From Bacteroides ovatus (GTDB lineage Bacteria; Bacteroidota; Bacteroidia; Bacteroidales; Bacteroidaceae): a stretch of 64,000 nucleotides of DNA. The notes beneath the pieces were generated by a model. It searched no databases. It was not told the origin of the DNA and saw only the letters and a list, made by a program, of their open reading frames with translations. Each line of letters begins with the position of its first letter. Within the stretch, counting starts at the first letter, position 1. This document shows, piece by piece, positions 1 through 64,000 of this stretch. Position numbers and translations under genes: made by a program. The stretch covers positions 682,001 through 746,000 of the forward strand of contig NZ_CP012938.1 in NCBI RefSeq assembly GCF_001314995.1. Reading direction: 5' to 3'.

Positions 1-2460
1 ACGAGCTGTTGCAGATGTTCCGGATACTCCATAATAATCTAAGATACCTTGAGTAGCCGAATAAGCTAATCCGCCTACGCGGGCTGATAATACAACTCCT
101 AAATCAATTCCTTTATAAGTGAAATGATTGGTCCATCCGAGGTTGAAATCAGCATCCAGATTACCTACTTTTACCGGAGTGTTTGATGAAGTGATACCCA
201 GATTACCATTCTGATCGACTTTTATATTACCGTTATTGTCTTTTGTCAGTTGGTTGTATACATAGATATCAGTCATGGAGCCTCCTTCTGTCAGGATGAC
301 GCGAGGAGCTACATTCTCTTTACCTAACCAACCCACATTCATTTCATCCATTTGGATAGCTTCTCCTGTCACGGGATTCACGCTGCCGCTTGCCAGTCGT
401 TTCACCTTGTTACGGTTTAGAGTGAAGGTTGCATTAGAAGACCATCCGAATCCTGCCCATTTATCGTTGAACCCTAAAGCCAATTCAAGACCTTGGTTTT
501 GCACGTTACCAGCTTGTACAATCGCTTGTTTATATCCGGAAGAAGAGGGAATATCTACCTTAAATGTTTGGTTCAGTGTGTTAGAACGATAGTAAGTTGC
601 GTCTAAATTGAAACGGTTTCCCCAGAATTTCAAGTTCAAACCGATTTCCCAGGACTTAGTCTTTTCAGGTTTCATGTTGTCCATCGGGTAAACGGTCGGA
701 TTCGCCCAGTTATGTGTCTGGCTGTTGTATTCGTAACCCGGATTAGTAAGGAAACGATCGAAAGAAGAGGCTACCACTGTATATGAACCGCGTATTTTAG
801 CATAAGAGATCACCTCGGGCAGTTTAACCATTTCTGATAATAAAGCCGATAAACCGACTGACGGATAAAAGAAAGATTTCTGTTTGGAGAATGCAAGTTT
901 TGAATCCCAGTCATTACGTCCGGTTACGGTTAGATACAGTTGATTTTTCCAACTTAATTCAGCACTGGCAAAAATACTTTGAATTTCATCTTCATATCCG
1001 GTAGGGTCCGGTTTATAGTTGGCGGAGAAATTAATATTGTTGATCTGGAAGAAGTTAGGAATAACCAGGTCACCTGCAATATATAACTGATCCATTGAAG
1101 TATGATATATGGAAGCACCAACATTGGCTGTTAAATGAAAATCACCAAATGTTTTATCTATATTAGCCAGGAAATCGGCATATAAAGAACGTTCCTGACG
1201 CATGGCATCTTCAAAACCACCGCTTACACCACAGAATGTTGTTAATGTAGAAGCAGATTTTTCGTTTTTATTCCGGTAGTCGGAGTTGTCCAGATTGACA
1301 CGACCGACAACATTGAGCCAATCTGCAGCCTGCCATTTCAAAGAAGCGTTCATCATATAACGTTTCTTGTTGGAAGTACGGTTGATGCGATTTTGTATCC
1401 AATATGGATTTTGTAATGACAAACTTGCATCACCATAAGGCCAATATTGTTCCATATAGCCGTAGTTAGTATTATAACGCTCATACAGACGAATTTCGTC
1501 AAAGTTGTCTCCACGAGGGAATAGATACAGTGATGGGAGAGGATTATAATACTGTCCTTGAGAAACCATGTTTTTGTTGTTCTGAACGATATATTGTGCA
1601 CCGATATCCAGAGTAAGTTTATCATTCAGGAAATGGGTGGTATTACGTGCCGTAAAATTATAACGGTTATAGGAGTTATTCGGAAGAATTCCACCGGAGT
1701 TAGTTGTAGAAGCAGAAAGATAGGTCTGGTTTTTGGTATTTCCTGTAGATAATGCTACCGAATTGATAACATTGGAGCCTGTTTCAAAGAAGTCAGATGG
1801 GTTATATCGACGGTTTGTCAATTCTCCCCAGCTGAATAATCCGGAACTTGTACCATAACGGTTCTGCATATCCGGCATAATATATGCTTTAGAGAAAGTA
1901 GTACTGTTGGATACTGTTATGGTAGTTTTCTCTGTTTGGCCTTTTTTAGTAGTAATTAAAACAACACCGTTTGCCGCAGCAGAACCATATAATGCTGCCG
2001 CAGAAGGACCGGTCATCATACTAATACTAGCAATATCGTCCGGATTTAAGTCAGCAACAGCATCTGATCCTCCCATCTCTCCAAATAATCCTTCGCCACC
2101 GCTTTTTCCTGTATTAAAAATAGGTACACCGTCAATTACATACAATGCATTGTTATCTTTAGTCAGAGATTTCATACCACGCATAACAACACGTGTGGCA
2201 CCACCAGCACCGGTTGCACCACTATTAATCTGAACACCGGCAACCTTTCCTGATAGTGAATTCATAAAATTGGCATCTTTTACAGCTGTCAATTCGTCAC
2301 CTTTTACCTCTTGTACATTATAACTTAACGCCTTAGTTGCACGCTTGATACCCAATGCAGTAACAACTACTTCGTCCAATACTTGCGTATCTTCTCCTAA
2401 GGTTACTTTTATAGGTTGTGCGTTGGCAAGCGTGATTGTTTGGGAGAAAATCAGTTTCAT
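1..2460 (-). CDS. Silent, 5'-truncated SusC-like TonB-dependent receptor (partial at window edge)
   Basis: The minus strand is open from an ATG at 2460 to the window edge and encodes a SusC/RagA outer-membrane receptor: TonB-box-like DEVVVTALG, plug (YVIDGVPIFNT, GSAAANGVVLITTKKG) and a long beta-barrel. It closely resembles the receptor at 4700-8026 but starts with only about nine unrelated-looking residues (MKLIFSQTI). It lacks the signal peptide, STN domain and most of the carboxypeptidase-regulatory domain that the other copy carries in its first ~170 residues. No export signal or obvious promoter precedes it, so it should be silent as it stands. The adjacent recombinase and shared 19-bp sequence suggest it is activated by inversion. 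It probably corresponds to BT1042. The C-terminus lies outside the window. Confidence 0.88.
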   Translation of the reverse strand, partial: MKLIFSQTITLANAQPIKVTLGEDTQVLDEVVVTALGIKRATKALSYNVQEVKGDELTAVKDANFMNSLSGKVAGVQINSGATGAGGATRVVMRGMKSLTKDNNALYVIDGVPIFNTGKSGGEGLFGEMGGSDAVADLNPDDIASISMMTGPSAAALYGSAAANGVVLITTKKGQTEKTTITVSNSTTFSKAYIMPDMQNRYGTSSGLFSWGELTNRRYNPSDFFETGSNVINSVALSTGNTKNQTYLSASTTNSGGILPNNSYNRYNFTARNTTHFLNDKLTLDIGAQYIVQNNKNMVSQGQYYNPLPSLYLFPRGDNFDEIRLYERYNTNYGYMEQYWPYGDASLSLQNPYWIQNRINRTSNKKRYMMNASLKWQAADWLNVVGRVNLDNSDYRNKNEKSASTLTTFCGVSGGFEDAMRQERSLYADFLANIDKTFGDFHLTANVGASIYHTSMDQLYIAGDLVIPNFFQINNINFSANYKPDPTGYEDEIQSIFASAELSWKNQLYLTVTGRNDWDSKLAFSKQKSFFYPSVGLSALLSEMVKLPEVISYAKIRGSYTVVASSFDRFLTNPGYEYNSQTHNWANPTVYPMDNMKPEKTKSWEIGLNLKFWGNRFNLDATYYRSNTLNQTFKVDIPSSSGYKQAIVQAGNVQNQGLELALGFNDKWAGFGWSSNATFTLNRNKVKRLASGSVNPVTGEAIQMDEMNVGWLGKENVAPRVILTEGGSMTDIYVYNQLTKDNNGNIKVDQNGNLGITSSNTPVKVGNLDADFNLGWTNHFTYKGIDLGVVLSARVGGLAYSATQGILDYYGVSGTSATAR
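2428..2446 (-). repeat. Putative inversion crossover site, copy in silent susC
   Basis: On the minus strand this reads CTCCCAAACAATCACGCTT. It matches the sequence at 5212-5230 on the plus strand with one mismatch (A versus G). The two copies face each other and are read in the same codon phase (S-Q-x-I-T-L). Upstream of the copy the two susC genes become unrelated, while downstream they stay homologous. That is what a recombination joint between a constant 5' end and a variable body would look like. The exact cleavage position cannot be read from one sequence. Confidence 0.6.
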
Positions 2461-3086
2461 ATACTTTCCCTAAATTCTATTCTTGTTTGATAAATAGATT
2501 AGATGTTCTATTTTTAAGATGTCAGACTAAATACAATTAAGTAAATTCAATGAATGAGAGAAAAAGTTAGTAAGATTGCGCATGAATATGCAGTAATCAA
2601 CTTGTTTTTATTCATATATGCGGTATGAATATTCGATAAAAGACGTTTTTTCAGGAATGTTCCACACCGAGAATCACTTCGTTTCTCGGTGTGGAACATT
2701 TTGATTCTTTAAATGGAACCTAACAAATCATTTAAAGAATAATAATAACTTGCTTTATAGTAGTTGTTTTCTTCTAGTTAGTGCCGATAATACAAAGAAC
2801 GGAATCTTTTCATTTGATTAATATTATCAATATTAGATATTATTCTATCACTACGCGGGCGATAAAAAGAATAAATTGCAATAATATCATCCTTTTTTTT
2901 ATTTGAATTACGTTTGGCTAAAGTGGAAATCCCTGCGGTTTTCGAAACACTCCTGATAACAAGATGCATATTCTAAATTATAGATAATCTGAATATGCGT
3001 TTTTTAATATTATACTCACTTTTATCCTATATCAATTATTGGTCCATTTTTCATTGTACATACAATTTGCATGCAAATGTATTAAT
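2461..3086. other. Non-coding interval inside the proposed invertible segment
   Basis: This AT-rich interval lies between the silent susC and the recombinase. It contains a perfect 18-bp hairpin at 2656-2700 and a 14-bp palindrome (ATTTGCATGCAAAT) at 3065-3078, just past the recombinase stop. A 63-codon minus-strand frame (2778-2969) lies downstream of the recombinase, but its product resembles nothing I recognise and its composition looks like background. I do not call it a gene. Confidence 0.5.
2656..2700. terminator. Perfect 18-bp stem hairpin
   Basis: The arms at 2656-2673 and 2683-2700 are exact reverse complements around a 9-nt loop. On the minus strand it lies about 390 bp downstream of the recombinase stop and upstream of the silent susC start. 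It could end recombinase transcription and insulate the silent receptor. No long T-run follows on either strand, so a protein-binding or recombination role is also possible. Confidence 0.45.
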
Positions 3087-4322
3087 CTAGAGATTAAAGT
3101 TAGTCAATAATTGAGCATTCCTTATTCTTTCCTCTTTTTCAAAGTATGCTAAATAGTGCTCGGTTACAGATAAGTTAGAGTGTCCCAAGCTTTCAGAAAT
3201 ATATGAGGTTTTCGCACCTCCACGTTTTAATACTGTAGCAAAAGAATGCCTTGCCGTGTAAGTCGTCAACTGAAAAATTCCAATGTCTTGGGCTATTTTT
3301 TTAAGTCTTCTGTTACATTTGGTTATAATACGCCGTACCAATCTAATCTTTTCAAAGGCATCTTCAGTTCCTCTAGCATATTTAAAAATATACGTTTGCG
3401 GGCTTAATCTTGGATTACCCCATTTTTGAATAATATTCCACATTTCAGGAGTAATGATTGCATGTATCTCTTTGTTATGTTTGGTAGTTCGAGATGTCTT
3501 AGAGCGTACAAAGCATATTTCTCCATCCATAATATTTGAATACTGAAGAAATAATAAATCCATAAAATTAATGCCATTACATAAATAAGAAAACACCCAG
3601 AGATCTCTAAATTCTTCTATATCTTTTGTTTCACATTGATAGGACATTACTTTTTTTATTTCAGAAAGAGTAAGTGCTAATTTACGTCCACACCCTTCAG
3701 GAATTTCATATTTATTCTTTCCAAAAGGAAAAGATGATTCTTTTATAATACCATCATGTACAGCACGATTTAAGACACACTTTAAAGCTCGGAAATAAAT
3801 ACTTATGCTTGAATAGCTTTTACCTTCTGACATCCAAAATTTTTCACAACGTTTAAGCCAATCAATTGTAATGTTTTCCAAAGGTATAGTGGAACCTCCG
3901 AAATCTTCTAAACTTTTTAAAGCACTTTGATAATTTAGGTAAGTGTTTGCTTGTTCATAGGCTTCCAGTTCTTTCATTTTTAAGCGAAAAGCACTGCGCA
4001 AAGTCATATCATTCATCTGCCTTCCTAACCTGACGCTTAATGTTTCAATACTAAATTCTCCTTTTGTTATCAGTTCATTAACTTGTTGCTTAATAGTTGA
4101 AAAACTACTCTCTATATCTGATCGAATTTCTGCCAATAACCGGCTTTTTACCTTTAATAACCTTGCCCAATCTTCTTTTGACACTTCCTTCCCAGTTGAG
4201 TAATATTTTTGCTTTCTTCTATATACCACTTGAACTTTAACAGGAAACTGTCCACTCTTTTTTGCTCTTCTGGTATCTAATATGGTTAAAACCGAAATTC
4301 CATCTTTTGAATATTTGAACAT
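3087..4322 (-). CDS. Tyrosine site-specific recombinase (Tsr-type invertase)
   Basis: This is a phage-integrase-family recombinase of the Bacteroides type. The N-terminal arm-binding domain is followed by a SAM-like core-binding domain (around FRLKMKELEAYEQANTYLNY) and a C-terminal catalytic domain. The box-II signature is clear: TARHSFATVLKRGG, then LGHSNLSVTEHYLAYF with the tyrosine nucleophile in HY. I prefer the start at 4322 (MFKYSKDGIS), which fits the usual N-terminus; an upstream ATG at 4376 would add 18 residues. It sits between an expressed and a silent susC, the arrangement of receptor-shuffling invertases in B. fragilis and B. thetaiotaomicron (BT1041 position). Its likely job is inverting the segment it lies in. 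Confidence 0.88.
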   Translation of the reverse strand: MFKYSKDGISVLTILDTRRAKKSGQFPVKVQVVYRRKQKYYSTGKEVSKEDWARLLKVKSRLLAEIRSDIESSFSTIKQQVNELITKGEFSIETLSVRLGRQMNDMTLRSAFRLKMKELEAYEQANTYLNYQSALKSLEDFGGSTIPLENITIDWLKRCEKFWMSEGKSYSSISIYFRALKCVLNRAVHDGIIKESSFPFGKNKYEIPEGCGRKLALTLSEIKKVMSYQCETKDIEEFRDLWVFSYLCNGINFMDLLFLQYSNIMDGEICFVRSKTSRTTKHNKEIHAIITPEMWNIIQKWGNPRLSPQTYIFKYARGTEDAFEKIRLVRRIITKCNRRLKKIAQDIGIFQLTTYTARHSFATVLKRGGAKTSYISESLGHSNLSVTEHYLAYFEKEERIRNAQLLTNFNL

Positions 4323-4699
4323 AAAATGAATATTTATATCTATACAATAGGTAAAGCATACATATATTGTATGCAAAATGTATGCAAATGTAATAAATCA
4401 GCCTGATTTTAATAAGTACATAAGATTCTATTTATCAAATATTTGAGTATTTATTTTTCAATTAGGAATCTTTCTATTCTATTTTTTTCGAAAAAAATCT
4501 TATCTTCGTTTAGTAAGGTTACAACATAAAATGTATTACTATTGAATAAGCGCTTATGGAATTTATTTTAAGTATAACCTTTAAATTTATTAATTATGAG
4601 AAACAGAGATACATGAAACCTTTGTGTGAAAACGGTAATCTCATTTACCGCCTCTAATTACAAATTCTCTAAAAACTATTTCTAATTAAAAAGAATAAG
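4323..4699. promoter_or_regulatory. Divergent control region between recombinase and susC
   Basis: This AT-rich region should hold both divergent promoters. TATCTTCG at 4501-4508 resembles a Bacteroides -7 element (TAnnTTTG) for susC, but I see no convincing -33 box at the usual distance. Directly upstream of the recombinase is a short tandem repeat, TGTATGCAAA at 4368-4377 and 4379-4388; its ATGCAAATGTA end also occurs at 3071-3081 on the other side of the gene. The ~200-nt leader before the susC ATG contains no gene I can support. In the proposed inversion this whole region moves with the recombinase. Confidence 0.4.
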
Positions 4700-7600
4700 A
4701 TGAAAGAAATTATAAAACACAAGTTTTCATACTTGTTATTCTTCCTTTTGTTGGTTTCGTGTTTTGCTTCAGCTTATGGGCAAGAACGAACGATCACTCT
4801 TAATCTATCGAAAGTACCCTTGAACACTGCTTTGAAAGAAATTGAGAAACAAACTTCAATGTCAGTAGTCTATAACACAAATGATGTCGATATAAATCGT
4901 GTCATATCTATCAAGGTAACAAAAGAATCTTTGAATAATGTAATGAATCAGTTATTCAGAGGAGTAAATGTCAGTTTTTCAATAGTAGATAATCATATTG
5001 TACTTTCTGCGAAGAGTAATAAAGAAGAGCAGCAGAAAAAAACACCAATTACTGCAAGTGGTACTGTTACTGATTCAAAAGGAGAACCATTGATTGGAGT
5101 TAGTATTTTGGTAAAAGGAACTTCAAATGGTACTATCACTGATATGGATGGAAATTTCAAAATACAAGCAGCTAAAGGTGATGTACTTGAAGTATCCTAT
5201 ATCGGTTATGCCTCCCAAGCAATCACGCTTACTAGTGCACAACCCTTGAAGGTTACTTTAGGAGAAGATACGCAGGTGTTGGACGAAGTAGTCGTTACTG
5301 CATTAGGTATCAAGCGCGCAACTAAAGCATTAAGCTATAATGTGCAAGAAGTAAAAGGTGATGAATTGACAACTGTAAAAAGTGCCAATTTTATGAACTC
5401 ACTGGCTGGAAAGGTGGCTGGTGTTAATATCAATGCATCTTCATCCGGTGTTGGAGGGGCTACGCGTGTAGTTATGCGTGGTACCAAATCTATATCTTCA
5501 GACAATAATGCTTTATATGTAATTGATGGTGTTCCTATTTTTAATACAAATAAAGGTGACACTAACGGACAATATTCAGCCCAACCGAGAGGAGAGGGTA
5601 TATCTGATATCAATCCGGAAGATATTGAAAGCATGTCTGTATTAAGTGGACCTGCTGCTGCGGCCTTGTATGGCTCTAATGCAGCGTCTGGTGTAATTTT
5701 AATTACTACAAAGAAGGGAAAAGAAGGTAAGGCACGAATTATTATTTCTAATAATTCTACTTTTTCCAATCCTTTTATAATGCCTGAATTCCAAAATTCT
5801 TATATAAACCGCGCAGGTTCCTTTGCTTCATGGGGAGATAAAGCGTCTTCCCTTTTCGGAACTTATGAGCCAAAAGATTTTTTCAATACAGGTACTAATA
5901 TTCAGAATAACGTTTCTTTATCTGTTGGTAATGAAAAGAATCAAACTTATCTGTCTGTAGGTACTACTAATGCAACTGGTATCATTCAAAATAGCAAATA
6001 TGACCGTTACAATTTTACCTTCAGAAATACAACAAAATTCCTGAAGGATAAAATGACATTAGATGTGGGTTTTAGCTATATTATTCAAGAAGATCTTAAT
6101 CTAATGGCACAAGGTGAATATTTCAATCCACTACCAGCTGTATATCTGTTCCCGCGTGGCGAAAACTTTGAAGCTGTGAGGATGTATAAAACGTATGACA
6201 CAACTCGTAAGATAGATGTACAGAACTGGGGATGGGGGGACCCTGGATACAGTATGAAAAATAATCCATATTGGGTGGCTAATGAGATGAACCATGGCAT
6301 GAAAAAACAACGTTACATGGCTAATGCTAGTTTAAAATATGAAATTTTGGATTGGCTTGATGTGACAGGGCGCGTTCGCATTGATAATGCAACCAATGAT
6401 TATTCAGATAAAAGAAATGCTTCTACTGATCTTTACTTTACTAATAGTTCTATTTATGGATTCTATAAGTACTATAAAGCTGACGATAGACAGGCTTATG
6501 CAGATGTGATGGCTAATATTAATAAACGCTTTGGTGACTTAAGTTTAAGTGCTAATATTGGCGGTAGTTTTACTCAAACTTATTATGACGAAAGAGGATT
6601 CCAAGGTGGTTTGAAAGATATGTCTAATGTTTTTAGTCTATATAATATGACTACAACTTTGGATAAAGATACTTATCCTATAGAAAGTGGATACAAACAA
6701 CGCACCAACTCTATTTTTGCTAGTGCGGAAATTGGTTGGAAGAGTATGTTGTATATGACTTTAACCGGACGTAATGATTGGGATTCAGCATTGATTAATA
6801 CAGAACAATCATCTTTCTTTTATCCATCAATAGGGCTTTCAGGAGTTATTTCCGAAATGGTAAAATTACCCAAAGCTATTACTTATTTGAAAGTACGCGG
6901 CTCATTTGCTTCAGTAGGTGCTCCTATTCCTAAGAATCTTTCTTCCAACAAAACGTATGAGTGGGACCCTGCGACTAGTCAATGGAAATTACAAACTTAT
7001 CGTCCTTTGCCTAAACTTTATCCTGAACGTACTAATTCTTGGGAAGCTGGTTTGAATGCCAAATTCTTTAATAATAGTTTAAGTTTGGAAGTTACCTGGT
7101 ATAAGGCTAATACTCGCAAACAAACATTCCAAGTTCCTTTATCAGGAACCGCTGTATATGCGACTATGTATGCGCAGTCTGGTAATATTGAGAATAAAGG
7201 TATGGAATTTTCTTTAGGGTACAATAAATCATGGGGAGATTTCTCGTGGAATTCAAATTTGACTTTTAGTTTTAATAAAAATAAGATTGTAGAACTCTTG
7301 GATGATGCAGTGGATGATGAAGGTAATCACTATAGTTTGAGTGAGATAGATAAAGGTGGCATTGGATCGGCTAAAGTTATTCTTCGTAAAGGAGGAAGCA
7401 TGGGAGACATGTATGTCACTAATCGTTTGAAACGTGATAATGAAGGAAATGTATATATTGATAAAGCGAGCCAGAATGTGAAGAAAGAGGATATAAAGAA
7501 TTCGGATGAATTTATTCATATTGGCTCTGTATTGCCTAAGAGCAATTTAGGCTTTAGAAATGATTTCTCTTATAAAGGCATTAGCTTGGGATTCATGCTT

Positions 7601-8026
7601 GCTGCCCGCTTTGGAGGTATTGTTATCTCACCAACACAAGCTGTAATGGATCAGTTCGGAGTATCTAAGGTCACAGCTTTAGCACGTGATAATGAAGGTG
7701 TTCCTGTAAATAATGGAAAAGTGGATCCCCAGACTTATTATACAGAAGTGGGTGGAATAAGTGGATTGATGTCTAACTATGTATATAGTGCTACTAATGT
7801 TCGTTTACAAGAGTTATCGGTGGGCTACTCACTTCCAGCCAAATGGTTTAATAACAAATGTAATCTTAGTTTGTCAATAACAGGTCACAACTTGTGGATG
7901 ATTTATAATAAAGCACCATTTGATCCGGAAGCTACCGCTTCTACTGGTACTTATTATCAAGGTGTTGATTACTTTATGCAACCAAGTTTGAGAAGTTGGG
8001 GATTTAATGTAAAAATACAGTTTTAA
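4700..8026 (+). CDS. SusC-like TonB-dependent receptor with STN domain (N-glycan locus, expressed copy)
   Basis: This outer-membrane importer pairs with the SusD at 8045. In order: signal peptide (1-27), STN domain (about 30-104), carboxypeptidase-regulatory beta-sandwich (about 119-197), TonB-box region DEVVVTALG (195-203), plug to about residue 340, then the barrel. At 1108 residues it is complete. An STN domain usually means the receptor signals through a FecR anti-sigma factor to an ECF sigma factor, so induction probably depends on such a pair; none lies in the window. Residues 171-177 (ASQAITL) are encoded by the shared 19-bp sequence, so everything upstream would be the movable 5' end. 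It likely imports oligosaccharides released from complex N-glycans (BT1040 position). Confidence 0.92.
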   Translation: MKEIIKHKFSYLLFFLLLVSCFASAYGQERTITLNLSKVPLNTALKEIEKQTSMSVVYNTNDVDINRVISIKVTKESLNNVMNQLFRGVNVSFSIVDNHIVLSAKSNKEEQQKKTPITASGTVTDSKGEPLIGVSILVKGTSNGTITDMDGNFKIQAAKGDVLEVSYIGYASQAITLTSAQPLKVTLGEDTQVLDEVVVTALGIKRATKALSYNVQEVKGDELTTVKSANFMNSLAGKVAGVNINASSSGVGGATRVVMRGTKSISSDNNALYVIDGVPIFNTNKGDTNGQYSAQPRGEGISDINPEDIESMSVLSGPAAAALYGSNAASGVILITTKKGKEGKARIIISNNSTFSNPFIMPEFQNSYINRAGSFASWGDKASSLFGTYEPKDFFNTGTNIQNNVSLSVGNEKNQTYLSVGTTNATGIIQNSKYDRYNFTFRNTTKFLKDKMTLDVGFSYIIQEDLNLMAQGEYFNPLPAVYLFPRGENFEAVRMYKTYDTTRKIDVQNWGWGDPGYSMKNNPYWVANEMNHGMKKQRYMANASLKYEILDWLDVTGRVRIDNATNDYSDKRNASTDLYFTNSSIYGFYKYYKADDRQAYADVMANINKRFGDLSLSANIGGSFTQTYYDERGFQGGLKDMSNVFSLYNMTTTLDKDTYPIESGYKQRTNSIFASAEIGWKSMLYMTLTGRNDWDSALINTEQSSFFYPSIGLSGVISEMVKLPKAITYLKVRGSFASVGAPIPKNLSSNKTYEWDPATSQWKLQTYRPLPKLYPERTNSWEAGLNAKFFNNSLSLEVTWYKANTRKQTFQVPLSGTAVYATMYAQSGNIENKGMEFSLGYNKSWGDFSWNSNLTFSFNKNKIVELLDDAVDDEGNHYSLSEIDKGGIGSAKVILRKGGSMGDMYVTNRLKRDNEGNVYIDKASQNVKKEDIKNSDEFIHIGSVLPKSNLGFRNDFSYKGISLGFMLAARFGGIVISPTQAVMDQFGVSKVTALARDNEGVPVNNGKVDPQTYYTEVGGISGLMSNYVYSATNVRLQELSVGYSLPAKWFNNKCNLSLSITGHNLWMIYNKAPFDPEATASTGTYYQGVDYFMQPSLRSWGFNVKIQF
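5212..5230 (+). repeat. Putative inversion crossover site, copy in expressed susC
   Basis: CTCCCAAGCAATCACGCTT is inverted relative to 2428-2446 with one mismatch and lies in the same codon frame. Recombination between the two would invert about 2.8 kb carrying the recombinase, the promoter region and the first ~170 codons of this susC. Confidence 0.6.
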
Positions 8027-8044
8027 CGATAAAAGAATAACCAA

Positions 8045-9622
8045 ATGAAAATATATAAATTCATAACGCAGATTTCTATTGCAGGCTGTATGCTTGTTGG
8101 AACTCCAATGTTACAAGGATGCATGGATAATAGCTTGAATGATCCGTTGGGAAAAGTTTCGGAAGAAGAACTTGGACGAGATGGATTTGCTGCCAATGCT
8201 TTCTTCTTGACTTTATGTGATTATGCATATCCCATAGCTACTGAAAACATTTATAATACCAATGAATCCTTGATTGGTGACTGCTATGGACGTTATCAAG
8301 TAATGGCAACAGATAAGTTTAAAGGGGCAAATTTTGCTACATATAACGCACCCGAGAACTGGTTAAACTGGCAGTTTGCAGATGATAATGTAATGGTATT
8401 GACGTATGGTGCATGGAATAAAATAAAGAATGTAACCCAAGGAACAGGAGTTAACTTTGCATGGGCACAGATTTTGAGAATTGCGACAATGCATCGTATG
8501 CTTGATATGTATGGGGCACTTCCTTATTCCCAAATTTCAAGTGATAAACTTTCGGCTCCTTACGATACAATGGAGGAAGCATATCATGCTATGTTTACTG
8601 ATCTGACTGATGCAATTAATGTAATGACTGTTTATGTGACCGAAAATCCAAACAACAGAACGATGGCTAAGTATGATAAAGTTTATGACGGTGACTTTGA
8701 GAAATGGGTGAAATTTGCAAATTCACTGAAACTACGTATGGCCATTCGTATTCGTTTTGCAGATCGTGAATATGCCAGACAGATGGCGGAGGAAGCTATT
8801 AACCACTCTATAGGGGTAATTACTTCCAATGAAGATAACGCAACTTCTTTAGGTACTAAAAATCAATTGTATACGGTATTGGTACAATGGCCCGATCAAT
8901 GTGTCTCTGCGGATATTACGTCCTATATGAAAGGGTATAACGATCCGCGTATGTCGAAATATTTTAAAAAGAAAACGAGCGATAAAGGAGATGATGATTA
9001 TGTGGGTATGCGCGCAGGTTTGTCTTATGGTAATGATATTACCGGACCGACTTTCTCTAGAATAAATGTTGGAGAGATGGATCGTACTTTATGGATGAGT
9101 GCAGCTGAAACAGCTTTTAATAAAGCTGAAGCGGCAATGTTAGGATGGGATGTAAAAGGAGAAACGGTGAAAGATTTGTATGAATCAGCTATCAGACTTT
9201 CTTTTGCACAATGGGGAGTATCGGATGGTATTGACCAATACCTGAATGATGAATCAAGTACTCAGGCTGATTATGTAGATCCTAATGAGAATAAGGGGAA
9301 TGAAAGTGCTATTAGCTCTATAACTATCAAATGGAAAGATAATGCTGGTGAGGAAGAAAAACTGGAAAGATTAATAACCCAAAAATGGATTGCAATGTGG
9401 CCTTTGGGACAAGAAGCATGGAGTGAGTATCGTCGTACTGGGTATCCGCGTTTTTTCCCGTTATTGAATGGGAATGTAACCAATCTTCCTTCAGCTAATC
9501 GTATTCCGTTCCCACCATCGGAATATATTCGTAATGCTGCTAATGTAAATGCTGCTGTAAGTAAATTGGGTGGTGCTGATAATTATCAGACTAAGGTTTG
9601 GTGGCAGCGTAGGGATAAGTGA
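8045..9622 (+). CDS. SusD-like surface glycan-binding lipoprotein
   Basis: The protein is 525 residues with a lipoprotein signal ending at Cys26 (MLQGC), followed by an all-helical SusD/RagB fold. Features include WAQILRIATMHRMLDMYGALPYS, which fits the TPR region. The C-terminus (KVWWQRRDK) is typical of the SusD-like_2 group, which includes the mucin-glycan binder BT1043. It lies 18 bp after the susC stop, so the two are co-transcribed and should form the lid-and-barrel SusCD complex. The ligand is inferred from the neighbours to be N-glycan-derived oligosaccharide. If the upstream segment inverts, transcription of this gene would fall together with its susC. Confidence 0.92.
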   Translation: MKIYKFITQISIAGCMLVGTPMLQGCMDNSLNDPLGKVSEEELGRDGFAANAFFLTLCDYAYPIATENIYNTNESLIGDCYGRYQVMATDKFKGANFATYNAPENWLNWQFADDNVMVLTYGAWNKIKNVTQGTGVNFAWAQILRIATMHRMLDMYGALPYSQISSDKLSAPYDTMEEAYHAMFTDLTDAINVMTVYVTENPNNRTMAKYDKVYDGDFEKWVKFANSLKLRMAIRIRFADREYARQMAEEAINHSIGVITSNEDNATSLGTKNQLYTVLVQWPDQCVSADITSYMKGYNDPRMSKYFKKKTSDKGDDDYVGMRAGLSYGNDITGPTFSRINVGEMDRTLWMSAAETAFNKAEAAMLGWDVKGETVKDLYESAIRLSFAQWGVSDGIDQYLNDESSTQADYVDPNENKGNESAISSITIKWKDNAGEEEKLERLITQKWIAMWPLGQEAWSEYRRTGYPRFFPLLNGNVTNLPSANRIPFPPSEYIRNAANVNAAVSKLGGADNYQTKVWWQRRDK

Positions 9623-9654
9623 ATAATAGTATAATCTATATTAATATAAATAGT

Positions 9655-10719
9655 ATGAGAAAGATATTCTATTTTATAATGTTGTTATTTGGCATAACGG
9701 TTGCGAATACAGCGTGTGATGATTGGACAGACATGGAACCAAAATTCCAGGAAGATATGACTCAGTCGTCACTTCCGGAAGAATACTATGCCCAGCTTCG
9801 CGCTTATAAGAAAACAGATCATCCGGTTGCTTTCGGATGGTTTGGTAATTGGACCGGAAATGGAGCTACTTTAGAAAAATGTTTAGCCGGACTTCCTGAT
9901 AGTGTGGATTTTGTTTCTATTTGGGGTAACTGGAGAAATTTGACAGAAGCGCAAACAAAAGATTTGCGTTATGTACAAAATGTAAAAGGGACTAAAGCTT
10001 TGATGTGTTTTATTGTTCAAAATATCGGTGACCAATTGACTCCCGAGGAATATAAAGATAATTATCTGGAATTCTGGGGATGGAATGAGAATAAGGAAGA
10101 AGCTATAAAGAAATATGCCCATGCAATATGTGATAGTATTGATAAATATGGATATGATGGCTTTGATATTGACTATGAGCCTAATTTTGGTCATCGAGGT
10201 AACATGAGTGGAAGTGATGAGAATATGTTGTTGTTCATTCAGACCTTGGGAGAAAGAATCGGACCAAAATCGGGTACAGACAGGCTATTAGTAATTGACG
10301 GTGAGCCACAAAGTATTGTATCGGAGTCAGGTCCTTATTTTAATTATTTTATAGTGCAGGCTTATGATTCTCCAGGAGATAATACTGGACGTGACAATTT
10401 GGATAGCCGTTTAAACTCTACAATAAGAAACTTCGATGGGCATTTGACTGCAGAAGAAGTTGCTAAGAAATATATTGTAACTGAAAATTTTGAAAAATGG
10501 GCTTTGTCTGGTGGTGCTGATTTCACAGATCGATATGGAAATAAAATGAAGTCTTTGGAAGGTATGGCACGTTGGACGCCTATTATTGACGGGAAAAAAT
10601 GTGTAAAAGGAGGGGTCGGAACTTATCATATGGAGTATGAATATACAATTGATGGTACAGAAGAATCTTATCCTTATTTGCGTAATGCTATCCGCATTAT
10701 GAATCCACCGGTAAAATAA
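9655..10719 (+). CDS. GH18 endo-beta-N-acetylglucosaminidase lipoprotein
   Basis: This GH18-family TIM barrel carries the catalytic signature DGFDIDYE (DxxDxDxE), with the acid glutamate at residue 175 counted from the ATG at 9655. That start gives a clean lipoprotein signal (MRKIFYFIMLLFGIT...ANTAC) with Cys21 followed by acidic residues, as in Bacteroides surface lipoproteins. A GTG at 9619 would add 12 unlikely residues and overlap the susD stop. GH18 enzymes of this locus type cut the chitobiose core of N-glycans at the cell surface; BT1038 and BT1044 are the relatives I recall. Expected role: releasing glycan from glycoprotein for capture by the SusCD pair. Confidence 0.88.
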   Translation: MRKIFYFIMLLFGITVANTACDDWTDMEPKFQEDMTQSSLPEEYYAQLRAYKKTDHPVAFGWFGNWTGNGATLEKCLAGLPDSVDFVSIWGNWRNLTEAQTKDLRYVQNVKGTKALMCFIVQNIGDQLTPEEYKDNYLEFWGWNENKEEAIKKYAHAICDSIDKYGYDGFDIDYEPNFGHRGNMSGSDENMLLFIQTLGERIGPKSGTDRLLVIDGEPQSIVSESGPYFNYFIVQAYDSPGDNTGRDNLDSRLNSTIRNFDGHLTAEEVAKKYIVTENFEKWALSGGADFTDRYGNKMKSLEGMARWTPIIDGKKCVKGGVGTYHMEYEYTIDGTEESYPYLRNAIRIMNPPVK

Positions 10720-10741
10720 TAAATTTAAAGATATAATAATT

Positions 10742-11953
10742 ATGAGATATCTGGTAAAAAATAAAAATACAATAATGTTCGCCTTTGCCATATTGCTTTG
10801 TGCAATTATAGCAAGTTGTGAAGATGCAAAGTATGATACTATCGGCAGTAGAATTTATTTAGCTGAATCCAGTAGTTTGTCTTATGAATCTAAAAAAGTA
10901 ACAGTAGCTGAAGAGGGTAGTGTTGTCACTGTGACTCCTCGGTCGGGACAAATTGCAACAAAAGATATAGAAGTTACTTTGGGACTAAGTCCGAAATCGT
11001 TGGAAGTATATAATACAAAAAGTGGTACGAACTATAAATCTATGCCGGAAGGTTCATATTCTTTTGATCAAAAGACAGTGGTTATAAAAAAAGGAGAATT
11101 AGTGGCTCCTACTGTTAAAGTATCAATTGATCCGTTGACAAAGGAAATGCTTGATTCTGGTGATAAATTTGCACTACCGGTTGCTATTACTGCTGTATCA
11201 GGTGGGCAACAAACTTTGGAAGGTGCAGATGTGATGATTTATATCATGGATCAGGTTATTATAACCTCTGCACCAGTGTTGACGGGTACAAAACCAATTA
11301 CTATGGAAATGCGTCAGGATTATACAGTAACTCAATGGTCACTTGAAATGCGTATTAATATGAGCGAACTTGGGGATGGGGTGACTCCTGGAGTTGGTTA
11401 TCCTGGTCCTCCTAGCTATCAGAATCAAGCAATATTTTCTGCAGGTCCAGGTAATGGTATCGCAGAAGATGGTGAAATTTATATCCGTTTTGGTGATGGC
11501 CCGATTCCTGGTAATATTTTGCAGATAAAAACACAAGGTACTCAAGTAAATGCTGCTACTAAGTTTAAAAATAATCAATGGTATCATTTAGCATTTGTTT
11601 GTGATGGAGTGAAATTGACTATTTATGTAAATGGAAATATTGATGCAACATTAGATCTTCCAAGAAAACCTTTGCGTCTTGTTAAGAATAGCTTTGGTAT
11701 ATGCAATGGTGATTGGATGGTTACAGATGCTATAGTTAGCGAAGTACGTTTTTGGACTACTGCTATTTCACAATCGCAGATTCAGAATAATATGTTTGCG
11801 ATAAATCCGGGTACAGATGGCTTGGAGGCTTATTGGAAATTGAATGAAGGGTCAGGAACCGAATTTAAAGATGCAACTGGTCATGGAAATAAAGCCACGG
11901 CACCTAAGGGAGTTGTCAGATGGGTAGATGGCATTAGATCAGATGGTAAATAA
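10742..11953 (+). CDS. Surface glycan-binding-type lipoprotein, DUF1735 plus LamG domain
   Basis: The protein is 403 residues with a lipoprotein signal ending at Cys26 (AIIASC-ED). Residues about 40-165 resemble the DUF1735/BT_3987-type N-terminal beta-sandwich, including the YNTKSGTNYKSMPEGSYSF motif found in many such proteins. Residues about 175-400 form a concanavalin-A-like LamG domain (WYHLAFVCDGVKLTIYVNG, EAYWKLNEGSGTEF). No catalytic residues are evident. Its place directly after susC-susD-GH18 suggests an accessory surface glycan-binding protein. Confidence 0.78.
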   Translation: MRYLVKNKNTIMFAFAILLCAIIASCEDAKYDTIGSRIYLAESSSLSYESKKVTVAEEGSVVTVTPRSGQIATKDIEVTLGLSPKSLEVYNTKSGTNYKSMPEGSYSFDQKTVVIKKGELVAPTVKVSIDPLTKEMLDSGDKFALPVAITAVSGGQQTLEGADVMIYIMDQVIITSAPVLTGTKPITMEMRQDYTVTQWSLEMRINMSELGDGVTPGVGYPGPPSYQNQAIFSAGPGNGIAEDGEIYIRFGDGPIPGNILQIKTQGTQVNAATKFKNNQWYHLAFVCDGVKLTIYVNGNIDATLDLPRKPLRLVKNSFGICNGDWMVTDAIVSEVRFWTTAISQSQIQNNMFAINPGTDGLEAYWKLNEGSGTEFKDATGHGNKATAPKGVVRWVDGIRSDGK

Positions 11954-11976
11954 TATAATATTCAAATGATGTAATT

Positions 11977-12942
11977 ATGAGATTGAAAAATATAATATGG
12001 AAAACAGTAGTGATGTCATTAATGGCATCACCACTGTGCATCTCTTGTGACGATGATGACGAAGTTACTATGAATTCTAAGTTTTATCTTTCTACGAAAG
12101 TTTTTCCGGTAGATTCTTATGAAGCATCGTTGTCAGTGATTTTGAAAGATAATTCAGTGGTCGTAAATGAGTTACAACCTAATTATCGGTTTGTTGCATG
12201 TGCCACGGAGAGATTATCGAAAGATGTGAAAATAACAGCCGATAGTGATGATAATCTAGTAAGTGCTTACAATAAAGCTAATGATACGGAATATAACATA
12301 TTACCTGCTGAAAATTATTCTTTCACCAATAAAACTGTTACTATTGAAAATGGAGAAAGTGTATCTGGAGATTCTATAAAAATAGAGCTATTAAATGTAG
12401 GATCGTTGACTACAGAAGGGGGATATTTGTTGCCAGTTACCATATCTTCTATAGAAGGTAATAACTTAGATGCACTTAGCTCTAACAGAGGAGTAGTTTA
12501 TCTGAAAATTCAAAATATTCATGTCAATGTAGAGTCCGGGCAACCGGCTGAAGGTACTTTGATTGCCGATCGTTCTGGCTGGACTGTAAAAGTTGCCCCG
12601 ACGACTCGTGGAGATGCTAAAAATCTAATTGATGGAACAAATTCTGATGTAGCTCGTGATGGAGGAGCAGAATATTGGTTAACTGTGGATATAGGTAAGG
12701 TGCAGACATTAACAGGAATAAGAAATAAGTGTTATGCTAGTAGTTATTCACCGACTGCAGTAGAAGTATTTACTTCGAGTGATGGAGCAAAATGGAAATC
12801 TATTGGTGCTGTAACTATTTCAAAGAGTGGCACACAATATATTAAGTTTTCGAAAGCCGTTGAAACGCGTTATTTAAAGTATTATGTGAAACAAGGTCCC
12901 AATACGGTCAGCCTTACGGAATTTGACCTATATGCGAAATAA
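11977..12942 (+). CDS. Surface lipoprotein, DUF1735 plus F5/8-type (discoidin) carbohydrate-binding domain
   Basis: This 321-residue protein has a lipoprotein signal with Cys24 followed by DDDDE, an acidic tract like Bacteroides surface-export signals. A DUF1735-like domain spans about 40-175 (AYNKANDTEYNILPAENYSF). A C-terminal F5/8 type C/CBM32-like domain spans about 195-321 (YWLTVDIGKVQTLTGIRNK, TRYLKYYVK). It follows the LamG protein by 23 bp and is followed by a hairpin, so it is probably the last gene of the susC transcript. A glycan-binding role is inferred; I see no enzyme motif. Confidence 0.76.
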   Translation: MRLKNIIWKTVVMSLMASPLCISCDDDDEVTMNSKFYLSTKVFPVDSYEASLSVILKDNSVVVNELQPNYRFVACATERLSKDVKITADSDDNLVSAYNKANDTEYNILPAENYSFTNKTVTIENGESVSGDSIKIELLNVGSLTTEGGYLLPVTISSIEGNNLDALSSNRGVVYLKIQNIHVNVESGQPAEGTLIADRSGWTVKVAPTTRGDAKNLIDGTNSDVARDGGAEYWLTVDIGKVQTLTGIRNKCYASSYSPTAVEVFTSSDGAKWKSIGAVTISKSGTQYIKFSKAVETRYLKYYVKQGPNTVSLTEFDLYAK

Positions 12943-12965
12943 TTAATAGGTTATTGAAAATTTTT

Positions 12966-13004
12966 AAGTCCCGCTTTTTCGTTTTTTCGGATAAAGTGGG
13001 ACTT
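12966..13004 (+). terminator. Hairpin after the susC operon
   Basis: The arms AAGTCCCGCTTT (12966-12977) and AAAGTGGGACTT (12993-13004) pair over 12 bp with one G-U. There is no strong T-run downstream, so it may attenuate transcription rather than end it fully. Confidence 0.5.
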
Positions 13005-13106
13005 ACTATATAAGTTAATAAATGAAAAAAGAAAAAGATTGATTGTTTAATAGTATCATATTGATTGTATTACTATTATATAATAACTTTTAATAGCAAG
13101 AAAAAC

Positions 13107-15308
13107 ATGAAATTATCTATTATTCTACGGTTCTGTTTATGGTTTATGGGAATTAGTATGGCGTTTCCGTCTCTCTCTCAAACTATGTTAGTAACTAATG
13201 GGAATACAAGTTCTAGGATCATTTTGAAAGAGAATAATCAAATATCGTGGACAGCTGCAAATTTGTTACAAACATTTATTCAAAAAGTAACCAGTTGTAA
13301 GCTGCCTGTTGTTATAAGTCAAACTCCTCGAAAAGGAGATATTCTCATTGGTGGTCAATCTCCAGCGGAAGTAACAGAGGATGGATTCTCTATTTCTACT
13401 CAAGATGGTATTCTAAAAATATCTGGTAAAGAAAACGGTGTTGTATATGGGGTTGTTACTTTATTAGAGCAATATTTGGGTATCGATTATTGGGGAGAGA
13501 ATGAATATTCTCTTACCCCTTCAAAAACAGTGAACTTACCCTTAATTAATAAAGTCGAGAATCCGGGCTTTCGTTACCGTCAGACACAATGTTATGCTAT
13601 CCATACAGACTCTATTTATAAGTGGTGGAATCGTTTAGAGGAACCGAATGAAGTGTTTGCTGCCGGTTATTGGGTGCATACTTTTGATAAGCTTCTGCCT
13701 TCATCCATTTATGGGAAAGAACATCCGGAATATTATTCTTACTTTAAAGGAAAACGCCACCCGGGAAAGGCCAGCCAGTGGTGTTTGAGTAATCCGGAGG
13801 TTTTTGAGATTGTTGCTCAACGTGTTGATTCTATTTTCAAAGCAAATCCAGATAAACATATCATGTCTGTAAGTCAGAATGATGGTAATTATACAAATTG
13901 TACGTGTGATGCTTGTAAGGCAATTGATGATTATGAAGGAGCATTATCAGGAAGTATCATCACTTTTCTGAATAAGTTGGCTGCCCGTTTTCCGGATAAA
14001 GAATTTTCCACATTGGCTTATCTATATACGATGAATCCTCCGAAACATGTGAAACCTTTGCCGAATGTGAATATTATGTTATGTGATATTGACTGTGACC
14101 GTGAAGTAACTTTGACGGAGAATGCTTCGGGAAAAGAGTTTGTGAAAGCCATGGAAGGATGGTCTAAGATTACCAATAATATTTTCGTGTGGGATTACGG
14201 TATTAACTTTGATAATTATCTGGCTCCATTTCCTAATTTCCATATTTTACAGGACAATATCCGTCTTTTCAAAAAGAATCATGCCACCATGCATTTCTCT
14301 CAAATAGCAGGGAGCAGGGGAGGAGATTTTGCAGAACTTCGCGCTTATTTAGTGTCAAAGTTAATGTGGAATCCAGAAGTTAATGTAGACTCATTGATGC
14401 AACATTTTCTGCATGGATATTATGGGGAAGCAGCGCCATATCTTTATCAGTACATAAAGATAATGGAAGGCGCATTAATTGGTAGTGGACAGAGGTTGTG
14501 GATATATGATTCACCTGTATCACATAAATATGGCATGTTAAAGCCTGCTTTGATGCGTCGTTATAATCATTTATTTGATTTGGCTGAAAAGGCTGTTGCA
14601 GCAGAACCCGATTTCTTAAAACGAGTTCAACGGGCACGTCTGCCAATTCAGTATTCAGAACTGGAGATTGCACGAACAGAGACAGAAAAAGATTTGGTAG
14701 ATATTAATAAGAAGTTAGACCTTTTTGAGGAACGCGTGAAAGAGTTTCAAGTTCCTACATTGAATGAGCGTTCCAATTCACCGGTAGACTATTGCAAATT
14801 GTATCGCGAACGTTACATGCCGCAGAAAGAAAGAAGTTTAGCTTTGGGTGCAAAAGTTACTTATCTAATTCCTCCTACCGGAAAATATGCGGCATTAGGA
14901 AAGAACGCATTGGTTGACGGTTTGTTTGGTGGAGCAACCTTTGTTGATAGCTGGATTGGTTGGGAAGGAACCGATGGTGCATTTGTTATAGATTTGGGCG
15001 AAACAAAAGAGATACAAAGTGTGGAAACAGATTTTCTTCATCAAATAGGGGCCTGGATTCTTTTTCCTCTAAAGGTGGTTTATTCATATGCTGAAGACGG
15101 TGAGCATTATACACATTGGAAAACGATTGATTTACCGGAAGAACGTACCGGTGAGGTAGAATTCCGTGGAGTCAAGGCTGAATCAGCCGAACCGATAAAA
15201 ACTCGTTATGTGAAAGTAGAAGTCACTGGAACGAAAGAATGTCCGACTTGGCATTATGGTGTAGGTCATCCTTCGTGGTTCTTTATAGACGAAGTGATAA
15301 TAAAATAA
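13107..15308 (+). CDS. GH163-type (DUF4838) endo-beta-N-acetylglucosaminidase
   Basis: This is a secreted 733-residue protein when begun at 13107, which gives a normal signal peptide (to about SLSQ); an ATG at 13065 adds a poor 14-residue extension. The N-terminal part resembles the GH67/GH20b-like accessory fold (ENGVVYGVVTLLEQYLGIDYWG). The central region carries the DUF4838 hallmark SVSQNDGNYTNCTCDACKA. The C-terminal ~130 residues are F5/8-like (FVIDLGETKEIQSVETDF). DUF4838 corresponds to GH163, whose characterised member cleaves complex N-glycans. With the GH18 upstream, this would give the locus two unrelated endo-hexosaminidases. Exact specificity cannot be read from sequence. Confidence 0.75.
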   Translation: MKLSIILRFCLWFMGISMAFPSLSQTMLVTNGNTSSRIILKENNQISWTAANLLQTFIQKVTSCKLPVVISQTPRKGDILIGGQSPAEVTEDGFSISTQDGILKISGKENGVVYGVVTLLEQYLGIDYWGENEYSLTPSKTVNLPLINKVENPGFRYRQTQCYAIHTDSIYKWWNRLEEPNEVFAAGYWVHTFDKLLPSSIYGKEHPEYYSYFKGKRHPGKASQWCLSNPEVFEIVAQRVDSIFKANPDKHIMSVSQNDGNYTNCTCDACKAIDDYEGALSGSIITFLNKLAARFPDKEFSTLAYLYTMNPPKHVKPLPNVNIMLCDIDCDREVTLTENASGKEFVKAMEGWSKITNNIFVWDYGINFDNYLAPFPNFHILQDNIRLFKKNHATMHFSQIAGSRGGDFAELRAYLVSKLMWNPEVNVDSLMQHFLHGYYGEAAPYLYQYIKIMEGALIGSGQRLWIYDSPVSHKYGMLKPALMRRYNHLFDLAEKAVAAEPDFLKRVQRARLPIQYSELEIARTETEKDLVDINKKLDLFEERVKEFQVPTLNERSNSPVDYCKLYRERYMPQKERSLALGAKVTYLIPPTGKYAALGKNALVDGLFGGATFVDSWIGWEGTDGAFVIDLGETKEIQSVETDFLHQIGAWILFPLKVVYSYAEDGEHYTHWKTIDLPEERTGEVEFRGVKAESAEPIKTRYVKVEVTGTKECPTWHYGVGHPSWFFIDEVIIK

Positions 15309-15317
15309 AAAAAGTAG

Positions 15318-15342
15318 GGGGGAGACGTTAGTAGTTTCCCCC
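15318..15342 (+). terminator. GC-rich hairpin followed by TTTT
   Basis: GGGGGAGAC (15318-15326) pairs with GTTTCCCCC (15334-15342) with one G-U, followed by TTTT. It lies 10 bp after the GH163 stop and about 65 bp before the transporter, so it is a likely Rho-independent or partial terminator. Confidence 0.5.
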
Positions 15343-15406
15343 TTTTAGTTGTATTATATATAGATGGGTCAGAAAAATGTTTTTTTTCATCTATATACTA
15401 TGATTT

Positions 15407-16735
15407 ATGCAACAGAATAAAACTGCTTCTCAACGAAAAACTATTAACCCGGCTTGCTGGGTACCTACTGCTTATTTTGCAATGGGACTTCCCTTTATTG
15501 CTATTAATTTGGTTTCTGTTTTCATGTTTAAGGATCTTGGAATTTCGGATACGCAAATTGCATTCTGGACTTCTCTGATTATGATGCCTTGGACACTGAA
15601 ATTTTTGTGGAGTCCTTTTCTTGAAATGTATCGTACGAAAAAATTCTTCGTATTGATTACAGAATTATTGAGTGGTGTATTGTTTGGAGTAGTAGCCTTT
15701 TCTTTGTTTTTCGATTACTTTTTCGCCATAAGTATCTCTACAATGGCAGTGATTGCCTTTAGTGGAGCAACGCACGATATTGCTTGTGATGGTGTATATA
15801 TGGCTGAATTGAACAAAGAAGATCAGGCAAAATATATCGGAGTGCAGGGTGCTTTTTATAATGTAGCCAAATTGGTTGCTAATGGAGGATTAGTTGCTAT
15901 GGCAGGAGCATTGGCAGAGCATTTCGGAGCAATAGAAGGTGCTTCGATAGATGCTAACAAAGGAGCGTATTCATCTGCATGGATGATTATTTTCGGCGTA
16001 ATTGCGGCAATAATGGTACTGATCGGTATTTATCATATAAAAATGCTTCCTTCTACACAGATTCCGTCAACAACGAAGAAAACTGCATCGGAGGTTGGGC
16101 ACGAATTGGTAGCAGTCATTGCTAACTTCTTTACTAAAAAGCATATTCTTTATTACATCTGTTTTATTATTTTATATCGTTTGGCAGAAGGCTTTATCAT
16201 GAAAATAGCTCCGCTGTTTTTACGTGCGTCAAGGGATGTAGGCGGCTTAGGGCTGTCGTTGACAGAGATCGGCACGCTAAATGGTATCTTTGGTTCCGCT
16301 GCTTTCGTTTTAGGCTCATTGTTGGCAGGTATTTATGTCTCTAAGTTCGGATTGAAAAAGACACTATTTACTCTCTGCTGTATTTTTAATCTTCCGTTTG
16401 TAGCCTATACTTTTTTGGCAGTTGCACAGCCTACTAATGTATATCTGATCGGAACTTGTATAACAATGGAATATTTTGGTTATGGCTTTGGTTTTGTCGG
16501 ACTGACGTTGTTTATGATGCAACAGATTGCTCCAGGCAAACATCAAATGTCACATTACGCATTTGCTTCAGGAATCATGAATCTGGGAGTGATGTTTCCG
16601 GGAATGGTTAGTGGTTATCTTAGTGACTTATTAGGATATCGTAATTTCTTTATCTATGTGTTAATTGCAACTATTCCAGCTTTTCTGATTACTTATTTCA
16701 TACCTTTCACGTATGATGACTCAAAAAATAAATAA
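15407..16735 (+). CDS. MFS permease, probable Man-GlcNAc importer
   Basis: This inner-membrane protein has 442 residues and about 12 hydrophobic helices. Its N-terminal part ([44 protein letters not shown]) resembles the AmpG-like branch of the major facilitator superfamily. It sits just before a cytoplasmic GH130 phosphorylase and a GH92 mannosidase. This placement suggests it carries the beta-1,4-mannosyl-GlcNAc core left after periplasmic trimming into the cytoplasm. Substrate is inferred from context only. BT1034 would be the equivalent. Confidence 0.82.
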
Positions 16736-16751
16736 TATAAAATCAACGATT

Positions 16752-17720
16752 ATGAATAAAATTCAAATTCCTTGGGAAGATCGTCCTGTCGGATGTACGG
16801 ACGTTATGTGGCGTTACTCACAAAATCCAGTTATCGGACGTTATCATATTCCTTCATCTAATAGTATTTTCAATAGTGCAGTTGTTCCTTTTGAGGATGG
16901 TTTTGCAGGCGTATTCCGTTGTGATAACAAAGCTGTACAGATGAATATCTTTGCAGGTTTTAGTAAGGACGGAATTCATTGGGATATCAATCATGAACCT
17001 ATTCAGTTTAAAGCAGGTAACACGGAAATGATCGAGTCGGAATATAAATACGACCCTCGTGTTACATGGATTGAAGACCGCTATTGGGTGACTTGGTGTA
17101 ATGGTTATCATGGCCCTACGATTGGTATTGCCTATACTTTTGACTTTAAGGAGTTTTTCCAGTGCGAAAATGCTTTCTTGCCTTTCAATCGTAATGGTGT
17201 ACTTTTTCCGCAGAAGATCGATGGCAAGTATGCGATGTTGAGTCGTCCCAGTGATAATGGACATACTCCGTTTGGCGATATATACATCAGCTATAGCCCG
17301 GATATGAAATATTGGGGTGAACACCGCTGTGTAATGAAAGTGACTCCTTTCCCGGAAAGCGCTTGGCAGTGTACAAAGATTGGTGCAGGTTCAGTTCCTT
17401 TCCTTACAGATGAAGGCTGGTTGCTGTTCTATCACGGTGTAATCACTACTTGTAATGGTTTCCGTTACGCTATGGGAGCTGCCATATTGGATAAAGATCA
17501 TCCGGAAAAAGTTCTTTACCGTACACGTGAATATCTGATTGGGCCGGCTGCTCCTTACGAACTTCAGGGTGACGTTCCTAATGTAGTATTCCCCTGTGCT
17601 GCTTTGCAAGATGGTGAACGTGTTGCTGTTTATTATGGTGCGGCAGATACTGTGGTAGGTATGGCCTTCGGATATATAAAAGAGATTATCGATTTTACGA
17701 AACGAACGAGTATCATTTAA
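16752..17720 (+). CDS. GH130 beta-1,4-mannosyl-N-acetylglucosamine phosphorylase
   Basis: This is a five-bladed-propeller GH130 enzyme of 322 residues without a signal peptide, so cytoplasmic. Conserved blocks include [19 protein letters not shown] and [20 protein letters not shown], with the catalytic aspartate expected in the first. The start at 16752 avoids a 23-bp overlap with the permease that the ATG at 16713 would cause and matches family N-termini (IPWEDRPVG). The B. thetaiotaomicron counterpart BT1033 phosphorolyses Man-beta-1,4-GlcNAc to mannose-1-phosphate and GlcNAc. The tight spacing to the permease and the mannosidase supports the same pathway here. Confidence 0.88.
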
Positions 17721-17727
17721 TAAAGAT

Positions 17728-20001
17728 ATGAAACGTATTATATTAACTTACACACTTGCTTTTTCCCTTCTTTCCGCCTATGCGGGGGAAGGGGGGAGCC
17801 CTCCCCTTAAAAATACGGATAAAAGTCTTTTGATAGATTATGTGGATCCTTTTATCGGAACTACAAATTTCGGAACGACTAATCCCGGAGCGATTTGCCC
17901 CAATGGTATGATGTCTGTGGTTCCTTTCAATGTGATGGGATCTTCCGAAAACACATACGATAAAGATGCCCGATGGTGGTCTACGCCTTATGAATATACA
18001 AATTGTTTCTTTACCGGATATGCTCATGTGAATTTGAGTGGAGTCGGTTGTCCGGAATTAGGTTCTTTATTATTGATGCCTACTACCGGAGAACTGAATG
18101 TGGATTATAAAGAATATGGTAGTAAGTATAAGGATGAACAGGCCTCACCGGGCTATTATTCTAATTATCTGACTAAATATAATGTAAAAACAGAAGTTTC
18201 GGCTACTCCGCGTAGCGGTATTGCCCGATTTACTTTCCCGAAAGGGAAAAGCCATATCCTGCTGAATCTGGGGGAGGGATTAACGAATGAGAGTGGCGCT
18301 ATGCTTCGTCGTGTAAGCGATTGTGAAGTGGAAGGAGTCAAACTACTTGGTACATTTTGTTATAATCCTCAAGCTGTATTCCCCATTTACTTTGTATTGC
18401 GGGTTAAGAAGAATCCTTCTGCAACAGGGTATTGGAAGAAACAACGTCCGATGATGGGTGTTGAGGCTGAATGGGATAAGGATCAGGGAAAGTATAAACT
18501 TTATACTCGTTACGGAAAAGAAATAGCAGGAGATGACATTGGTACTTATTTCTCCTTCGATACAGAAGAAGGTGAACAGGTAGAAGTGCAAATGGGAGTT
18601 TCTTTTGTAAGCGTAGAAAATGCCCGTTTGAATCTGGATCGTGAACAGGCTGGAAAGGATTTTGAGAAGATCCATGCGGAAGCACGTTCCAAATGGAATG
18701 ATGACTTGTCACGCATAACAGTGGAAGGTGGTACAGATGCCCAAAAGACTGTGTTTTATACAGCGCTTTATCATTTGCTGATTCATCCTAATATTTTGCA
18801 GGATGTGAACGGAGAATATCCGGCCATGGAAAGTGATAAGATCCTGACAACCAAAGGTGATCGCTATACCGTATTTTCTCTTTGGGATACTTACCGTAAT
18901 GTTCATCAATTGCTAACCTTGGTTTATCCGGAACGTCAGATGGAAATGGTACGTACAATGCTTGATATGTATCGTGAACATGGATGGTTGCCTAAGTGGG
19001 AATTATATGGCAGAGAAACATTGACAATGGAAGGTGATCCGAGTATTCCGGTAATTGTAGATACCTGGATGAAAGGTTTGCGTGACTTTGATGTTGATTT
19101 GGCTTATGAGGCAATGTACAAATCTGCTACATTACCGGGGGCAGAAAACTTGATGCGTCCTGATAATGATGATTATATGTCTAAAGGATATGTACCCCTT
19201 CGTGAACAGTATGACAATTCCGTCTCTCATGCATTGGAATATTATATTGCTGATTTTGCACTGTCTCGTTTTGCAGATGCTTTAGGTAAAAAGAAAGATG
19301 CGGAGATGTTCTATAAACGTTCTTTAGGATACAAACATTATTATAGTAAAGGATTTGGTACTTTCCGTCCGATTCTCCCCGATGGGACGTTTTATAGCCC
19401 GTTTAATCCGAGACAAGGAGAGAACTTTGAACCGAATCCCGGTTTTCATGAAGGTAATTCCTGGAATTATACGTTCTATGTACCACATGATGTATATGGC
19501 TTGGCGAAATTAATGGGTGGAAAGAAACCTTTTATCGATAAACTACAAATGGTTTTTGATGAAGGACTTTACGACCCGGCAAATGAACCGGATATTGCTT
19601 ATGCTCATTTATTCTCATACTTTAAAGGTGAAGAATGGCGTACACAGAAAGAGACGCAGCGTTTATTAGATAAGTACTTTACAACAAAACCTGATGGTAT
19701 TCCAGGAAATGATGATACGGGAACGATGTCTTCCTGGGCTATTTTCAATATGATCGGTTTTTATCCGGATTGTCCCGGACTGCCCGAATATACATTGACG
19801 ACTCCGGTCTTTAATAAGGTAACGATCCGGTTAGATCCGAAATGGTATAAAGAGAACGAATTGGTGATTGAAACCAATCGTACTCAACCAGGAACTTTAT
19901 ATATTGATAAGGTACTATTGGATGGCAAGAAGTTCAATAAATATCATATCACACATGATGAACTTGTTCACGGCAAATATTTAAAGTTTGATTTGAAATA
20001 A
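17728..20001 (+). CDS. GH92 exo-alpha-mannosidase
   Basis: This secreted 757-residue GH92 protein has a signal peptide of about 19 residues. Family blocks are present: DYVDPFIGT near the N-terminus, GYAHVNLSGVGCPELG, HEGNSWNY at 574-581 and GNDDTGTMSSW at 660-670. GH92 enzymes are calcium-dependent exo-mannosidases that trim alpha-mannose from N-glycans with inversion. It follows GH130 by only 7 bp and is the last gene before the IS element (BT1032 position). Just after the signal peptide there is a short Gly/Pro-rich stretch (GEGGSPPL) encoded by a GC-rich palindrome unlike the surrounding DNA. Which alpha-linkage it prefers is not visible. Confidence 0.92.
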   Translation: MKRIILTYTLAFSLLSAYAGEGGSPPLKNTDKSLLIDYVDPFIGTTNFGTTNPGAICPNGMMSVVPFNVMGSSENTYDKDARWWSTPYEYTNCFFTGYAHVNLSGVGCPELGSLLLMPTTGELNVDYKEYGSKYKDEQASPGYYSNYLTKYNVKTEVSATPRSGIARFTFPKGKSHILLNLGEGLTNESGAMLRRVSDCEVEGVKLLGTFCYNPQAVFPIYFVLRVKKNPSATGYWKKQRPMMGVEAEWDKDQGKYKLYTRYGKEIAGDDIGTYFSFDTEEGEQVEVQMGVSFVSVENARLNLDREQAGKDFEKIHAEARSKWNDDLSRITVEGGTDAQKTVFYTALYHLLIHPNILQDVNGEYPAMESDKILTTKGDRYTVFSLWDTYRNVHQLLTLVYPERQMEMVRTMLDMYREHGWLPKWELYGRETLTMEGDPSIPVIVDTWMKGLRDFDVDLAYEAMYKSATLPGAENLMRPDNDDYMSKGYVPLREQYDNSVSHALEYYIADFALSRFADALGKKKDAEMFYKRSLGYKHYYSKGFGTFRPILPDGTFYSPFNPRQGENFEPNPGFHEGNSWNYTFYVPHDVYGLAKLMGGKKPFIDKLQMVFDEGLYDPANEPDIAYAHLFSYFKGEEWRTQKETQRLLDKYFTTKPDGIPGNDDTGTMSSWAIFNMIGFYPDCPGLPEYTLTTPVFNKVTIRLDPKWYKENELVIETNRTQPGTLYIDKVLLDGKKFNKYHITHDELVHGKYLKFDLK

Positions 20002-20040
20002 CACACAGTGTTTCATAGGTATCGTTTTTGGGTTGACAGA

Positions 20041-20073
20041 GGTTGTGTCAAAACGCTGACACAGCCTTTTTTT
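20041..20073 (+). terminator. Terminator-like hairpin formed by the IS left end
   Basis: GGTTGTGTCA (20041-20050) pairs with TGACACAGCC (20057-20066), followed by seven Ts. It has the shape of a Rho-independent terminator and would stop transcription arriving from GH92. The right end (21855-21882) folds the same way. Confidence 0.55.
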
Positions 20074-20155
20074 ATGCGCAAAGCCCAGACTTTCTCAAGC
20101 CCGGGCTTTGTTATTACCCAAAGTTTTCGTATCTTTAGGTATAAAGTTTTTCGTT

Positions 20156-21817
20156 ATGGCAAAGTTACATTTTCGTCCTTACATTCCCAACCAAACCGTT
20201 CTTTTTCCACAAAGAATTGATGAAAACATAGTTGCGACCGACCCGGTCCGCATCGTGAATGCTGTTATTGACAATCTCAATCTTGAGAGTTTCAAGAAGC
20301 TTTATAAGGAAACGGGCCGTTGTCCTTATCATCCTAAAATGATGCTTAAGGTGATAATCTACGCCTACATGAATAATATCTATTCTTGCCGTAAAATAGA
20401 GAAGCACCTCCTTCGTGACATTCATTATATTTGGCTTGCCGGTAATGAGCATCCGGATTTTATCACGATCAACCGTTTTCGTAACCGTGTAAAGGAGGAA
20501 ATAAATAATGTATTTACCCAGTTGGTTCTTGTCCTTGCCGATAAAGGTTTCATCAGCCTTGATGTGGAGTATATCGACGGCACCAAGATTGAATCCAAAG
20601 CCAACAAATATACTTTTGTCTGGCGCAAGACAGTCGAACGGAACCGTACGAGACTAATGGATAAAATCCGTATTCTCTTGGAACAGGTGGATGAAGCCAT
20701 TGCACAGGAGAACTCTATAAAAGACACATCCGTGGAGTTTACTCCCTGCAGGCTCTCTGACATAGTGGATGAACTTAAAGAAGCCCTGGAACGCCAGCCT
20801 GCAACAAAGGATAAGGAAGAAAAGAAAGCCCTGCGCAAAAAGAAGAAGCAGGTCATGGAACTTGAAGGGTATCGTGACAAGCTGATAGAATACGACAATC
20901 ACCTTGATACCCTTGGAGAACGTAACTCCTATTCCAAGACCGATCCTGGTGCCACATTCATGCGCATGAAAGAAGATGCCATGAAGAACGGGCAGACCAA
21001 ACCCGGATATAATCTGCAAATAGGTACTGAAAACCAATTCATCACAGACTTCCGTCTGTTTCCCAACCCTACCGATACACTGACCCTCATACCTTTTTTC
21101 CACTCTTTCCAGTACCGCTATAACCGTTTACCGAATATCTGTGTGGCAGACTCCGGTTACGGTTCGGAAGAAAATTACCGGTTCATGCAGGAGAATGGGA
21201 TAGAAGCCTTCATCAAGTACAATTACTTCCATAAAGAACAGCGTCCTCGTTATACTCCCAACCCATTCCATGCCGAAAGTCTCCATAACAATGCCCAAGA
21301 GGATTATTACGTTTGTCCTATGGGACAGCACATGAACCGTATAGGAACCAAACGTGACAAGACAGCGAGCGGATACATCATCGAAAGTGCCCGGTATAAA
21401 GCAAAAAGATGCGAAGGTTGCCCTTTGCGTGGCAGTTGTTTTAAAGCTCGGGGGAACCGTATTATAGAAGTCAACCACCGATTAAATCAATACAAACGGC
21501 AGGCACGGGAAAGGTTGCTCTCAGAAGAAGGTATCAAGCATAGAGGCAGGAGGTGTATAGAACCAGAGGCTGTGTTTGGACAAATGAAATACAACATGGC
21601 ATACAGAAGATTCCGGCATGTGGGAGAAGACAAGGTTACAATGGACTTTGCTTTCTTTGCTATAGCTTTTAATATCAAAAAAATGTGTGCTAAACTGATA
21701 AAAGAAGGAAAGGGGCTCATTACAGTTGCCAAATATATGTTTATGGGACTATTTATAACCCGATATAATTGGAATATAGCAACTTGTTGCCAAATGCATG
21801 AGGAAAAAGCAGCATAG
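20156..21817 (+). CDS. IS1182-family DDE transposase
   Basis: This 554-residue transposase starts at 20156 (MAKLHFRPYIPNQTVLFPQ), the usual N-terminus; an ATG at 20108 would extend it by 16 residues into non-coding DNA. The N-terminal region (PYHPKMMLKVIIYAYMNN...RKIEKHLLRDI) is the family's DUF772-like domain. DDE-type catalytic positions are visible around EYIDGTKIESKANKYTF, CVADSGYGSEENY and EAVFGQMKYNMAYRRFRH. A zinc-ribbon-like cluster CEGCPLRGSC is intact. There are no frameshifts, so the element may still be active. Confidence 0.93.
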   Translation: MAKLHFRPYIPNQTVLFPQRIDENIVATDPVRIVNAVIDNLNLESFKKLYKETGRCPYHPKMMLKVIIYAYMNNIYSCRKIEKHLLRDIHYIWLAGNEHPDFITINRFRNRVKEEINNVFTQLVLVLADKGFISLDVEYIDGTKIESKANKYTFVWRKTVERNRTRLMDKIRILLEQVDEAIAQENSIKDTSVEFTPCRLSDIVDELKEALERQPATKDKEEKKALRKKKKQVMELEGYRDKLIEYDNHLDTLGERNSYSKTDPGATFMRMKEDAMKNGQTKPGYNLQIGTENQFITDFRLFPNPTDTLTLIPFFHSFQYRYNRLPNICVADSGYGSEENYRFMQENGIEAFIKYNYFHKEQRPRYTPNPFHAESLHNNAQEDYYVCPMGQHMNRIGTKRDKTASGYIIESARYKAKRCEGCPLRGSCFKARGNRIIEVNHRLNQYKRQARERLLSEEGIKHRGRRCIEPEAVFGQMKYNMAYRRFRHVGEDKVTMDFAFFAIAFNIKKMCAKLIKEGKGLITVAKYMFMGLFITRYNWNIATCCQMHEEKAA

Positions 21818-21854
21818 CCAAAAGAAAATATAGCAGAACTGTAAAATATAAAAG

Positions 21855-21883
21855 AGGTTGTGCCAACGTTTTGACACAACCTC
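21855..21883 (-). repeat. IS1182 right terminal inverted repeat
   Basis: This is the 29-bp partner of 20039-20067. It is also internally self-complementary (AGGTTGTG...CACAACCT) and is followed by a T-run on the plus strand, so the IS end can act as a terminator ahead of the RG-II locus. Confidence 0.8.
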
Positions 21884-21922
21884 CATTTTTTTACATTTAC
21901 TTCTGTTATTACTTCTTCGAAA

Positions 21923-22001
21923 ATAGTGACGGTATATGCCCGGGATAGTGACGGTATCGGACCAAGATAGCGTCACTATTTGTCTTGGATACCGTCACTA
22001 T
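21923..22001. repeat. Array of four 13-bp units at 22-bp pitch (two direct, two inverted)
   Basis: ATAGTGACGGTAT occurs at 21923-21935 and 21945-21957. Its reverse complement occurs at 21989-22001, and with one mismatch at 21967-21979. Start-to-start spacing is exactly 22 bp each time, with 9-bp spacers. Units 2 and 4 extend into complementary CCAAG/CTTGG, so the right part can also fold into a hairpin. The array lies between the IS element and the first gene of the RG-II block, about 115 bp before its start codon. It could be a cooperative protein-binding site or a short interspersed repeat. Confidence 0.85.
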
Positions 22002-22116
22002 CTTACTTTTATTAAATTATACTCCGTAGTATTTTTAGTTATTCTCTGTTTTATAGGTGATTACAAAAATCTATTCCATACGTCTACTATGTAAATCGTA
22101 TGCAATAAAATAAAAA

Positions 22117-23010
22117 ATGAGAAGAAATTTATTTAAACATATCCTTTGGATATTGATACTTGCAGAGTGTTTTCCTCTATTGGCAATTGCCGGATCGCAG
22201 CAAAAGGAACAACGTTATAAAATAGCCGTATGTGACTGGATGATTCTGAAACGTCAGAAAATCGGTTCATTCCAATTGGTACATGAATTGAATGGTGACG
22301 GTGTAGAATTGGATATGGGTGGTCTTGGCAAGAGGGAAATGTTTGATAATAAATTGCGTGAGCCCCATTTCCAGCAGTTATTTCGTGAAACTGCTCAAAA
22401 ATATCAATTAGAAGTTTCTTCTATTGCTATGTCCGGTTTCTATGGACAGTCTTTTCTGGAGCGGGCTAACTATAAAGATTTAGTTCAGGATTGCCTTCAT
22501 GCCATGAAAGTGATGAATGCCAAAGTAGCCTTTCTTCCTTTGGGAGGAATCAAAGCCGGATGGGAAAAGATTCCGGCACTACGGACAGAAGTTGTAAAAC
22601 GCTTGAAGGAGGTAGGAGATATGGCAGCTTCTGAAGGAGTGGTGATTGGTATTGAAACTCAACTGGATGCAAAAGGAGATGTGAAACTACTGAAAGAAAT
22701 TAATTCTCCCGGAATCAAGATCTATTTTAAATTTCAAAATGCATTGGAGAATGGAAGGGATTTGTGCAAGGAGCTGAAAATTCTGGGGAAAAAGAGGATT
22801 TGCCAGATTCACTGTACGGACACAGATGGAGTGACTTTACCTTATAATGAACGATTGGACATGAATAAGGTGAAAAAGACGCTGGATAAGATGGGATGGA
22901 TTGGATGGCTGGTAGTAGAACGTTCGCGCGATAAGGATGACGTGCGGAACGTGAAAAAGAATTATAGTACGAATATTAAGTATTTGAAAGAGGTGTTTCA
23001 ACAGAGATAG
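22117..23010 (+). CDS. Secreted TIM-barrel sugar-isomerase/epimerase-like protein
   Basis: This 297-residue protein has a signal peptide (to about AIAGS) followed by an AP-endonuclease-2/xylose-isomerase-like TIM barrel. Typical segments are GDGVELDMGGLG, AKVAFLPLG, GVVIGIETQLD, QIHCTDTDG and GWLVVERS. Secreted members of this family are common next to Bacteroides glycan loci, but their substrates are mostly unknown. It lies alone between the IS1182 element and the beta-helix/susC operon on the same strand. I assign no specific reaction. Confidence 0.75.
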   Translation: MRRNLFKHILWILILAECFPLLAIAGSQQKEQRYKIAVCDWMILKRQKIGSFQLVHELNGDGVELDMGGLGKREMFDNKLREPHFQQLFRETAQKYQLEVSSIAMSGFYGQSFLERANYKDLVQDCLHAMKVMNAKVAFLPLGGIKAGWEKIPALRTEVVKRLKEVGDMAASEGVVIGIETQLDAKGDVKLLKEINSPGIKIYFKFQNALENGRDLCKELKILGKKRICQIHCTDTDGVTLPYNERLDMNKVKKTLDKMGWIGWLVVERSRDKDDVRNVKKNYSTNIKYLKEVFQQR

Positions 23011-23126
23011 GAGGATATTATGATATAGTTAATATTACAAAGAGAGAGAAAAAAATGCAAAATCTATTTTTTTTATTCTTTTAAGTGATTACATATTTTT
23101 TGATTGTACGTCTTTCCTTAAAAGAT

Positions 23127-23161
23127 CTTTTAGATTTTGAAGATATAATATATTATTTTTG
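23127..23161 (+). promoter_or_regulatory. Possible Bacteroides promoter before the RG-II susC operon
   Basis: TATTTTTG (23154-23161) matches the -7 consensus TAnnTTTG. Upstream T-rich boxes at 23127-23131 and 23135-23139 are candidate -33 elements with imperfect spacing. The implied 5' leader would be very short (ATG at 23182). Confidence 0.35.
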
Positions 23162-23181
23162 TTTAAATTAAAATTTAATCT

Positions 23182-24705
23182 ATGAAGAGTAAAATGAAGA
23201 TTAAAATGAAGATTGCCGGAAAGTTATGGGGCTTGTCAGCAATTCTTTTATTCGTTTCTTGTGCTAAAGGTTTTGATGATAATGAAACCTTTTCTGGAGG
23301 TGTGACAAATGCACAGTTGGAATCGCCGGTTATCGACGATAATAGCTTTTCAACCTTAACAAACTCTGATGGTACAGAAAGTGTAAAGATAACGTGGCCG
23401 GTAGTTATGGGAGCTGGAGGATATTTGCTTAATGTAGATCTTATAGAAGATCCGGCAGACCCTACAGTTACTACAGAGAATCCTGTTGTTGTGATGCAAG
23501 ATAGTGTTGTAGATGGTTCATCTGTTGTATTTACGAAAACAGAAGATGCTACCTATAAAATAAAAATAAAGACACTTGGCAATGAAAAACTGAACAATAA
23601 GGAAGCACAAGAGAGTACTGATTTTAAATATGTTGCATTGGTGCCTGCTACAACAATTCCTGTAGGTGAAGATATAGCTGAATATATTAATAATCAATTG
23701 AAAGATAGTGATAAAGAACAAGCTTTTGCTTTGGAAGCAGGTAAGTCTTATGTTCTGAATGGTATTGTTGATTTTAGATTGAATGTGATTACACTTCGTA
23801 GTACTGATAAAGATAATCGTCCAACGGTAAAAGTTGGAGCTAGCGGAGGATTTATGACGCAAGCTGGATTGAAAATTAAATTCATTAATTTTGATTGTTC
23901 AGAAATGACTGGTGCTGGTTTTTTAACTCTAAGTGGAGAACCTAGTGAAACAATATCAATAAAGAGTTTAGGCTATGATAAAGATGAAGCTAATCAAGAT
24001 GGTTATATCATCAATAAGCCTGTAATTATTCAGGAATGTAATATCAAAAATCTGCAGAATAGCTTGCTTTATGGTAATAAAAAACCATGGACTTTACGTG
24101 ATTTCCGTATTACAGATTGCATCGTACAGATGAATAATGCTGGCTCTAATGGGGTTATTAATTTATATGGTGCTACGGGTACAATTAAAGATATGACTAT
24201 TAAGAATAGTACATTTTATAATTTAGTGAAAAATAGTTCTGCTTATTTTATTCGTTATCAAAATAACTCACAACCTTGGAAATATTTTGGCAAGAGTGAT
24301 AATACTTCAACTCACATTATATCCAATAATACATTCTGTAAGACTTTTTCAAATAAAGACTTTGGCAATAATATACCTAATGATAAGACCTCAATGACAC
24401 AAAAAGTTGAATACAATATATTCTATGATGTATATCGTTTATATCAGTATCTTCAAAGTAATAATAAGAAATCAACTGTTGGCAATACTATTTGGGGAGT
24501 TGATGGTGGAACTCCTAATGGCAATGATACAGGAGGACGAAAAGATGATAATGGTAATCCGTTTGCTACACTTGAAGACCCTGCGTTCGTAGGTCCTTTC
24601 TTGCAGGAACTTGACTTATTAAAAACTAACGGTGGTGTTGATTTTGAACCTAAAGGTGCAGAAGCTGTAAAAAATAAAGGTGGTGACCCTCGTTGGTATA
24701 AATAA
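23182..24705 (+). CDS. Lipoprotein with fibronectin-like and right-handed beta-helix region (DUF4957/DUF5123 type)
   Basis: The protein has 507 residues. Its lipoprotein signal ends at VSC-AKGFDD. A fibronectin-III-like segment covers about residues 55-155 (VKITWPVVMGAGGYLLNV). A long repetitive part follows (GYIINKPVIIQECNIKNLQNSLLYG, RITDCIVQMNNAGSNGVINLYGATGTIKDMTIKNS) that reads as stacked beta-helix coils. This architecture is common immediately upstream of pectin-locus susC genes. It lies 30 bp before susC in the same operon. A surface pectin-binding role is inferred; I see no catalytic motif. Confidence 0.7.
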   Translation: MKSKMKIKMKIAGKLWGLSAILLFVSCAKGFDDNETFSGGVTNAQLESPVIDDNSFSTLTNSDGTESVKITWPVVMGAGGYLLNVDLIEDPADPTVTTENPVVVMQDSVVDGSSVVFTKTEDATYKIKIKTLGNEKLNNKEAQESTDFKYVALVPATTIPVGEDIAEYINNQLKDSDKEQAFALEAGKSYVLNGIVDFRLNVITLRSTDKDNRPTVKVGASGGFMTQAGLKIKFINFDCSEMTGAGFLTLSGEPSETISIKSLGYDKDEANQDGYIINKPVIIQECNIKNLQNSLLYGNKKPWTLRDFRITDCIVQMNNAGSNGVINLYGATGTIKDMTIKNSTFYNLVKNSSAYFIRYQNNSQPWKYFGKSDNTSTHIISNNTFCKTFSNKDFGNNIPNDKTSMTQKVEYNIFYDVYRLYQYLQSNNKKSTVGNTIWGVDGGTPNGNDTGGRKDDNGNPFATLEDPAFVGPFLQELDLLKTNGGVDFEPKGAEAVKNKGGDPRWYK

Positions 24706-24735
24706 ATATAAAGTATAAATTATAATGCTATAATA

Positions 24736-27700
24736 ATGAAACATAATAATATAATTAAATTGTGCCTTGGCATATTTCTGGCTTTCACAATGGCTTTGCC
24801 TGCTATTGCCCAGAAAACACAGACATTCAAAGGTGTAGTGGTAGATACGACGGGGGAACCTATTATTGGTGCTTCTGTGAAGGTGGTAGGTACAACTACT
24901 GGGACTATAACTGATTTGGATGGTAAATTTATGGTTGTTGTTCCATCTGGAAAACAGGTTGAAATATCTTATATAGGGTATATAACACAGGTATTATCAG
25001 ATTTTAAGCAGACTAAGATTGAACTGAAAGAAGATACGCAGCAGTTAGATGAGGTTGTAGTGGTAGGTTATGGTACGCAGAAAAAAGCGCATCTAACAGG
25101 AGCTATTGCTACTGTACCTATGGATGATATTCAGGATCTTGCTTCCGGTAACTTGGCAAGTACGTTGAGTGGTATGGTAAATGGACTTAGCGTTAGTGGT
25201 GGAGATGCGCGACCTGGTGAGAATGCTCGGATTAATATTCGTCAAAATGATGTTTTATCAGATATTGGTGGTACTGCTTCAGAACCATTATATGTTATTG
25301 ATGGGTATATTTATCCTGTAGAAGTGAAAATTGGTGATGTTACAGAAAACTTAGGAGCAACTGCATTTAATAATTTGGATCCGTCTGTAATTGAAAGTAT
25401 TTCGGTTTTGAAAGATGCTGCGGCTGCTGTATACGGTGCTCGTGCTGCCAATGGTGTTATATTGGTTACTACTAAGAGAGGTAAACAAGGTGCACCTAAG
25501 ATCTCATATAGTGGAACTTTTGGCGTTGTGGATGAGGTTTCGCGTGCTAAGATGTTGAATGCTTACCAATATGGTCAACTTTGGAATGCTGTACGTGCGG
25601 CTGATCCGACTGACGTATCTATTAATTTGCAAAATGATTTGTTTCAGGCAGACGAGTTGAATGCAATGAAAGGTTTGAATTATGACTTGTTGGACAAATA
25701 CTGGAAAGCGGCATTGACACAAAAACATAGTATCAATATGACCGGTGGTTCAGAAAGAGCTAATTATTTTGGAGGAATATCTTATTTTGATCAAGATGGT
25801 AATCTTGGTAATCTGGATTATAACCGTTGGAACTATCGTGCTGGTGTTGATGTGAAGATTAGTAAATGGTTAAAAGCAAGTCTTCAGGTTTCAGGTGACT
25901 ATGGAAAGAAAAACAAACCGAATGTGAAGGTTGGAGGTAGTAATGACGAGAAAGACTATAATCTTCTGTTAGTTCGTCCATATTATATTCCTGAAGAAGT
26001 GAATGGTATTCCAATCGTGCCTTATGGTATTAGCAATTCACAGGTAAGTTCTTCGCAAAACTATTCATTTTCTCTGCTTCAAAACGCAGGGGATTATAAT
26101 AGAACAGAAACATCGAATATGAACATTAATGCGGGACTGGAATATGATTTTGGATGGAATAAATGGTTGAAAGGGTTAAAACTAAAATTCTCTTATTCAA
26201 AGAGTATCAATTCTACAAAAAACAATCAATATGGTTCGTCATATGAACTTTATTATATGTCCAAACGTGCTGGAAGTGGAAATCATTTGTATACACCTAT
26301 CCAAGGGCAGGAATCTCTTTATGAAGAGTTGCTGGCAGAAAACAATTTCTTACTAGCTAATAATGGTTCTGCTATAAACAATGCCAGTGGGGATCCTTAT
26401 TTGTCTCGTACAATGAGCCGTGCTGATAATTATCAGATGAACTTCACTGCAACTTATAACCGTGATTTTGGTAGTCATCATATAGGTGCTTTGTTTTCTA
26501 TTGAAAAATCAGAGGCTGAAAGTGAATATTTAGTGGGACAGGTTACTAATCCTTATGAATTTACCAATGGACAATCGAATCTAGTTCAATATAATAGTGC
26601 GTCTACTACAGAATTTAAACGTGCAGAGTCTGGTACATTATCATATATTGGTCGTGTGAACTATGCATATGCTGATAAATACTTGTTTGAGTTCCTGCTT
26701 CGCTCGGATGCATCAACCAAGTTTGCTCCTGAAAATTATTGGGGAGTTTTTCCTTCAGTTTCTGCTGGTTGGATTATATCACAAGAAGAATGGTTTAAAA
26801 AGAGTGTGAAATGGGTTGATTATTTGAAAGTACGAGCTTCATTTGGTTTAACAGGTCGGGATAATACGAAAGCATGGCAATGGATGCAGAACTATGCGGT
26901 TGATAAAGATAAAGGACCTATATTTGGTGTTAATACATCAACAAACGCTGGTAATCATATAACTATTAATAAAGAAATATCCGCTGTAAACCGTGATGCA
27001 CACTGGGATAAGTCATATAAAGCAAACTTTGGTTTGGATTTCAATGTGTTGAATAACCGTTTATCATTCAATATTGATGGTTATTATGAGTGGAATCGCG
27101 AAATGTTACTCCCATATTCAGCTTCTATTCCAGGTACAGTAGGAACACAGTCTGCGAATTTTAATTATGGAGAGTTGGACACATATGGTATGGAGTTATC
27201 TGTGACTTGGAGAGATAAAATAGGAAAAGATTTTAAATATAAAGTGTCTGTGAATACCGGGTATACGGATAATAAGGTACTTATGATGGACTGGGAAACC
27301 AATCAACGTTATATGAAGATTCATGAAGGCAGTCGTACCGATATGGGAACATGGGGAATGCAGTGTCTTGGTATGTTCCGTAGTTATCAAGATATAGATG
27401 AATATTTCACCAAATATAATATTACATCATATATGGGTATGACTAAGGATAATGTAAAACCTGGTATGTTAATATATAAAGATATTCGTGGTGCAGAACA
27501 GACCGACGGAACTTATGCTGGACCAGATGGAGTTGTAAGTTATGAAAATGATCAAGTTCGTTTGTCAAACCGAAGTAATCCTTATGGTTTCACTACAAAT
27601 TTGAGTGCAGAATGGAAAGGTATTTCTTTGTCTGCACAGATAAGCGCAAGTTGGGGAGGATATAGTTTTGTCCCAACATCGGCACTTAAGATCGGTAATA

Positions 27701-28122
27701 TGGTTGGTTCAGGATCGGGTTCGTATACAGACTTGGAATATACCAATATGCCATCCTTCTGGAATACAGATAATATGTTTGTTTATAATGATGTAGTTGA
27801 TGCGTCAGGTAATGTGGTTGTAAAAGCTAATCGCAATGCAAAATATCCTAACTTAAGATGGGGTAGTGTTAATAGTGTGAATTCAACATTTTGGAGAGTG
27901 AGTGGAACTCGCGTTAGCATGAATCGCTTAACATTAGCATATGCCATACCATCGAAGTTTACAAGATTGATAGGTATCGAAAGTTGTCGTTTTAATGTAA
28001 CAGGACAAAACTTATTTAGTTTCTATAATCCTTATCCTGATAATTTTATAGATCCTATGACTTCTTATGGTAGTTATCCTACTTTGCGTAAGTTTACTAT
28101 TGGTGTAAATGTGACATTCTAA
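24736..28122 (+). CDS. SusC-like TonB-dependent receptor (RG-II locus)
   Basis: This complete 1128-residue SusC/RagA receptor has a signal peptide (to about IAQ), a carboxypeptidase-regulatory domain (about 30-112, GEPIIGASVKVVGTTTGTITD), a TonB-box region DEVVVVGYGTQ, a plug with YVIDGYIYPVE and AAAVYGARAANGVILVTTKRG, and a full barrel ending in GVNVTF. Unlike the receptor at 4700 it has no STN domain, so it is not expected to signal to an anti-sigma factor; regulation by a hybrid two-component system elsewhere is more likely. Its partner SusD starts 12 bp downstream. Substrate inferred: RG-II oligosaccharides. Confidence 0.93.
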   Translation: MKHNNIIKLCLGIFLAFTMALPAIAQKTQTFKGVVVDTTGEPIIGASVKVVGTTTGTITDLDGKFMVVVPSGKQVEISYIGYITQVLSDFKQTKIELKEDTQQLDEVVVVGYGTQKKAHLTGAIATVPMDDIQDLASGNLASTLSGMVNGLSVSGGDARPGENARINIRQNDVLSDIGGTASEPLYVIDGYIYPVEVKIGDVTENLGATAFNNLDPSVIESISVLKDAAAAVYGARAANGVILVTTKRGKQGAPKISYSGTFGVVDEVSRAKMLNAYQYGQLWNAVRAADPTDVSINLQNDLFQADELNAMKGLNYDLLDKYWKAALTQKHSINMTGGSERANYFGGISYFDQDGNLGNLDYNRWNYRAGVDVKISKWLKASLQVSGDYGKKNKPNVKVGGSNDEKDYNLLLVRPYYIPEEVNGIPIVPYGISNSQVSSSQNYSFSLLQNAGDYNRTETSNMNINAGLEYDFGWNKWLKGLKLKFSYSKSINSTKNNQYGSSYELYYMSKRAGSGNHLYTPIQGQESLYEELLAENNFLLANNGSAINNASGDPYLSRTMSRADNYQMNFTATYNRDFGSHHIGALFSIEKSEAESEYLVGQVTNPYEFTNGQSNLVQYNSASTTEFKRAESGTLSYIGRVNYAYADKYLFEFLLRSDASTKFAPENYWGVFPSVSAGWIISQEEWFKKSVKWVDYLKVRASFGLTGRDNTKAWQWMQNYAVDKDKGPIFGVNTSTNAGNHITINKEISAVNRDAHWDKSYKANFGLDFNVLNNRLSFNIDGYYEWNREMLLPYSASIPGTVGTQSANFNYGELDTYGMELSVTWRDKIGKDFKYKVSVNTGYTDNKVLMMDWETNQRYMKIHEGSRTDMGTWGMQCLGMFRSYQDIDEYFTKYNITSYMGMTKDNVKPGMLIYKDIRGAEQTDGTYAGPDGVVSYENDQVRLSNRSNPYGFTTNLSAEWKGISLSAQISASWGGYSFVPTSALKIGNMVGSGSGSYTDLEYTNMPSFWNTDNMFVYNDVVDASGNVVVKANRNAKYPNLRWGSVNSVNSTFWRVSGTRVSMNRLTLAYAIPSKFTRLIGIESCRFNVTGQNLFSFYNPYPDNFIDPMTSYGSYPTLRKFTIGVNVTF

Positions 28123-28134
28123 AAAGAAATAACG

Positions 28135-30348
28135 ATGAAAAGAAAAAATATAATAGCTTTCAGTGTTGCTTTAATGGCGATAGGTGCTTTCACTTCATGT
28201 AGTGACGAGTTTCTGCAAGATAAAAAAAATTACGACTATGTTGACGCAAGTACATATAATACATTCAGTGGCGCAAAAGCACGTGTAGATGATATATATG
28301 CTTGGTGCTTGCCTAATACGAGTTCCGAACCAAGTTGGAAATACAATAGTACCGGAGCAGCCGATTTACAGTCTAAGTCTACAGAAGAGTATAGTGGATT
28401 CGGATCATTCGTAGATCCTGACGCTCCGATGACCAGTCAGAGTGGAAACAATACGGTTCCTGATTATTTTCATAATAGTGGTAATAATATTCAGGCAAGT
28501 GTTTGGGGACGTATTCGTAATTGCAATGATGTTATTTACGGTATAGAGAATAGTACTCTTTCAGAAGAAGAAAAGAATGAGTTACTCGGACAGGTTTATT
28601 TCTTTCGTGCATGGTGTTACTACAACTTAGTGAAATGGTATGGTGGAGTGCCTATAATTACGGAAGTACAGGAACCAGTGGCAGGGGCTATCACTCCTCG
28701 TTCTACAACAAAAGCGTGTGTTGATTTTATTTGTGAGGATTTAGAGCGTTCAGCGCAGTTACTTGCTCCGTTTACTGAAAATGGAGGATGGCCTTCAAGT
28801 GATTTTGGACGTGTTACTTCCGGTACAGCACTGGCATTGAAAGGACGGACTCTTTTGTTATATGCAAGTCCGTTGTTTAACCGTAAAAATGATGTAGAAC
28901 GTTGGAGGAAGGCTTATAATGAAATCACTGCTGATTTACCCAGAATAAATGCTTGTGGATATGGTTTAGCTAATGAAAGTAATGCCGGAGCTAATGCTTC
29001 AGGTTGGGCGAATGTTTTTTCAATGGTTGATGGCAATACAGAAGCTGTATTCGTAACGCTATATAATGATATAGCCACTGGCGGAGTACCTGATTTTAGT
29101 AAAAACAACTCATGGGAACATGGTATTCGGCCATCAAATGCCATGGGAGGTGGTGGCAAAACTCCTTCTGCTATGATGGTTGATATGTTTCCTATGGCTG
29201 ATGGAAAAAGACCTTCTACGTGCAATACTTATACTACACTAGAGCAATCTTCTGTTGCTTATGATAAAAATGTTCCATTTGCCAATCGTGATCCTCGTTT
29301 TTATCGGACGTTTGCTTTCCCTGGAGTACGTTGGGCTTTCAGTGGTGATCCTAAGAACGCAAGCAATAATAATCCTTATACAGGGGATAAGTATAATTTG
29401 TGGAACTATGTTTGGTATGCTAATGAGAGTGATAGAGATAATGAAGAGGCTAGTAGCTCTAATACTTATGGTGCGGATAACTTGTTGACAAATGCTAAAG
29501 GTTTCTATATACGTAAACGTTCGGATGATTTAGATGTGAATTCGAATGCCAGATATAAATTTAGTCAAGCAAATGGTTTTAAATTTAGTGGCAGCCCATA
29601 TTTGGAGATTCGTTATGCTGAAGTGTTGTTGAATTATGCAGAAGCTGCATGTGGTGCTGGTGAAATGGGAGTAGCTGTTGAACAATTGAAGAAGATACGT
29701 GCTCGTGTAGGATATACATCTGCAAATAATTTCGGTTTACAGACCAACTTGTCAGGTGACCAAGCTGCATGTTTTGCTGCCATCTTGTACGAACGTCAGA
29801 TTGAATTGGCTTATGAAGGAAAACGTTTTGATGACTTACGCCGTTGGATGTTGTTTGATGGTGGTGCAGAAAGAGCAGAAGGTGCTCCTGACACATGGGT
29901 TCCGTCTGGTTGGAATGGAAACACTTGCACTTATTTAGGTTTTAAACAACTCAATGGGCAACGCCGTGATAATCTTGAATTCCGTGTTAGTAGTACTCAT
30001 GAGAGTAAAGGGCTTGGTGGTACATCGTGGGAAATAAATGGAGTAAATCCAGACCCTTTAAAAGATGTAACACGTCCGGATGCATTAGATTTGAGACAAG
30101 CGGATATTTCCAGTCAACAGAATAAGTTAGTTGAGTTTTATAATACTTATTTGACGCGTAAAATGAAGAAAGGTGATGCATATACTACTGATCATACACC
30201 TAAATATATGAATTTTCTTCCTAGATATTACTTCCTAGGTTTTGCGGAAGGAGCTCAAAAGGCTAATCAGACATTGCCACAGACTATTGGTTGGGCAGAT
30301 TATAATAATGGTGGTGCTAACGGTACTTTCGATCCATTAGCAGAATAA
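28135..30348 (+). CDS. SusD/RagB-like surface lipoprotein (RG-II locus)
   Basis: This is a 737-residue SusD, longer than the usual 500-650. The lipoprotein signal ends in FTSC-SDEFLQD. Canonical motifs include AWCYYNLVKWYGGVPIITE and, near the C-terminus, LEIRYAEVLLNYAEAACGAGE and YERQIELAYEGKRFDDLRRW. It should cap the SusC barrel and bind the incoming oligosaccharide. The extra length suggests an enlarged ligand-binding surface, in line with the large, branched RG-II molecule. A strong terminator follows, so it closes this operon. Confidence 0.93.
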   Translation: MKRKNIIAFSVALMAIGAFTSCSDEFLQDKKNYDYVDASTYNTFSGAKARVDDIYAWCLPNTSSEPSWKYNSTGAADLQSKSTEEYSGFGSFVDPDAPMTSQSGNNTVPDYFHNSGNNIQASVWGRIRNCNDVIYGIENSTLSEEEKNELLGQVYFFRAWCYYNLVKWYGGVPIITEVQEPVAGAITPRSTTKACVDFICEDLERSAQLLAPFTENGGWPSSDFGRVTSGTALALKGRTLLLYASPLFNRKNDVERWRKAYNEITADLPRINACGYGLANESNAGANASGWANVFSMVDGNTEAVFVTLYNDIATGGVPDFSKNNSWEHGIRPSNAMGGGGKTPSAMMVDMFPMADGKRPSTCNTYTTLEQSSVAYDKNVPFANRDPRFYRTFAFPGVRWAFSGDPKNASNNNPYTGDKYNLWNYVWYANESDRDNEEASSSNTYGADNLLTNAKGFYIRKRSDDLDVNSNARYKFSQANGFKFSGSPYLEIRYAEVLLNYAEAACGAGEMGVAVEQLKKIRARVGYTSANNFGLQTNLSGDQAACFAAILYERQIELAYEGKRFDDLRRWMLFDGGAERAEGAPDTWVPSGWNGNTCTYLGFKQLNGQRRDNLEFRVSSTHESKGLGGTSWEINGVNPDPLKDVTRPDALDLRQADISSQQNKLVEFYNTYLTRKMKKGDAYTTDHTPKYMNFLPRYYFLGFAEGAQKANQTLPQTIGWADYNNGGANGTFDPLAE

Positions 30349-30372
30349 ATTTATAATATCTGATTTATCTTG

Positions 30373-30423
30373 ATAACGTCTCTAATATCTCTTGAATGAG
30401 AGGATTGGAGACGTTATTTTTTT
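30373..30423 (+). terminator. Rho-independent terminator after susD
   Basis: A long hairpin (arms from ATAACGTCTC and GAGACGTTAT outward, about 18 paired positions with small bulges) is followed by ATTTTTTT. It ends the beta-helix-susC-susD transcript. Confidence 0.8.
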
Positions 30424-30492
30424 GATAGGAATATGGGTTATGAGGGAAAAACATATTTAGGATAATAAATTCTGTTCTACTGATTACAAATC

Positions 30493-30524
30493 TTTTCTTC
30501 TTTCGTCTTATTATTGTATTTTTG
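30493..30524 (+). promoter_or_regulatory. Possible promoter before the PL1 gene
   Basis: TATTTTTG at 30517-30524 fits the Bacteroides -7 box, with a T-rich TTTTC about 19 bp upstream. It lies 30 bp before the PL1 ATG, after a strong terminator, where a promoter is needed. Confidence 0.42.
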
Positions 30525-30553
30525 AATTAACAACTTCACAAAACCAAATAAAA

Positions 30554-32293
30554 ATGAAGAAGAAACAGGTACTTTTAGCAGTTTTTGCTGCAACAATGTT
30601 GACTCCGACCGTTGCATGGGCGCAATACCCACAAATAACCGGCGAAGCCAAAGAAAATTATACAAAGATGATGACTGAAGAGCGGAAGCGCTCTGATGAA
30701 GCATGGGCGAAGGCACTTCCAATAGTGCAGAAAGAAGCGAAGGAAGGACGTCCATATATTCCTTGGGCTGGTCGTCCGTACGATTTGCCGCAGGCTGATA
30801 TCCCTTCATTCCCAGGTGCCGAAGGTGGTGGTATGTATAGTTTCGGTGGCCGTGGCGGCAAAGTGATAACTGTTACAAATCTGAATGATCGTGGACCGGG
30901 CTCTTTCCGTGAGGCATGTGAAACTGGCGGTGCACGTATTATTGTGTTCAATGTTGCCGGTATCATCCGTCTGGAATCTCCGATTATCGTCCGTGCTCCC
31001 TATGTAACCATTGCAGGGCAAACAGCTCCGGGAGACGGTGTTTGTATTGCCGGCGAGTCATTTTGGGTAGACACACATGATGTTGTTGTACGTCATATGC
31101 GTTTCCGTCGTGGAGAAACGAAAGTATGGCATCGCGATGACTCTTTCGGAGGTAATCCTGTTGGTAATATAATGATCGACCACTGTTCCTGTACATGGGG
31201 ATTGGATGAAAACATTTCTTTCTATCGCCACATGTACGACCCGAGTGAAGGACAATATGAAAGCAAAGACTTGAAACTTCCTACTGTAAACGTAACTATT
31301 CAAAATACTATCTCGGCAAAAGCGTTGGATACATACAATCATGCGTTTGGTAGCACGTTAGGTGGTGAGAATTGTGCATTTGCCCGTAACCTTTGGGCTA
31401 GTAACTCCGGACGTAATCCTTCTATCGGTTGGAATGGCATATTCAATTTCGTTAATAATGTAGTATTCAATTGGGTGCACCGTTCTTCTGATGGTGGTGA
31501 TTATACCGCTATGTTCAATATGATTAACAACTACTACAAACCGGGACCTGCTACTCCTAAGGATTCCAATGTAGGACATCGTATCTTGAAACCGGAAGCA
31601 GGACGTAGTAAGCTGGATCATAAAGAATATGGGCGAGTATATGCCGACGGAAATATAATGGAAGGCTATCCTGAAATAACTAAAGACAACTGGAATGGCG
31701 GTATTCAGATTGAAACTCAACCGAACACTGACGGATATACTGAATACATGCGTAGCTATAAGCCGTTCGAGATGCCGTATATCAATATCATGGGGGCTAA
31801 AGATGCTTATGACTATGTATTGAAACATGTAGGTGCGAATATTCCTTGTCGTGATATTGTTGACGAACGTGTGATTGAAGAAGTAAGAACAGGTATTCCT
31901 TATTATGAAAAGAAACTTCCTAAAGACGCTTATGGTGACTTGACAGGTTTGTCTCCTAAGTCAATGGGGGAAGACGGACAGTTCAAGTATCGTCGTTTGC
32001 CGAAAGATTCTTATAAGCAGGGTATTATTACTGATGTTCGCCAGATGGGTGGTTATCCTGAATACAAAGGTACTCCTTATGTTGATACAGACAAAGATGG
32101 TATGCCGGACGAATGGGAAATTGCTAACGGATTAAATCCGAACGATCCGAGTGATGCCAATAAAGACTGTACTGGTGACGGATATACGAATATTGAAAAA
32201 TATATCAACGGTATCAGCACAAAGCATAAAGTAGATTGGAGAGATATGAAGAACAACTACGATACATTGGCTGAAAAAGGAAAATTAATGTAA
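30554..32293 (+). CDS. PL1-family pectate lyase with C-terminal calcium-binding-type motif
   Basis: This secreted 579-residue protein has a signal peptide (1-24, VAWAQ). A PL1-type parallel beta-helix starts at IPSFPGAEGGGMYSFGGRGG and runs on with FREACETGGARIIVFNVAGIIRL and IMIDHCSCTWGLDEN. This is the usual form of Bacteroides pectate lyases. Around residues 510-550, DTDKDGMPDEWEIANGLNP resembles a thrombospondin-type-3/dockerin-like calcium motif often found at the end of these lyases. It should cleave homogalacturonan by beta-elimination, releasing RG-II from flanking pectin (BT1023 position). Confidence 0.85.
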   Translation: MKKKQVLLAVFAATMLTPTVAWAQYPQITGEAKENYTKMMTEERKRSDEAWAKALPIVQKEAKEGRPYIPWAGRPYDLPQADIPSFPGAEGGGMYSFGGRGGKVITVTNLNDRGPGSFREACETGGARIIVFNVAGIIRLESPIIVRAPYVTIAGQTAPGDGVCIAGESFWVDTHDVVVRHMRFRRGETKVWHRDDSFGGNPVGNIMIDHCSCTWGLDENISFYRHMYDPSEGQYESKDLKLPTVNVTIQNTISAKALDTYNHAFGSTLGGENCAFARNLWASNSGRNPSIGWNGIFNFVNNVVFNWVHRSSDGGDYTAMFNMINNYYKPGPATPKDSNVGHRILKPEAGRSKLDHKEYGRVYADGNIMEGYPEITKDNWNGGIQIETQPNTDGYTEYMRSYKPFEMPYINIMGAKDAYDYVLKHVGANIPCRDIVDERVIEEVRTGIPYYEKKLPKDAYGDLTGLSPKSMGEDGQFKYRRLPKDSYKQGIITDVRQMGGYPEYKGTPYVDTDKDGMPDEWEIANGLNPNDPSDANKDCTGDGYTNIEKYINGISTKHKVDWRDMKNNYDTLAEKGKLM

Positions 32294-32295
32294 TT

Positions 32296-32964
32296 ATGAA
32301 AAAGATACTGATACTATCATTGCTTTTTATTTCCGGTTGGATGTCTGCGCAGGCAGTCGACTTAAATAAAGAGAATCGTGATCCTGAATATGTAAAGTCT
32401 ATTGTCGGCCGATCACAAAAGATCGTTGATAAACTCGGACTTACAGATGCGAAAATAGCCGAAGATGTTCGCAATGTCATAGCCAATCGTTACTTCGAAT
32501 TAAATGATATTTATGAGGTACGGGATGCGAAAGTCAAGAAAGTAAAAGAATCCGGGTTGACTGGTGAGGCTAAAAATGAAGCTTTGAAAGCTGCGGAAAA
32601 TGAAAAAGATGCGGCACTATATCGTTCACATTTCGCTTTTCCTGCCAATTTATCTCTCTTTCTTGATGAAAAGCAAATAGAAGCTGTTAAAGATGGCATG
32701 ACTTATGGAGTAGTAAAAGTGACTTATGACTCACATCTGGACATGATTCCTACTTTGAAAGAAGAAGAAAAAGCTCAAATTTATGCTTGGTTGATAGAGG
32801 CCCGTGAATTTGCGTTGGATGCAGAAAATTCGAATAAGAAACACGCTGCTTTCGGAAAATACAAAGGACGTATCAACAACTATCTGGCTAAACGTGGATA
32901 TGACCTGAAGAAAGAACGAGAGGAATGGTATAAACGTATAAAAGCCCGTGGAGGTTCTATATAA
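32296..32964 (+). CDS. DUF3826 family secreted protein
   Basis: This is a 222-residue, mostly helical protein with a signal peptide (to about SAQA). It matches the pattern of DUF3826 proteins that accompany pectin loci. It starts 3 bp after the PL1 stop, so the two are translationally coupled. The sequence visibly resembles the C-terminal ~190 residues of the esterase at 42221-44185: SQKIVDKLGLTD versus AIDWVASLELND, and LDEKQIEAVKDGMTYGVV versus LTEEQIEQILDKYTVGKV. The function is unknown to me; the pairing with two pectin enzymes suggests an accessory or binding role. Confidence 0.75.
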   Translation: MKKILILSLLFISGWMSAQAVDLNKENRDPEYVKSIVGRSQKIVDKLGLTDAKIAEDVRNVIANRYFELNDIYEVRDAKVKKVKESGLTGEAKNEALKAAENEKDAALYRSHFAFPANLSLFLDEKQIEAVKDGMTYGVVKVTYDSHLDMIPTLKEEEKAQIYAWLIEAREFALDAENSNKKHAAFGKYKGRINNYLAKRGYDLKKEREEWYKRIKARGGSI

Positions 32965-33036
32965 TTAAAAAATAAGATACTATAAAAAGAAGTGAAATTC
33001 TTTCCCATTGTAAATGGTTAGTTTGTTTGATGGTGG

Positions 33037-33064
33037 AAAGGGTGGCTCGGAGAGTCGCCCTTTT
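33037..33064 (+). terminator. Hairpin terminator after DUF3826 gene
   Basis: AAAGGGTGGCT (33037-33047) pairs with AGTCGCCCTTT (33053-33063) with two G-U pairs; the right arm runs into TTTT. Confidence 0.65.
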
Positions 33065-33076
33065 ATCGTATATAAA

Positions 33077-33108
33077 TTTTGAATCTATTGATTCTTCTAG
33101 TATATTTG
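33077..33108 (+). promoter_or_regulatory. Bacteroides-type promoter
   Basis: TTTTG (33077-33081), a 19-bp spacer, then TATATTTG (33101-33108). This is the best match in the window to the TTTG-N19-TAnnTTTG consensus. It should drive the GH43-like and GH143/GH142-like genes. Confidence 0.62.
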
Positions 33109-33169
33109 AGTACAAATGACGCTTTCTATCGTCTCCTCTGTATAAAAGATACAAATATAGAATATACAA

Positions 33170-34093
33170 ATGAAAAAGTTAAGAAATACATTAGCCGCAA
33201 TAAGTCTTCTGTTTCTGGCTTCTTGTGGGGGGAACAAAGACTACTACATGTTCACTTCGTTTCATGAACCGGCTGATGAGGGGTTGAGATACTTATACAG
33301 TGAGGACGGAATTCACTGGGACAGTATTCCGGGAGTTTGGCTAAAGCCGGAACTGGGACAGCACCAGCTTATGCGGGACCCCTCGATGGTACGTACTCCG
33401 GATGGTACCTACCATTTGGTTTGGACTACAAGTTGGAAAGGTGATTTAGGATTTGGCTATGCACATTCCAAGGATCTGATTCATTGGTCGGAACAACAGA
33501 TGATTCCTGTAATGGCAGACGAACCGACTACCATTAATGTATGGGCTCCGGAAATTTTCTATGACGACGAGAATGATCAGTTTATGGTAGTATGGGCTTC
33601 CTGTGTCCCCGGGCGTTTCGAAAAGGGAATAGAAGAAGAGAATAATAATCATCGTTTATACTATATCACTACAAAAGATTTTAAAACCGTTTCGAAAGCA
33701 AAACTTTTGTATGATCCAGGATTCAGTACCATTGATGCCGTTATCGTGAAACGGGCAAAGAATGACTATGTAATGGTACTCAAGGATAACACCCGTCCGG
33801 AACGTAATCTGAAAATCGCTTTTTCCGATTCTATGACCGGTCCTTATTCGCCCGCATCCCAGCCTTTCACAGAATCCTTTGTAGAAGGACCGTCTGTAGA
33901 GAAAGTGGGAGACGATTATCTAATCTACTTTGATGTATATAAGAAAAAAATATATGGCGCTATGCGTACGAAGGATTTCCGGAACTTTACAGATGTAACA
34001 GAAGAGGTAAGCATCCCTGTAGGGCATAAGCATGGGACCATATTTACGGCTCCGGAATCAGTCGTAAAAGCATTACTCGAAGAAAAGAAATAA
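33170..34093 (+). CDS. GH43-like five-bladed beta-propeller lipoprotein
   Basis: This 307-residue lipoprotein (LFLASC-GGNKDYY) has repeated propeller strands. GH43/GH32-clan-like segments include RDPSMVRTPDGTYHLVWTTSW, WSEQQMIPVM, INVWAPEIFYDDENDQFMVVW and FVEGPSVEKVGDDYLIYFD, placing likely acidic catalytic residues in RDPS, WAPE and EGPS. In B. thetaiotaomicron the equivalent position is BT1021. The sugar removed is not visible from sequence; arabinose- or galactose-type pectin side-chain residues are possible. It is followed closely by the two-domain enzyme at 34125. Confidence 0.7.
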   Translation: MKKLRNTLAAISLLFLASCGGNKDYYMFTSFHEPADEGLRYLYSEDGIHWDSIPGVWLKPELGQHQLMRDPSMVRTPDGTYHLVWTTSWKGDLGFGYAHSKDLIHWSEQQMIPVMADEPTTINVWAPEIFYDDENDQFMVVWASCVPGRFEKGIEEENNNHRLYYITTKDFKTVSKAKLLYDPGFSTIDAVIVKRAKNDYVMVLKDNTRPERNLKIAFSDSMTGPYSPASQPFTESFVEGPSVEKVGDDYLIYFDVYKKKIYGAMRTKDFRNFTDVTEEVSIPVGHKHGTIFTAPESVVKALLEEKK

Positions 34094-34124
34094 ACCCGGA
34101 AACAATTTTAAATCAGAATAAATC

Positions 34125-37100
34125 ATGAACAACTCTGCTAAAATTCTTGTTGTACTGGCTGCCGGTTGGTTGACTACTACAGCCTTTGCACAAGATAGAA
34201 TTCATTATACAGGAAAAGAATTATCGAATCCTGCTTGTCACGACGGACAACTGTCTCCGGTAGTCGGAGTACATAACATTCAGTTGGTACGTGCCAATCG
34301 TGAACATCCCGATGCTTCGAACGGCAATGGATGGACGTATAATCATCAGCCGATGCTGGCTTATTGGAATGGACAGTTTTTCTATCAATACCTGGCAGAT
34401 CCTTCTGACGAACACGTACCGCCTTCACAGACTTTTCTGATGACATCGAAGGATGGATATCGCTGGACAAATCCGGAAATTGTGTTTCCTCCTTATCAAG
34501 TTCCCGATGGATACACCAAAGAGTCTCGTCCGGGTGTGCAGGCCAAAGATCTGATTGCCATTATGCACCAGCGTGTCGGATTCTATGTTTCTAAATCCGG
34601 CAAGCTGATTACAATGGGAAATTATGGAGTTGCTTTGGATAAAAAAGATGATCCCAATGATGGAAACGGTATTGGCCGGGTGGTTCGTGAAATAAAGAAA
34701 GACGGTTCTTACGGACCGATCTATTTCATTTATTATAATCATGGATTTAATGAAAAGAATACTGATTATCCGTATTTTAAGAAAAGCAAGGATCGTGAGT
34801 TTGTGAAGGCTTGCCAGGAAATTCTTGACAATCCGCTGTATATGATGCAGTGGGTGGAAGAAGCCGACCGTGAAGATCCTATTCTCCCGCTGAAGAAAGG
34901 ATACAAAGCATTCAATTGTTATACATTGCCGGATGGACGTATTGCCAGTCTTTGGAAACATGCGCTTACCTCTATCAGTGAGGATGGCGGACATACTTGG
35001 GCAGAGCCTGTGCTTCGTGCAAAAGGTTTCGTCAATAGCAATGCGAAAATTTGGGGGCAGCGTTTAAGTGATGGTACATACGCCACTGTATATAATCCGT
35101 CGGAATTTCGTTGGCCGCTGGCTATATCTTTGAGTAAAGATGGATTGGAATATACAACATTGAATCTGGTGCATGGTGAAATCACTCCCATGCGTTATGG
35201 AGGAAATTATAAATCATACGGTCCTCAATATCCACGTGGTATTCAGGAAGGCAATGGGGTACCTGCCGATGGTGATTTGTGGGTTTCTTACAGTGTGAAC
35301 AAGGAAGATATGTGGATTTCCCGTATTCCTGTCCCGGTGGAAATAAATGCTTCAGCACATGCGGATGATGATTTCTCTAAAAATAAATCAATTGCGGAAC
35401 TGACTGACTGGAATATTTATTCTCCGGTTTGGGCCCCTGTTTCTTTGGAGGATCAATGGTTGAAGTTGCAGGATAAAGATCCGTTTGATTATGCCAAAGT
35501 GGAACGTAAAATTCCGGCCTCTAAAGAATTAAAAGTATCATTTGATTTGAAAGCCGGCCAGAATAATAAAGGTACACTCCACATTGAATTTCTGGATGAG
35601 AATGGAATAGCTTGTTCCCGTATGGAACTTACTGATGATGGCATTTTCCGATTGAAAGGCGGCTCCCGGTTTGCAAATATGATGAAATATGAAGCAGGAA
35701 AGATTTATCATGTAGAAGCAGTCCTTTCTACTGTTGATCGTAATATTCAAGTGTATGTAGATGGCAAGAGAGTAGGGTTGCGTATGTTCTATGCGCCCGT
35801 GGCTGCTGTGGAGCGAATCGTATTCCGTACTGGCGTACCTCGTACATTCCCGACTGTAGATACTCCTGCCGACCAGACTTATGATCTGCCGAATGCAGGT
35901 GCGCAAGATCCATTGGCTGAATATGGCATTGCCAATGTAAAAACATCTTCTACAGATAAAGATGCGTCTTCTGCTTTTTTAAAGTATGCTGACTTCAGTC
36001 ATTATGCAGACTATTTCAACGGTATGGAAGACGAAAATATTGTTCAGGCAATTCCCAATGCAAAGGCTTCGGAATGGATGGAGGAAAATATTCCTTTGTT
36101 CGAGTGTCCGCAACATAACTTTGAAGAAATGTATTATTATCGTTGGTGGTCATTGCGTAAGCATATCAAAGAGACTCCTGTTGGCTATGGCATGACCGAG
36201 TTTCTCGTTCAGCGTTCTTATTCAGATAAATATAATTTGATTGCCTGTGCAATTGGACATCACATTTATGAAAGCCGTTGGTTGCGTGATCCGAAATATT
36301 TGGATCAGATTATTCATACATGGTATCGTGGCAATGATGGCGGTCCGATGAAGAAAATGGATAAGTTCAGCTCATGGAACGCAGATGCTGTTTTGGCTCG
36401 TTACATGGTAGATGGTGATAAGGACTATCTGCTGGATATGAAGAAAGATCTGGAAACCGAATACCAGCGTTGGGAACGTACGAACCGTTTGAAGAACGGA
36501 TTGTATTGGCAGGGTGACGTACAGGATGGTATGGAAGAATCAATCAGTGGCGGACGGAGGAAGAAATATGCCCGGCCGACAATCAATAGTTATATGTATG
36601 GCAATGCTAAAGCACTTTCATGTATAGGAATTCTTTCCGGTGATGAGGGGATGGCTATGAAATATGGCATGAGAGCAGATACTTTGAAAAATCTGGTAGA
36701 AAATGAATTGTGGAATACACGTCATCAGTTTTTTGAGACGATGCGTACGGACTCTTCCGCGAATGTGCGTGAAGCAATCGGATATATTCCTTGGTATTTC
36801 AACCTGCCGGATACCACCCAAAAGTATGAAATTGCCTGGAAAGAAATTATGGATGAAAAAGGCTTCTCTGCTCCTTATGGATTGACAACTGCAGAACGTC
36901 GTCATCCGGAGTTCCGTACACGTGGAGTAGGCAAATGTGAATGGGACGGTGCTATCTGGCCGTTTGCTTCCGCACAGACATTGACAGCAATGGCTAACTT
37001 TATGAATAATTATCCGCAGACTGTATTGTCTGACAGTGTATATTTCCGTCAGATGGAATTGTATGTGGAATCACAGTATCATCGTGGTCGTCCCTATATT

Positions 37101-37445
37101 GGTGAATATTTGGATGAGGTGACCGGTTATTGGCTGAAAGGAGATCAGGAACGTAGCCGTTATTATAACCATTCCACTTTCAACGACCTGATAATTACAG
37201 GATTGATCGGGCTTCGTCCGCGTTTGGATAATACGATTGAAGTGAACCCCTTAATTCCTGCCGACAAGTGGGATTGGTTCTGCCTGGATAATGTATTATA
37301 TCATGGTCATAATCTGACGATTCTTTGGGATAAGAATGGTGATCGCTATCATTGCGGAAAAGGATTGCGCATTTTTGTAGATGGTAAGGAAGTAGGGCAG
37401 GCGAATACATTGACAAAAATCGTTTGTGAAAATGCACTTAAATGA
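34125..37445 (+). CDS. Two-domain RG-II hydrolase: GH143-like propeller plus GH142-like (alpha/alpha)6 barrel
   Basis: This secreted protein (signal to AFAQ) has 1106 residues. Residues about 25-410 form a sialidase-like propeller with an Asp-box, SEDGGHTWAEP (near 284). A beta-sandwich (about 430-600) is followed by a large helical barrel (about 640-1070; RWWSLRKHIKETP, KMDKFSSWNADAVL, GKCEWDGAIWPFASAQ). Size, order and position match BT1020, the founding GH143 (Dha hydrolase) and GH142 (beta-L-arabinofuranosidase) protein for RG-II chain D. The family names come from memory of that enzyme. A more cautious call is a sialidase-like domain fused to an MGH1-type glycosidase. Confidence 0.75.
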   Translation: MNNSAKILVVLAAGWLTTTAFAQDRIHYTGKELSNPACHDGQLSPVVGVHNIQLVRANREHPDASNGNGWTYNHQPMLAYWNGQFFYQYLADPSDEHVPPSQTFLMTSKDGYRWTNPEIVFPPYQVPDGYTKESRPGVQAKDLIAIMHQRVGFYVSKSGKLITMGNYGVALDKKDDPNDGNGIGRVVREIKKDGSYGPIYFIYYNHGFNEKNTDYPYFKKSKDREFVKACQEILDNPLYMMQWVEEADREDPILPLKKGYKAFNCYTLPDGRIASLWKHALTSISEDGGHTWAEPVLRAKGFVNSNAKIWGQRLSDGTYATVYNPSEFRWPLAISLSKDGLEYTTLNLVHGEITPMRYGGNYKSYGPQYPRGIQEGNGVPADGDLWVSYSVNKEDMWISRIPVPVEINASAHADDDFSKNKSIAELTDWNIYSPVWAPVSLEDQWLKLQDKDPFDYAKVERKIPASKELKVSFDLKAGQNNKGTLHIEFLDENGIACSRMELTDDGIFRLKGGSRFANMMKYEAGKIYHVEAVLSTVDRNIQVYVDGKRVGLRMFYAPVAAVERIVFRTGVPRTFPTVDTPADQTYDLPNAGAQDPLAEYGIANVKTSSTDKDASSAFLKYADFSHYADYFNGMEDENIVQAIPNAKASEWMEENIPLFECPQHNFEEMYYYRWWSLRKHIKETPVGYGMTEFLVQRSYSDKYNLIACAIGHHIYESRWLRDPKYLDQIIHTWYRGNDGGPMKKMDKFSSWNADAVLARYMVDGDKDYLLDMKKDLETEYQRWERTNRLKNGLYWQGDVQDGMEESISGGRRKKYARPTINSYMYGNAKALSCIGILSGDEGMAMKYGMRADTLKNLVENELWNTRHQFFETMRTDSSANVREAIGYIPWYFNLPDTTQKYEIAWKEIMDEKGFSAPYGLTTAERRHPEFRTRGVGKCEWDGAIWPFASAQTLTAMANFMNNYPQTVLSDSVYFRQMELYVESQYHRGRPYIGEYLDEVTGYWLKGDQERSRYYNHSTFNDLIITGLIGLRPRLDNTIEVNPLIPADKWDWFCLDNVLYHGHNLTILWDKNGDRYHCGKGLRIFVDGKEVGQANTLTKIVCENALK

Positions 37446-37454
37446 TAATTTTGC

Positions 37455-37640
37455 GGAGTGCCCTGAAAGGGCTTAATTATATAGCGTAGGGCAACGCCCT
37501 ACGTAAAAACGACAATCTGAATTTGCGCCCTGAAAGGGCATAATTGTATACAGTTCCGCCCTTTCAGGGCTTGTGGCTGGTGTGTTTTTTTCGTAGGGTG
37601 TTACCCTACGCTATATAATTAAGCCCTTTCAGGGCACTCC
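37455..37640. repeat. Palindromic intergenic repeat cluster (REP/MITE-like)
   Basis: Arms 37455-37503 and 37592-37640 are 49-bp inverted repeats with two differences. Each arm contains two smaller palindromes, GCCCTGAAAGGGC and GTAGGG...CCCTAC. Two more GCCCTGAAAGGGC-type units lie between the arms in opposite orientations. It fills most of the gap between the GH143/GH142-like and GH78 genes. The nested structure resembles REP/BIME clusters or a small non-autonomous element. It could fold into a strong terminator. Confidence 0.85.
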
Positions 37641-37671
37641 AATAAATATATAATTGTAAGGCTTTCAGCCT

Positions 37672-37709
37672 AACCGATAAATTCTCATTTAACCGATAAA
37701 TTCTCATTT
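37672..37709 (+). repeat. Two exact tandem 19-bp repeats
   Basis: AACCGATAAATTCTCATTT occurs twice, head to tail, ending 27 bp before the GH78 ATG. It may be a regulator-binding repeat or replication slippage next to the palindromic cluster. Confidence 0.85.
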
Positions 37710-37736
37710 ATCGAACAAATAAAAGATACTTGAAAA

Positions 37737-40571
37737 ATGAAATTCAAAAAGATTCTTCTTTCATTGCTAATTTGTTTGTCTTGTTTTGTACAGGCGAAGA
37801 ATATAACCATCAGTCGTCTTACCTGTGAGATGCAGGAGGGACTGGTAGTGGTCGAAGGTTCACCCCGTTTGGGCTGGGTGATGGAATCGCCGGAAAATGG
37901 GACACGACAATCTGCCTATGAGATTGATATTCGGGAAGCTTTTACAGGGCGTTCCGTTTGGAATAGTGGGAAGGTTTATTCTTCGCAGAGCCAGTTAGTT
38001 TCTACAAAGGGGGCAGATATACGTCCTGATAACTCATTTAATTATAGTTGGCGCGTTCGTGTTTGGGATGAAACAGATACACCTTCCGAGTGGAGCAGTG
38101 AAGCGAAATTCCGGGCAGTACCCGAAAGATTATCTTCGGGGCAGTGGATTGGAGCTATTACCCGACAAAATGCTCATTTACCGGAAGGGCGTAAGTTCCA
38201 CGGTGGAGAGCTGAAGAAACCGGAAGTGAAAGCTGCTTGGGAAGCAGTGGACACTTTGGCAAAGAAAAGTATTTGTTTGAGAAGAACATTCCAGGTAGGA
38301 GATGCGAAAGAAGGGGGTGCAAACCGTAAACCGGGCAAGAAAATAGTGGAGGCAACGGCATACGTTTGTGGTCTGGGATTCTATGAGTTTTCTTTGAATG
38401 GCAAAAAGGTGGGTAACAGTGAGTTTGCCCCATTGTGGAGTGATTATGATAAAACTGTTTACTATAACACATACGATGTGACGGAACAATTGCGGCGTGG
38501 TGAAAATGTCGTAGGAATCTTATTGGGGAATGGATTCTATAATGTGCAGGGGGGGCGTTATCGCAAATTACAGATCAGCTTTGGTCCTCCCACACTTTTA
38601 TTTGAGCTGGTTATTAACTACGAAGATGGAACATGTACGACGGTTCATTCCGATAATAATTGGAAATATGATTTTAGTCCGGTAACCTTCAATTGCATAT
38701 ATGGAGGAGAAGATTATGATGCGCGTCGTGAACAGAAAGGATGGAATCAGATTGGCTTTGATGACAGTCATTGGCGTCCGGTAGTCATACAGGAAGCTCC
38801 TAAAGGAATACTTCGTCCACAGATGGCGGCTCCGGTGAAAATCATGGAACGGTATGATATTCAAAAGGTAACCAAACTAAATGCGGACCAAGTTGCATCA
38901 GCTTCTGTATCAACTAAGAGAACAGTCGATCTTTCTGCTTTTGTGTTGGATATGGGACAGAATTTGGCTGGCTTTCCGGAAATAACAGTACGTGGCAAAC
39001 GTGGTCAGAAAGTAACTTTGATTGTAGCCGAAGCATTGACAGAGGAAGGTGCTTGCAATCAGCGTCAGACAGGGCGTCAACACTATTACGAATACACTCT
39101 GAAAGGGGAAGGCGATGAAACCTGGCACCCTCGTTTCTCTTATTATGGTTTTAGATATATTCAGGTAGAGGGGGCTGTCTTAAAAGGACAGAAGAATCCG
39201 CAGAAATTGCCTGTATTAAAGAATATTCAATCCTGTTTCGTCTATAATTCAGCCAGGAAAGTTTCCACTTTCGAATCATCCAACCGGATATTTAATGCTG
39301 CCCATCGATTGATCGAGAAAGCGGTTCGCAGCAATATGCAGTCTGTGTTTACGGATTGTCCGCATCGTGAGAAACTTGGGTGGCTGGAACAGGTACATCT
39401 GAATGGTCCGGGTTTGTTGTATAACTATGATTTGACAGCATACGCTCCGCAGATTATGCAGAATATGGCAGATGCACAACATTCCAACGGGGCCATGCCG
39501 ACAACTGCTCCGGAATACGTGATTTTTGAAGGTCCGGGTATGGATGCTTTTGCCGAATCTCCGGAGTGGGGTGGTTCTTTGGTTATTTTCCCTTTTATGT
39601 ACTATGAGACTTATGGAGACGATTCATTGATTAAGAAATATTATCCGAATATGCGTCGTTACGTGGATTATCTCAAGACTCGTGCAGATAAAGGTATTCT
39701 TTCTTTCGGATTGGGAGACTGGTATGATTACGGAGATTTTCGTGCGGGATTCTCACGGAATACGCCCGTTCCTTTGGTGGCTACTGCGCATTATTACATG
39801 ACAGTCATGTATTTGGTACAAGCTGCGAAAATGGTAGGTAATGACTTTGACATTCATTATTACACTTCGTTGGCACAGGATATAATGGTTGCATTTAATA
39901 AATGTTTTCTTCATAAAGATACGGCACAATATGGTACAGGAAGCCAATGTAGTAATGCGCTTCCGCTGTTCCTCCAAATGACGCAGGATGCAGATGAACA
40001 AGGTAACTACCGACCGGATGCAGATTTGAATGAGAAAGTATTCGCGAATCTGATAAAAGATGTGGAAGCACATGGCAACCGTTTGACTACCGGTGATGTG
40101 GGAAACCGTTATCTGATTCAGACATTGGCGCGTAATGGGGAACATGAACTTATTTATAAAATGTTCAATCATGAAGAAGCTCCCGGATATGGTTTCCAGT
40201 TAAAATTCGGCGCTACAACTTTGACCGAGCAATGGGACCCCCGTCAAGGTTCTTCCTGGAATCACTTTATGATGGGACAGATTGATGAATGGTTCTTTAA
40301 TTCACTGGTCGGTATTCGTCCTTCTACCACTCCAAAACAAGGTTATCAGAAGTTCATCATCGCTCCCCAACCTGTGGGAGATTTGAAATATGTCAAAGCG
40401 TCGTATGAAACTTTATACGGTACCATTAATGTGGACTGGACTTGTGAGAATGGGACTTTCACTTTAAACGTGTCTGTTCCGGTGAATACTACCGCTGTTG
40501 TTTATCTCCCGGGCGGAAAAGAACCGAAAGAAATACAGAGCGGAACATATCAATTGGTTTGTGCAAAATAA
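37737..40571 (+). CDS. GH78 alpha-L-rhamnosidase
   Basis: This secreted enzyme has 944 residues (signal to about VQA). It has the full GH78 layout: N-terminal beta-domain (PRLGWVMES, YEIDIR), a bacterial rhamnosidase N domain (about 180-400), a six-hairpin barrel and a C-terminal beta-domain. The catalytic region carries DCPHREKLGWLEQ (about 540-552) and the downstream TLTEQWDP (about 830), holding the expected acid and base glutamates. It sits where BT1019 does and should remove terminal rhamnose from an RG-II side chain. Its operon partners are GH28 and the esterase downstream. Confidence 0.88.
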   Translation: MKFKKILLSLLICLSCFVQAKNITISRLTCEMQEGLVVVEGSPRLGWVMESPENGTRQSAYEIDIREAFTGRSVWNSGKVYSSQSQLVSTKGADIRPDNSFNYSWRVRVWDETDTPSEWSSEAKFRAVPERLSSGQWIGAITRQNAHLPEGRKFHGGELKKPEVKAAWEAVDTLAKKSICLRRTFQVGDAKEGGANRKPGKKIVEATAYVCGLGFYEFSLNGKKVGNSEFAPLWSDYDKTVYYNTYDVTEQLRRGENVVGILLGNGFYNVQGGRYRKLQISFGPPTLLFELVINYEDGTCTTVHSDNNWKYDFSPVTFNCIYGGEDYDARREQKGWNQIGFDDSHWRPVVIQEAPKGILRPQMAAPVKIMERYDIQKVTKLNADQVASASVSTKRTVDLSAFVLDMGQNLAGFPEITVRGKRGQKVTLIVAEALTEEGACNQRQTGRQHYYEYTLKGEGDETWHPRFSYYGFRYIQVEGAVLKGQKNPQKLPVLKNIQSCFVYNSARKVSTFESSNRIFNAAHRLIEKAVRSNMQSVFTDCPHREKLGWLEQVHLNGPGLLYNYDLTAYAPQIMQNMADAQHSNGAMPTTAPEYVIFEGPGMDAFAESPEWGGSLVIFPFMYYETYGDDSLIKKYYPNMRRYVDYLKTRADKGILSFGLGDWYDYGDFRAGFSRNTPVPLVATAHYYMTVMYLVQAAKMVGNDFDIHYYTSLAQDIMVAFNKCFLHKDTAQYGTGSQCSNALPLFLQMTQDADEQGNYRPDADLNEKVFANLIKDVEAHGNRLTTGDVGNRYLIQTLARNGEHELIYKMFNHEEAPGYGFQLKFGATTLTEQWDPRQGSSWNHFMMGQIDEWFFNSLVGIRPSTTPKQGYQKFIIAPQPVGDLKYVKASYETLYGTINVDWTCENGTFTLNVSVPVNTTAVVYLPGGKEPKEIQSGTYQLVCAK

Positions 40572-40744
40572 AAGAACCTTTTTGTATATATTTGTAGAAT
40601 TAAAAAACAATGTATTCGTATAAAAAATCATGCAGCATCTTTATTTTAATCATGTAGCATGTTTGAAAAAAACATCTCAATGATTGTCTTCAAACATTGG
40701 GAAGAAAAAAAGATTCTATTAGCATGATTTTTTAGAAGGAAACG

Positions 40745-42124
40745 ATGAAATATACTTTAATAATATCGATTATGAATTTACGAACAACTCTTTTTGTCTT
40801 TCTTTGCTTCTGTGCAACCACAGTTCTTCGTGCCGAGCGTGTAGATATGCTGAAGGCCGGTGCAAAAGCAAATGGCAAGACTCTTAATACAAAGCTAATC
40901 AATTCAACGATTGACCGTCTGAACCGTGGCGGCGGAGGTACTCTTTTCTTTCCTGCCGGAACTTACCTGACGGGGAGTATCCATCTGAAAAGTAATATTA
41001 CACTGGAGTTGGAAGCCGGAGCTACCTTGCTCTTTTCCGATAACTTTGATGACTATCTTCCTTTTGTCGAGGTTCGTCATGAAGGAGTGATGATGAAAAG
41101 TTTCCAGCCTTTGATTTATGCGGTAGATGCCGAGAATATTACGATCAAAGGAGAAGGAACTTTGGACGGACAAGGAAAGAAATGGTGGATGGAGTTCTTT
41201 CGTGTCATGATTGATTTGAAAGACAATGGCATGCGTGATGTGAATAAATATCAGTCCATGTGGGATGCAGCAAATGATACGACAGCAATTTATGCTGAAA
41301 CGAACAAGGATTATGTAAATACATTGCAACGTCGCTTTTTCCGTCCTCCGTTCATTCAGCCCGTTCGTTGTAAGAAAGTAAAGATTGAAGGAGTGAAAAT
41401 CATAAATTCTCCCTTCTGGACGGTCAATCCGGAGTTTTGCGACAATGTAACTATAAAGGGGATCACCATAGATAATGCGCCCTCACCAAATACGGACGGA
41501 GTGAATCCGGAATCCTGCCGCAACGTACATATCAGCGACTGCCATATATCAGTAGGAGACGATTGCATCACAATCAAGTCGGGAAGAGATGCGCAGGCCC
41601 GTCGTTTGGGAGTACCTTGCGAGAATATCACTATCACCAACTGCACCATGCTTTCCGGTCACGGAGGCGTTGTTATCGGCAGCGAGATGAGTGGGAGTGT
41701 GCGTAAAGTTACTATTTCTAATTGCGTGTTTGACGGAACAGATCGTGGAATCCGTATTAAGTCGACCCGTGGAAGGGGAGGAGTCGTTGAAGATATTCGT
41801 GTCAGCAACGTCGTAATGAGCAACATTAAACAGGAAGCTGTCGTATTGAATTTGAAATACAGTAAAATGCCTGTCGAACCTAAGAGTGAACGCACTCCGA
41901 TATTCCGTAACGTACATATCAGCGGAATGACTGTGACAAACGTAAAGACTCCGATCAAAATAGTGGGCTTGGAAGAAGCGCCGATATCTGACATCGTTTT
42001 GCGTGATATTCACATTCAAGAAGGGAAACAGAAATGTATCTTCGAAAATTGTGAACGTATCACGATGGATGACGTAATCGTCAATGGTGAAGTAATTAAA
42101 AGCACCACAAATACTACAGATTAA
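40745..42124 (+). CDS. GH28 galacturonidase (polygalacturonase family)
   Basis: This 459-residue secreted beta-helix enzyme carries all four GH28 signatures: NTDG (249-252), GDDC (271-274), GHGG (305-308) and RIK (about 337-339). An alternative ATG at 40772 (MNLRTTLFVFLC) would give a more standard signal peptide; I keep 40745 but cannot decide. Members in RG-II loci are exo-acting and remove alpha-galacturonic acid (BT1018 position). A 173-bp gap separates it from GH78. The end of the gene overlaps an inverted repeat (42113-42190). Confidence 0.9.
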   Translation: MKYTLIISIMNLRTTLFVFLCFCATTVLRAERVDMLKAGAKANGKTLNTKLINSTIDRLNRGGGGTLFFPAGTYLTGSIHLKSNITLELEAGATLLFSDNFDDYLPFVEVRHEGVMMKSFQPLIYAVDAENITIKGEGTLDGQGKKWWMEFFRVMIDLKDNGMRDVNKYQSMWDAANDTTAIYAETNKDYVNTLQRRFFRPPFIQPVRCKKVKIEGVKIINSPFWTVNPEFCDNVTIKGITIDNAPSPNTDGVNPESCRNVHISDCHISVGDDCITIKSGRDAQARRLGVPCENITITNCTMLSGHGGVVIGSEMSGSVRKVTISNCVFDGTDRGIRIKSTRGRGGVVEDIRVSNVVMSNIKQEAVVLNLKYSKMPVEPKSERTPIFRNVHISGMTVTNVKTPIKIVGLEEAPISDIVLRDIHIQEGKQKCIFENCERITMDDVIVNGEVIKSTTNTTD

Positions 42125-42190
42125 CACAGATTTTTAATTCGACTAAATTATAAGAATAATAAATCTGTGAAAATCTGTGTAATCTGTGGT
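42113..42190. repeat. CACAGATT-type inverted repeat at the GH28 stop codon
   Basis: ACTACAGATTAACACAGATTTT... (from 42113) pairs with AAAATCTGTGTAATCTGTGGT (42170-42190), allowing one bulge and one mismatch. The left arm includes the last GH28 codons and the stop. It may be a weak terminator between GH28 and the esterase or an interspersed repeat. Confidence 0.6.
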
Positions 42191-42220
42191 GAAAAAACAA
42201 CTTACATAAATTAAAAATAA

Positions 42221-44185
42221 ATGAAACGAATCCTTTTTACTATGCTTCTTGCCGCATCTCTTTCGGCCGAAGCCCAGACGCAAACATACGAGACGGAATT
42301 TGCCCGTCCCTTGAATGAAGTACTGACGGATATACAGAACCGTTTCGGAGTCCGTTTGAAATATGACATTGATACGGTGGGAAAAGTGCTGTCTTATGCC
42401 GATTTCCGTATTCGTCCTTATTCCGTGGAAGAATCCTTGACGAATGTATTGGCACCTTTCGATTATAAATTTGTTAAGCAGAAAGGAAATATGTATAAGC
42501 TGAAAGCATACGAGTATCCACGTCGTACAGATGCAGACGGAGAGAAGATGCTGGCTTATCTGAATACACTCTATACAGACCAACAGTCCTTTCAACTTCG
42601 TGCCGATTCTCTGAAAAAAGAGGTACGTCAGCGTTTAGGTATTGATACTTTGTTGGCTCAATGTGTCAAAACCAAACCTATTCTTTCAAAGATACGTAAG
42701 TTTGATGGCTATACCGTGCAGAATTTCGCACTTGAAACACTTCCCGGATTATACATTTGCGGTTCTATCTATACGCCCCAATCGAAAGGAAAACATGCGT
42801 TGATAATCTGCCCTAACGGACATTTTGGTGGCGGACGTTATCGGGAAGACCAACAACAACGTATGGGAACTTTAGCACGCATGGGAGCTGTTTGTGTAGA
42901 CTATGATTTGTTCGGATGGGGAGAGTCGGCTTTGCAAGTGGGCAGTGCGGCACACCGTAGTAGTGCGGCGCACACTATTCAGGCAATGAACGGCTTACTG
43001 ATTCTTGACTACATGCTTGCTTCCCGTAAGGACATTGATACCAGCCGTATCGGTACGAATGGCGGTTCGGGTGGAGGTACCCATACTGTATTGTTGAGCG
43101 TATTAGATGATCGTTTCACCGCTTCAGCTCCGGTAGTGAGCCTAGCTTCTCACTTCGACGGTGGCTGTCCCTGCGAAAGCGGAATGCCTATTCAACTATC
43201 TGCAGGAGGAACCTGTAATGCGGAATTAGCCGCTACTTTTGCTCCTCGTCCACAACTGATCGTATCGGATGGCGGCGACTGGACGGCCAGTGTTCCTACT
43301 CTTGAATTTCCTTATCTGCAACGAATCTACGGATTCTACCAGGCAAAAGATAAAGTAACGAATGTACATCTTCCCAAAGAGAAACATGACTTTGGCCCGA
43401 ATAAGCGGAATGCTGTTTATGACTTCTTCGCAGAAGTATTCAAATTGGATAAAAAGATGTTGGATGAAAGCAAGGTCACCATTGAACCGGAATCCGCTAT
43501 GTATAGTTTTGGTGAAAAAGGAGCTTTGCTTCCTGAAGGCGCCATCCGTTCTTTTGACAAGGTAGCTGCTTATTTTGACAAGAAGGCTTTTGCTAATTTA
43601 AAATCAGATGCTTCTCTCGAAAAGAAAGCCATTGACTGGGTAGCTTCTTTAGAGTTGAACGATGATAAAAAAGCAGGTTTTGCAGTAACTGCCATTTATA
43701 ATCATCTTCGTAAAGTGCGTGACTGGCACAATGAGCACCCTTATACAACAATCCCCGAGGGTATCAATCCTCTGACAGGCAAACCGCTTTCCAAGCTCGA
43801 CCGTGAAATGATTGCAGATTCTGCTATGCCGAAAGAAGTGCATGAAAGGCTAATGAAAGATCTGCGCAGAGTATTGACGGAAGAACAGATTGAACAAATC
43901 CTGGATAAATACACGGTAGGTAAAGTTGCTTTTACCTTGAAAGGTTATCAGGCCATTGTACCCAATATGACGGAAGAGGAAACGGCTTTCGTTCTGGAAC
44001 AGTTGAAATTGGCTCGTGAACAGGCTATTGACTACAAGAATATGAAGCAGATTTCTGCTATCTTCGAAATTTATAAAACCAAATGCGAACAGTATTTCAA
44101 TGAGCATGGTCGCAACTGGCGGCAGATGTTCAAAGATTACGTGAATAAGCGAAACGCAGAAAAGAAGGCTCAAGGAAAGAAATAA
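42221..44185 (+). CDS. RG-II pectin methylesterase-like alpha/beta hydrolase with C-terminal DUF3826-like domain
   Basis: This is a secreted 654-residue protein (signal to about AEAQ). An STN/DUF4974-like domain is at about 20-95 (NEVLTDIQNRFGVRLKYD). The alpha/beta-hydrolase core spans about 110-420, with the nucleophile motif GTNGGSGGG (Ser283) and a histidine in KHDFGPN (His389). Residues about 465-650 are helical and resemble the stand-alone DUF3826 protein at 32296. Position and size match BT1017, an RG-II pectin methylesterase (carbohydrate esterase). The expected role is to remove methyl esters from the galacturonan backbone before GH28/PL1 action. A 12-bp hairpin follows. Confidence 0.8.
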   Translation: MKRILFTMLLAASLSAEAQTQTYETEFARPLNEVLTDIQNRFGVRLKYDIDTVGKVLSYADFRIRPYSVEESLTNVLAPFDYKFVKQKGNMYKLKAYEYPRRTDADGEKMLAYLNTLYTDQQSFQLRADSLKKEVRQRLGIDTLLAQCVKTKPILSKIRKFDGYTVQNFALETLPGLYICGSIYTPQSKGKHALIICPNGHFGGGRYREDQQQRMGTLARMGAVCVDYDLFGWGESALQVGSAAHRSSAAHTIQAMNGLLILDYMLASRKDIDTSRIGTNGGSGGGTHTVLLSVLDDRFTASAPVVSLASHFDGGCPCESGMPIQLSAGGTCNAELAATFAPRPQLIVSDGGDWTASVPTLEFPYLQRIYGFYQAKDKVTNVHLPKEKHDFGPNKRNAVYDFFAEVFKLDKKMLDESKVTIEPESAMYSFGEKGALLPEGAIRSFDKVAAYFDKKAFANLKSDASLEKKAIDWVASLELNDDKKAGFAVTAIYNHLRKVRDWHNEHPYTTIPEGINPLTGKPLSKLDREMIADSAMPKEVHERLMKDLRRVLTEEQIEQILDKYTVGKVAFTLKGYQAIVPNMTEEETAFVLEQLKLAREQAIDYKNMKQISAIFEIYKTKCEQYFNEHGRNWRQMFKDYVNKRNAEKKAQGKK

Positions 44186-44251
44186 ATGAGGGTAAACCCT
44201 TAACCTCCTACATAACCGGAAAATCTCCGGGATAATAGAAGAATATAATAG

Positions 44252-44282
44252 AGCTATGCTTTGCAACTGACAAAGCATAGCT
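44252..44282. terminator. Bidirectional terminator hairpin between convergent blocks
   Basis: AGCTATGCTTTG (44252-44263) and CAAAGCATAGCT (44271-44282) are perfect complements with a 7-nt loop. It lies between the plus-strand esterase and the minus-strand SDR gene. Confidence 0.7.
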
Positions 44283-44295
44283 TTATCATATCTAA

Positions 44296-44430
44296 AACTA
44301 TGCTTTAGCTCTCAAAAAACACTGCTATCACTTTCACGAAGCTTTGATTGTGAAGACAGGAGTGGAAGTTACTCGAAACGTGTTGAAAGATTCTCTTGGT
44401 GATGACTTTACTTCAAACTATTCAATATAA
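44296..44430 (+). other. Possible coding remnant
   Basis: A short plus-strand frame with protein-like composition (HFHEALIVKTGVEVTRNVL, then KDSLGDDFTSNYSI and a stop) has no start codon and overlaps the SDR 3' end by 13 bp. It could be the tail of a lost gene. I recognise no family, and chance cannot be excluded. Confidence 0.2.
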
Positions 44431-45305
44431 ATCATCTTTTTCGTCATTCCCCCGTCAATAGTGATGTTTTCTCCATTGATGAAATCATTGTTTTCCTCGC
44501 AGAGAAACAGACACATGCGGGCAATATCTTCCGGTTTACCTACCCGGCGTGAAGGATGCTGTGAATGGTCTTCCGGTTGGAGTTGAGCATAATCATGAGT
44601 CTGTATCCATCCCGGAGCAATGGAATTTACTGTGATATTCCATTCGGATAAAGACAAAGCCAATGCATGAGTCAAAGAATAGATACCACCTTTCGATGCT
44701 GCATAACCTTCACTTCCCGGTTCACTCATCAGATAACGTGTAGAGCAGATATTTACAATTCGGCCGTATGGGTTGGGAGAGGGCTGCTTTTTACGATGGA
44801 TGGCAAGCAGCCGGGAAGTGATGAATACAGGACGCAGGTTAATAGAAAGAATTTTGTCGAAATCTTCTACACTTGTCTCTGTGATAGAAGAAAATTTGCT
44901 GATACCGACGTTGTTGACAATAATATCAATATCGTTCCATTCGGCAAGAATGGTTTGCATACAACTTTCAAGTGCGTTTTTATCACTTACGTCGACCTTA
45001 TGGAATGTAGCCCCGGTTGCCTTCGCAGTCTCCTGTCCCGATGTTTCGTTTATATCACAAAAGGCAACTTGATTTCCAGCTAGGCAAAAAGCTTCTACTA
45101 TTGCTTTGCCTATTCCTTCCGCTCCGCCTGTTATAAATACTCTTCTTTTTGAGTCTTCCGGTTTTGAAACCGTTGAAGTGTGAGACTTCGATTCAGCCGG
45201 ACGTACTGCTGTTAGTTTCTTCTTACCATATTTTTGTGCTTGTTTCCAAGCAGCTTTTCGGGCTTCGTATTGTTCCTGTTGTCTCTCTATATAATTATCT
45301 GCCAT
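44418..45305 (-). CDS. SDR-family oxidoreductase with N-terminal extension
   Basis: This 295-residue classical short-chain dehydrogenase/reductase has the cofactor motif TGGAEGIG (59-66), NNVG (131-134), catalytic Ser188 and YAASK (Tyr201, Lys205). C-terminal NSIAPGWIQT and NGENITIDGG complete the fold. The first ~50 residues are an unusual charged, Lys/Gln-rich extension (QQEQYEARKAAWKQAQKYGK). It has no signal peptide, so it is cytoplasmic. Lying at the end of the RG-II minus block, it may process an RG-II monosaccharide such as apiose, aceric acid or a deoxy-keto acid. That substrate is speculation. Confidence 0.82.
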   Translation of the reverse strand: MADNYIERQQEQYEARKAAWKQAQKYGKKKLTAVRPAESKSHTSTVSKPEDSKRRVFITGGAEGIGKAIVEAFCLAGNQVAFCDINETSGQETAKATGATFHKVDVSDKNALESCMQTILAEWNDIDIIVNNVGISKFSSITETSVEDFDKILSINLRPVFITSRLLAIHRKKQPSPNPYGRIVNICSTRYLMSEPGSEGYAASKGGIYSLTHALALSLSEWNITVNSIAPGWIQTHDYAQLQPEDHSQHPSRRVGKPEDIARMCLFLCEENNDFINGENITIDGGMTKKMIYIE

Positions 45306-45358
45306 CGTTATTTTTTATTTATTGGCAAATGTAAAGTATAAAATGGATAAATACAAGA

Positions 45359-45394
45359 ATCGACCGCTCTTTTGCGGGCAAAGGAGCGGTCGAT
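45359..45394. terminator. Strong hairpin between GH78-GH33 and SDR genes
   Basis: A 17-bp stem (45359-45375 with 45378-45394, one G-U pair) lies just downstream of the GH78-GH33 stop on the minus strand. It should separate that operon from the SDR gene, which would then need its own promoter. Confidence 0.7.
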
Positions 45395-45418
45395 TTCATT
45401 CGGATGATCGTTCAATAT

Positions 45419-48400
45419 TTAAAACTTCGTCGGATCTATCTCTGCATATTTAATTCGTTGACGGCGCCATGTGTAAATGGCATGCAACTTCCCGTCTTTC
45501 CCCTGAATAATGCTAGGGTAAGAGTATTGGCTGATTGGACTATCTTCTAATGTAAGAACAGGTTGCCAATTGATACCATCTTCTGAAACGGCCACACAGA
45601 GCGGAGTACGCGGACCTTTCGGAGTTCCGGGCAATGTAGAGAAATTATTGTAGATAAGGATATGTCTACCGTCTTTCATTGTCACGGCATCCGTACCGGA
45701 ATTATTATTCGGGACATTCAGCAGCGTTACTTTACTCCATGTGTCACCATTATCACTGCTCCACGCAGTTGCTACCTGTGCGTTACGTGTACGACAGAGT
45801 ATCTGTAATCTTCCGTCCTTATGCTTCAGAATACTGGGTTGTATTGCATAAACAGGTTTGGCTCCTTCTCCTTTGATCGCTTCTCCGCCTTCTTGGTCAT
45901 CCACATTCACACCTCCCTTTTTACGATTTTGGGTGGGGACAGATAACTCGGCATCCAGTGGTCCGACCATCTTCCAGGTCTTGCCTTTATCATCGGAAAT
46001 CTCGAAATGGACACGCCATCCGTTACTTCCTTCCGTACTGGAAGGGCAGATGATACGCCCATTGATATATTCCGGTTTATTCTTAATAGGTCCAAGAAAA
46101 CCTTTCGGAAGCGCTTCGCGTTTGCTCCAGGTTTTTCCTCCGTCGCGTGAACGGACAAGCCATCCTGTCCAGTCGCTCACTTTCAAACCTATTTTATAAA
46201 ACAGAATCAGGTCACCTCCGGGAATCTGGAAAAGAACCGGGTTCCAGCAAGCTTTTCTGCGGGCAATAAGTGTTCCTTTTGCATCTTTCACCGGGGTACA
46301 GGTTGAATCGATTCCGGCTAATACTGCTTGTGGGTCTTTGAGTGAAAACACACCATCGGCAGCAAGTTTGGGGGTGGTCCATTCTTTAGAGCCTTTAGGT
46401 TTACGACATACCCAGATGCAACAATCCGGATTGCGCTCTTTGGTTCCTCCGAAGAAAGAGGCTACGAGATCACCATTTTTCAGCTCTACTATCGTAGCTC
46501 CGTGACATTCGGGGAAAGAAGCGTTTTCGTACAGGAATTCATCAGTCAGAATAGCCGTATTCCGGGTGGGAATGTCTACACTGAAATGATATTTTCCTGA
46601 TCCGATTTTTTCTTTCCGTCCATCCGGAAGATGTACTTCCCCCGTCGTATTGGCGGGAAGTTCGATATCCCATTCCAAATGTGTGGGAGTCTTTGTCCAT
46701 CGGCTGGTTATTTTTCCGTAGATACTCATGTACGATGCATCCACGTTACTCAACTCCTGAATTTCAAAAGCCGGCTGGAAGACGATATGCTTGTAACCGG
46801 ACTTCCAGCGGTCCGCACGGATACCTGCCAGGTTATTGAAGCACCAAGGCAATAAATCACCTAAAAGCATCACATGATTACCGCTATTCATTTCAGGATT
46901 TGCCGTATCACCGTTCCATAACTCCCAAATAGTGGTAGCACCTTTTTCAACCATATATCCCCAGGAAGGATATGTTTTATTGGTAGCCAGTAGATAAGCT
47001 ACATTGGCATGGCCGCGACGGCTCAATTCACGCAATAACCATTGTACGCCGATCACTCCGGTACTTATATGTCCCTTGTTGGTTGTAATAATGGAAGTTA
47101 CGGCATTTTTAGCTACTTCATTGATGTAGTTCTTTGGCACTAGACCAAAAGCAAGTGGCAAGATATTGGCAGTAACTGTGTTGTTACCATAGAAAATACT
47201 ATCCGGATATAAGGTATGTCCCGGTACGGGAGAGGTACCTTCCTTTACGTGAAGAAAACGGGCATTGAATGCGTCTTTCATGCGATGTTCCAAATCTTCC
47301 CATTCTTCTGCGTCAGCTTTCAGCCCTTGCAAGCTTGCAAAGCGGTGCATCAGTTGTAATACCTTCAGATAATAAGCCGTTGCGATCAAAGCTCCGTCAG
47401 TCTTGCGGGAAGGGTCCTTACTATGAATTAACTCCAGTGATTCGGGCGGAACGCACCAGTCACCATATTTATCTTTGGTGATGATAAAATCTTCTGTCAT
47501 ATAGTATTCCCGGATATGAGATACCCACTTCTTGATAGCCGGATAATTCTCTTCGATCGGACGTTTATCTCCAAAGTTTGTGAAAAGCATGTCGCAGGCC
47601 ATTGGTAAAGCGGCAGGCCAGGTCACATTGTCCGAGTAGTAGTTCCAGTATGCCGGGGCTACATCAGGAATACAGCCGTCTTCCCGTTGTGCTTCGCGGA
47701 TGTCACGCGTCCATTTGGTATACATGGCGTAATTATCGAAAAGCATGCTTTCTCCCCAACAGCCCATAGTACGGTCACCCAACCATGGTTGGCGTTCATT
47801 CCGTTGCGGACAGTCAACCGGCATCCCTTTATAGTTGCTCCGGATTCCCCAAAATGCATTGCGGATAATCTTATTCAGAGTTTCGTCAGAACAGTTGAAA
47901 GTACCGATATGCTCCATTTCATCTTCTACTACTTCGGCAACGAAATCTTCTGCCTTCGCATTCAGATAACCGCTGACTTCTACATAACGGAACCCATGAT
48001 AAATAAAACGAGGTGCCCAGGTAGCATCTTTTGTTTCGCGTCCGCTGACAACATATACATCTGTAGAACGGGCATCCCTGAAGTTTCTTGTATAAAGTTC
48101 GCCATTGTCTTGCAGACTTTCTGCAAAACGGAGACGGATGCTATCGCCAGCCTGTCCTTTTATCCGGAAACGTACCCAGCCCGCCATATTCTGACCGATA
48201 TCCAGGATATATTTGTTACCGAGCTTTTTAATAGAAACAGGCTTTAAGGTTTCTGTGACTTTCATGCCCGGCATCATTTGTGCACGCAATGTTCCTGAAG
48301 GAATACTGACACGTTGGGCCGGCATCCAGTTTTTGTCATCATATCCGGTTTGACTCCAGGCTCCTAACTCTTTACGGGCATCGTATTCTTCGCCATCATA

Positions 48401-49279
48401 TTCATTATTGCTACGGATAGGACCTTCAGTAGTCAATTTCCATGAAGTGTTTGTAGCAATCGTTTCTTTGCTGCCGTCTGCATATTCCACAATCAGATTC
48501 AACCGGAGTTTAGGATAACCGAAAGTCGGTATCTTATACGGTTTATAGTTCTGACGCATCGTATAGAAGCGACCATTTCCAAGAGTTACTCCAATAGCAT
48601 TTTCTGTTTGAAGCAGTGAAGTAACATCGTATGTGTTGTACAGAATTGTTTTCCGGTAGTCGGTAGGAGCAGGTGCCAGTACTTGATTGCCGATGCGTTG
48701 TCCGTTGATAAACAACTCGTACAATCCCATTCCGGCGATATGTACTGTGGCACGTTTCACACTTTTCTTTACTGCAAACTCTTTACGGAGATAACGGGCT
48801 GCCAAACGGCTCCATTGTGTTTCGCTGTCTCCGAGAGCGGCCCTGTCCAAGCCGATCCATTGCCCTTGCCAATCTGCTTCATTAAATAGTCCGGTGGTCC
48901 AGAAAGCCAGAGCACTCCAATTTGTTGCACCTTTGTTGGTGTCTATTTTCACTTTCCAATAGTAGGGGGCATTACATTTTAATGTTTTTCCCTGATAAGT
49001 GATCCATTGAGAAGCGTCAGATTCAATCTTTCCTGAATCCCAAATATCTCCTTTTCCTTGTTCCAATAGCTCCGGGGAAGATGCGACAAGAATGTGATAC
49101 GCAGTTTGTATCACATTCTGTTCATCCGATTCGATGCGCCAGCTCAATCGGGGTTGGCGCACATCGATACCTGCCGGATTTTTCAACTGCTCCGTTCGCA
49201 GGTCAATTATACCTATGGCTGCGTATAGTGAACCTGCAAAGAGCAGAAGAAAGAAAAATGATACTATTCTTTTATTCAT
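45419..49279 (-). CDS. Two-domain GH78 alpha-L-rhamnosidase plus GH33-like sialidase-fold hydrolase (Rha-Kdo enzyme)
   Basis: This secreted fusion has 1286 residues. Residues about 22-875 are a complete GH78 enzyme (RLSWRIESDE; DCPQRNERQPWLGDR near 485; GATTIWELWNGD near 781). Residues about 885-1286 are a sialidase-fold propeller with Asp-boxes SRDGGKTWS, SDDKGKTWK and SSDNGDTWS, and with FFGGTKERNPDCCIW near its start. The layout matches BT1013, which dismantles RG-II chain C (rhamnosyl-Kdo): the GH78 half removes rhamnose and the GH33 half the Kdo. It is the last gene of the minus-strand block; upstream GH140 ends 31 bp before it. Confidence 0.85.
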   Translation of the reverse strand: MNKRIVSFFFLLLFAGSLYAAIGIIDLRTEQLKNPAGIDVRQPRLSWRIESDEQNVIQTAYHILVASSPELLEQGKGDIWDSGKIESDASQWITYQGKTLKCNAPYYWKVKIDTNKGATNWSALAFWTTGLFNEADWQGQWIGLDRAALGDSETQWSRLAARYLRKEFAVKKSVKRATVHIAGMGLYELFINGQRIGNQVLAPAPTDYRKTILYNTYDVTSLLQTENAIGVTLGNGRFYTMRQNYKPYKIPTFGYPKLRLNLIVEYADGSKETIATNTSWKLTTEGPIRSNNEYDGEEYDARKELGAWSQTGYDDKNWMPAQRVSIPSGTLRAQMMPGMKVTETLKPVSIKKLGNKYILDIGQNMAGWVRFRIKGQAGDSIRLRFAESLQDNGELYTRNFRDARSTDVYVVSGRETKDATWAPRFIYHGFRYVEVSGYLNAKAEDFVAEVVEDEMEHIGTFNCSDETLNKIIRNAFWGIRSNYKGMPVDCPQRNERQPWLGDRTMGCWGESMLFDNYAMYTKWTRDIREAQREDGCIPDVAPAYWNYYSDNVTWPAALPMACDMLFTNFGDKRPIEENYPAIKKWVSHIREYYMTEDFIITKDKYGDWCVPPESLELIHSKDPSRKTDGALIATAYYLKVLQLMHRFASLQGLKADAEEWEDLEHRMKDAFNARFLHVKEGTSPVPGHTLYPDSIFYGNNTVTANILPLAFGLVPKNYINEVAKNAVTSIITTNKGHISTGVIGVQWLLRELSRRGHANVAYLLATNKTYPSWGYMVEKGATTIWELWNGDTANPEMNSGNHVMLLGDLLPWCFNNLAGIRADRWKSGYKHIVFQPAFEIQELSNVDASYMSIYGKITSRWTKTPTHLEWDIELPANTTGEVHLPDGRKEKIGSGKYHFSVDIPTRNTAILTDEFLYENASFPECHGATIVELKNGDLVASFFGGTKERNPDCCIWVCRKPKGSKEWTTPKLAADGVFSLKDPQAVLAGIDSTCTPVKDAKGTLIARRKACWNPVLFQIPGGDLILFYKIGLKVSDWTGWLVRSRDGGKTWSKREALPKGFLGPIKNKPEYINGRIICPSSTEGSNGWRVHFEISDDKGKTWKMVGPLDAELSVPTQNRKKGGVNVDDQEGGEAIKGEGAKPVYAIQPSILKHKDGRLQILCRTRNAQVATAWSSDNGDTWSKVTLLNVPNNNSGTDAVTMKDGRHILIYNNFSTLPGTPKGPRTPLCVAVSEDGINWQPVLTLEDSPISQYSYPSIIQGKDGKLHAIYTWRRQRIKYAEIDPTKF

Positions 49280-49310
49280 AAGTATGTTTTCATCATTCGT
49301 TTATATAAGA

Positions 49311-50777
49311 TTATTTATTCCATTTTTGTTGTGCGTCCGGTAACTCTGTCCAGTCTTTCCCTATATAGTTCTTACTACTGTCCACTACAATCAGGATATG
49401 GTCGTTTCCACTGCAATAACCACTGTCGTGCTGGAATTTGTGCACTCCGTTATCAAATTCTCCGATGTATTCCAGTTTACCATCTTTCGTGGTGTACCAC
49501 CAAGCATTCTTTTTCGCGCCGCTAATCTTGCTGAAATCAACTTCCATCGGACGTCCGGTATAGTTGTATACCATCAGATAATCATTTCCACGTGTAGCGA
49601 TAGCGCGGTCATAACGTTCTCCATTCTGTCCTGTGATGATAGACTGATCGGGTATGCGTTCAAAGAACGGGAAAGTCAACATCAGGTTTTTCAGATACTT
49701 CATCTGATTGTAGCCCGGATCATTCAAAGCATCATACCAAGGCTTCTTTGCACCATAAGCACCACCTACACCCGGTTTGATAAATTGCATGATGGAATTA
49801 TGACCGTAAGTATGTCCGAAAGAACCTGCAAATACAGACCAATAAGCATAACGACGTACGTCATAATCCTTCCACAACAGTTCGTTTTCATCGTGCAGAC
49901 CATGAGGTATTTCTTCATAGATCGGTTCACCGTCAATCACAGGTTTCATGGGTTTCATGGCCAGGCTGCGTTCTACAAAACGCCAGTTATCCTCTTCTGT
50001 ATTTTCTTCGATAGGGTAGTCACCATCTCCGAAACGTTGTCCATAGCGACGATGTCCGCTTTGAAACATGTTGAAATCCAACCAGGGAGCGTTATTGAAC
50101 CAAGTCGCGGAAGTTGTTCTTCCACGTGGATGGAATGTCATCAGGTGGTTTTTGTCGATAGCTTTGATAGAGGTTGCCAAAGCTTCCCATTCAGCAGTTT
50201 TCACGTCGCCACGGATATCTCCACCAATAAACCAGATAATATTCGGTTCGTCCTTATAACGCTCTGCCAAAAACTTGCCGTATGCTTTTGCCTGTTCTAC
50301 AGTCATCTCGCCCCGGTTCACCGGGCTTCCCCAAATGCAGACCATGCCGATATATTGTCCCTTCTTTGCTGCTGTACGGATGATGTAATCCATGTGATCC
50401 CAATAACCGTATACGCCTTTTTGATTGATGTTTTTGAAGTTGTATCCGTCAATCATCGAATATTGTCCGTAGATATTCATAGACGGAACATTGTTCAACG
50501 TTTGAACCTGAATCACGTTGTATCCGCGACGTTTGCATTGTTCCAGGTAATATTCGGCTTCATCCCGGTTCAAGCGTTCGGGCAATAGCCAACCGGTTTC
50601 TCCTAACCAAAAGAAAGGAGCACCGTTTTCGTGTTTCAGGTAACGTCCCTCTTCGGAAACTACGAGTTTGCCGTTGTCCCAGGGGATATACGTCTTTTGT
50701 GTTTTCTTCTGTGCTGCAGCCGAAGTTGCCATTGTCAATAGCAGCAACAAAAGGGGAATAATCTTGAATTTTCTCAT
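49311..50777 (-). CDS. GH140 apiosidase
   Basis: This is a secreted 488-residue TIM-barrel enzyme of the DUF4038 type (signal to AAAQ). Asp187 in FIGGDIRGD and Glu284 in VIDGEPIYE lie at the numbers I recall for the catalytic acid/base and nucleophile of the RG-II apiosidase BT1012, so the protein should align with it essentially without gaps up to there. Other conserved parts are FFWLGETGWLLPERL and the DUF4038-type C-terminal sandwich. It should cut the apiose-galacturonate bond that joins chains A and B to the backbone, a key step in RG-II breakdown. Confidence 0.92.
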   Translation of the reverse strand: MRKFKIIPLLLLLLTMATSAAAQKKTQKTYIPWDNGKLVVSEEGRYLKHENGAPFFWLGETGWLLPERLNRDEAEYYLEQCKRRGYNVIQVQTLNNVPSMNIYGQYSMIDGYNFKNINQKGVYGYWDHMDYIIRTAAKKGQYIGMVCIWGSPVNRGEMTVEQAKAYGKFLAERYKDEPNIIWFIGGDIRGDVKTAEWEALATSIKAIDKNHLMTFHPRGRTTSATWFNNAPWLDFNMFQSGHRRYGQRFGDGDYPIEENTEEDNWRFVERSLAMKPMKPVIDGEPIYEEIPHGLHDENELLWKDYDVRRYAYWSVFAGSFGHTYGHNSIMQFIKPGVGGAYGAKKPWYDALNDPGYNQMKYLKNLMLTFPFFERIPDQSIITGQNGERYDRAIATRGNDYLMVYNYTGRPMEVDFSKISGAKKNAWWYTTKDGKLEYIGEFDNGVHKFQHDSGYCSGNDHILIVVDSSKNYIGKDWTELPDAQQKWNK

Positions 50778-50797
50778 TGTATTTTATCGTTTTTAGT

Positions 50798-52000
50798 TTA
50801 TTTTTTAGTCATTTTCTCATACTCAATAGCAGCCAAGATGAATGAACCTACCGATTTCGGATCATTTTCTATAATCGGTTCACTGATATAATATTCAAAT
50901 GAGCCGTCACGATATCTTTTTGAATCTCCGCCCAATCCTGCAACAGCACAGCAATTGGTAATTGTATAGCTGCCATCCTCTTCCAAACGGGTAAATGTCT
51001 TTACCATTCCGTCAAAGGCTTTTTGTGTCGGTTCGATATATTCGTTGCCAATATATCCTTTATTGATAGCTTTGGCAAGCGTATAGATAAACAGGGCAGT
51101 GGCAGATGATTCCAAATAATTACCTTCACGTGCTCCCTGATCGGTTACCTGATACCAGGTTCCGGATGAAGGATCTTGGTATTTCACAATCGCTTTTGTC
51201 AATCCCTGCAGAATTTGTATAATGCTGTCGCGTCCGGCTGTTTCCTGTGGCAGGAAGTCCAGTACATCTACAATAGCAGCTCCATACCATCCGATACTGC
51301 GACTCCAAAAATTAGGAGAACAACCTGTTTCAGGATTTGACCATTTCTGTTCGCGACTTTCATCCCATCCGTGATAAAAAAGCCCTGTTGCAGGATCATA
51401 AGTCTTGCTATTTATCAAAAGAATCTGTTTTGTTGCTTCGTCAAATAAAGCGGGCTCATTAAAAGTAGCACCATATTGAACCAGATAAGGAGAAGCCATA
51501 AAAATTCCGTCCAGCCACATTTGATGAGGATATCTCAATTTATGCCAGAATCCTCCCTCACTGGTACGGGGTTGCTCTGCCATTTGCTTGCGCAAAGTAT
51601 CCATGGCTATTTTGTAACGTTCGTCTCCGGTCTGTGCGTAAAGATCGAAAAGAATCTTTCCACCGTTGACATTATCAATATTGAATGAAAGATATTTCAT
51701 GGTTTTGATATGTCCGTCAGCATCGATCAGACTATCTGCATATATCTTGGCATACTCATAATATACGCTGTCCCCGGTATGTTTCCATTCTTCCAACATG
51801 GATTTTACTACTAATCCGTGGGTATATCCCCAGCGTGGTTTTTTAGCTTTTTCAATCATCCAGGGTTCGGGGAAACGTTTCATTTCGGAGCGTGCCATGC
51901 GTTCACTCCATTTTTCCGTTTCTGTTTTTTGAGGTGCTGCGCAAGCCAGGAAACAAGCAGTTCCACAGGCGACAATCAGTTTCAATAAGTTTTTGTTCAT
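50798..52000 (-). CDS. GH105 unsaturated rhamnogalacturonyl/glucuronyl hydrolase lipoprotein
   Basis: This (alpha/alpha)6-barrel enzyme has 400 residues from the ATG at 52000. That start gives a clean lipoprotein signal ending at FLAC-AAPQK; an ATG at 52024 would overlap the upstream GH95 gene. YteR/RhiN-type motifs are clear: RWGYTHGLVVKSMLEEW, LRYPHQMWLDGIFMASPYL (with the catalytic aspartate) and FWSRSIGWYGAA. GH105 enzymes hydrate 4,5-unsaturated uronic acids left by lyases, which fits the PL1 in the same locus. It lies 13 bp after GH95. Confidence 0.88.
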   Translation of the reverse strand: MNKNLLKLIVACGTACFLACAAPQKTETEKWSERMARSEMKRFPEPWMIEKAKKPRWGYTHGLVVKSMLEEWKHTGDSVYYEYAKIYADSLIDADGHIKTMKYLSFNIDNVNGGKILFDLYAQTGDERYKIAMDTLRKQMAEQPRTSEGGFWHKLRYPHQMWLDGIFMASPYLVQYGATFNEPALFDEATKQILLINSKTYDPATGLFYHGWDESREQKWSNPETGCSPNFWSRSIGWYGAAIVDVLDFLPQETAGRDSIIQILQGLTKAIVKYQDPSSGTWYQVTDQGAREGNYLESSATALFIYTLAKAINKGYIGNEYIEPTQKAFDGMVKTFTRLEEDGSYTITNCCAVAGLGGDSKRYRDGSFEYYISEPIIENDPKSVGSFILAAIEYEKMTKK

Positions 52001-52013
52001 ATCGGTCGAGTTA

Positions 52014-54482
52014 TTATTTTCCAATCAATACATATTCTTTTCCTGCTTTGGTAGGTAGGTCATAGAGGTATGTCTCTGCAATTTCCACTTTGTTCAAGTT
52101 GGCCTTTTCGTTAATCAATGGCTCCGGAATGGTGGGGACTGCATAAAGAGGGTTCGGATTTTCACCTTTGGCACGCTTCAAGCCATTCCCGGTTAATGGG
52201 TTGAGCGAACGTAAACGACAATTTCCTCCCTTATGAGATTTGACAACCAGTCGGCTGACTTTCCCGTTTTTCCAACTCAAATCAAGTTCGAAACCTCCAC
52301 GGGCAATAATTCCTTTGATAGAACCTTCTGTCCAAACGGTAGGCAGTGCGGGAAGCAAATATATAAAACCGTCGTAGCTTTGCATCAACATCTCTGCAAT
52401 GCCTGCGGCACAACCAAAGTTTCCATCAATCTGAAATGGTGGGTGCGCATCGAACAGGTTAGGGTAGGTGCTTCCTTTTTTCTTTTCATTGCGTACGAGA
52501 GTCAGCTGGTCAGTTATCAGCTTGTAGGCGTGGTCACCATCAAGCAGGCGTGCCCAAAGGCAAACTTTCCATCCCATGCTCCACCCGGTCGACGGGTCGC
52601 CACGGTGAATCAGAGAAGTACGTGCTGCATCAAATAATTCAGGAGTACGGTAAGGGGAAATCTGATTGCTGGGGAAGAGTCCGTACAAATGAGAAATGTG
52701 ACGGTGTACGTCCTTCGGATCATCCCAGTCGAACATCCACTCTTGTAATTGCCCCCAATGTCCCACCTGCATGGGAGCCATTTCTTTGAGACGTTGTGTC
52801 AGATGAGAGGCAAACTCCTGATCTGTATCCAGTATTTGAGAAGCAGATATAATTGCTGTCCAAAGATCGAAAATCAATTGGTTGTCCATGGTGCATCCGG
52901 CAGCTGTAGTAGCTTTCCCATTACTTCCCGAATGTACATTCTCCGGTGAATTACTGGGGCAGACTACCAGCCAGTTGTGTACGGGTTCTTTCACCATAAT
53001 TTCATCAAAGAAACGTCCGGACTCTTTCAGTATCGGATAGACAGAACGCAGGAATTCCACATCTCCGGTGTATAGATAACGCTCCCAAAGATGTCGGCAA
53101 AGCCATGCGCCACCACTGGGCCACATACCCGAAGGAGCTTTGTCAACTGCTCCTGTAATACGCCATATATCCGTGTTATGATGCAACACCCATCCGTTGG
53201 CTCCATACATAATCTTAGCCGTCTCTTTACCTGTGTCACTCACTTCTTTTATCAGACGGAATAACGGTTCATTCAGTTCACTTAGATTCGTTACTTCCGA
53301 AGGCCAGTAATTCATTTCCAAATTGATGTTACAAGTATATTTGCTATCCCAGGAAGGGAATAATTTGTCATTCCAAATTCCTTGTAAATTGGCGGGTTGT
53401 CCTCCCGGTTGGGAAGAACAGATCAACAAATAACGTCCGAATTGAAAATAGGTGGCAACCAGATGTGTGTCATTGGTGTTTTTGAAATTCTCCACACGCT
53501 TATCGGTGGTTACATTCGCATATTGGTCTCGTCCCAAATCAAGAGAAACGCGTGTCAGATATTGTCGGTAAAAATCAACATGATTCTTCTTCGATTCAAT
53601 GAACGGATGAACCATTGCTTTCGCCAAATAGTTCTTTGCCCGCTCTGTCTGATTACCGGTGATATCTTGATAGTTGTTGAAATTAGTTGCAATGGATACA
53701 TAGATAACCGCTTCGTCGGCTTTCTCAACAGAAAGTATTCCATCAGCACAAGCTATTTTCCCACCTTTATTTTTAGCAGTCAATCTGCCTTGAAATTCTA
53801 CTTTCCCTTTTAATCCTTCATGCAAGGAAGAGACTCCCGAGAGTGTCACACAGTTTCCCTCTTCAGAAGCGATCATAACATCCTGGTGAGGGGAAGTGAG
53901 TTGTGCATTGAAAGTAATTTGTCCGGGACGATTGGCGGTCAGTCGTACCATTACTACCTGATCGGTAAATGAAGTAATCGTTTCGCGTTGATACTGCACT
54001 CCGTCTACTTCATAACGTACGATTGCACGTGCGGAATCCAGACTTAATTCCCTGTAATAATTGGAATAACGTGTATGACCTGGAAAAGCGATTCGCAGGT
54101 CACCAAAACTTTGGTATGGCATTCCTGAATTAGTCTTTGCCATCACCTTTTCTGTGGCCAGTGTCTGTGCTTCAAGATATTTTCCGGCAAAGACCAGCTC
54201 ACGCACTTTCGGAATATATTCCAGTGCATTCGGATTGGCGTTATTATTGGGACGTCCCGCCCAAATGCTTTCTTCGTTTAGTTGTATTTGTTCTGTGCCT
54301 GGTGTTCCATATACCATGGCCCCCAAACGACCATTCCCAAGGGGTAATGCCTCGGTCCATACCTGTGCGGGACAGTCGTACCATAGCTTGTATTCGGGTA
54401 CAGAAGACTTCTGTTCCTGCGCCTGAATACAACCAACAGACATCGTGACGAACAGATATCCGATTAATCTCTTTTTATTCAT
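52014..54482 (-). CDS. GH95 alpha-L-galactosidase/fucosidase
   Basis: This 822-residue secreted enzyme has an N-terminal beta-domain ([27 protein letters not shown]), an (alpha/alpha)6 barrel and a C-terminal sheet. GH95 active-site blocks are present: [38 protein letters not shown] and [17 protein letters not shown]. Family members cleave alpha-1,2-L-fucose or alpha-L-galactose. The RG-II locus member BT1010 is an alpha-L-galactosidase acting on chain A, and this gene is in the same place. It is the first gene of the minus-strand operon GH95-GH105-GH140-GH78/GH33. Confidence 0.88.
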
Positions 54483-54703
54483 TTCCTTCCAATTGCTTTT
54501 ATTCTTTTATAAAAGGACGATTGAAAGGGATTTTTGTACCCACTATGCAGGCAGTAAGAAAGGGAGAAGAATAAAAATAAGTTAGCAAACTTAAATGCAG
54601 TTATAAAGCCATTAAAATAGATGAATTTCGACAAACAAACAGATATACTGATTGTTGTCACATTGAATCATTCGTTTTTTTATTCACCTAAAAAATACAG
54701 ATT
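54483..54703. promoter_or_regulatory. Divergent promoter region
   Basis: On the minus strand TAAGTTTG at 54586-54593 matches the Bacteroides -7 box and would start a ~100-nt leader for the GH95 operon; no clear -33 box is seen. The plus-strand promoter for the phosphoesterase is not obvious. No gene is seen here. Confidence 0.4.
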
Positions 54704-55321
54704 ATGGCAAAGAATTCTCCCGATGAAGGAAAAAACATCAAAATGGTAGAAAAGCAGGCGGTTGAAGCCTCTATGATCAACCTCAAAGAGTACCGGGCAA
54801 AAAGGCAATTCGGTAAAACACCGGAACCGATGGCGGAGACGGTGGAAACTCCCAATCGAATGCCTGTTTTTGTTGTTCAGAAGCATGATGCCAGCCATTT
54901 TCATTTCGATTTTCGTTTGGAAGTAGATGGAGTATTAAAAAGTTGGGTGGTGCCTAAAGGACCTTCCATGAATCCAAAAGATAAGAGGTTGGCCATAGAA
55001 GTAGAAGACCACCCCTTGAGTTATGCGCACTTTGAAGGAGTTATACCGGAAGGTAACTATGGAGCAGGTACGGTGGAAATATGGGATAGTGGAACCTATG
55101 CTTACGTTGGTAATAATCGTAACATTTCCGCTGCTATTAAAAATGGAATACTTGAATTCAAGTTACACGGGCATAAACTCAAAGGGCTATTTGTCCTTAT
55201 ACATACCAATATGGATGATCAGGATAAAGACTGGTTGTTGATAAAGAAAGACGATGTATTTGCGGCCACTCACGTTTACGATGCAAAGATTATTCCGTCT
55301 TATGATGAGGTATTCCTGTAA
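54704..55321 (+). CDS. Stand-alone LigD-type DNA 3'-phosphoesterase domain protein
   Basis: The protein is 205 residues. Residues about 50-180 match the phosphoesterase (PE) domain of bacterial ligase D: FVVQKHDASHFHFDFRLE, VLKSWVVPKGPSMNPKDKRL, VEDHPLSYAHFEGVIPEGNYG and VEIWDSG. The conserved histidines and acidic residues that bind the metal are present. There are no polymerase or ligase domains and no Ku gene in the window. The N-terminal ~45 residues are charged and include INLKEYRAKRQFGKTPEP, typical of the PE lead-in. It should trim 3'-phosphates or ribonucleotides at DNA ends. It is cytoplasmic and apparently unrelated to the glycan loci. Confidence 0.88.
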   Translation: MAKNSPDEGKNIKMVEKQAVEASMINLKEYRAKRQFGKTPEPMAETVETPNRMPVFVVQKHDASHFHFDFRLEVDGVLKSWVVPKGPSMNPKDKRLAIEVEDHPLSYAHFEGVIPEGNYGAGTVEIWDSGTYAYVGNNRNISAAIKNGILEFKLHGHKLKGLFVLIHTNMDDQDKDWLLIKKDDVFAATHVYDAKIIPSYDEVFL

Positions 55322-55695
55322 ACTATGATCTGACAGTACTTATCAGAAGTCTATTATTTTCAAATTATATACGCGGCTTGATAATTCTACTTATTTCATT
55401 ATTCTAATGATTAAGTGGAACTATATGATCGTATGGCTGTGTTATTGTATGATAAAATATTTGACAATCACTACGTTTTGCCAAATAAAATGATGATTTT
55501 AGAATCTATCCCTTAATATTTCGGTAACAAACGATATTGTTACCACTTTTGATAGAAAACACCCATTGCTTTTGTTAGAATCCACCTCATATGTGGATGT
55601 TGAAAAGTTTATACTTGTGCCGGATTTAGACACGTTAAAAGGTCATCAAACGTGTTTTGCTGAAAATGTAAGTATTAATCAAATCCTATATAAGT
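55322..55695. other. Non-coding AT-rich interval
   Basis: 374 bp without a supportable frame. I looked for the missing sensor part of the regulator that follows and found none; stops occur in all frames. It probably holds the promoter of the downstream regulator. Confidence 0.5.
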
Positions 55696-57459
55696 ATGAA
55701 TGATTGTTACCTGAGTTTATTATTAAACTTTCGCGCTTTACTTTCTATAGATAGTGGAGCCAATTTAGTAAACAGTAAACAAGCTATTGGCGTAATTTTG
55801 CCTGATTTGTCATTGCTTGGTTATGCAGTTCCTGTAGAGAGTTTCGGCATTGGGCTATTTATTGTTTTGTTTGCGTATCTTGCGGTAGAGTATAATGTTC
55901 AGTTGTTGTCACATGAAAAACTTAAGATAGCTATGAACATGCTCCATACTACGTATACCCCGTTGATATTGTTACGAAATCAATTGGAAGAACTTAAAAC
56001 CGGTAATCTTCCCGAATCGCTTTCCCAACAAGTAGAAGAGGCATTGGGATATACCGAATACATCATATATTGCAATCAGAATATTGTAACCCTCAATAAG
56101 GTAAACAAAAAAATACTTCCTAAGACATCAACGGCAAATTTGGAACTCTCTTCTTATATTACTTCTATTGTCAATCAATGTCGACCTTATGCTGATTCGC
56201 GCCGTATACAACTGACTGTCAGCGAATGTTCGGATTGCGTCAGTTGCAGAATCAATGAAAACATTATGACGGCAGCGCTTCAGCATCTTATAAGCAAACT
56301 AATTTTGGGTTCCGATTTAGGTTGTTGCATATCAATCAATATAACACATACAACAGATTCCTGGCAGTTGCAGATTACTAATTGTGAGATAGCAGACAAA
56401 AGAGTAGGGAAAATGTTTCCTTTTATTCCGGTCATATTTCCTATATATGGGTATAGTGATTTGTGGACTGTAAGAAAAATCATTCGCCTGCATGGTGGAA
56501 AAATAAACGGATATAGACATGGCAAATCATTTGCTTTCCAAATTGTCATTCCAACAGATTGTCATTGCCGGAATCAGGAATGTTCGGCTATCAAACATTC
56601 TTCAACAAATACGAAGAATAAGGCTAAAAAATCTTCTGAAAGTGATAAAGATGATACCCCGAATGCTAAAACAAAAGATACATCCCATATCTTATTGGTA
56701 ATGGCGGACGGGGCATTCAGGAATTATTTAAAAAAAGCCTTATCGCGGTATTTTCAGATTTCAGCTTTGGAGGATCCTGATTTGCTGAAGGATACAGTAG
56801 TCCGCCAAAATCCTGATGCTATAATTATTGACGATAATGTAAACGGAACAAATGGAGATACACTTAGTTTCCGGATCAAAACAGATAAAATGATAGGGTA
56901 TATACCGGTTGTCCTTTTGATAAGGGCCTTTGATAACGAAAGTTATTTGTCTCATTTAGGAAGTGGGGCGGATCGTCTGGAATTACGAACAGAAAGCATT
57001 TGCAGGCTAAGGGCAAACATACGTATGCTTGTAGAAAACCGCATGGTTTTGCGTGAACGGGTCAAATTGTTTTTGTCAGATGCTGTTTTTCCAATGGTCC
57101 CCACCAAAGAAGAAATGGAAACAGAAAATACGGATCAGATATTTATGGATAAAGTCAATAAAATCCTGGAAAAGAACATCTCTACTGATAAATATACAAT
57201 AGATAAATTAAGTATCGATATAGGAATGAGCCGTACTGCTTTTTATAGCAGGATACGAGAGATAACCGGGAATCCTCCGGAAAATTATATCTATTCGTTC
57301 AAAATGGACAGGGCACTTAAACTGCTAGCCTCCCAACAGTACACTGTTTCGGAAATTGCAGGAATGCTGGGATATTGTGATGCTAAATATTTTGGAAAGA
57401 AGTTCAAAGACTTCTATCATGTATGTCCTACGGATTACATTAAAAGTATTATAGGGTAA
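55696..57459 (+). CDS. Membrane-anchored AraC-family regulator with degenerate histidine-kinase and receiver domains
   Basis: This 587-residue protein looks like the cytoplasmic half of a hybrid two-component regulator. It has one membrane helix (about 48-65), an H-box-like stretch MLHTTYTPLILLRNQLEEL (His84) and an ATPase-like region (about 150-290) with no recognisable nucleotide-binding glycine boxes. A receiver-like domain (about 331-455) follows, with the acidic start and the conserved lysine lost but PDAIIIDDN kept, then a C-terminal AraC HTH (about 485-587; IDKLSIDIGMSRTAFYSRIREITG). The large periplasmic sensor of true HTCS proteins is absent. It probably binds DNA without classical phosphorelay. 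Target genes unknown. Confidence 0.75.
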   Translation: MNDCYLSLLLNFRALLSIDSGANLVNSKQAIGVILPDLSLLGYAVPVESFGIGLFIVLFAYLAVEYNVQLLSHEKLKIAMNMLHTTYTPLILLRNQLEELKTGNLPESLSQQVEEALGYTEYIIYCNQNIVTLNKVNKKILPKTSTANLELSSYITSIVNQCRPYADSRRIQLTVSECSDCVSCRINENIMTAALQHLISKLILGSDLGCCISINITHTTDSWQLQITNCEIADKRVGKMFPFIPVIFPIYGYSDLWTVRKIIRLHGGKINGYRHGKSFAFQIVIPTDCHCRNQECSAIKHSSTNTKNKAKKSSESDKDDTPNAKTKDTSHILLVMADGAFRNYLKKALSRYFQISALEDPDLLKDTVVRQNPDAIIIDDNVNGTNGDTLSFRIKTDKMIGYIPVVLLIRAFDNESYLSHLGSGADRLELRTESICRLRANIRMLVENRMVLRERVKLFLSDAVFPMVPTKEEMETENTDQIFMDKVNKILEKNISTDKYTIDKLSIDIGMSRTAFYSRIREITGNPPENYIYSFKMDRALKLLASQQYTVSEIAGMLGYCDAKYFGKKFKDFYHVCPTDYIKSIIG

Positions 57460-57465
57460 AAGAAT

Positions 57466-57517
57466 ATATAGTACATATTTTCAGTTTAAATGATATAAAC
57501 TAAAATATGTACTATAT
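57466..57517. repeat. AT-rich inverted repeat after the regulator
   Basis: Arms 57466-57488 and 57496-57517 pair over 22 positions with one bulged base (core ATATAGTACATATTTT). It lies 7 bp after the regulator stop. It has little GC and no T-run, so it is more a cruciform or mRNA 3' hairpin than a classic terminator. Confidence 0.65.
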
Positions 57518-57730
57518 TCATTGTAAATATTAGATAGAGAAGAACATATAGCTCTGTTAATTTCTAATACAATTGTGTGCGATTAAGTGAACTTTGCTAA
57601 TTAAAGGAAACCTATCAAGTATTTGAACTTAGACTAAAATAATGTAACCATACTATTTTCCGCCACGCCAATTTTATCGGCTGTCTTTCAGCCGATAAAA
57701 TAAAAATGCCCGTAAGAAAATATTTTTGTT

Positions 57731-59509
57731 TTAACATTCCGGTTTATAGAAACATGGCAGAAGAGCCTTCTTGTCGCAGTCCTTACCATGAAGAATACAT
57801 TCAAACAAGTGTTTCAGGTAATTCTGAGGGTCTATGCCGTTCAACTTACAGCTTTCTATCAGAGAGAAGGTGAATGCAGAGTTTTCTGCCGCATCCTCAC
57901 TGCCAACGTTCATACAGTTCTTGAGCAGCAGCTTTACAGGTTTCATCCTTTGCTCACAGAGGTTGTTCGAGATTTCTGCTGAACCGTCCTTGAGGATATT
58001 TCTCAAGGATTTCCACTGGTTTATCGTATAGTTCACGGCCTTTCTCATCAGTTCGTTAGCCATAATCTTCGCATCCTGCATCATAATGACCACCTTATGA
58101 TGGATACGTTCAAGAATCGGTCCTGTTAGCTTAAGCCTTCTTTCCTTAATCTGCTCACCGCTGAGTTTCATCATACGGAACAGGTCTTCATTTCTGAACA
58201 TCTCACCGATAGGATCTATTATGTCCATCGCTGTTCTGTCTGAAGGCAGGGCATCAACCCACAACCTTCTACAATGCGTCCAGCATCCTATATGAAGCAC
58301 CTTTGAGTCGTCTCCGTCAAACATCCTGTAAACCGTATATCCGTCAGTGGATATGGTTCCCATAAAATATTCCAGGAATGATTTTGCCGCATCGGACGAC
58401 CTGCTGCCGTTATTATAGTGATAATAGACCATCTTAATATGCTTGGCAAAGAAAGCCCATAAGTACTTTCTCCTGTAAGCCTTACCTTCCTTTGTTTCCA
58501 CTCCAACAAGCTCAGTAGTCTCATCAACCATAAGGTAATTAGCTCTCTGTACAAACTCCTTGAAGACATCTTCCATGAACTCCCTTAGTTTGGCGATTCC
58601 GTTATGGATATAGCTGTTCAGCGTGGTATTGCTTATGTGGATACCCTCTCTTGCAAGCAGTCTTATCTGTCTGTTCTCAGGCATGCTGAAGTCATATTTC
58701 AGACAAAGCAGACGGGCAAGCAGTTCAGGAGAGAAGATACCTCCAAGGTTTTTCAGCGGATGTTCCATGGTGCTTGTGAAAGTGCCGTCCGCAAGCTTTA
58801 CCCTTGCCACCTTGTAAACATGCTCCACGTTATAAGCCCTTACATGTTCTATGACCCTGTATTCCCACACATCAGGCATACCGTTGCGGTTCATAAACCG
58901 TCCCCCTTCTGGAAGCGTGTAATACTCGTCCACTTCATGTACTACCACCTTGTCAACTTTCAATTTTGTTTTCCCGGCACGTGGTGCGGTTTCCTTTCTC
59001 CTTGAAGGTTTGCTGTTCTGGGCAGGTATGTTGCCGGAAGAGGTATTGCTGCCGGTTTCGTTATCATCGGTCTTATTATTATCATCCTTCCTGTCAGAAC
59101 CGTCATACTCGGATTGTTCCAGAGCGGACTTGTCGAGATTACGGTTGTTCAACAGCCTTCTTTGCTCGGAAGTACGGCCGAAACGGTGTTTCCTGCTGTC
59201 CTCAAGCTGAAGTCTGAGATTGGAGATCTCGTTTGCCAGCATCCTGTTCACCTCATCCTTTGCTTCAAGCTGCTTTCTCATAAGTTCCATTTCTTTCCTG
59301 TAATGTTCAACCGTGGTTGACTGCTTTTCGATGGTATCTTTGAGATCATTGATGGTATCTATCAGATTTTTAGAGTTCTCCCTGTTGGATTCTTCAATAG
59401 ACTCAAGCCTCGCAATCAATTCTTTATTCTGTTTGCGAAGACCTGCCTTTTCCTCATTCGCCAGACCCAGCTGGCAGCAAAGTAACTCGTATGCTCTTTC
59501 ATCAATCAT
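57731..59509 (-). CDS. IS66 transposase TnpC
   Basis: The DDE-type transposase has 592 residues from the ATG at 59509 (MIDERAYELLCCQLG), the usual start; an in-frame ATG at 59536 adds nine residues. A long coiled coil (about 20-115) and a basic linker precede the catalytic core, with YLMVDETTELVG, TISTDGYTVY and LHIGCWTHCRRLW, then the conserved end NLCEQRMKPVKLLLKNCMN. All domains look intact. Confidence 0.93.
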   Translation of the reverse strand: MIDERAYELLCCQLGLANEEKAGLRKQNKELIARLESIEESNRENSKNLIDTINDLKDTIEKQSTTVEHYRKEMELMRKQLEAKDEVNRMLANEISNLRLQLEDSRKHRFGRTSEQRRLLNNRNLDKSALEQSEYDGSDRKDDNNKTDDNETGSNTSSGNIPAQNSKPSRRKETAPRAGKTKLKVDKVVVHEVDEYYTLPEGGRFMNRNGMPDVWEYRVIEHVRAYNVEHVYKVARVKLADGTFTSTMEHPLKNLGGIFSPELLARLLCLKYDFSMPENRQIRLLAREGIHISNTTLNSYIHNGIAKLREFMEDVFKEFVQRANYLMVDETTELVGVETKEGKAYRRKYLWAFFAKHIKMVYYHYNNGSRSSDAAKSFLEYFMGTISTDGYTVYRMFDGDDSKVLHIGCWTHCRRLWVDALPSDRTAMDIIDPIGEMFRNEDLFRMMKLSGEQIKERRLKLTGPILERIHHKVVIMMQDAKIMANELMRKAVNYTINQWKSLRNILKDGSAEISNNLCEQRMKPVKLLLKNCMNVGSEDAAENSAFTFSLIESCKLNGIDPQNYLKHLFECILHGKDCDKKALLPCFYKPEC

Positions 59510-59597
59510 GATATAAAGGTACGAAAAATCAGGCACTTACGCAAACTTTTTACCGTTTATTTTTTATACTATCCTGTTGATAATCAGTATGTTAATA

Positions 59598-59942
59598 TTA
59601 GCCTTTCGGACTAACGTACATCTTGTCAACTACAATGCTTTCCGTAAGATAAGCCATGTCCGACCACTGTATCCGGTAGCACCTGGAGACTTCATCAAAT
59701 ACAGGTTTCTTGAATTTGCCCATAACAGGACGTTTTTCGTAAAGCACATAAAAACCGCGTTCGTAATGAAGTATCTTCACAACCTTTCGGTTCCGGGACA
59801 TGAACATATATACATTGGACGCATCGCTCGGGTCAAGGGACATTTCTTCCCTTATACTCTCACACAGACGGAAAATGCCTTTCCGCAAATCAACATTACC
59901 GTTAAACAGGTAATAGTTAAGGTTAGCACTCAGTCCAAGCAT
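59598..59942 (-). CDS. IS66 accessory protein TnpB
   Basis: This 114-residue protein matches the IS66 Orf2 family: NYYLFNGNVDLRKGIFRLCESI, VYMFMSRNRKVVKILHYERGFYVLYEKR. It starts one base after the tnpA stop, so it is translationally coupled, and is required with TnpA and TnpC for transposition. Confidence 0.92.
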   Translation of the reverse strand: MLGLSANLNYYLFNGNVDLRKGIFRLCESIREEMSLDPSDASNVYMFMSRNRKVVKILHYERGFYVLYEKRPVMGKFKKPVFDEVSRCYRIQWSDMAYLTESIVVDKMYVSPKG

Positions 59943-59943
59943 A

Positions 59944-60318
59944 TCATCCTATCATTTTATTAAGCAACAGGCTCAAATCAAGAACGGTGGTGTTTCTCAG
60001 GAACAGTGTTGCGCCAGACGCCAGCTGTAACTTGATCCATTTTATTGGTGGTTCACCTTCAGGATGTTTCACGTCCAACTTCACAGTTGGACTATTGCAT
60101 GGTTTCCCGGTTATCTGGACTTTGGCAACCTTGGGCTGCTCAACCTGGACTGTCTTGCCTAACTTCTCACTCCACAACTGGTGACGCTGCCAGTTCATGA
60201 ACTTGTCGTAATTTACACCATAATCAGCACAGAACTCTCGAAGATCTTTGGTCTCGCTGCATAACTGGTAGAGGTCATATACCTCCTGATAGTTTACTTT
60301 TTCTTTTGCCATAATCAT
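59944..60318 (-). CDS. IS66 accessory protein TnpA
   Basis: This 124-residue protein has an N-terminal helix-turn-helix-like region (YQEVYDLYQLCSETKDLREFCADYGVNYDKF) and the C-terminal IS66 Orf1 pattern (IKLQLASGATLFLRNTTVLDLSLLL). It is the first gene of the IS66 operon. A second Met two codons in (60312) is an equally good start. Confidence 0.88.
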   Translation of the reverse strand: MIMAKEKVNYQEVYDLYQLCSETKDLREFCADYGVNYDKFMNWQRHQLWSEKLGKTVQVEQPKVAKVQITGKPCNSPTVKLDVKHPEGEPPIKWIKLQLASGATLFLRNTTVLDLSLLLNKMIG

Positions 60319-60421
60319 TCTTGTTAAAGGTTACGGCGCAAAGATATGGCGGCTAACAACTTATGTCAAGGCGGAAAATAGAATGGTTACTAAAATAATG
60401 TGTTATATAACAATATACGAT

Positions 60422-62197
60422 TCAATCTGATATATAGAAAGACCGTTCTAAAAATTCAATCATTTCATTTTCGTGTTCTTTAGCCAATTTCATTGTCCAA
60501 TTTTGATAGTTAAAGTCAGCGAGTTTACACATTAAAAACATCTTAATGCTTTGCAGTGATTTGTTGCTGATTTGCTCATGGATTCGGGCAAACTTTATTT
60601 GTATATGGTCATTACTTTGTTGTGAATTGAAACTTTGAGAAATCATGGCAAGATTGCCAAATGAATGTACAGCTTCTTCCTCCCATTCTTCATTGTGCGA
60701 TTCGTCTTGAGGATGCAGATGTTCAATAGAACGATTTCTCCGAAACACATAGTGCTCTACAATCTTCTGTTCTTCTTCATTGAAGAAAGTGCTGCGTTGT
60801 TCCCAAAGGTAATAGTCTAAACGCCAAAACCAGTACCTAATGTTACCGGATGCTTTATATGAAAGATCTTTTCTGGCAGGTAATATGCTGTGACGTTCAT
60901 TATCTCCTTTTTTAAGGAATGCGAGCATCTCTGCACAGGAGTGGAGTTCATCTTGCTCTAATTTTCTCAAATAAGGTTTGAGCCAATTGTAGAAAGCCTC
61001 CGTTGAAACGTAAAGCATCGATTGGTATTGCTTTAATTTATCACTATCATCCTTTGGACCTTTCAGGATTAAACTGTAATTACCTTGCCCATCCTTGATA
61101 TCTCTTCTAATCGTATAATAATCAAGCAGTAGCCGGTAATAAAGCATTTTCTCGTAAAATTCCCCTGCAGTGAAGTATGTTTTCAGAGCATCAAACTTCT
61201 CTATCAGTTTATCCGGCTGATAATGACTGGCTGGTTGCTCACCGCCAGTACATACATCAAGTACCAAAAGAAGAAACTCCGGAAATGATATAATACTGTT
61301 TTCACCATCTTCATAGCTATTCTGCTTAAATTCTATTTTTTCAGGTTGGATCACATCTATAGAATACTCCTCCTCGTCATCGAGAGACGTATATCTGCAC
61401 TTTTCTAAAGCTTCATGAAACCGTTTCTGACGGCAGAGACTTATAGCTTCTTCATAAAATTGACGATAACAAGCCTCGTCCTGGTCTTCTTCCTTTGCAA
61501 TGATAGGATGATCCATCATGGAGGTCAGATTCCAAATATGCGTCAAGTAATCCTGTTCTTTTTCTCCCCGCATCAGTTGCACTTTAAGAATCTCATGCTG
61601 TTCTAGTCCTTTTCCTTGTGCATTCATTGCTTCAAAATATTTATTCAGCGAAGTGGTATCTGCAAGATAGCTTGATGGCAAGTAAGAAAAGAAAAATGTC
61701 AATCGTGTGAAAACTTGTTGCACAAACTCAATCCGTTCCTCCTGAGTATTAAAATTGGATTCTAAGAAACCAGTTATAGCGGCGAGTCCCTCTTCCATAT
61801 TCTTATTGACATACGTTTTAGTCGGATAACCATTGATCTTGCTCTTTATATATGCCTTATCATCGCTTCTCGCTATGAAATTAAGGCGATTACCATCCAT
61901 TAAGAAACCGGACCATTTATCATCATATTCCTTAAAAATGATGGCAAAAAGAGTCATGACAGTAAATCGTTGCTGACCGTCAATTAAGTCATAATGATTT
62001 TTCATATCAATACAAGTAAGCATACCGAGATAATATGGCTCATCGGCAGGCATCTTTGCAAAATGCTCCTTAAGATCAAAAAGAAGTTTGGTAACCTCTT
62101 TCTTTTTCCATGCAAATAAACGTTGGTAAAGCGGAATAGAAAACTTAAACTGACTTGTAGCAATAAGTTCCGGCGTATATTTATTCTCCATATTCAT
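60422..62197 (-). CDS. DUF262 protein with C-terminal DUF1524 HNH domain (GmrSD-like)
   Basis: In this 591-residue protein, the N-terminal ParB-like DUF262 domain has IPLYQRLFAW (21-30) and LIDGQQRFTVMT (71-82), the DGQQR motif that handles nucleotide in GmrSD-type enzymes. Near residue 488, SIEHLHPQ followed by SFGNLAMISQSFNSQQSN is the HNH nuclease pattern of DUF1524. It therefore combines both halves of a type IV restriction enzyme in one chain. It overlaps the upstream DUF262 gene by 17 bp, indicating coupled expression. Likely role: defence against phage DNA, possibly modified; the target is unknown. Confidence 0.82.
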   Translation of the reverse strand: MNMENKYTPELIATSQFKFSIPLYQRLFAWKKKEVTKLLFDLKEHFAKMPADEPYYLGMLTCIDMKNHYDLIDGQQRFTVMTLFAIIFKEYDDKWSGFLMDGNRLNFIARSDDKAYIKSKINGYPTKTYVNKNMEEGLAAITGFLESNFNTQEERIEFVQQVFTRLTFFFSYLPSSYLADTTSLNKYFEAMNAQGKGLEQHEILKVQLMRGEKEQDYLTHIWNLTSMMDHPIIAKEEDQDEACYRQFYEEAISLCRQKRFHEALEKCRYTSLDDEEEYSIDVIQPEKIEFKQNSYEDGENSIISFPEFLLLVLDVCTGGEQPASHYQPDKLIEKFDALKTYFTAGEFYEKMLYYRLLLDYYTIRRDIKDGQGNYSLILKGPKDDSDKLKQYQSMLYVSTEAFYNWLKPYLRKLEQDELHSCAEMLAFLKKGDNERHSILPARKDLSYKASGNIRYWFWRLDYYLWEQRSTFFNEEEQKIVEHYVFRRNRSIEHLHPQDESHNEEWEEEAVHSFGNLAMISQSFNSQQSNDHIQIKFARIHEQISNKSLQSIKMFLMCKLADFNYQNWTMKLAKEHENEMIEFLERSFYISD

Positions 62198-63944
62198 TGT
62201 TTCTCTTTTCGATTATTGTTTTATCCGAAAAATCATTCAGCTCACAGAAGATACGTCTTAAACATCTATAGAATCGCTCTTTGATGTCACCTTCTTGCTC
62301 CAATCCACTAATCCTGATATAAGGAATGGCCTCGGCAAGAAAGAATGTGGGTGAAGATGCCTGATCTATCATCATTATAATTTCTGAATCTTTTGCGAAT
62401 TCACGAATCTTATAAAAGATAGCGCGCGTGGCACTATATCTATGCTGCGCCATGATTCCGGCAATACAGAACAACGCTTCAGATAAATATTGATGTCCGA
62501 ATTTTATAAAATAACCGAACATGAGGCTTTCTATGATATCGGCATATTTCCAATGAGACTCCCATTGAAGATGATTCCTTAGTAGCTGTATTTGCCTGGT
62601 ACGGATAAACTCCTTGTATTTATCTACAAAAATAGAAGTGTATGCAAAGAAATGCGAACCACCTTGGATTTTCTCATAGAAATAGAATTTTTCTCCAAAA
62701 GCAGGAATACTGGACATAATACGGGCAGCCGAAAACTCTTCCTTTACCTTGCGTGGCTGAAATTCCTCCACATTATGCTTTCGCATCCATTTTCTTAATC
62801 TGAAGAGATGTACTCCCAAAGTATGGGTAAGATATGAATCTCCATTGTTGTCACATTCTAATGAGAGATCATTCCACCGCATAGCAAGATGTTCTGCCTG
62901 ATCCTCAATGTTTAGATAGCGTAGATGGTGCGCTTTTAGCAAATCATAGTCTGAAAGCGATACACCCTTTGAATTCTGATTTGAGAAAAATGTATATGCC
63001 AGATCAAGATTGCTGTCATTAAGAATAAGTACAGAGAAAATCAGGTGATGGGACAGACGTTCCAACATGGCTATGTCTGTATTCCTCTGATTGAGAGTTC
63101 TAATCAGTGCTTTGTTATTGGCCACATGGAGACGTGCGTCTTTTGATATGAATTTTTGTTTAAGCAAAGGCATCTGCCCCGTATATCCTAACTCGCGCAT
63201 AATAAGCGTTAAAGTGACAAGGCGTTGTTGACCATCAATTATGTTGTAAAGAGTGCAATCATTCACAGTTCTTCTTTGTAAGATGATAGATCCTAAATGA
63301 TAGTCACTGTTGTGGGGCATTTCAAGCAAATTGTCCCAAAGGTCTGTAACATTTTTATCTTCCCAGCAATAGGTTCGCTGATAATCGGGAATAACCAAAT
63401 TGGAAGAAAATAAATCTTGCAAATTTTTGGTTTCCAAAACGACCTTTTCTTGAGAATTGGTAAGTTCTTTAAACTCTAATTCTCGTGTGTATGGGCTGGA
63501 AATCTCATTCTTTCTGTGAAGATTGAATTTATCAATACAATCCGTCAGCAACGGATCGAAAAACATTATCAGTTTCTGGAATGCATTCTTTATGTCCTCC
63601 CAATTATTGATTGTAATTTCAATACTGCATCGTCCTTTACATTTTCCCCATTGATGCCATGATAAATCAGGATTGGTCTCTGTCTGCTTCTGTAAATAAC
63701 GTAAAAAACGCATATAGTCAGTTTGAGTATAGCGTCCTTCTATATGAAGTTCAACTAATCCATTCCATTCATTATCTATACGATATTCATAATGAATAGA
63801 AGAGTCATTTACTGGAGTTGAGATTTGGATATATCTGTTATACTGCCAGGTTCTTGAAGGGAATACTCCATGGAATTTTTTATCTACCCAAAAACCTTTC
63901 AGATAATTATATAAGTATTGGTCTATGTTACAATAATTAGCCAT
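62181..63944 (-). CDS. DUF262 protein with an extra N-terminal domain and no HNH end
   Basis: In this 587-residue protein, the DUF262 motifs are shifted to the middle: VIPDYQRTYCWED (about 184-195) and IIDGQQRLVTLTL (about 233-244), followed by FSNQNSKGVSLSDYDLLKAH. The first ~165 residues (VELHIEG...LSWHQWGKCKGRCSIEITINNWEDI) have a pattern reminiscent of DUF4268; this is a weak resemblance. No EHxxPQ/GNL nuclease signature is seen in the C-terminal half. It overlaps the HNH-bearing partner, so the pair may form a complex with one nuclease-competent and one regulatory or specificity subunit. Confidence 0.78.
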   Translation of the reverse strand: MANYCNIDQYLYNYLKGFWVDKKFHGVFPSRTWQYNRYIQISTPVNDSSIHYEYRIDNEWNGLVELHIEGRYTQTDYMRFLRYLQKQTETNPDLSWHQWGKCKGRCSIEITINNWEDIKNAFQKLIMFFDPLLTDCIDKFNLHRKNEISSPYTRELEFKELTNSQEKVVLETKNLQDLFSSNLVIPDYQRTYCWEDKNVTDLWDNLLEMPHNSDYHLGSIILQRRTVNDCTLYNIIDGQQRLVTLTLIMRELGYTGQMPLLKQKFISKDARLHVANNKALIRTLNQRNTDIAMLERLSHHLIFSVLILNDSNLDLAYTFFSNQNSKGVSLSDYDLLKAHHLRYLNIEDQAEHLAMRWNDLSLECDNNGDSYLTHTLGVHLFRLRKWMRKHNVEEFQPRKVKEEFSAARIMSSIPAFGEKFYFYEKIQGGSHFFAYTSIFVDKYKEFIRTRQIQLLRNHLQWESHWKYADIIESLMFGYFIKFGHQYLSEALFCIAGIMAQHRYSATRAIFYKIREFAKDSEIIMMIDQASSPTFFLAEAIPYIRISGLEQEGDIKERFYRCLRRIFCELNDFSDKTIIEKRNNEYGE

Positions 63945-63946
63945 AT

Positions 63947-64000
63947 TTATTTAATCGCTTGCTTCACAAGGCTCATGATATATTCTAAATATTTAGTATC
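63947..64000 (-). CDS. C-terminal end of an upstream gene of the DUF262 operon (partial)
   Basis: The minus strand is open from the window edge to a TAA at 63947-63949, ending DTKYLEYIMSLVKQAIK. The stop lies two bases before the DUF262 ATG. Such spacing points to another gene in the same operon. Too little is visible for a family call. Confidence 0.55.
   Translation of the reverse strand, partial: DTKYLEYIMSLVKQAIK

Follow-up and report, generated by a model that had tools for sequence, protein, structure and literature searches.

A two-state receptor switch, driven by a recombinase, very probably operates in the window (the whole 64,000-nucleotide stretch of Bacteroides ovatus DNA analyzed here), where 2,765 bp would flip between inverted 21-bp sites lying within the reading frames of two susC genes. 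In the proposed mechanism, the local tyrosine recombinase would recombine these two sites, and the flip would carry the promoter, the start codon, the signal peptide, the STN domain, and the greater part of the CarboxypepD-reg domain to the other susC. As the head and the promoter would move together, either the right operon (susC-susD-GH18-lipoproteins) or the paralogous left operon would be made from the segment promoter, one at a time and never both, and one signaling circuit would probably serve whichever barrel is on the head.

The inversion site is best drawn as the 21-bp block CTCCCAARCAATCACGCTTRC (Table 1), which takes in the 19-bp inverted match that had been noticed in an earlier sequence-only reading of this DNA, in which one of the 19 bases does indeed differ between the reverse complement of 2428-2446 and 5212-5230. 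The two sites lie in one codon frame, as that reading had claimed, and are read as S-Q-T/A-I-T-L at both. With up to three mismatches, the block occurs at these two places only in the window (a mean of 0.00 in 100 shuffles), and at the same two places only in the whole single-contig genome of 6,472,489 bp, of which the window is bases 682001-746000, so that the switch looks two-state. As to further partners, for which that reading had suggested a comparison of related genomes, B. faecis has a third site and partner. The inverted homology (arms 2110-2446 and 5212-5548, 82% identical over 337 bp) begins exactly at the 21-bp block, and the likeness of the two susC genes begins at the same point, in agreement with the earlier description of unrelated sequence upstream of the site and homologous sequence downstream. 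The site corresponds to approximately residues 171-178 of the protein, in which the CarbopepD_reg_2 match spans residues 120-199, which means that most of the carboxypeptidase-like domain would move with the flip, as had been proposed. Short inverted sites, in frame and at the boundary between head and tail, are thus present here, as in the SusC/SusD shufflons.

Across 18 sites from eight genomes, 15 of the 21 columns do not vary, CTCCCA and CAATCAC being among them. The commonest form of the site contains AAGC-AATCAC-GCTT, a short inverted repeat around a 6-bp center, which appears to resemble the cores of tyrosine recombinases, which often have one.

Table 1. Features of the invertible locus and the adjacent operons, in window coordinates.
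Feature	Position	Strand	Basis or remark
Left inversion site CTCCCAAACAATCACGCTTGC	2426..2446	-	Site scan and 18-site comparison
Right inversion site CTCCCAAGCAATCACGCTTAC	5212..5232	+	Site scan and 18-site comparison
Invertible segment, 2,765 bp	2447..5211	.	Equal length in G080, where it is inverted next to the A operon
Left (A) susC, headless, Plug and beta-barrel	1..2460	-	934-aa intact frame that stops 344 bp beyond the left edge
Tyrosine recombinase, 411 aa from the relatives' opening ATG	3087..4322	-	ORF tool start: TTG at 4376
Putative promoter element of the head, TATCTTCG	4501..4508	+	One base off TAnnTTTG; inferred
susC head, exchangeable, with signal peptide (by eye), STN, and the beginning of the CarboxypepD_reg-like domain	4700..5211	+	Domain search
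Right (R) susC tail, currently on the head, with Plug and the part that follows	5233..8026	+	Domain search
susD, right operon	8045..9622	+	PF12741, E 3.1e-161
GH18_BT1044-like protein, DGFDIDYE motif	9619..10719	+	Domain search
Two BT_3987-like N-terminal-domain proteins, right operon (one LamG-like, one F5/8 type C)	10742..12942	+	Domain search

The segment contains a putative promoter, the head of the susC, and the tyrosine recombinase, which has Arm-DNA-bind_5, Phage_int_SAM_5, and Phage_integrase domains and lies between the sites, flanked by both susC genes, as described in the earlier reading. These two genes are divergent, with the left one running leftward from 2460. The right susC is complete (4700-8026 on the plus strand, 1,108 aa), with a signal peptide recognized by eye, an STN domain at residues 54-105, the carboxypeptidase-regulatory-like domain, and a Plug, and its completeness had been correctly noted. 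The left frame had been read as lacking a promoter and a signal peptide; it is intact over 934 aa, and the 820 aa that lie within the window match the Plug and barrel domains only, with the STN absent. Two susC/susD units are thus present, as in the SusC/SusD shufflons, and only one of them has a complete 5' end.

The left and right operons are paralogous, and both encode a SusD, a BT1044-like GH18 with the DxxDxDxE motif, and BT_3987-like N-terminal-domain proteins, the left counterpart of the right GH18_BT1044-like gene being located outside the window. Given this related cargo, the switch probably chooses between two related host-glycan systems, and the BT1044-like GH18 family is presumably associated with N-glycans. 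The switch predicts that individual cells of one strain would opt for one or the other of two paralogous operons, both with BT1044-like GH18 genes.

It is the comparison among genomes that reveals the sites, the breakpoints, the flipped states, and the intact, selected headless genes, as far as assembled sequences can be read. A match to the recombinase at E 1e-80 or better is present in 24 of 158 genomes of the genus, and is at least 80% identical in nine of these, the window's genome included. The loci of all nine were inspected, with the tails being labeled by their C-termini, and further SusC paralogues were matched in these genomes, those away from the locus being left out. The orientation states were all taken from consensus assemblies or predicted proteins, and the window's own assembly has a single orientation.

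The site is present in eight of the nine genomes. The head is on R in the window, where A is headless, and on A in the single-contig genome G080, where E is headless and the recombinase is 97% identical to that of the window. In B. acidifaciens DSM 15896 (G009), the head is also on A, with a headless B on a second contig, the two contigs being unbridged. The head is on B in both B. congonensis (G065) and G133, where A is headless, and on C in G069, where B is headless. In B. faecis MAJ27 (G001), the head is on B and C is headless, and the third site carries a headless tail, D, which is 75% identical to A at the DNA level. In the metagenome-assembled genome (MAG) G162, B is headless and the head is on C or D, and in B. 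xylanisolvens XB1A (G179), there is a gap between A and E. In all eight genomes with joints, that is, all but XB1A, the unjoined receptors lack the 5' part of the head, which bears out the expectation that the left susC would have no complete 5' end of its own in the relatives.

The alternative joint that had been predicted in related genomes is present in G080 and in B. acidifaciens; alternative joints occur in nature here, as in the SusC/SusD shufflons. The window and G080 are collinear from -5303 to 2446 at 91.5% identity, and the segment is on the other strand in G080, the two segments being 94.4% identical and each 2,765 bp long. Between B. acidifaciens and B. congonensis, the A operons are 98.7% identical and the B operons 95.5%, with matches that end at the site, and the segment (87.8% identical over 2.5 kb on the acidifaciens contig) joins A in the former and B in the latter. 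Between B. faecis and the MAG, the B operon is 99.3% identical, the C operon 99.7%, and the D tail 94.5%, and the segment is 95.9% identical and inverted, the alignment of B ending at the last base of the site. The head joint of the MAG ends in a 55-mer common to two partners, which makes the head on C the parsimonious reading, one of two. The MAG contig G162:C77 was considered as proof of a mixed population and rejected: judging from the starts of C56 and C59, the C and D tails have a stretch in common, which means that a single clone explains the 55-mer shared by the ends of this contig.

Public proteins provide further examples of the exchange, in which the window's head, at 99-100% identity, is joined to R, A, and E tails. 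P0241 represents the present state, P0309 carries the same head (99%) on E, and P0121 combines the head of the window (99%) with the A tail of the window (99.3%), differing from the product of the window flipped in silico at only 8 of 1,100 positions. This protein, together with the joints in the relatives, supports the interpretation of a flip, as far as predicted products can. The cluster sizes (4,408 for P0121, 2,280 for P0241, and 690 for P0309) do not represent frequencies, and the clusters may include headless frames.

In the XB1A record, the counterpart of window 2447-5210 (98.6% identical, 2,764 bp) is found approximately 1 Mb away, without sites at either end, and at the original place, the A and E tails lie on either side of 1,475 Ns, with both contigs stopping inside the site (N-run and segment are at L139 9560-11034 and L041 9167-11928). 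The movement of this segment to a new locus was rejected, given that the run of Ns where it belongs is more simply explained by a misplaced contig, and its placement is probably a misassembly. The breaks of the contigs inside the site, just where a mixed culture would interrupt an assembly, are suggestive of the presence of both orientations in the reads of one strain.

The comparison of B. faecis with the MAG also locates the crossover, given that the B tail retains its own bases from site position 17 on, and what precedes the site on its left has been exchanged, which places the crossover to the left of position 17. Counted from the start of the site, the first 100 bp are 96-100% identical between the partners within each of three genomes (G080, B. 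congonensis, and B. acidifaciens), so that the crossover is not placeable to the base, and homologous recombination may contribute at the seam. The corresponding 100 bp of the window's partners (5212-5311 and 2347-2446) are 78-92% identical, and the A tails of B. acidifaciens and B. congonensis are 88% identical in the first 50 bp and 100% identical in the next nine 50-bp windows. These first 100 bp of the seam appear to undergo local concerted evolution.

This identity of the partners in three genomes, together with the 82% inverted homology in the window, is what would be expected if RecA-type homologous recombination between the inverted susC paralogues made the inversions, with the recombinase being a bystander. 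This explanation is improbable, given the breakpoint of the B tail at position 17, the breaks of the XB1A contigs inside the site, and the 15 invariant columns in a block of 21 bp. The recombinase gene itself also argues against the role of a bystander, as it adjoins the head in all nine genomes, is seen between the sites in seven, and evolves under purifying selection (dN/dS of 0.061 in two comparisons). In the preferred reading, that of a site-specific switch, the flip is presumably catalyzed by the segment's own recombinase.

The headless operons would be off in this switch. An in-frame ATG is found in the headless frame of the window's genome, at 2460, and of G080, from which the left receptor might be expressed as a second, shorter receptor; this is very improbable, given that the product would have no STN domain, and that the start lies in the arm of the segment, the sequence of which varies between species. 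The dN/dS ratios of the tails were obtained for four pairs in all, each with at least one headless copy, and range from 0.02 to 0.05. For the A tail, the ratio is 0.020 between the window (headless) and G080 (headed), 0.046 between B. acidifaciens (headed) and B. congonensis (headless), and 0.023 between the window and B. congonensis, both headless, and for the B tail, it is 0.027 between B. congonensis (headed) and G069 (headless). The A tail of XB1A was left out because it ends early as read, with 58 of 927 columns differing from P0121. The headless genes are thus under purifying selection and kept functional, and are probably used. To annotate a headless susC as a fragment would be misleading. 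Despite the single orientation of the window's own assembly, it is scarcely credible that the left susC is the decapitated remnant of a fixed ancestral rearrangement, with the differences in orientation among species being old events, when the headless tails are intact and constrained, a protein exists that is 8 residues from the flipped product, and near-identical genomes differ by the inversion.

Approximately 380 bp before the head can be aligned in all nine genomes. The putative promoter element is exact in seven of the nine aligned regions, with TATTTTCG being found in the other two, and it differs by one base from TAnnTTTG, the Bacteroides -7 consensus, as quoted in a passage of PMC4747536. 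Promoter-like sites were not in excess when 2447-4760 was scanned for sigma-70 promoters (10, compared with 14.4 expected from shuffles). The stretch between the putative promoter and the head also contains a 12-bp palindrome, ATAAGCGCTTAT, at 4546-4557, which is the same in all nine aligned genomes, and, at 4596-4616, an open frame of six codons (MRNRDT in the window).

Anti-sigma factors of the FecR type receive signals from the STN domains of TonB receptors, which means that a shared head would leave the circuit as it is when the barrel is exchanged. ECF sigma and FecR genes are located at the outer end of the A operon in the window's genome and of the B operon in B. congonensis; the locus thus has both an STN in the head and ECF sigma and FecR genes alongside, as in the hybrid ECF sigma/FecR-coupled TonB receptors. 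With the STN in the shared head and this pair beside the left operon, the same circuit is probably common to both barrels, through a coupling of STN to FecR that is likewise presumed. A broader and tentative possibility, which is rather less likely than otherwise, is that of a portable sensor head, in which one STN head, coupled to one ECF sigma/FecR pair, would be rotated among genus-wide barrel-plus-GH18 operons (A, B, C, D, E, and R), in sets that differ by species, with the site also being a seam for the uptake of new operons, and gene conversion homogenizing the first 50-100 bp behind it. If this were the case, the range of ligands would change by DNA inversion, with a constant signaling input.

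The R64 shufflon swaps C-terminal segments onto a constant N-terminus in a dense cluster, whereas in the window, the constant head would move between whole operons. These systems would have in common the exchange of gene segments by site-specific inversion, as outlined for the R64 plasmid and its Rci (PMC11852207). The window locus is a well-defined further case of a known class of receptor shuffling, and SusC/SusD shufflons have already been published from B. fragilis and B. thetaiotaomicron, as the earlier reading had recognized. In B. fragilis, Tsr0667 drives shufflon-type inversions at three SusC/SusD clusters, and is described as the master invertase of these clusters and nine other regions in the account given in PMC4747536, which, like PMC12632263, where SusCD inversions are also listed, cites Nakayama-Imaohji 2009 as the source for this shufflon. 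The window resembles that system, as these citing papers present it, in the recombinase-linked inversion that picks among susC/susD pairs, and differs in having the recombinase gene inside the segment and only two copies of the site in the genome, no distant copy of this site being found there at up to three mismatches. In the Region EE shufflon of B. fragilis, according to the relevant part of PMC5729914, inversions bring alternative ragA/susC pairs under one promoter, as is proposed here for alternative susC receptors, with repeats that overlap the susC start codon, whereas the seam in the window is approximately 170 codons into the gene, so that the signal peptide and the STN would be shared by both receptors.

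Nutrient-receptor shufflons are also reported in B. thetaiotaomicron, one of which shifted after phage exposure, according to a passage of PMC12548429. Two public proteins with this species as their source, P0344, a headed SusC with a head 85% identical to the window's, and P0289, a headless SusC that shares 69% identity with the R receptor of the window, suggest that the window switch is probably orthologous to a switch in that species. The window has two partners and one pair of sites. The B. thetaiotaomicron shufflon region is taken here to be BT1040-BT1046; among the papers covered by the literature search, none was found to describe an inversion at BT1040-BT1046 by gene number, which is not a claim of absence from print.

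According to passages of two other papers, the invertible regions that differ most in IBD are within or near SusC/SusD-like systems and upxY genes (PMC10939037), and read-level recombination hotspots are found at TonB/Sus loci of one B. xylanisolvens strain (PMC8042965). The present analysis adds to the known class an exact site, the breakpoints, the sets of partners per species, and the adjacent ECF sigma/FecR pair. The exact site, breakpoints, and partner list are those of a nutrient-receptor switch in several gut Bacteroides, the orientation of which can be determined with reads that cover the defined joints.

Between the recombinase and the left site, a perfect 18-bp inverted repeat with a 9-nt loop is found at 2656-2700. 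This hairpin was rejected as a terminator of recombinase transcription, as no T-run is seen by eye downstream on that strand, and it was not listed by the scan, in which the limit on the loop was 8. More distant recombinases, 47-61% identical, were also covered, with 13 loci being scanned for the site (seven at up to four mismatches and six at up to five), from 11 of the 15 other genomes with a match at E 1e-80 and two more; a single match, with five mismatches, was recovered, in L039. In L072, L073, L074, and L078, from four genomes, no copy of the site was found in the 20-kb stretches at up to four mismatches. The recombinases of these four loci (identity 59-60%) are each followed immediately by another susC-susD-like pair, as judged by eye, and the loci are possibly sister switches.
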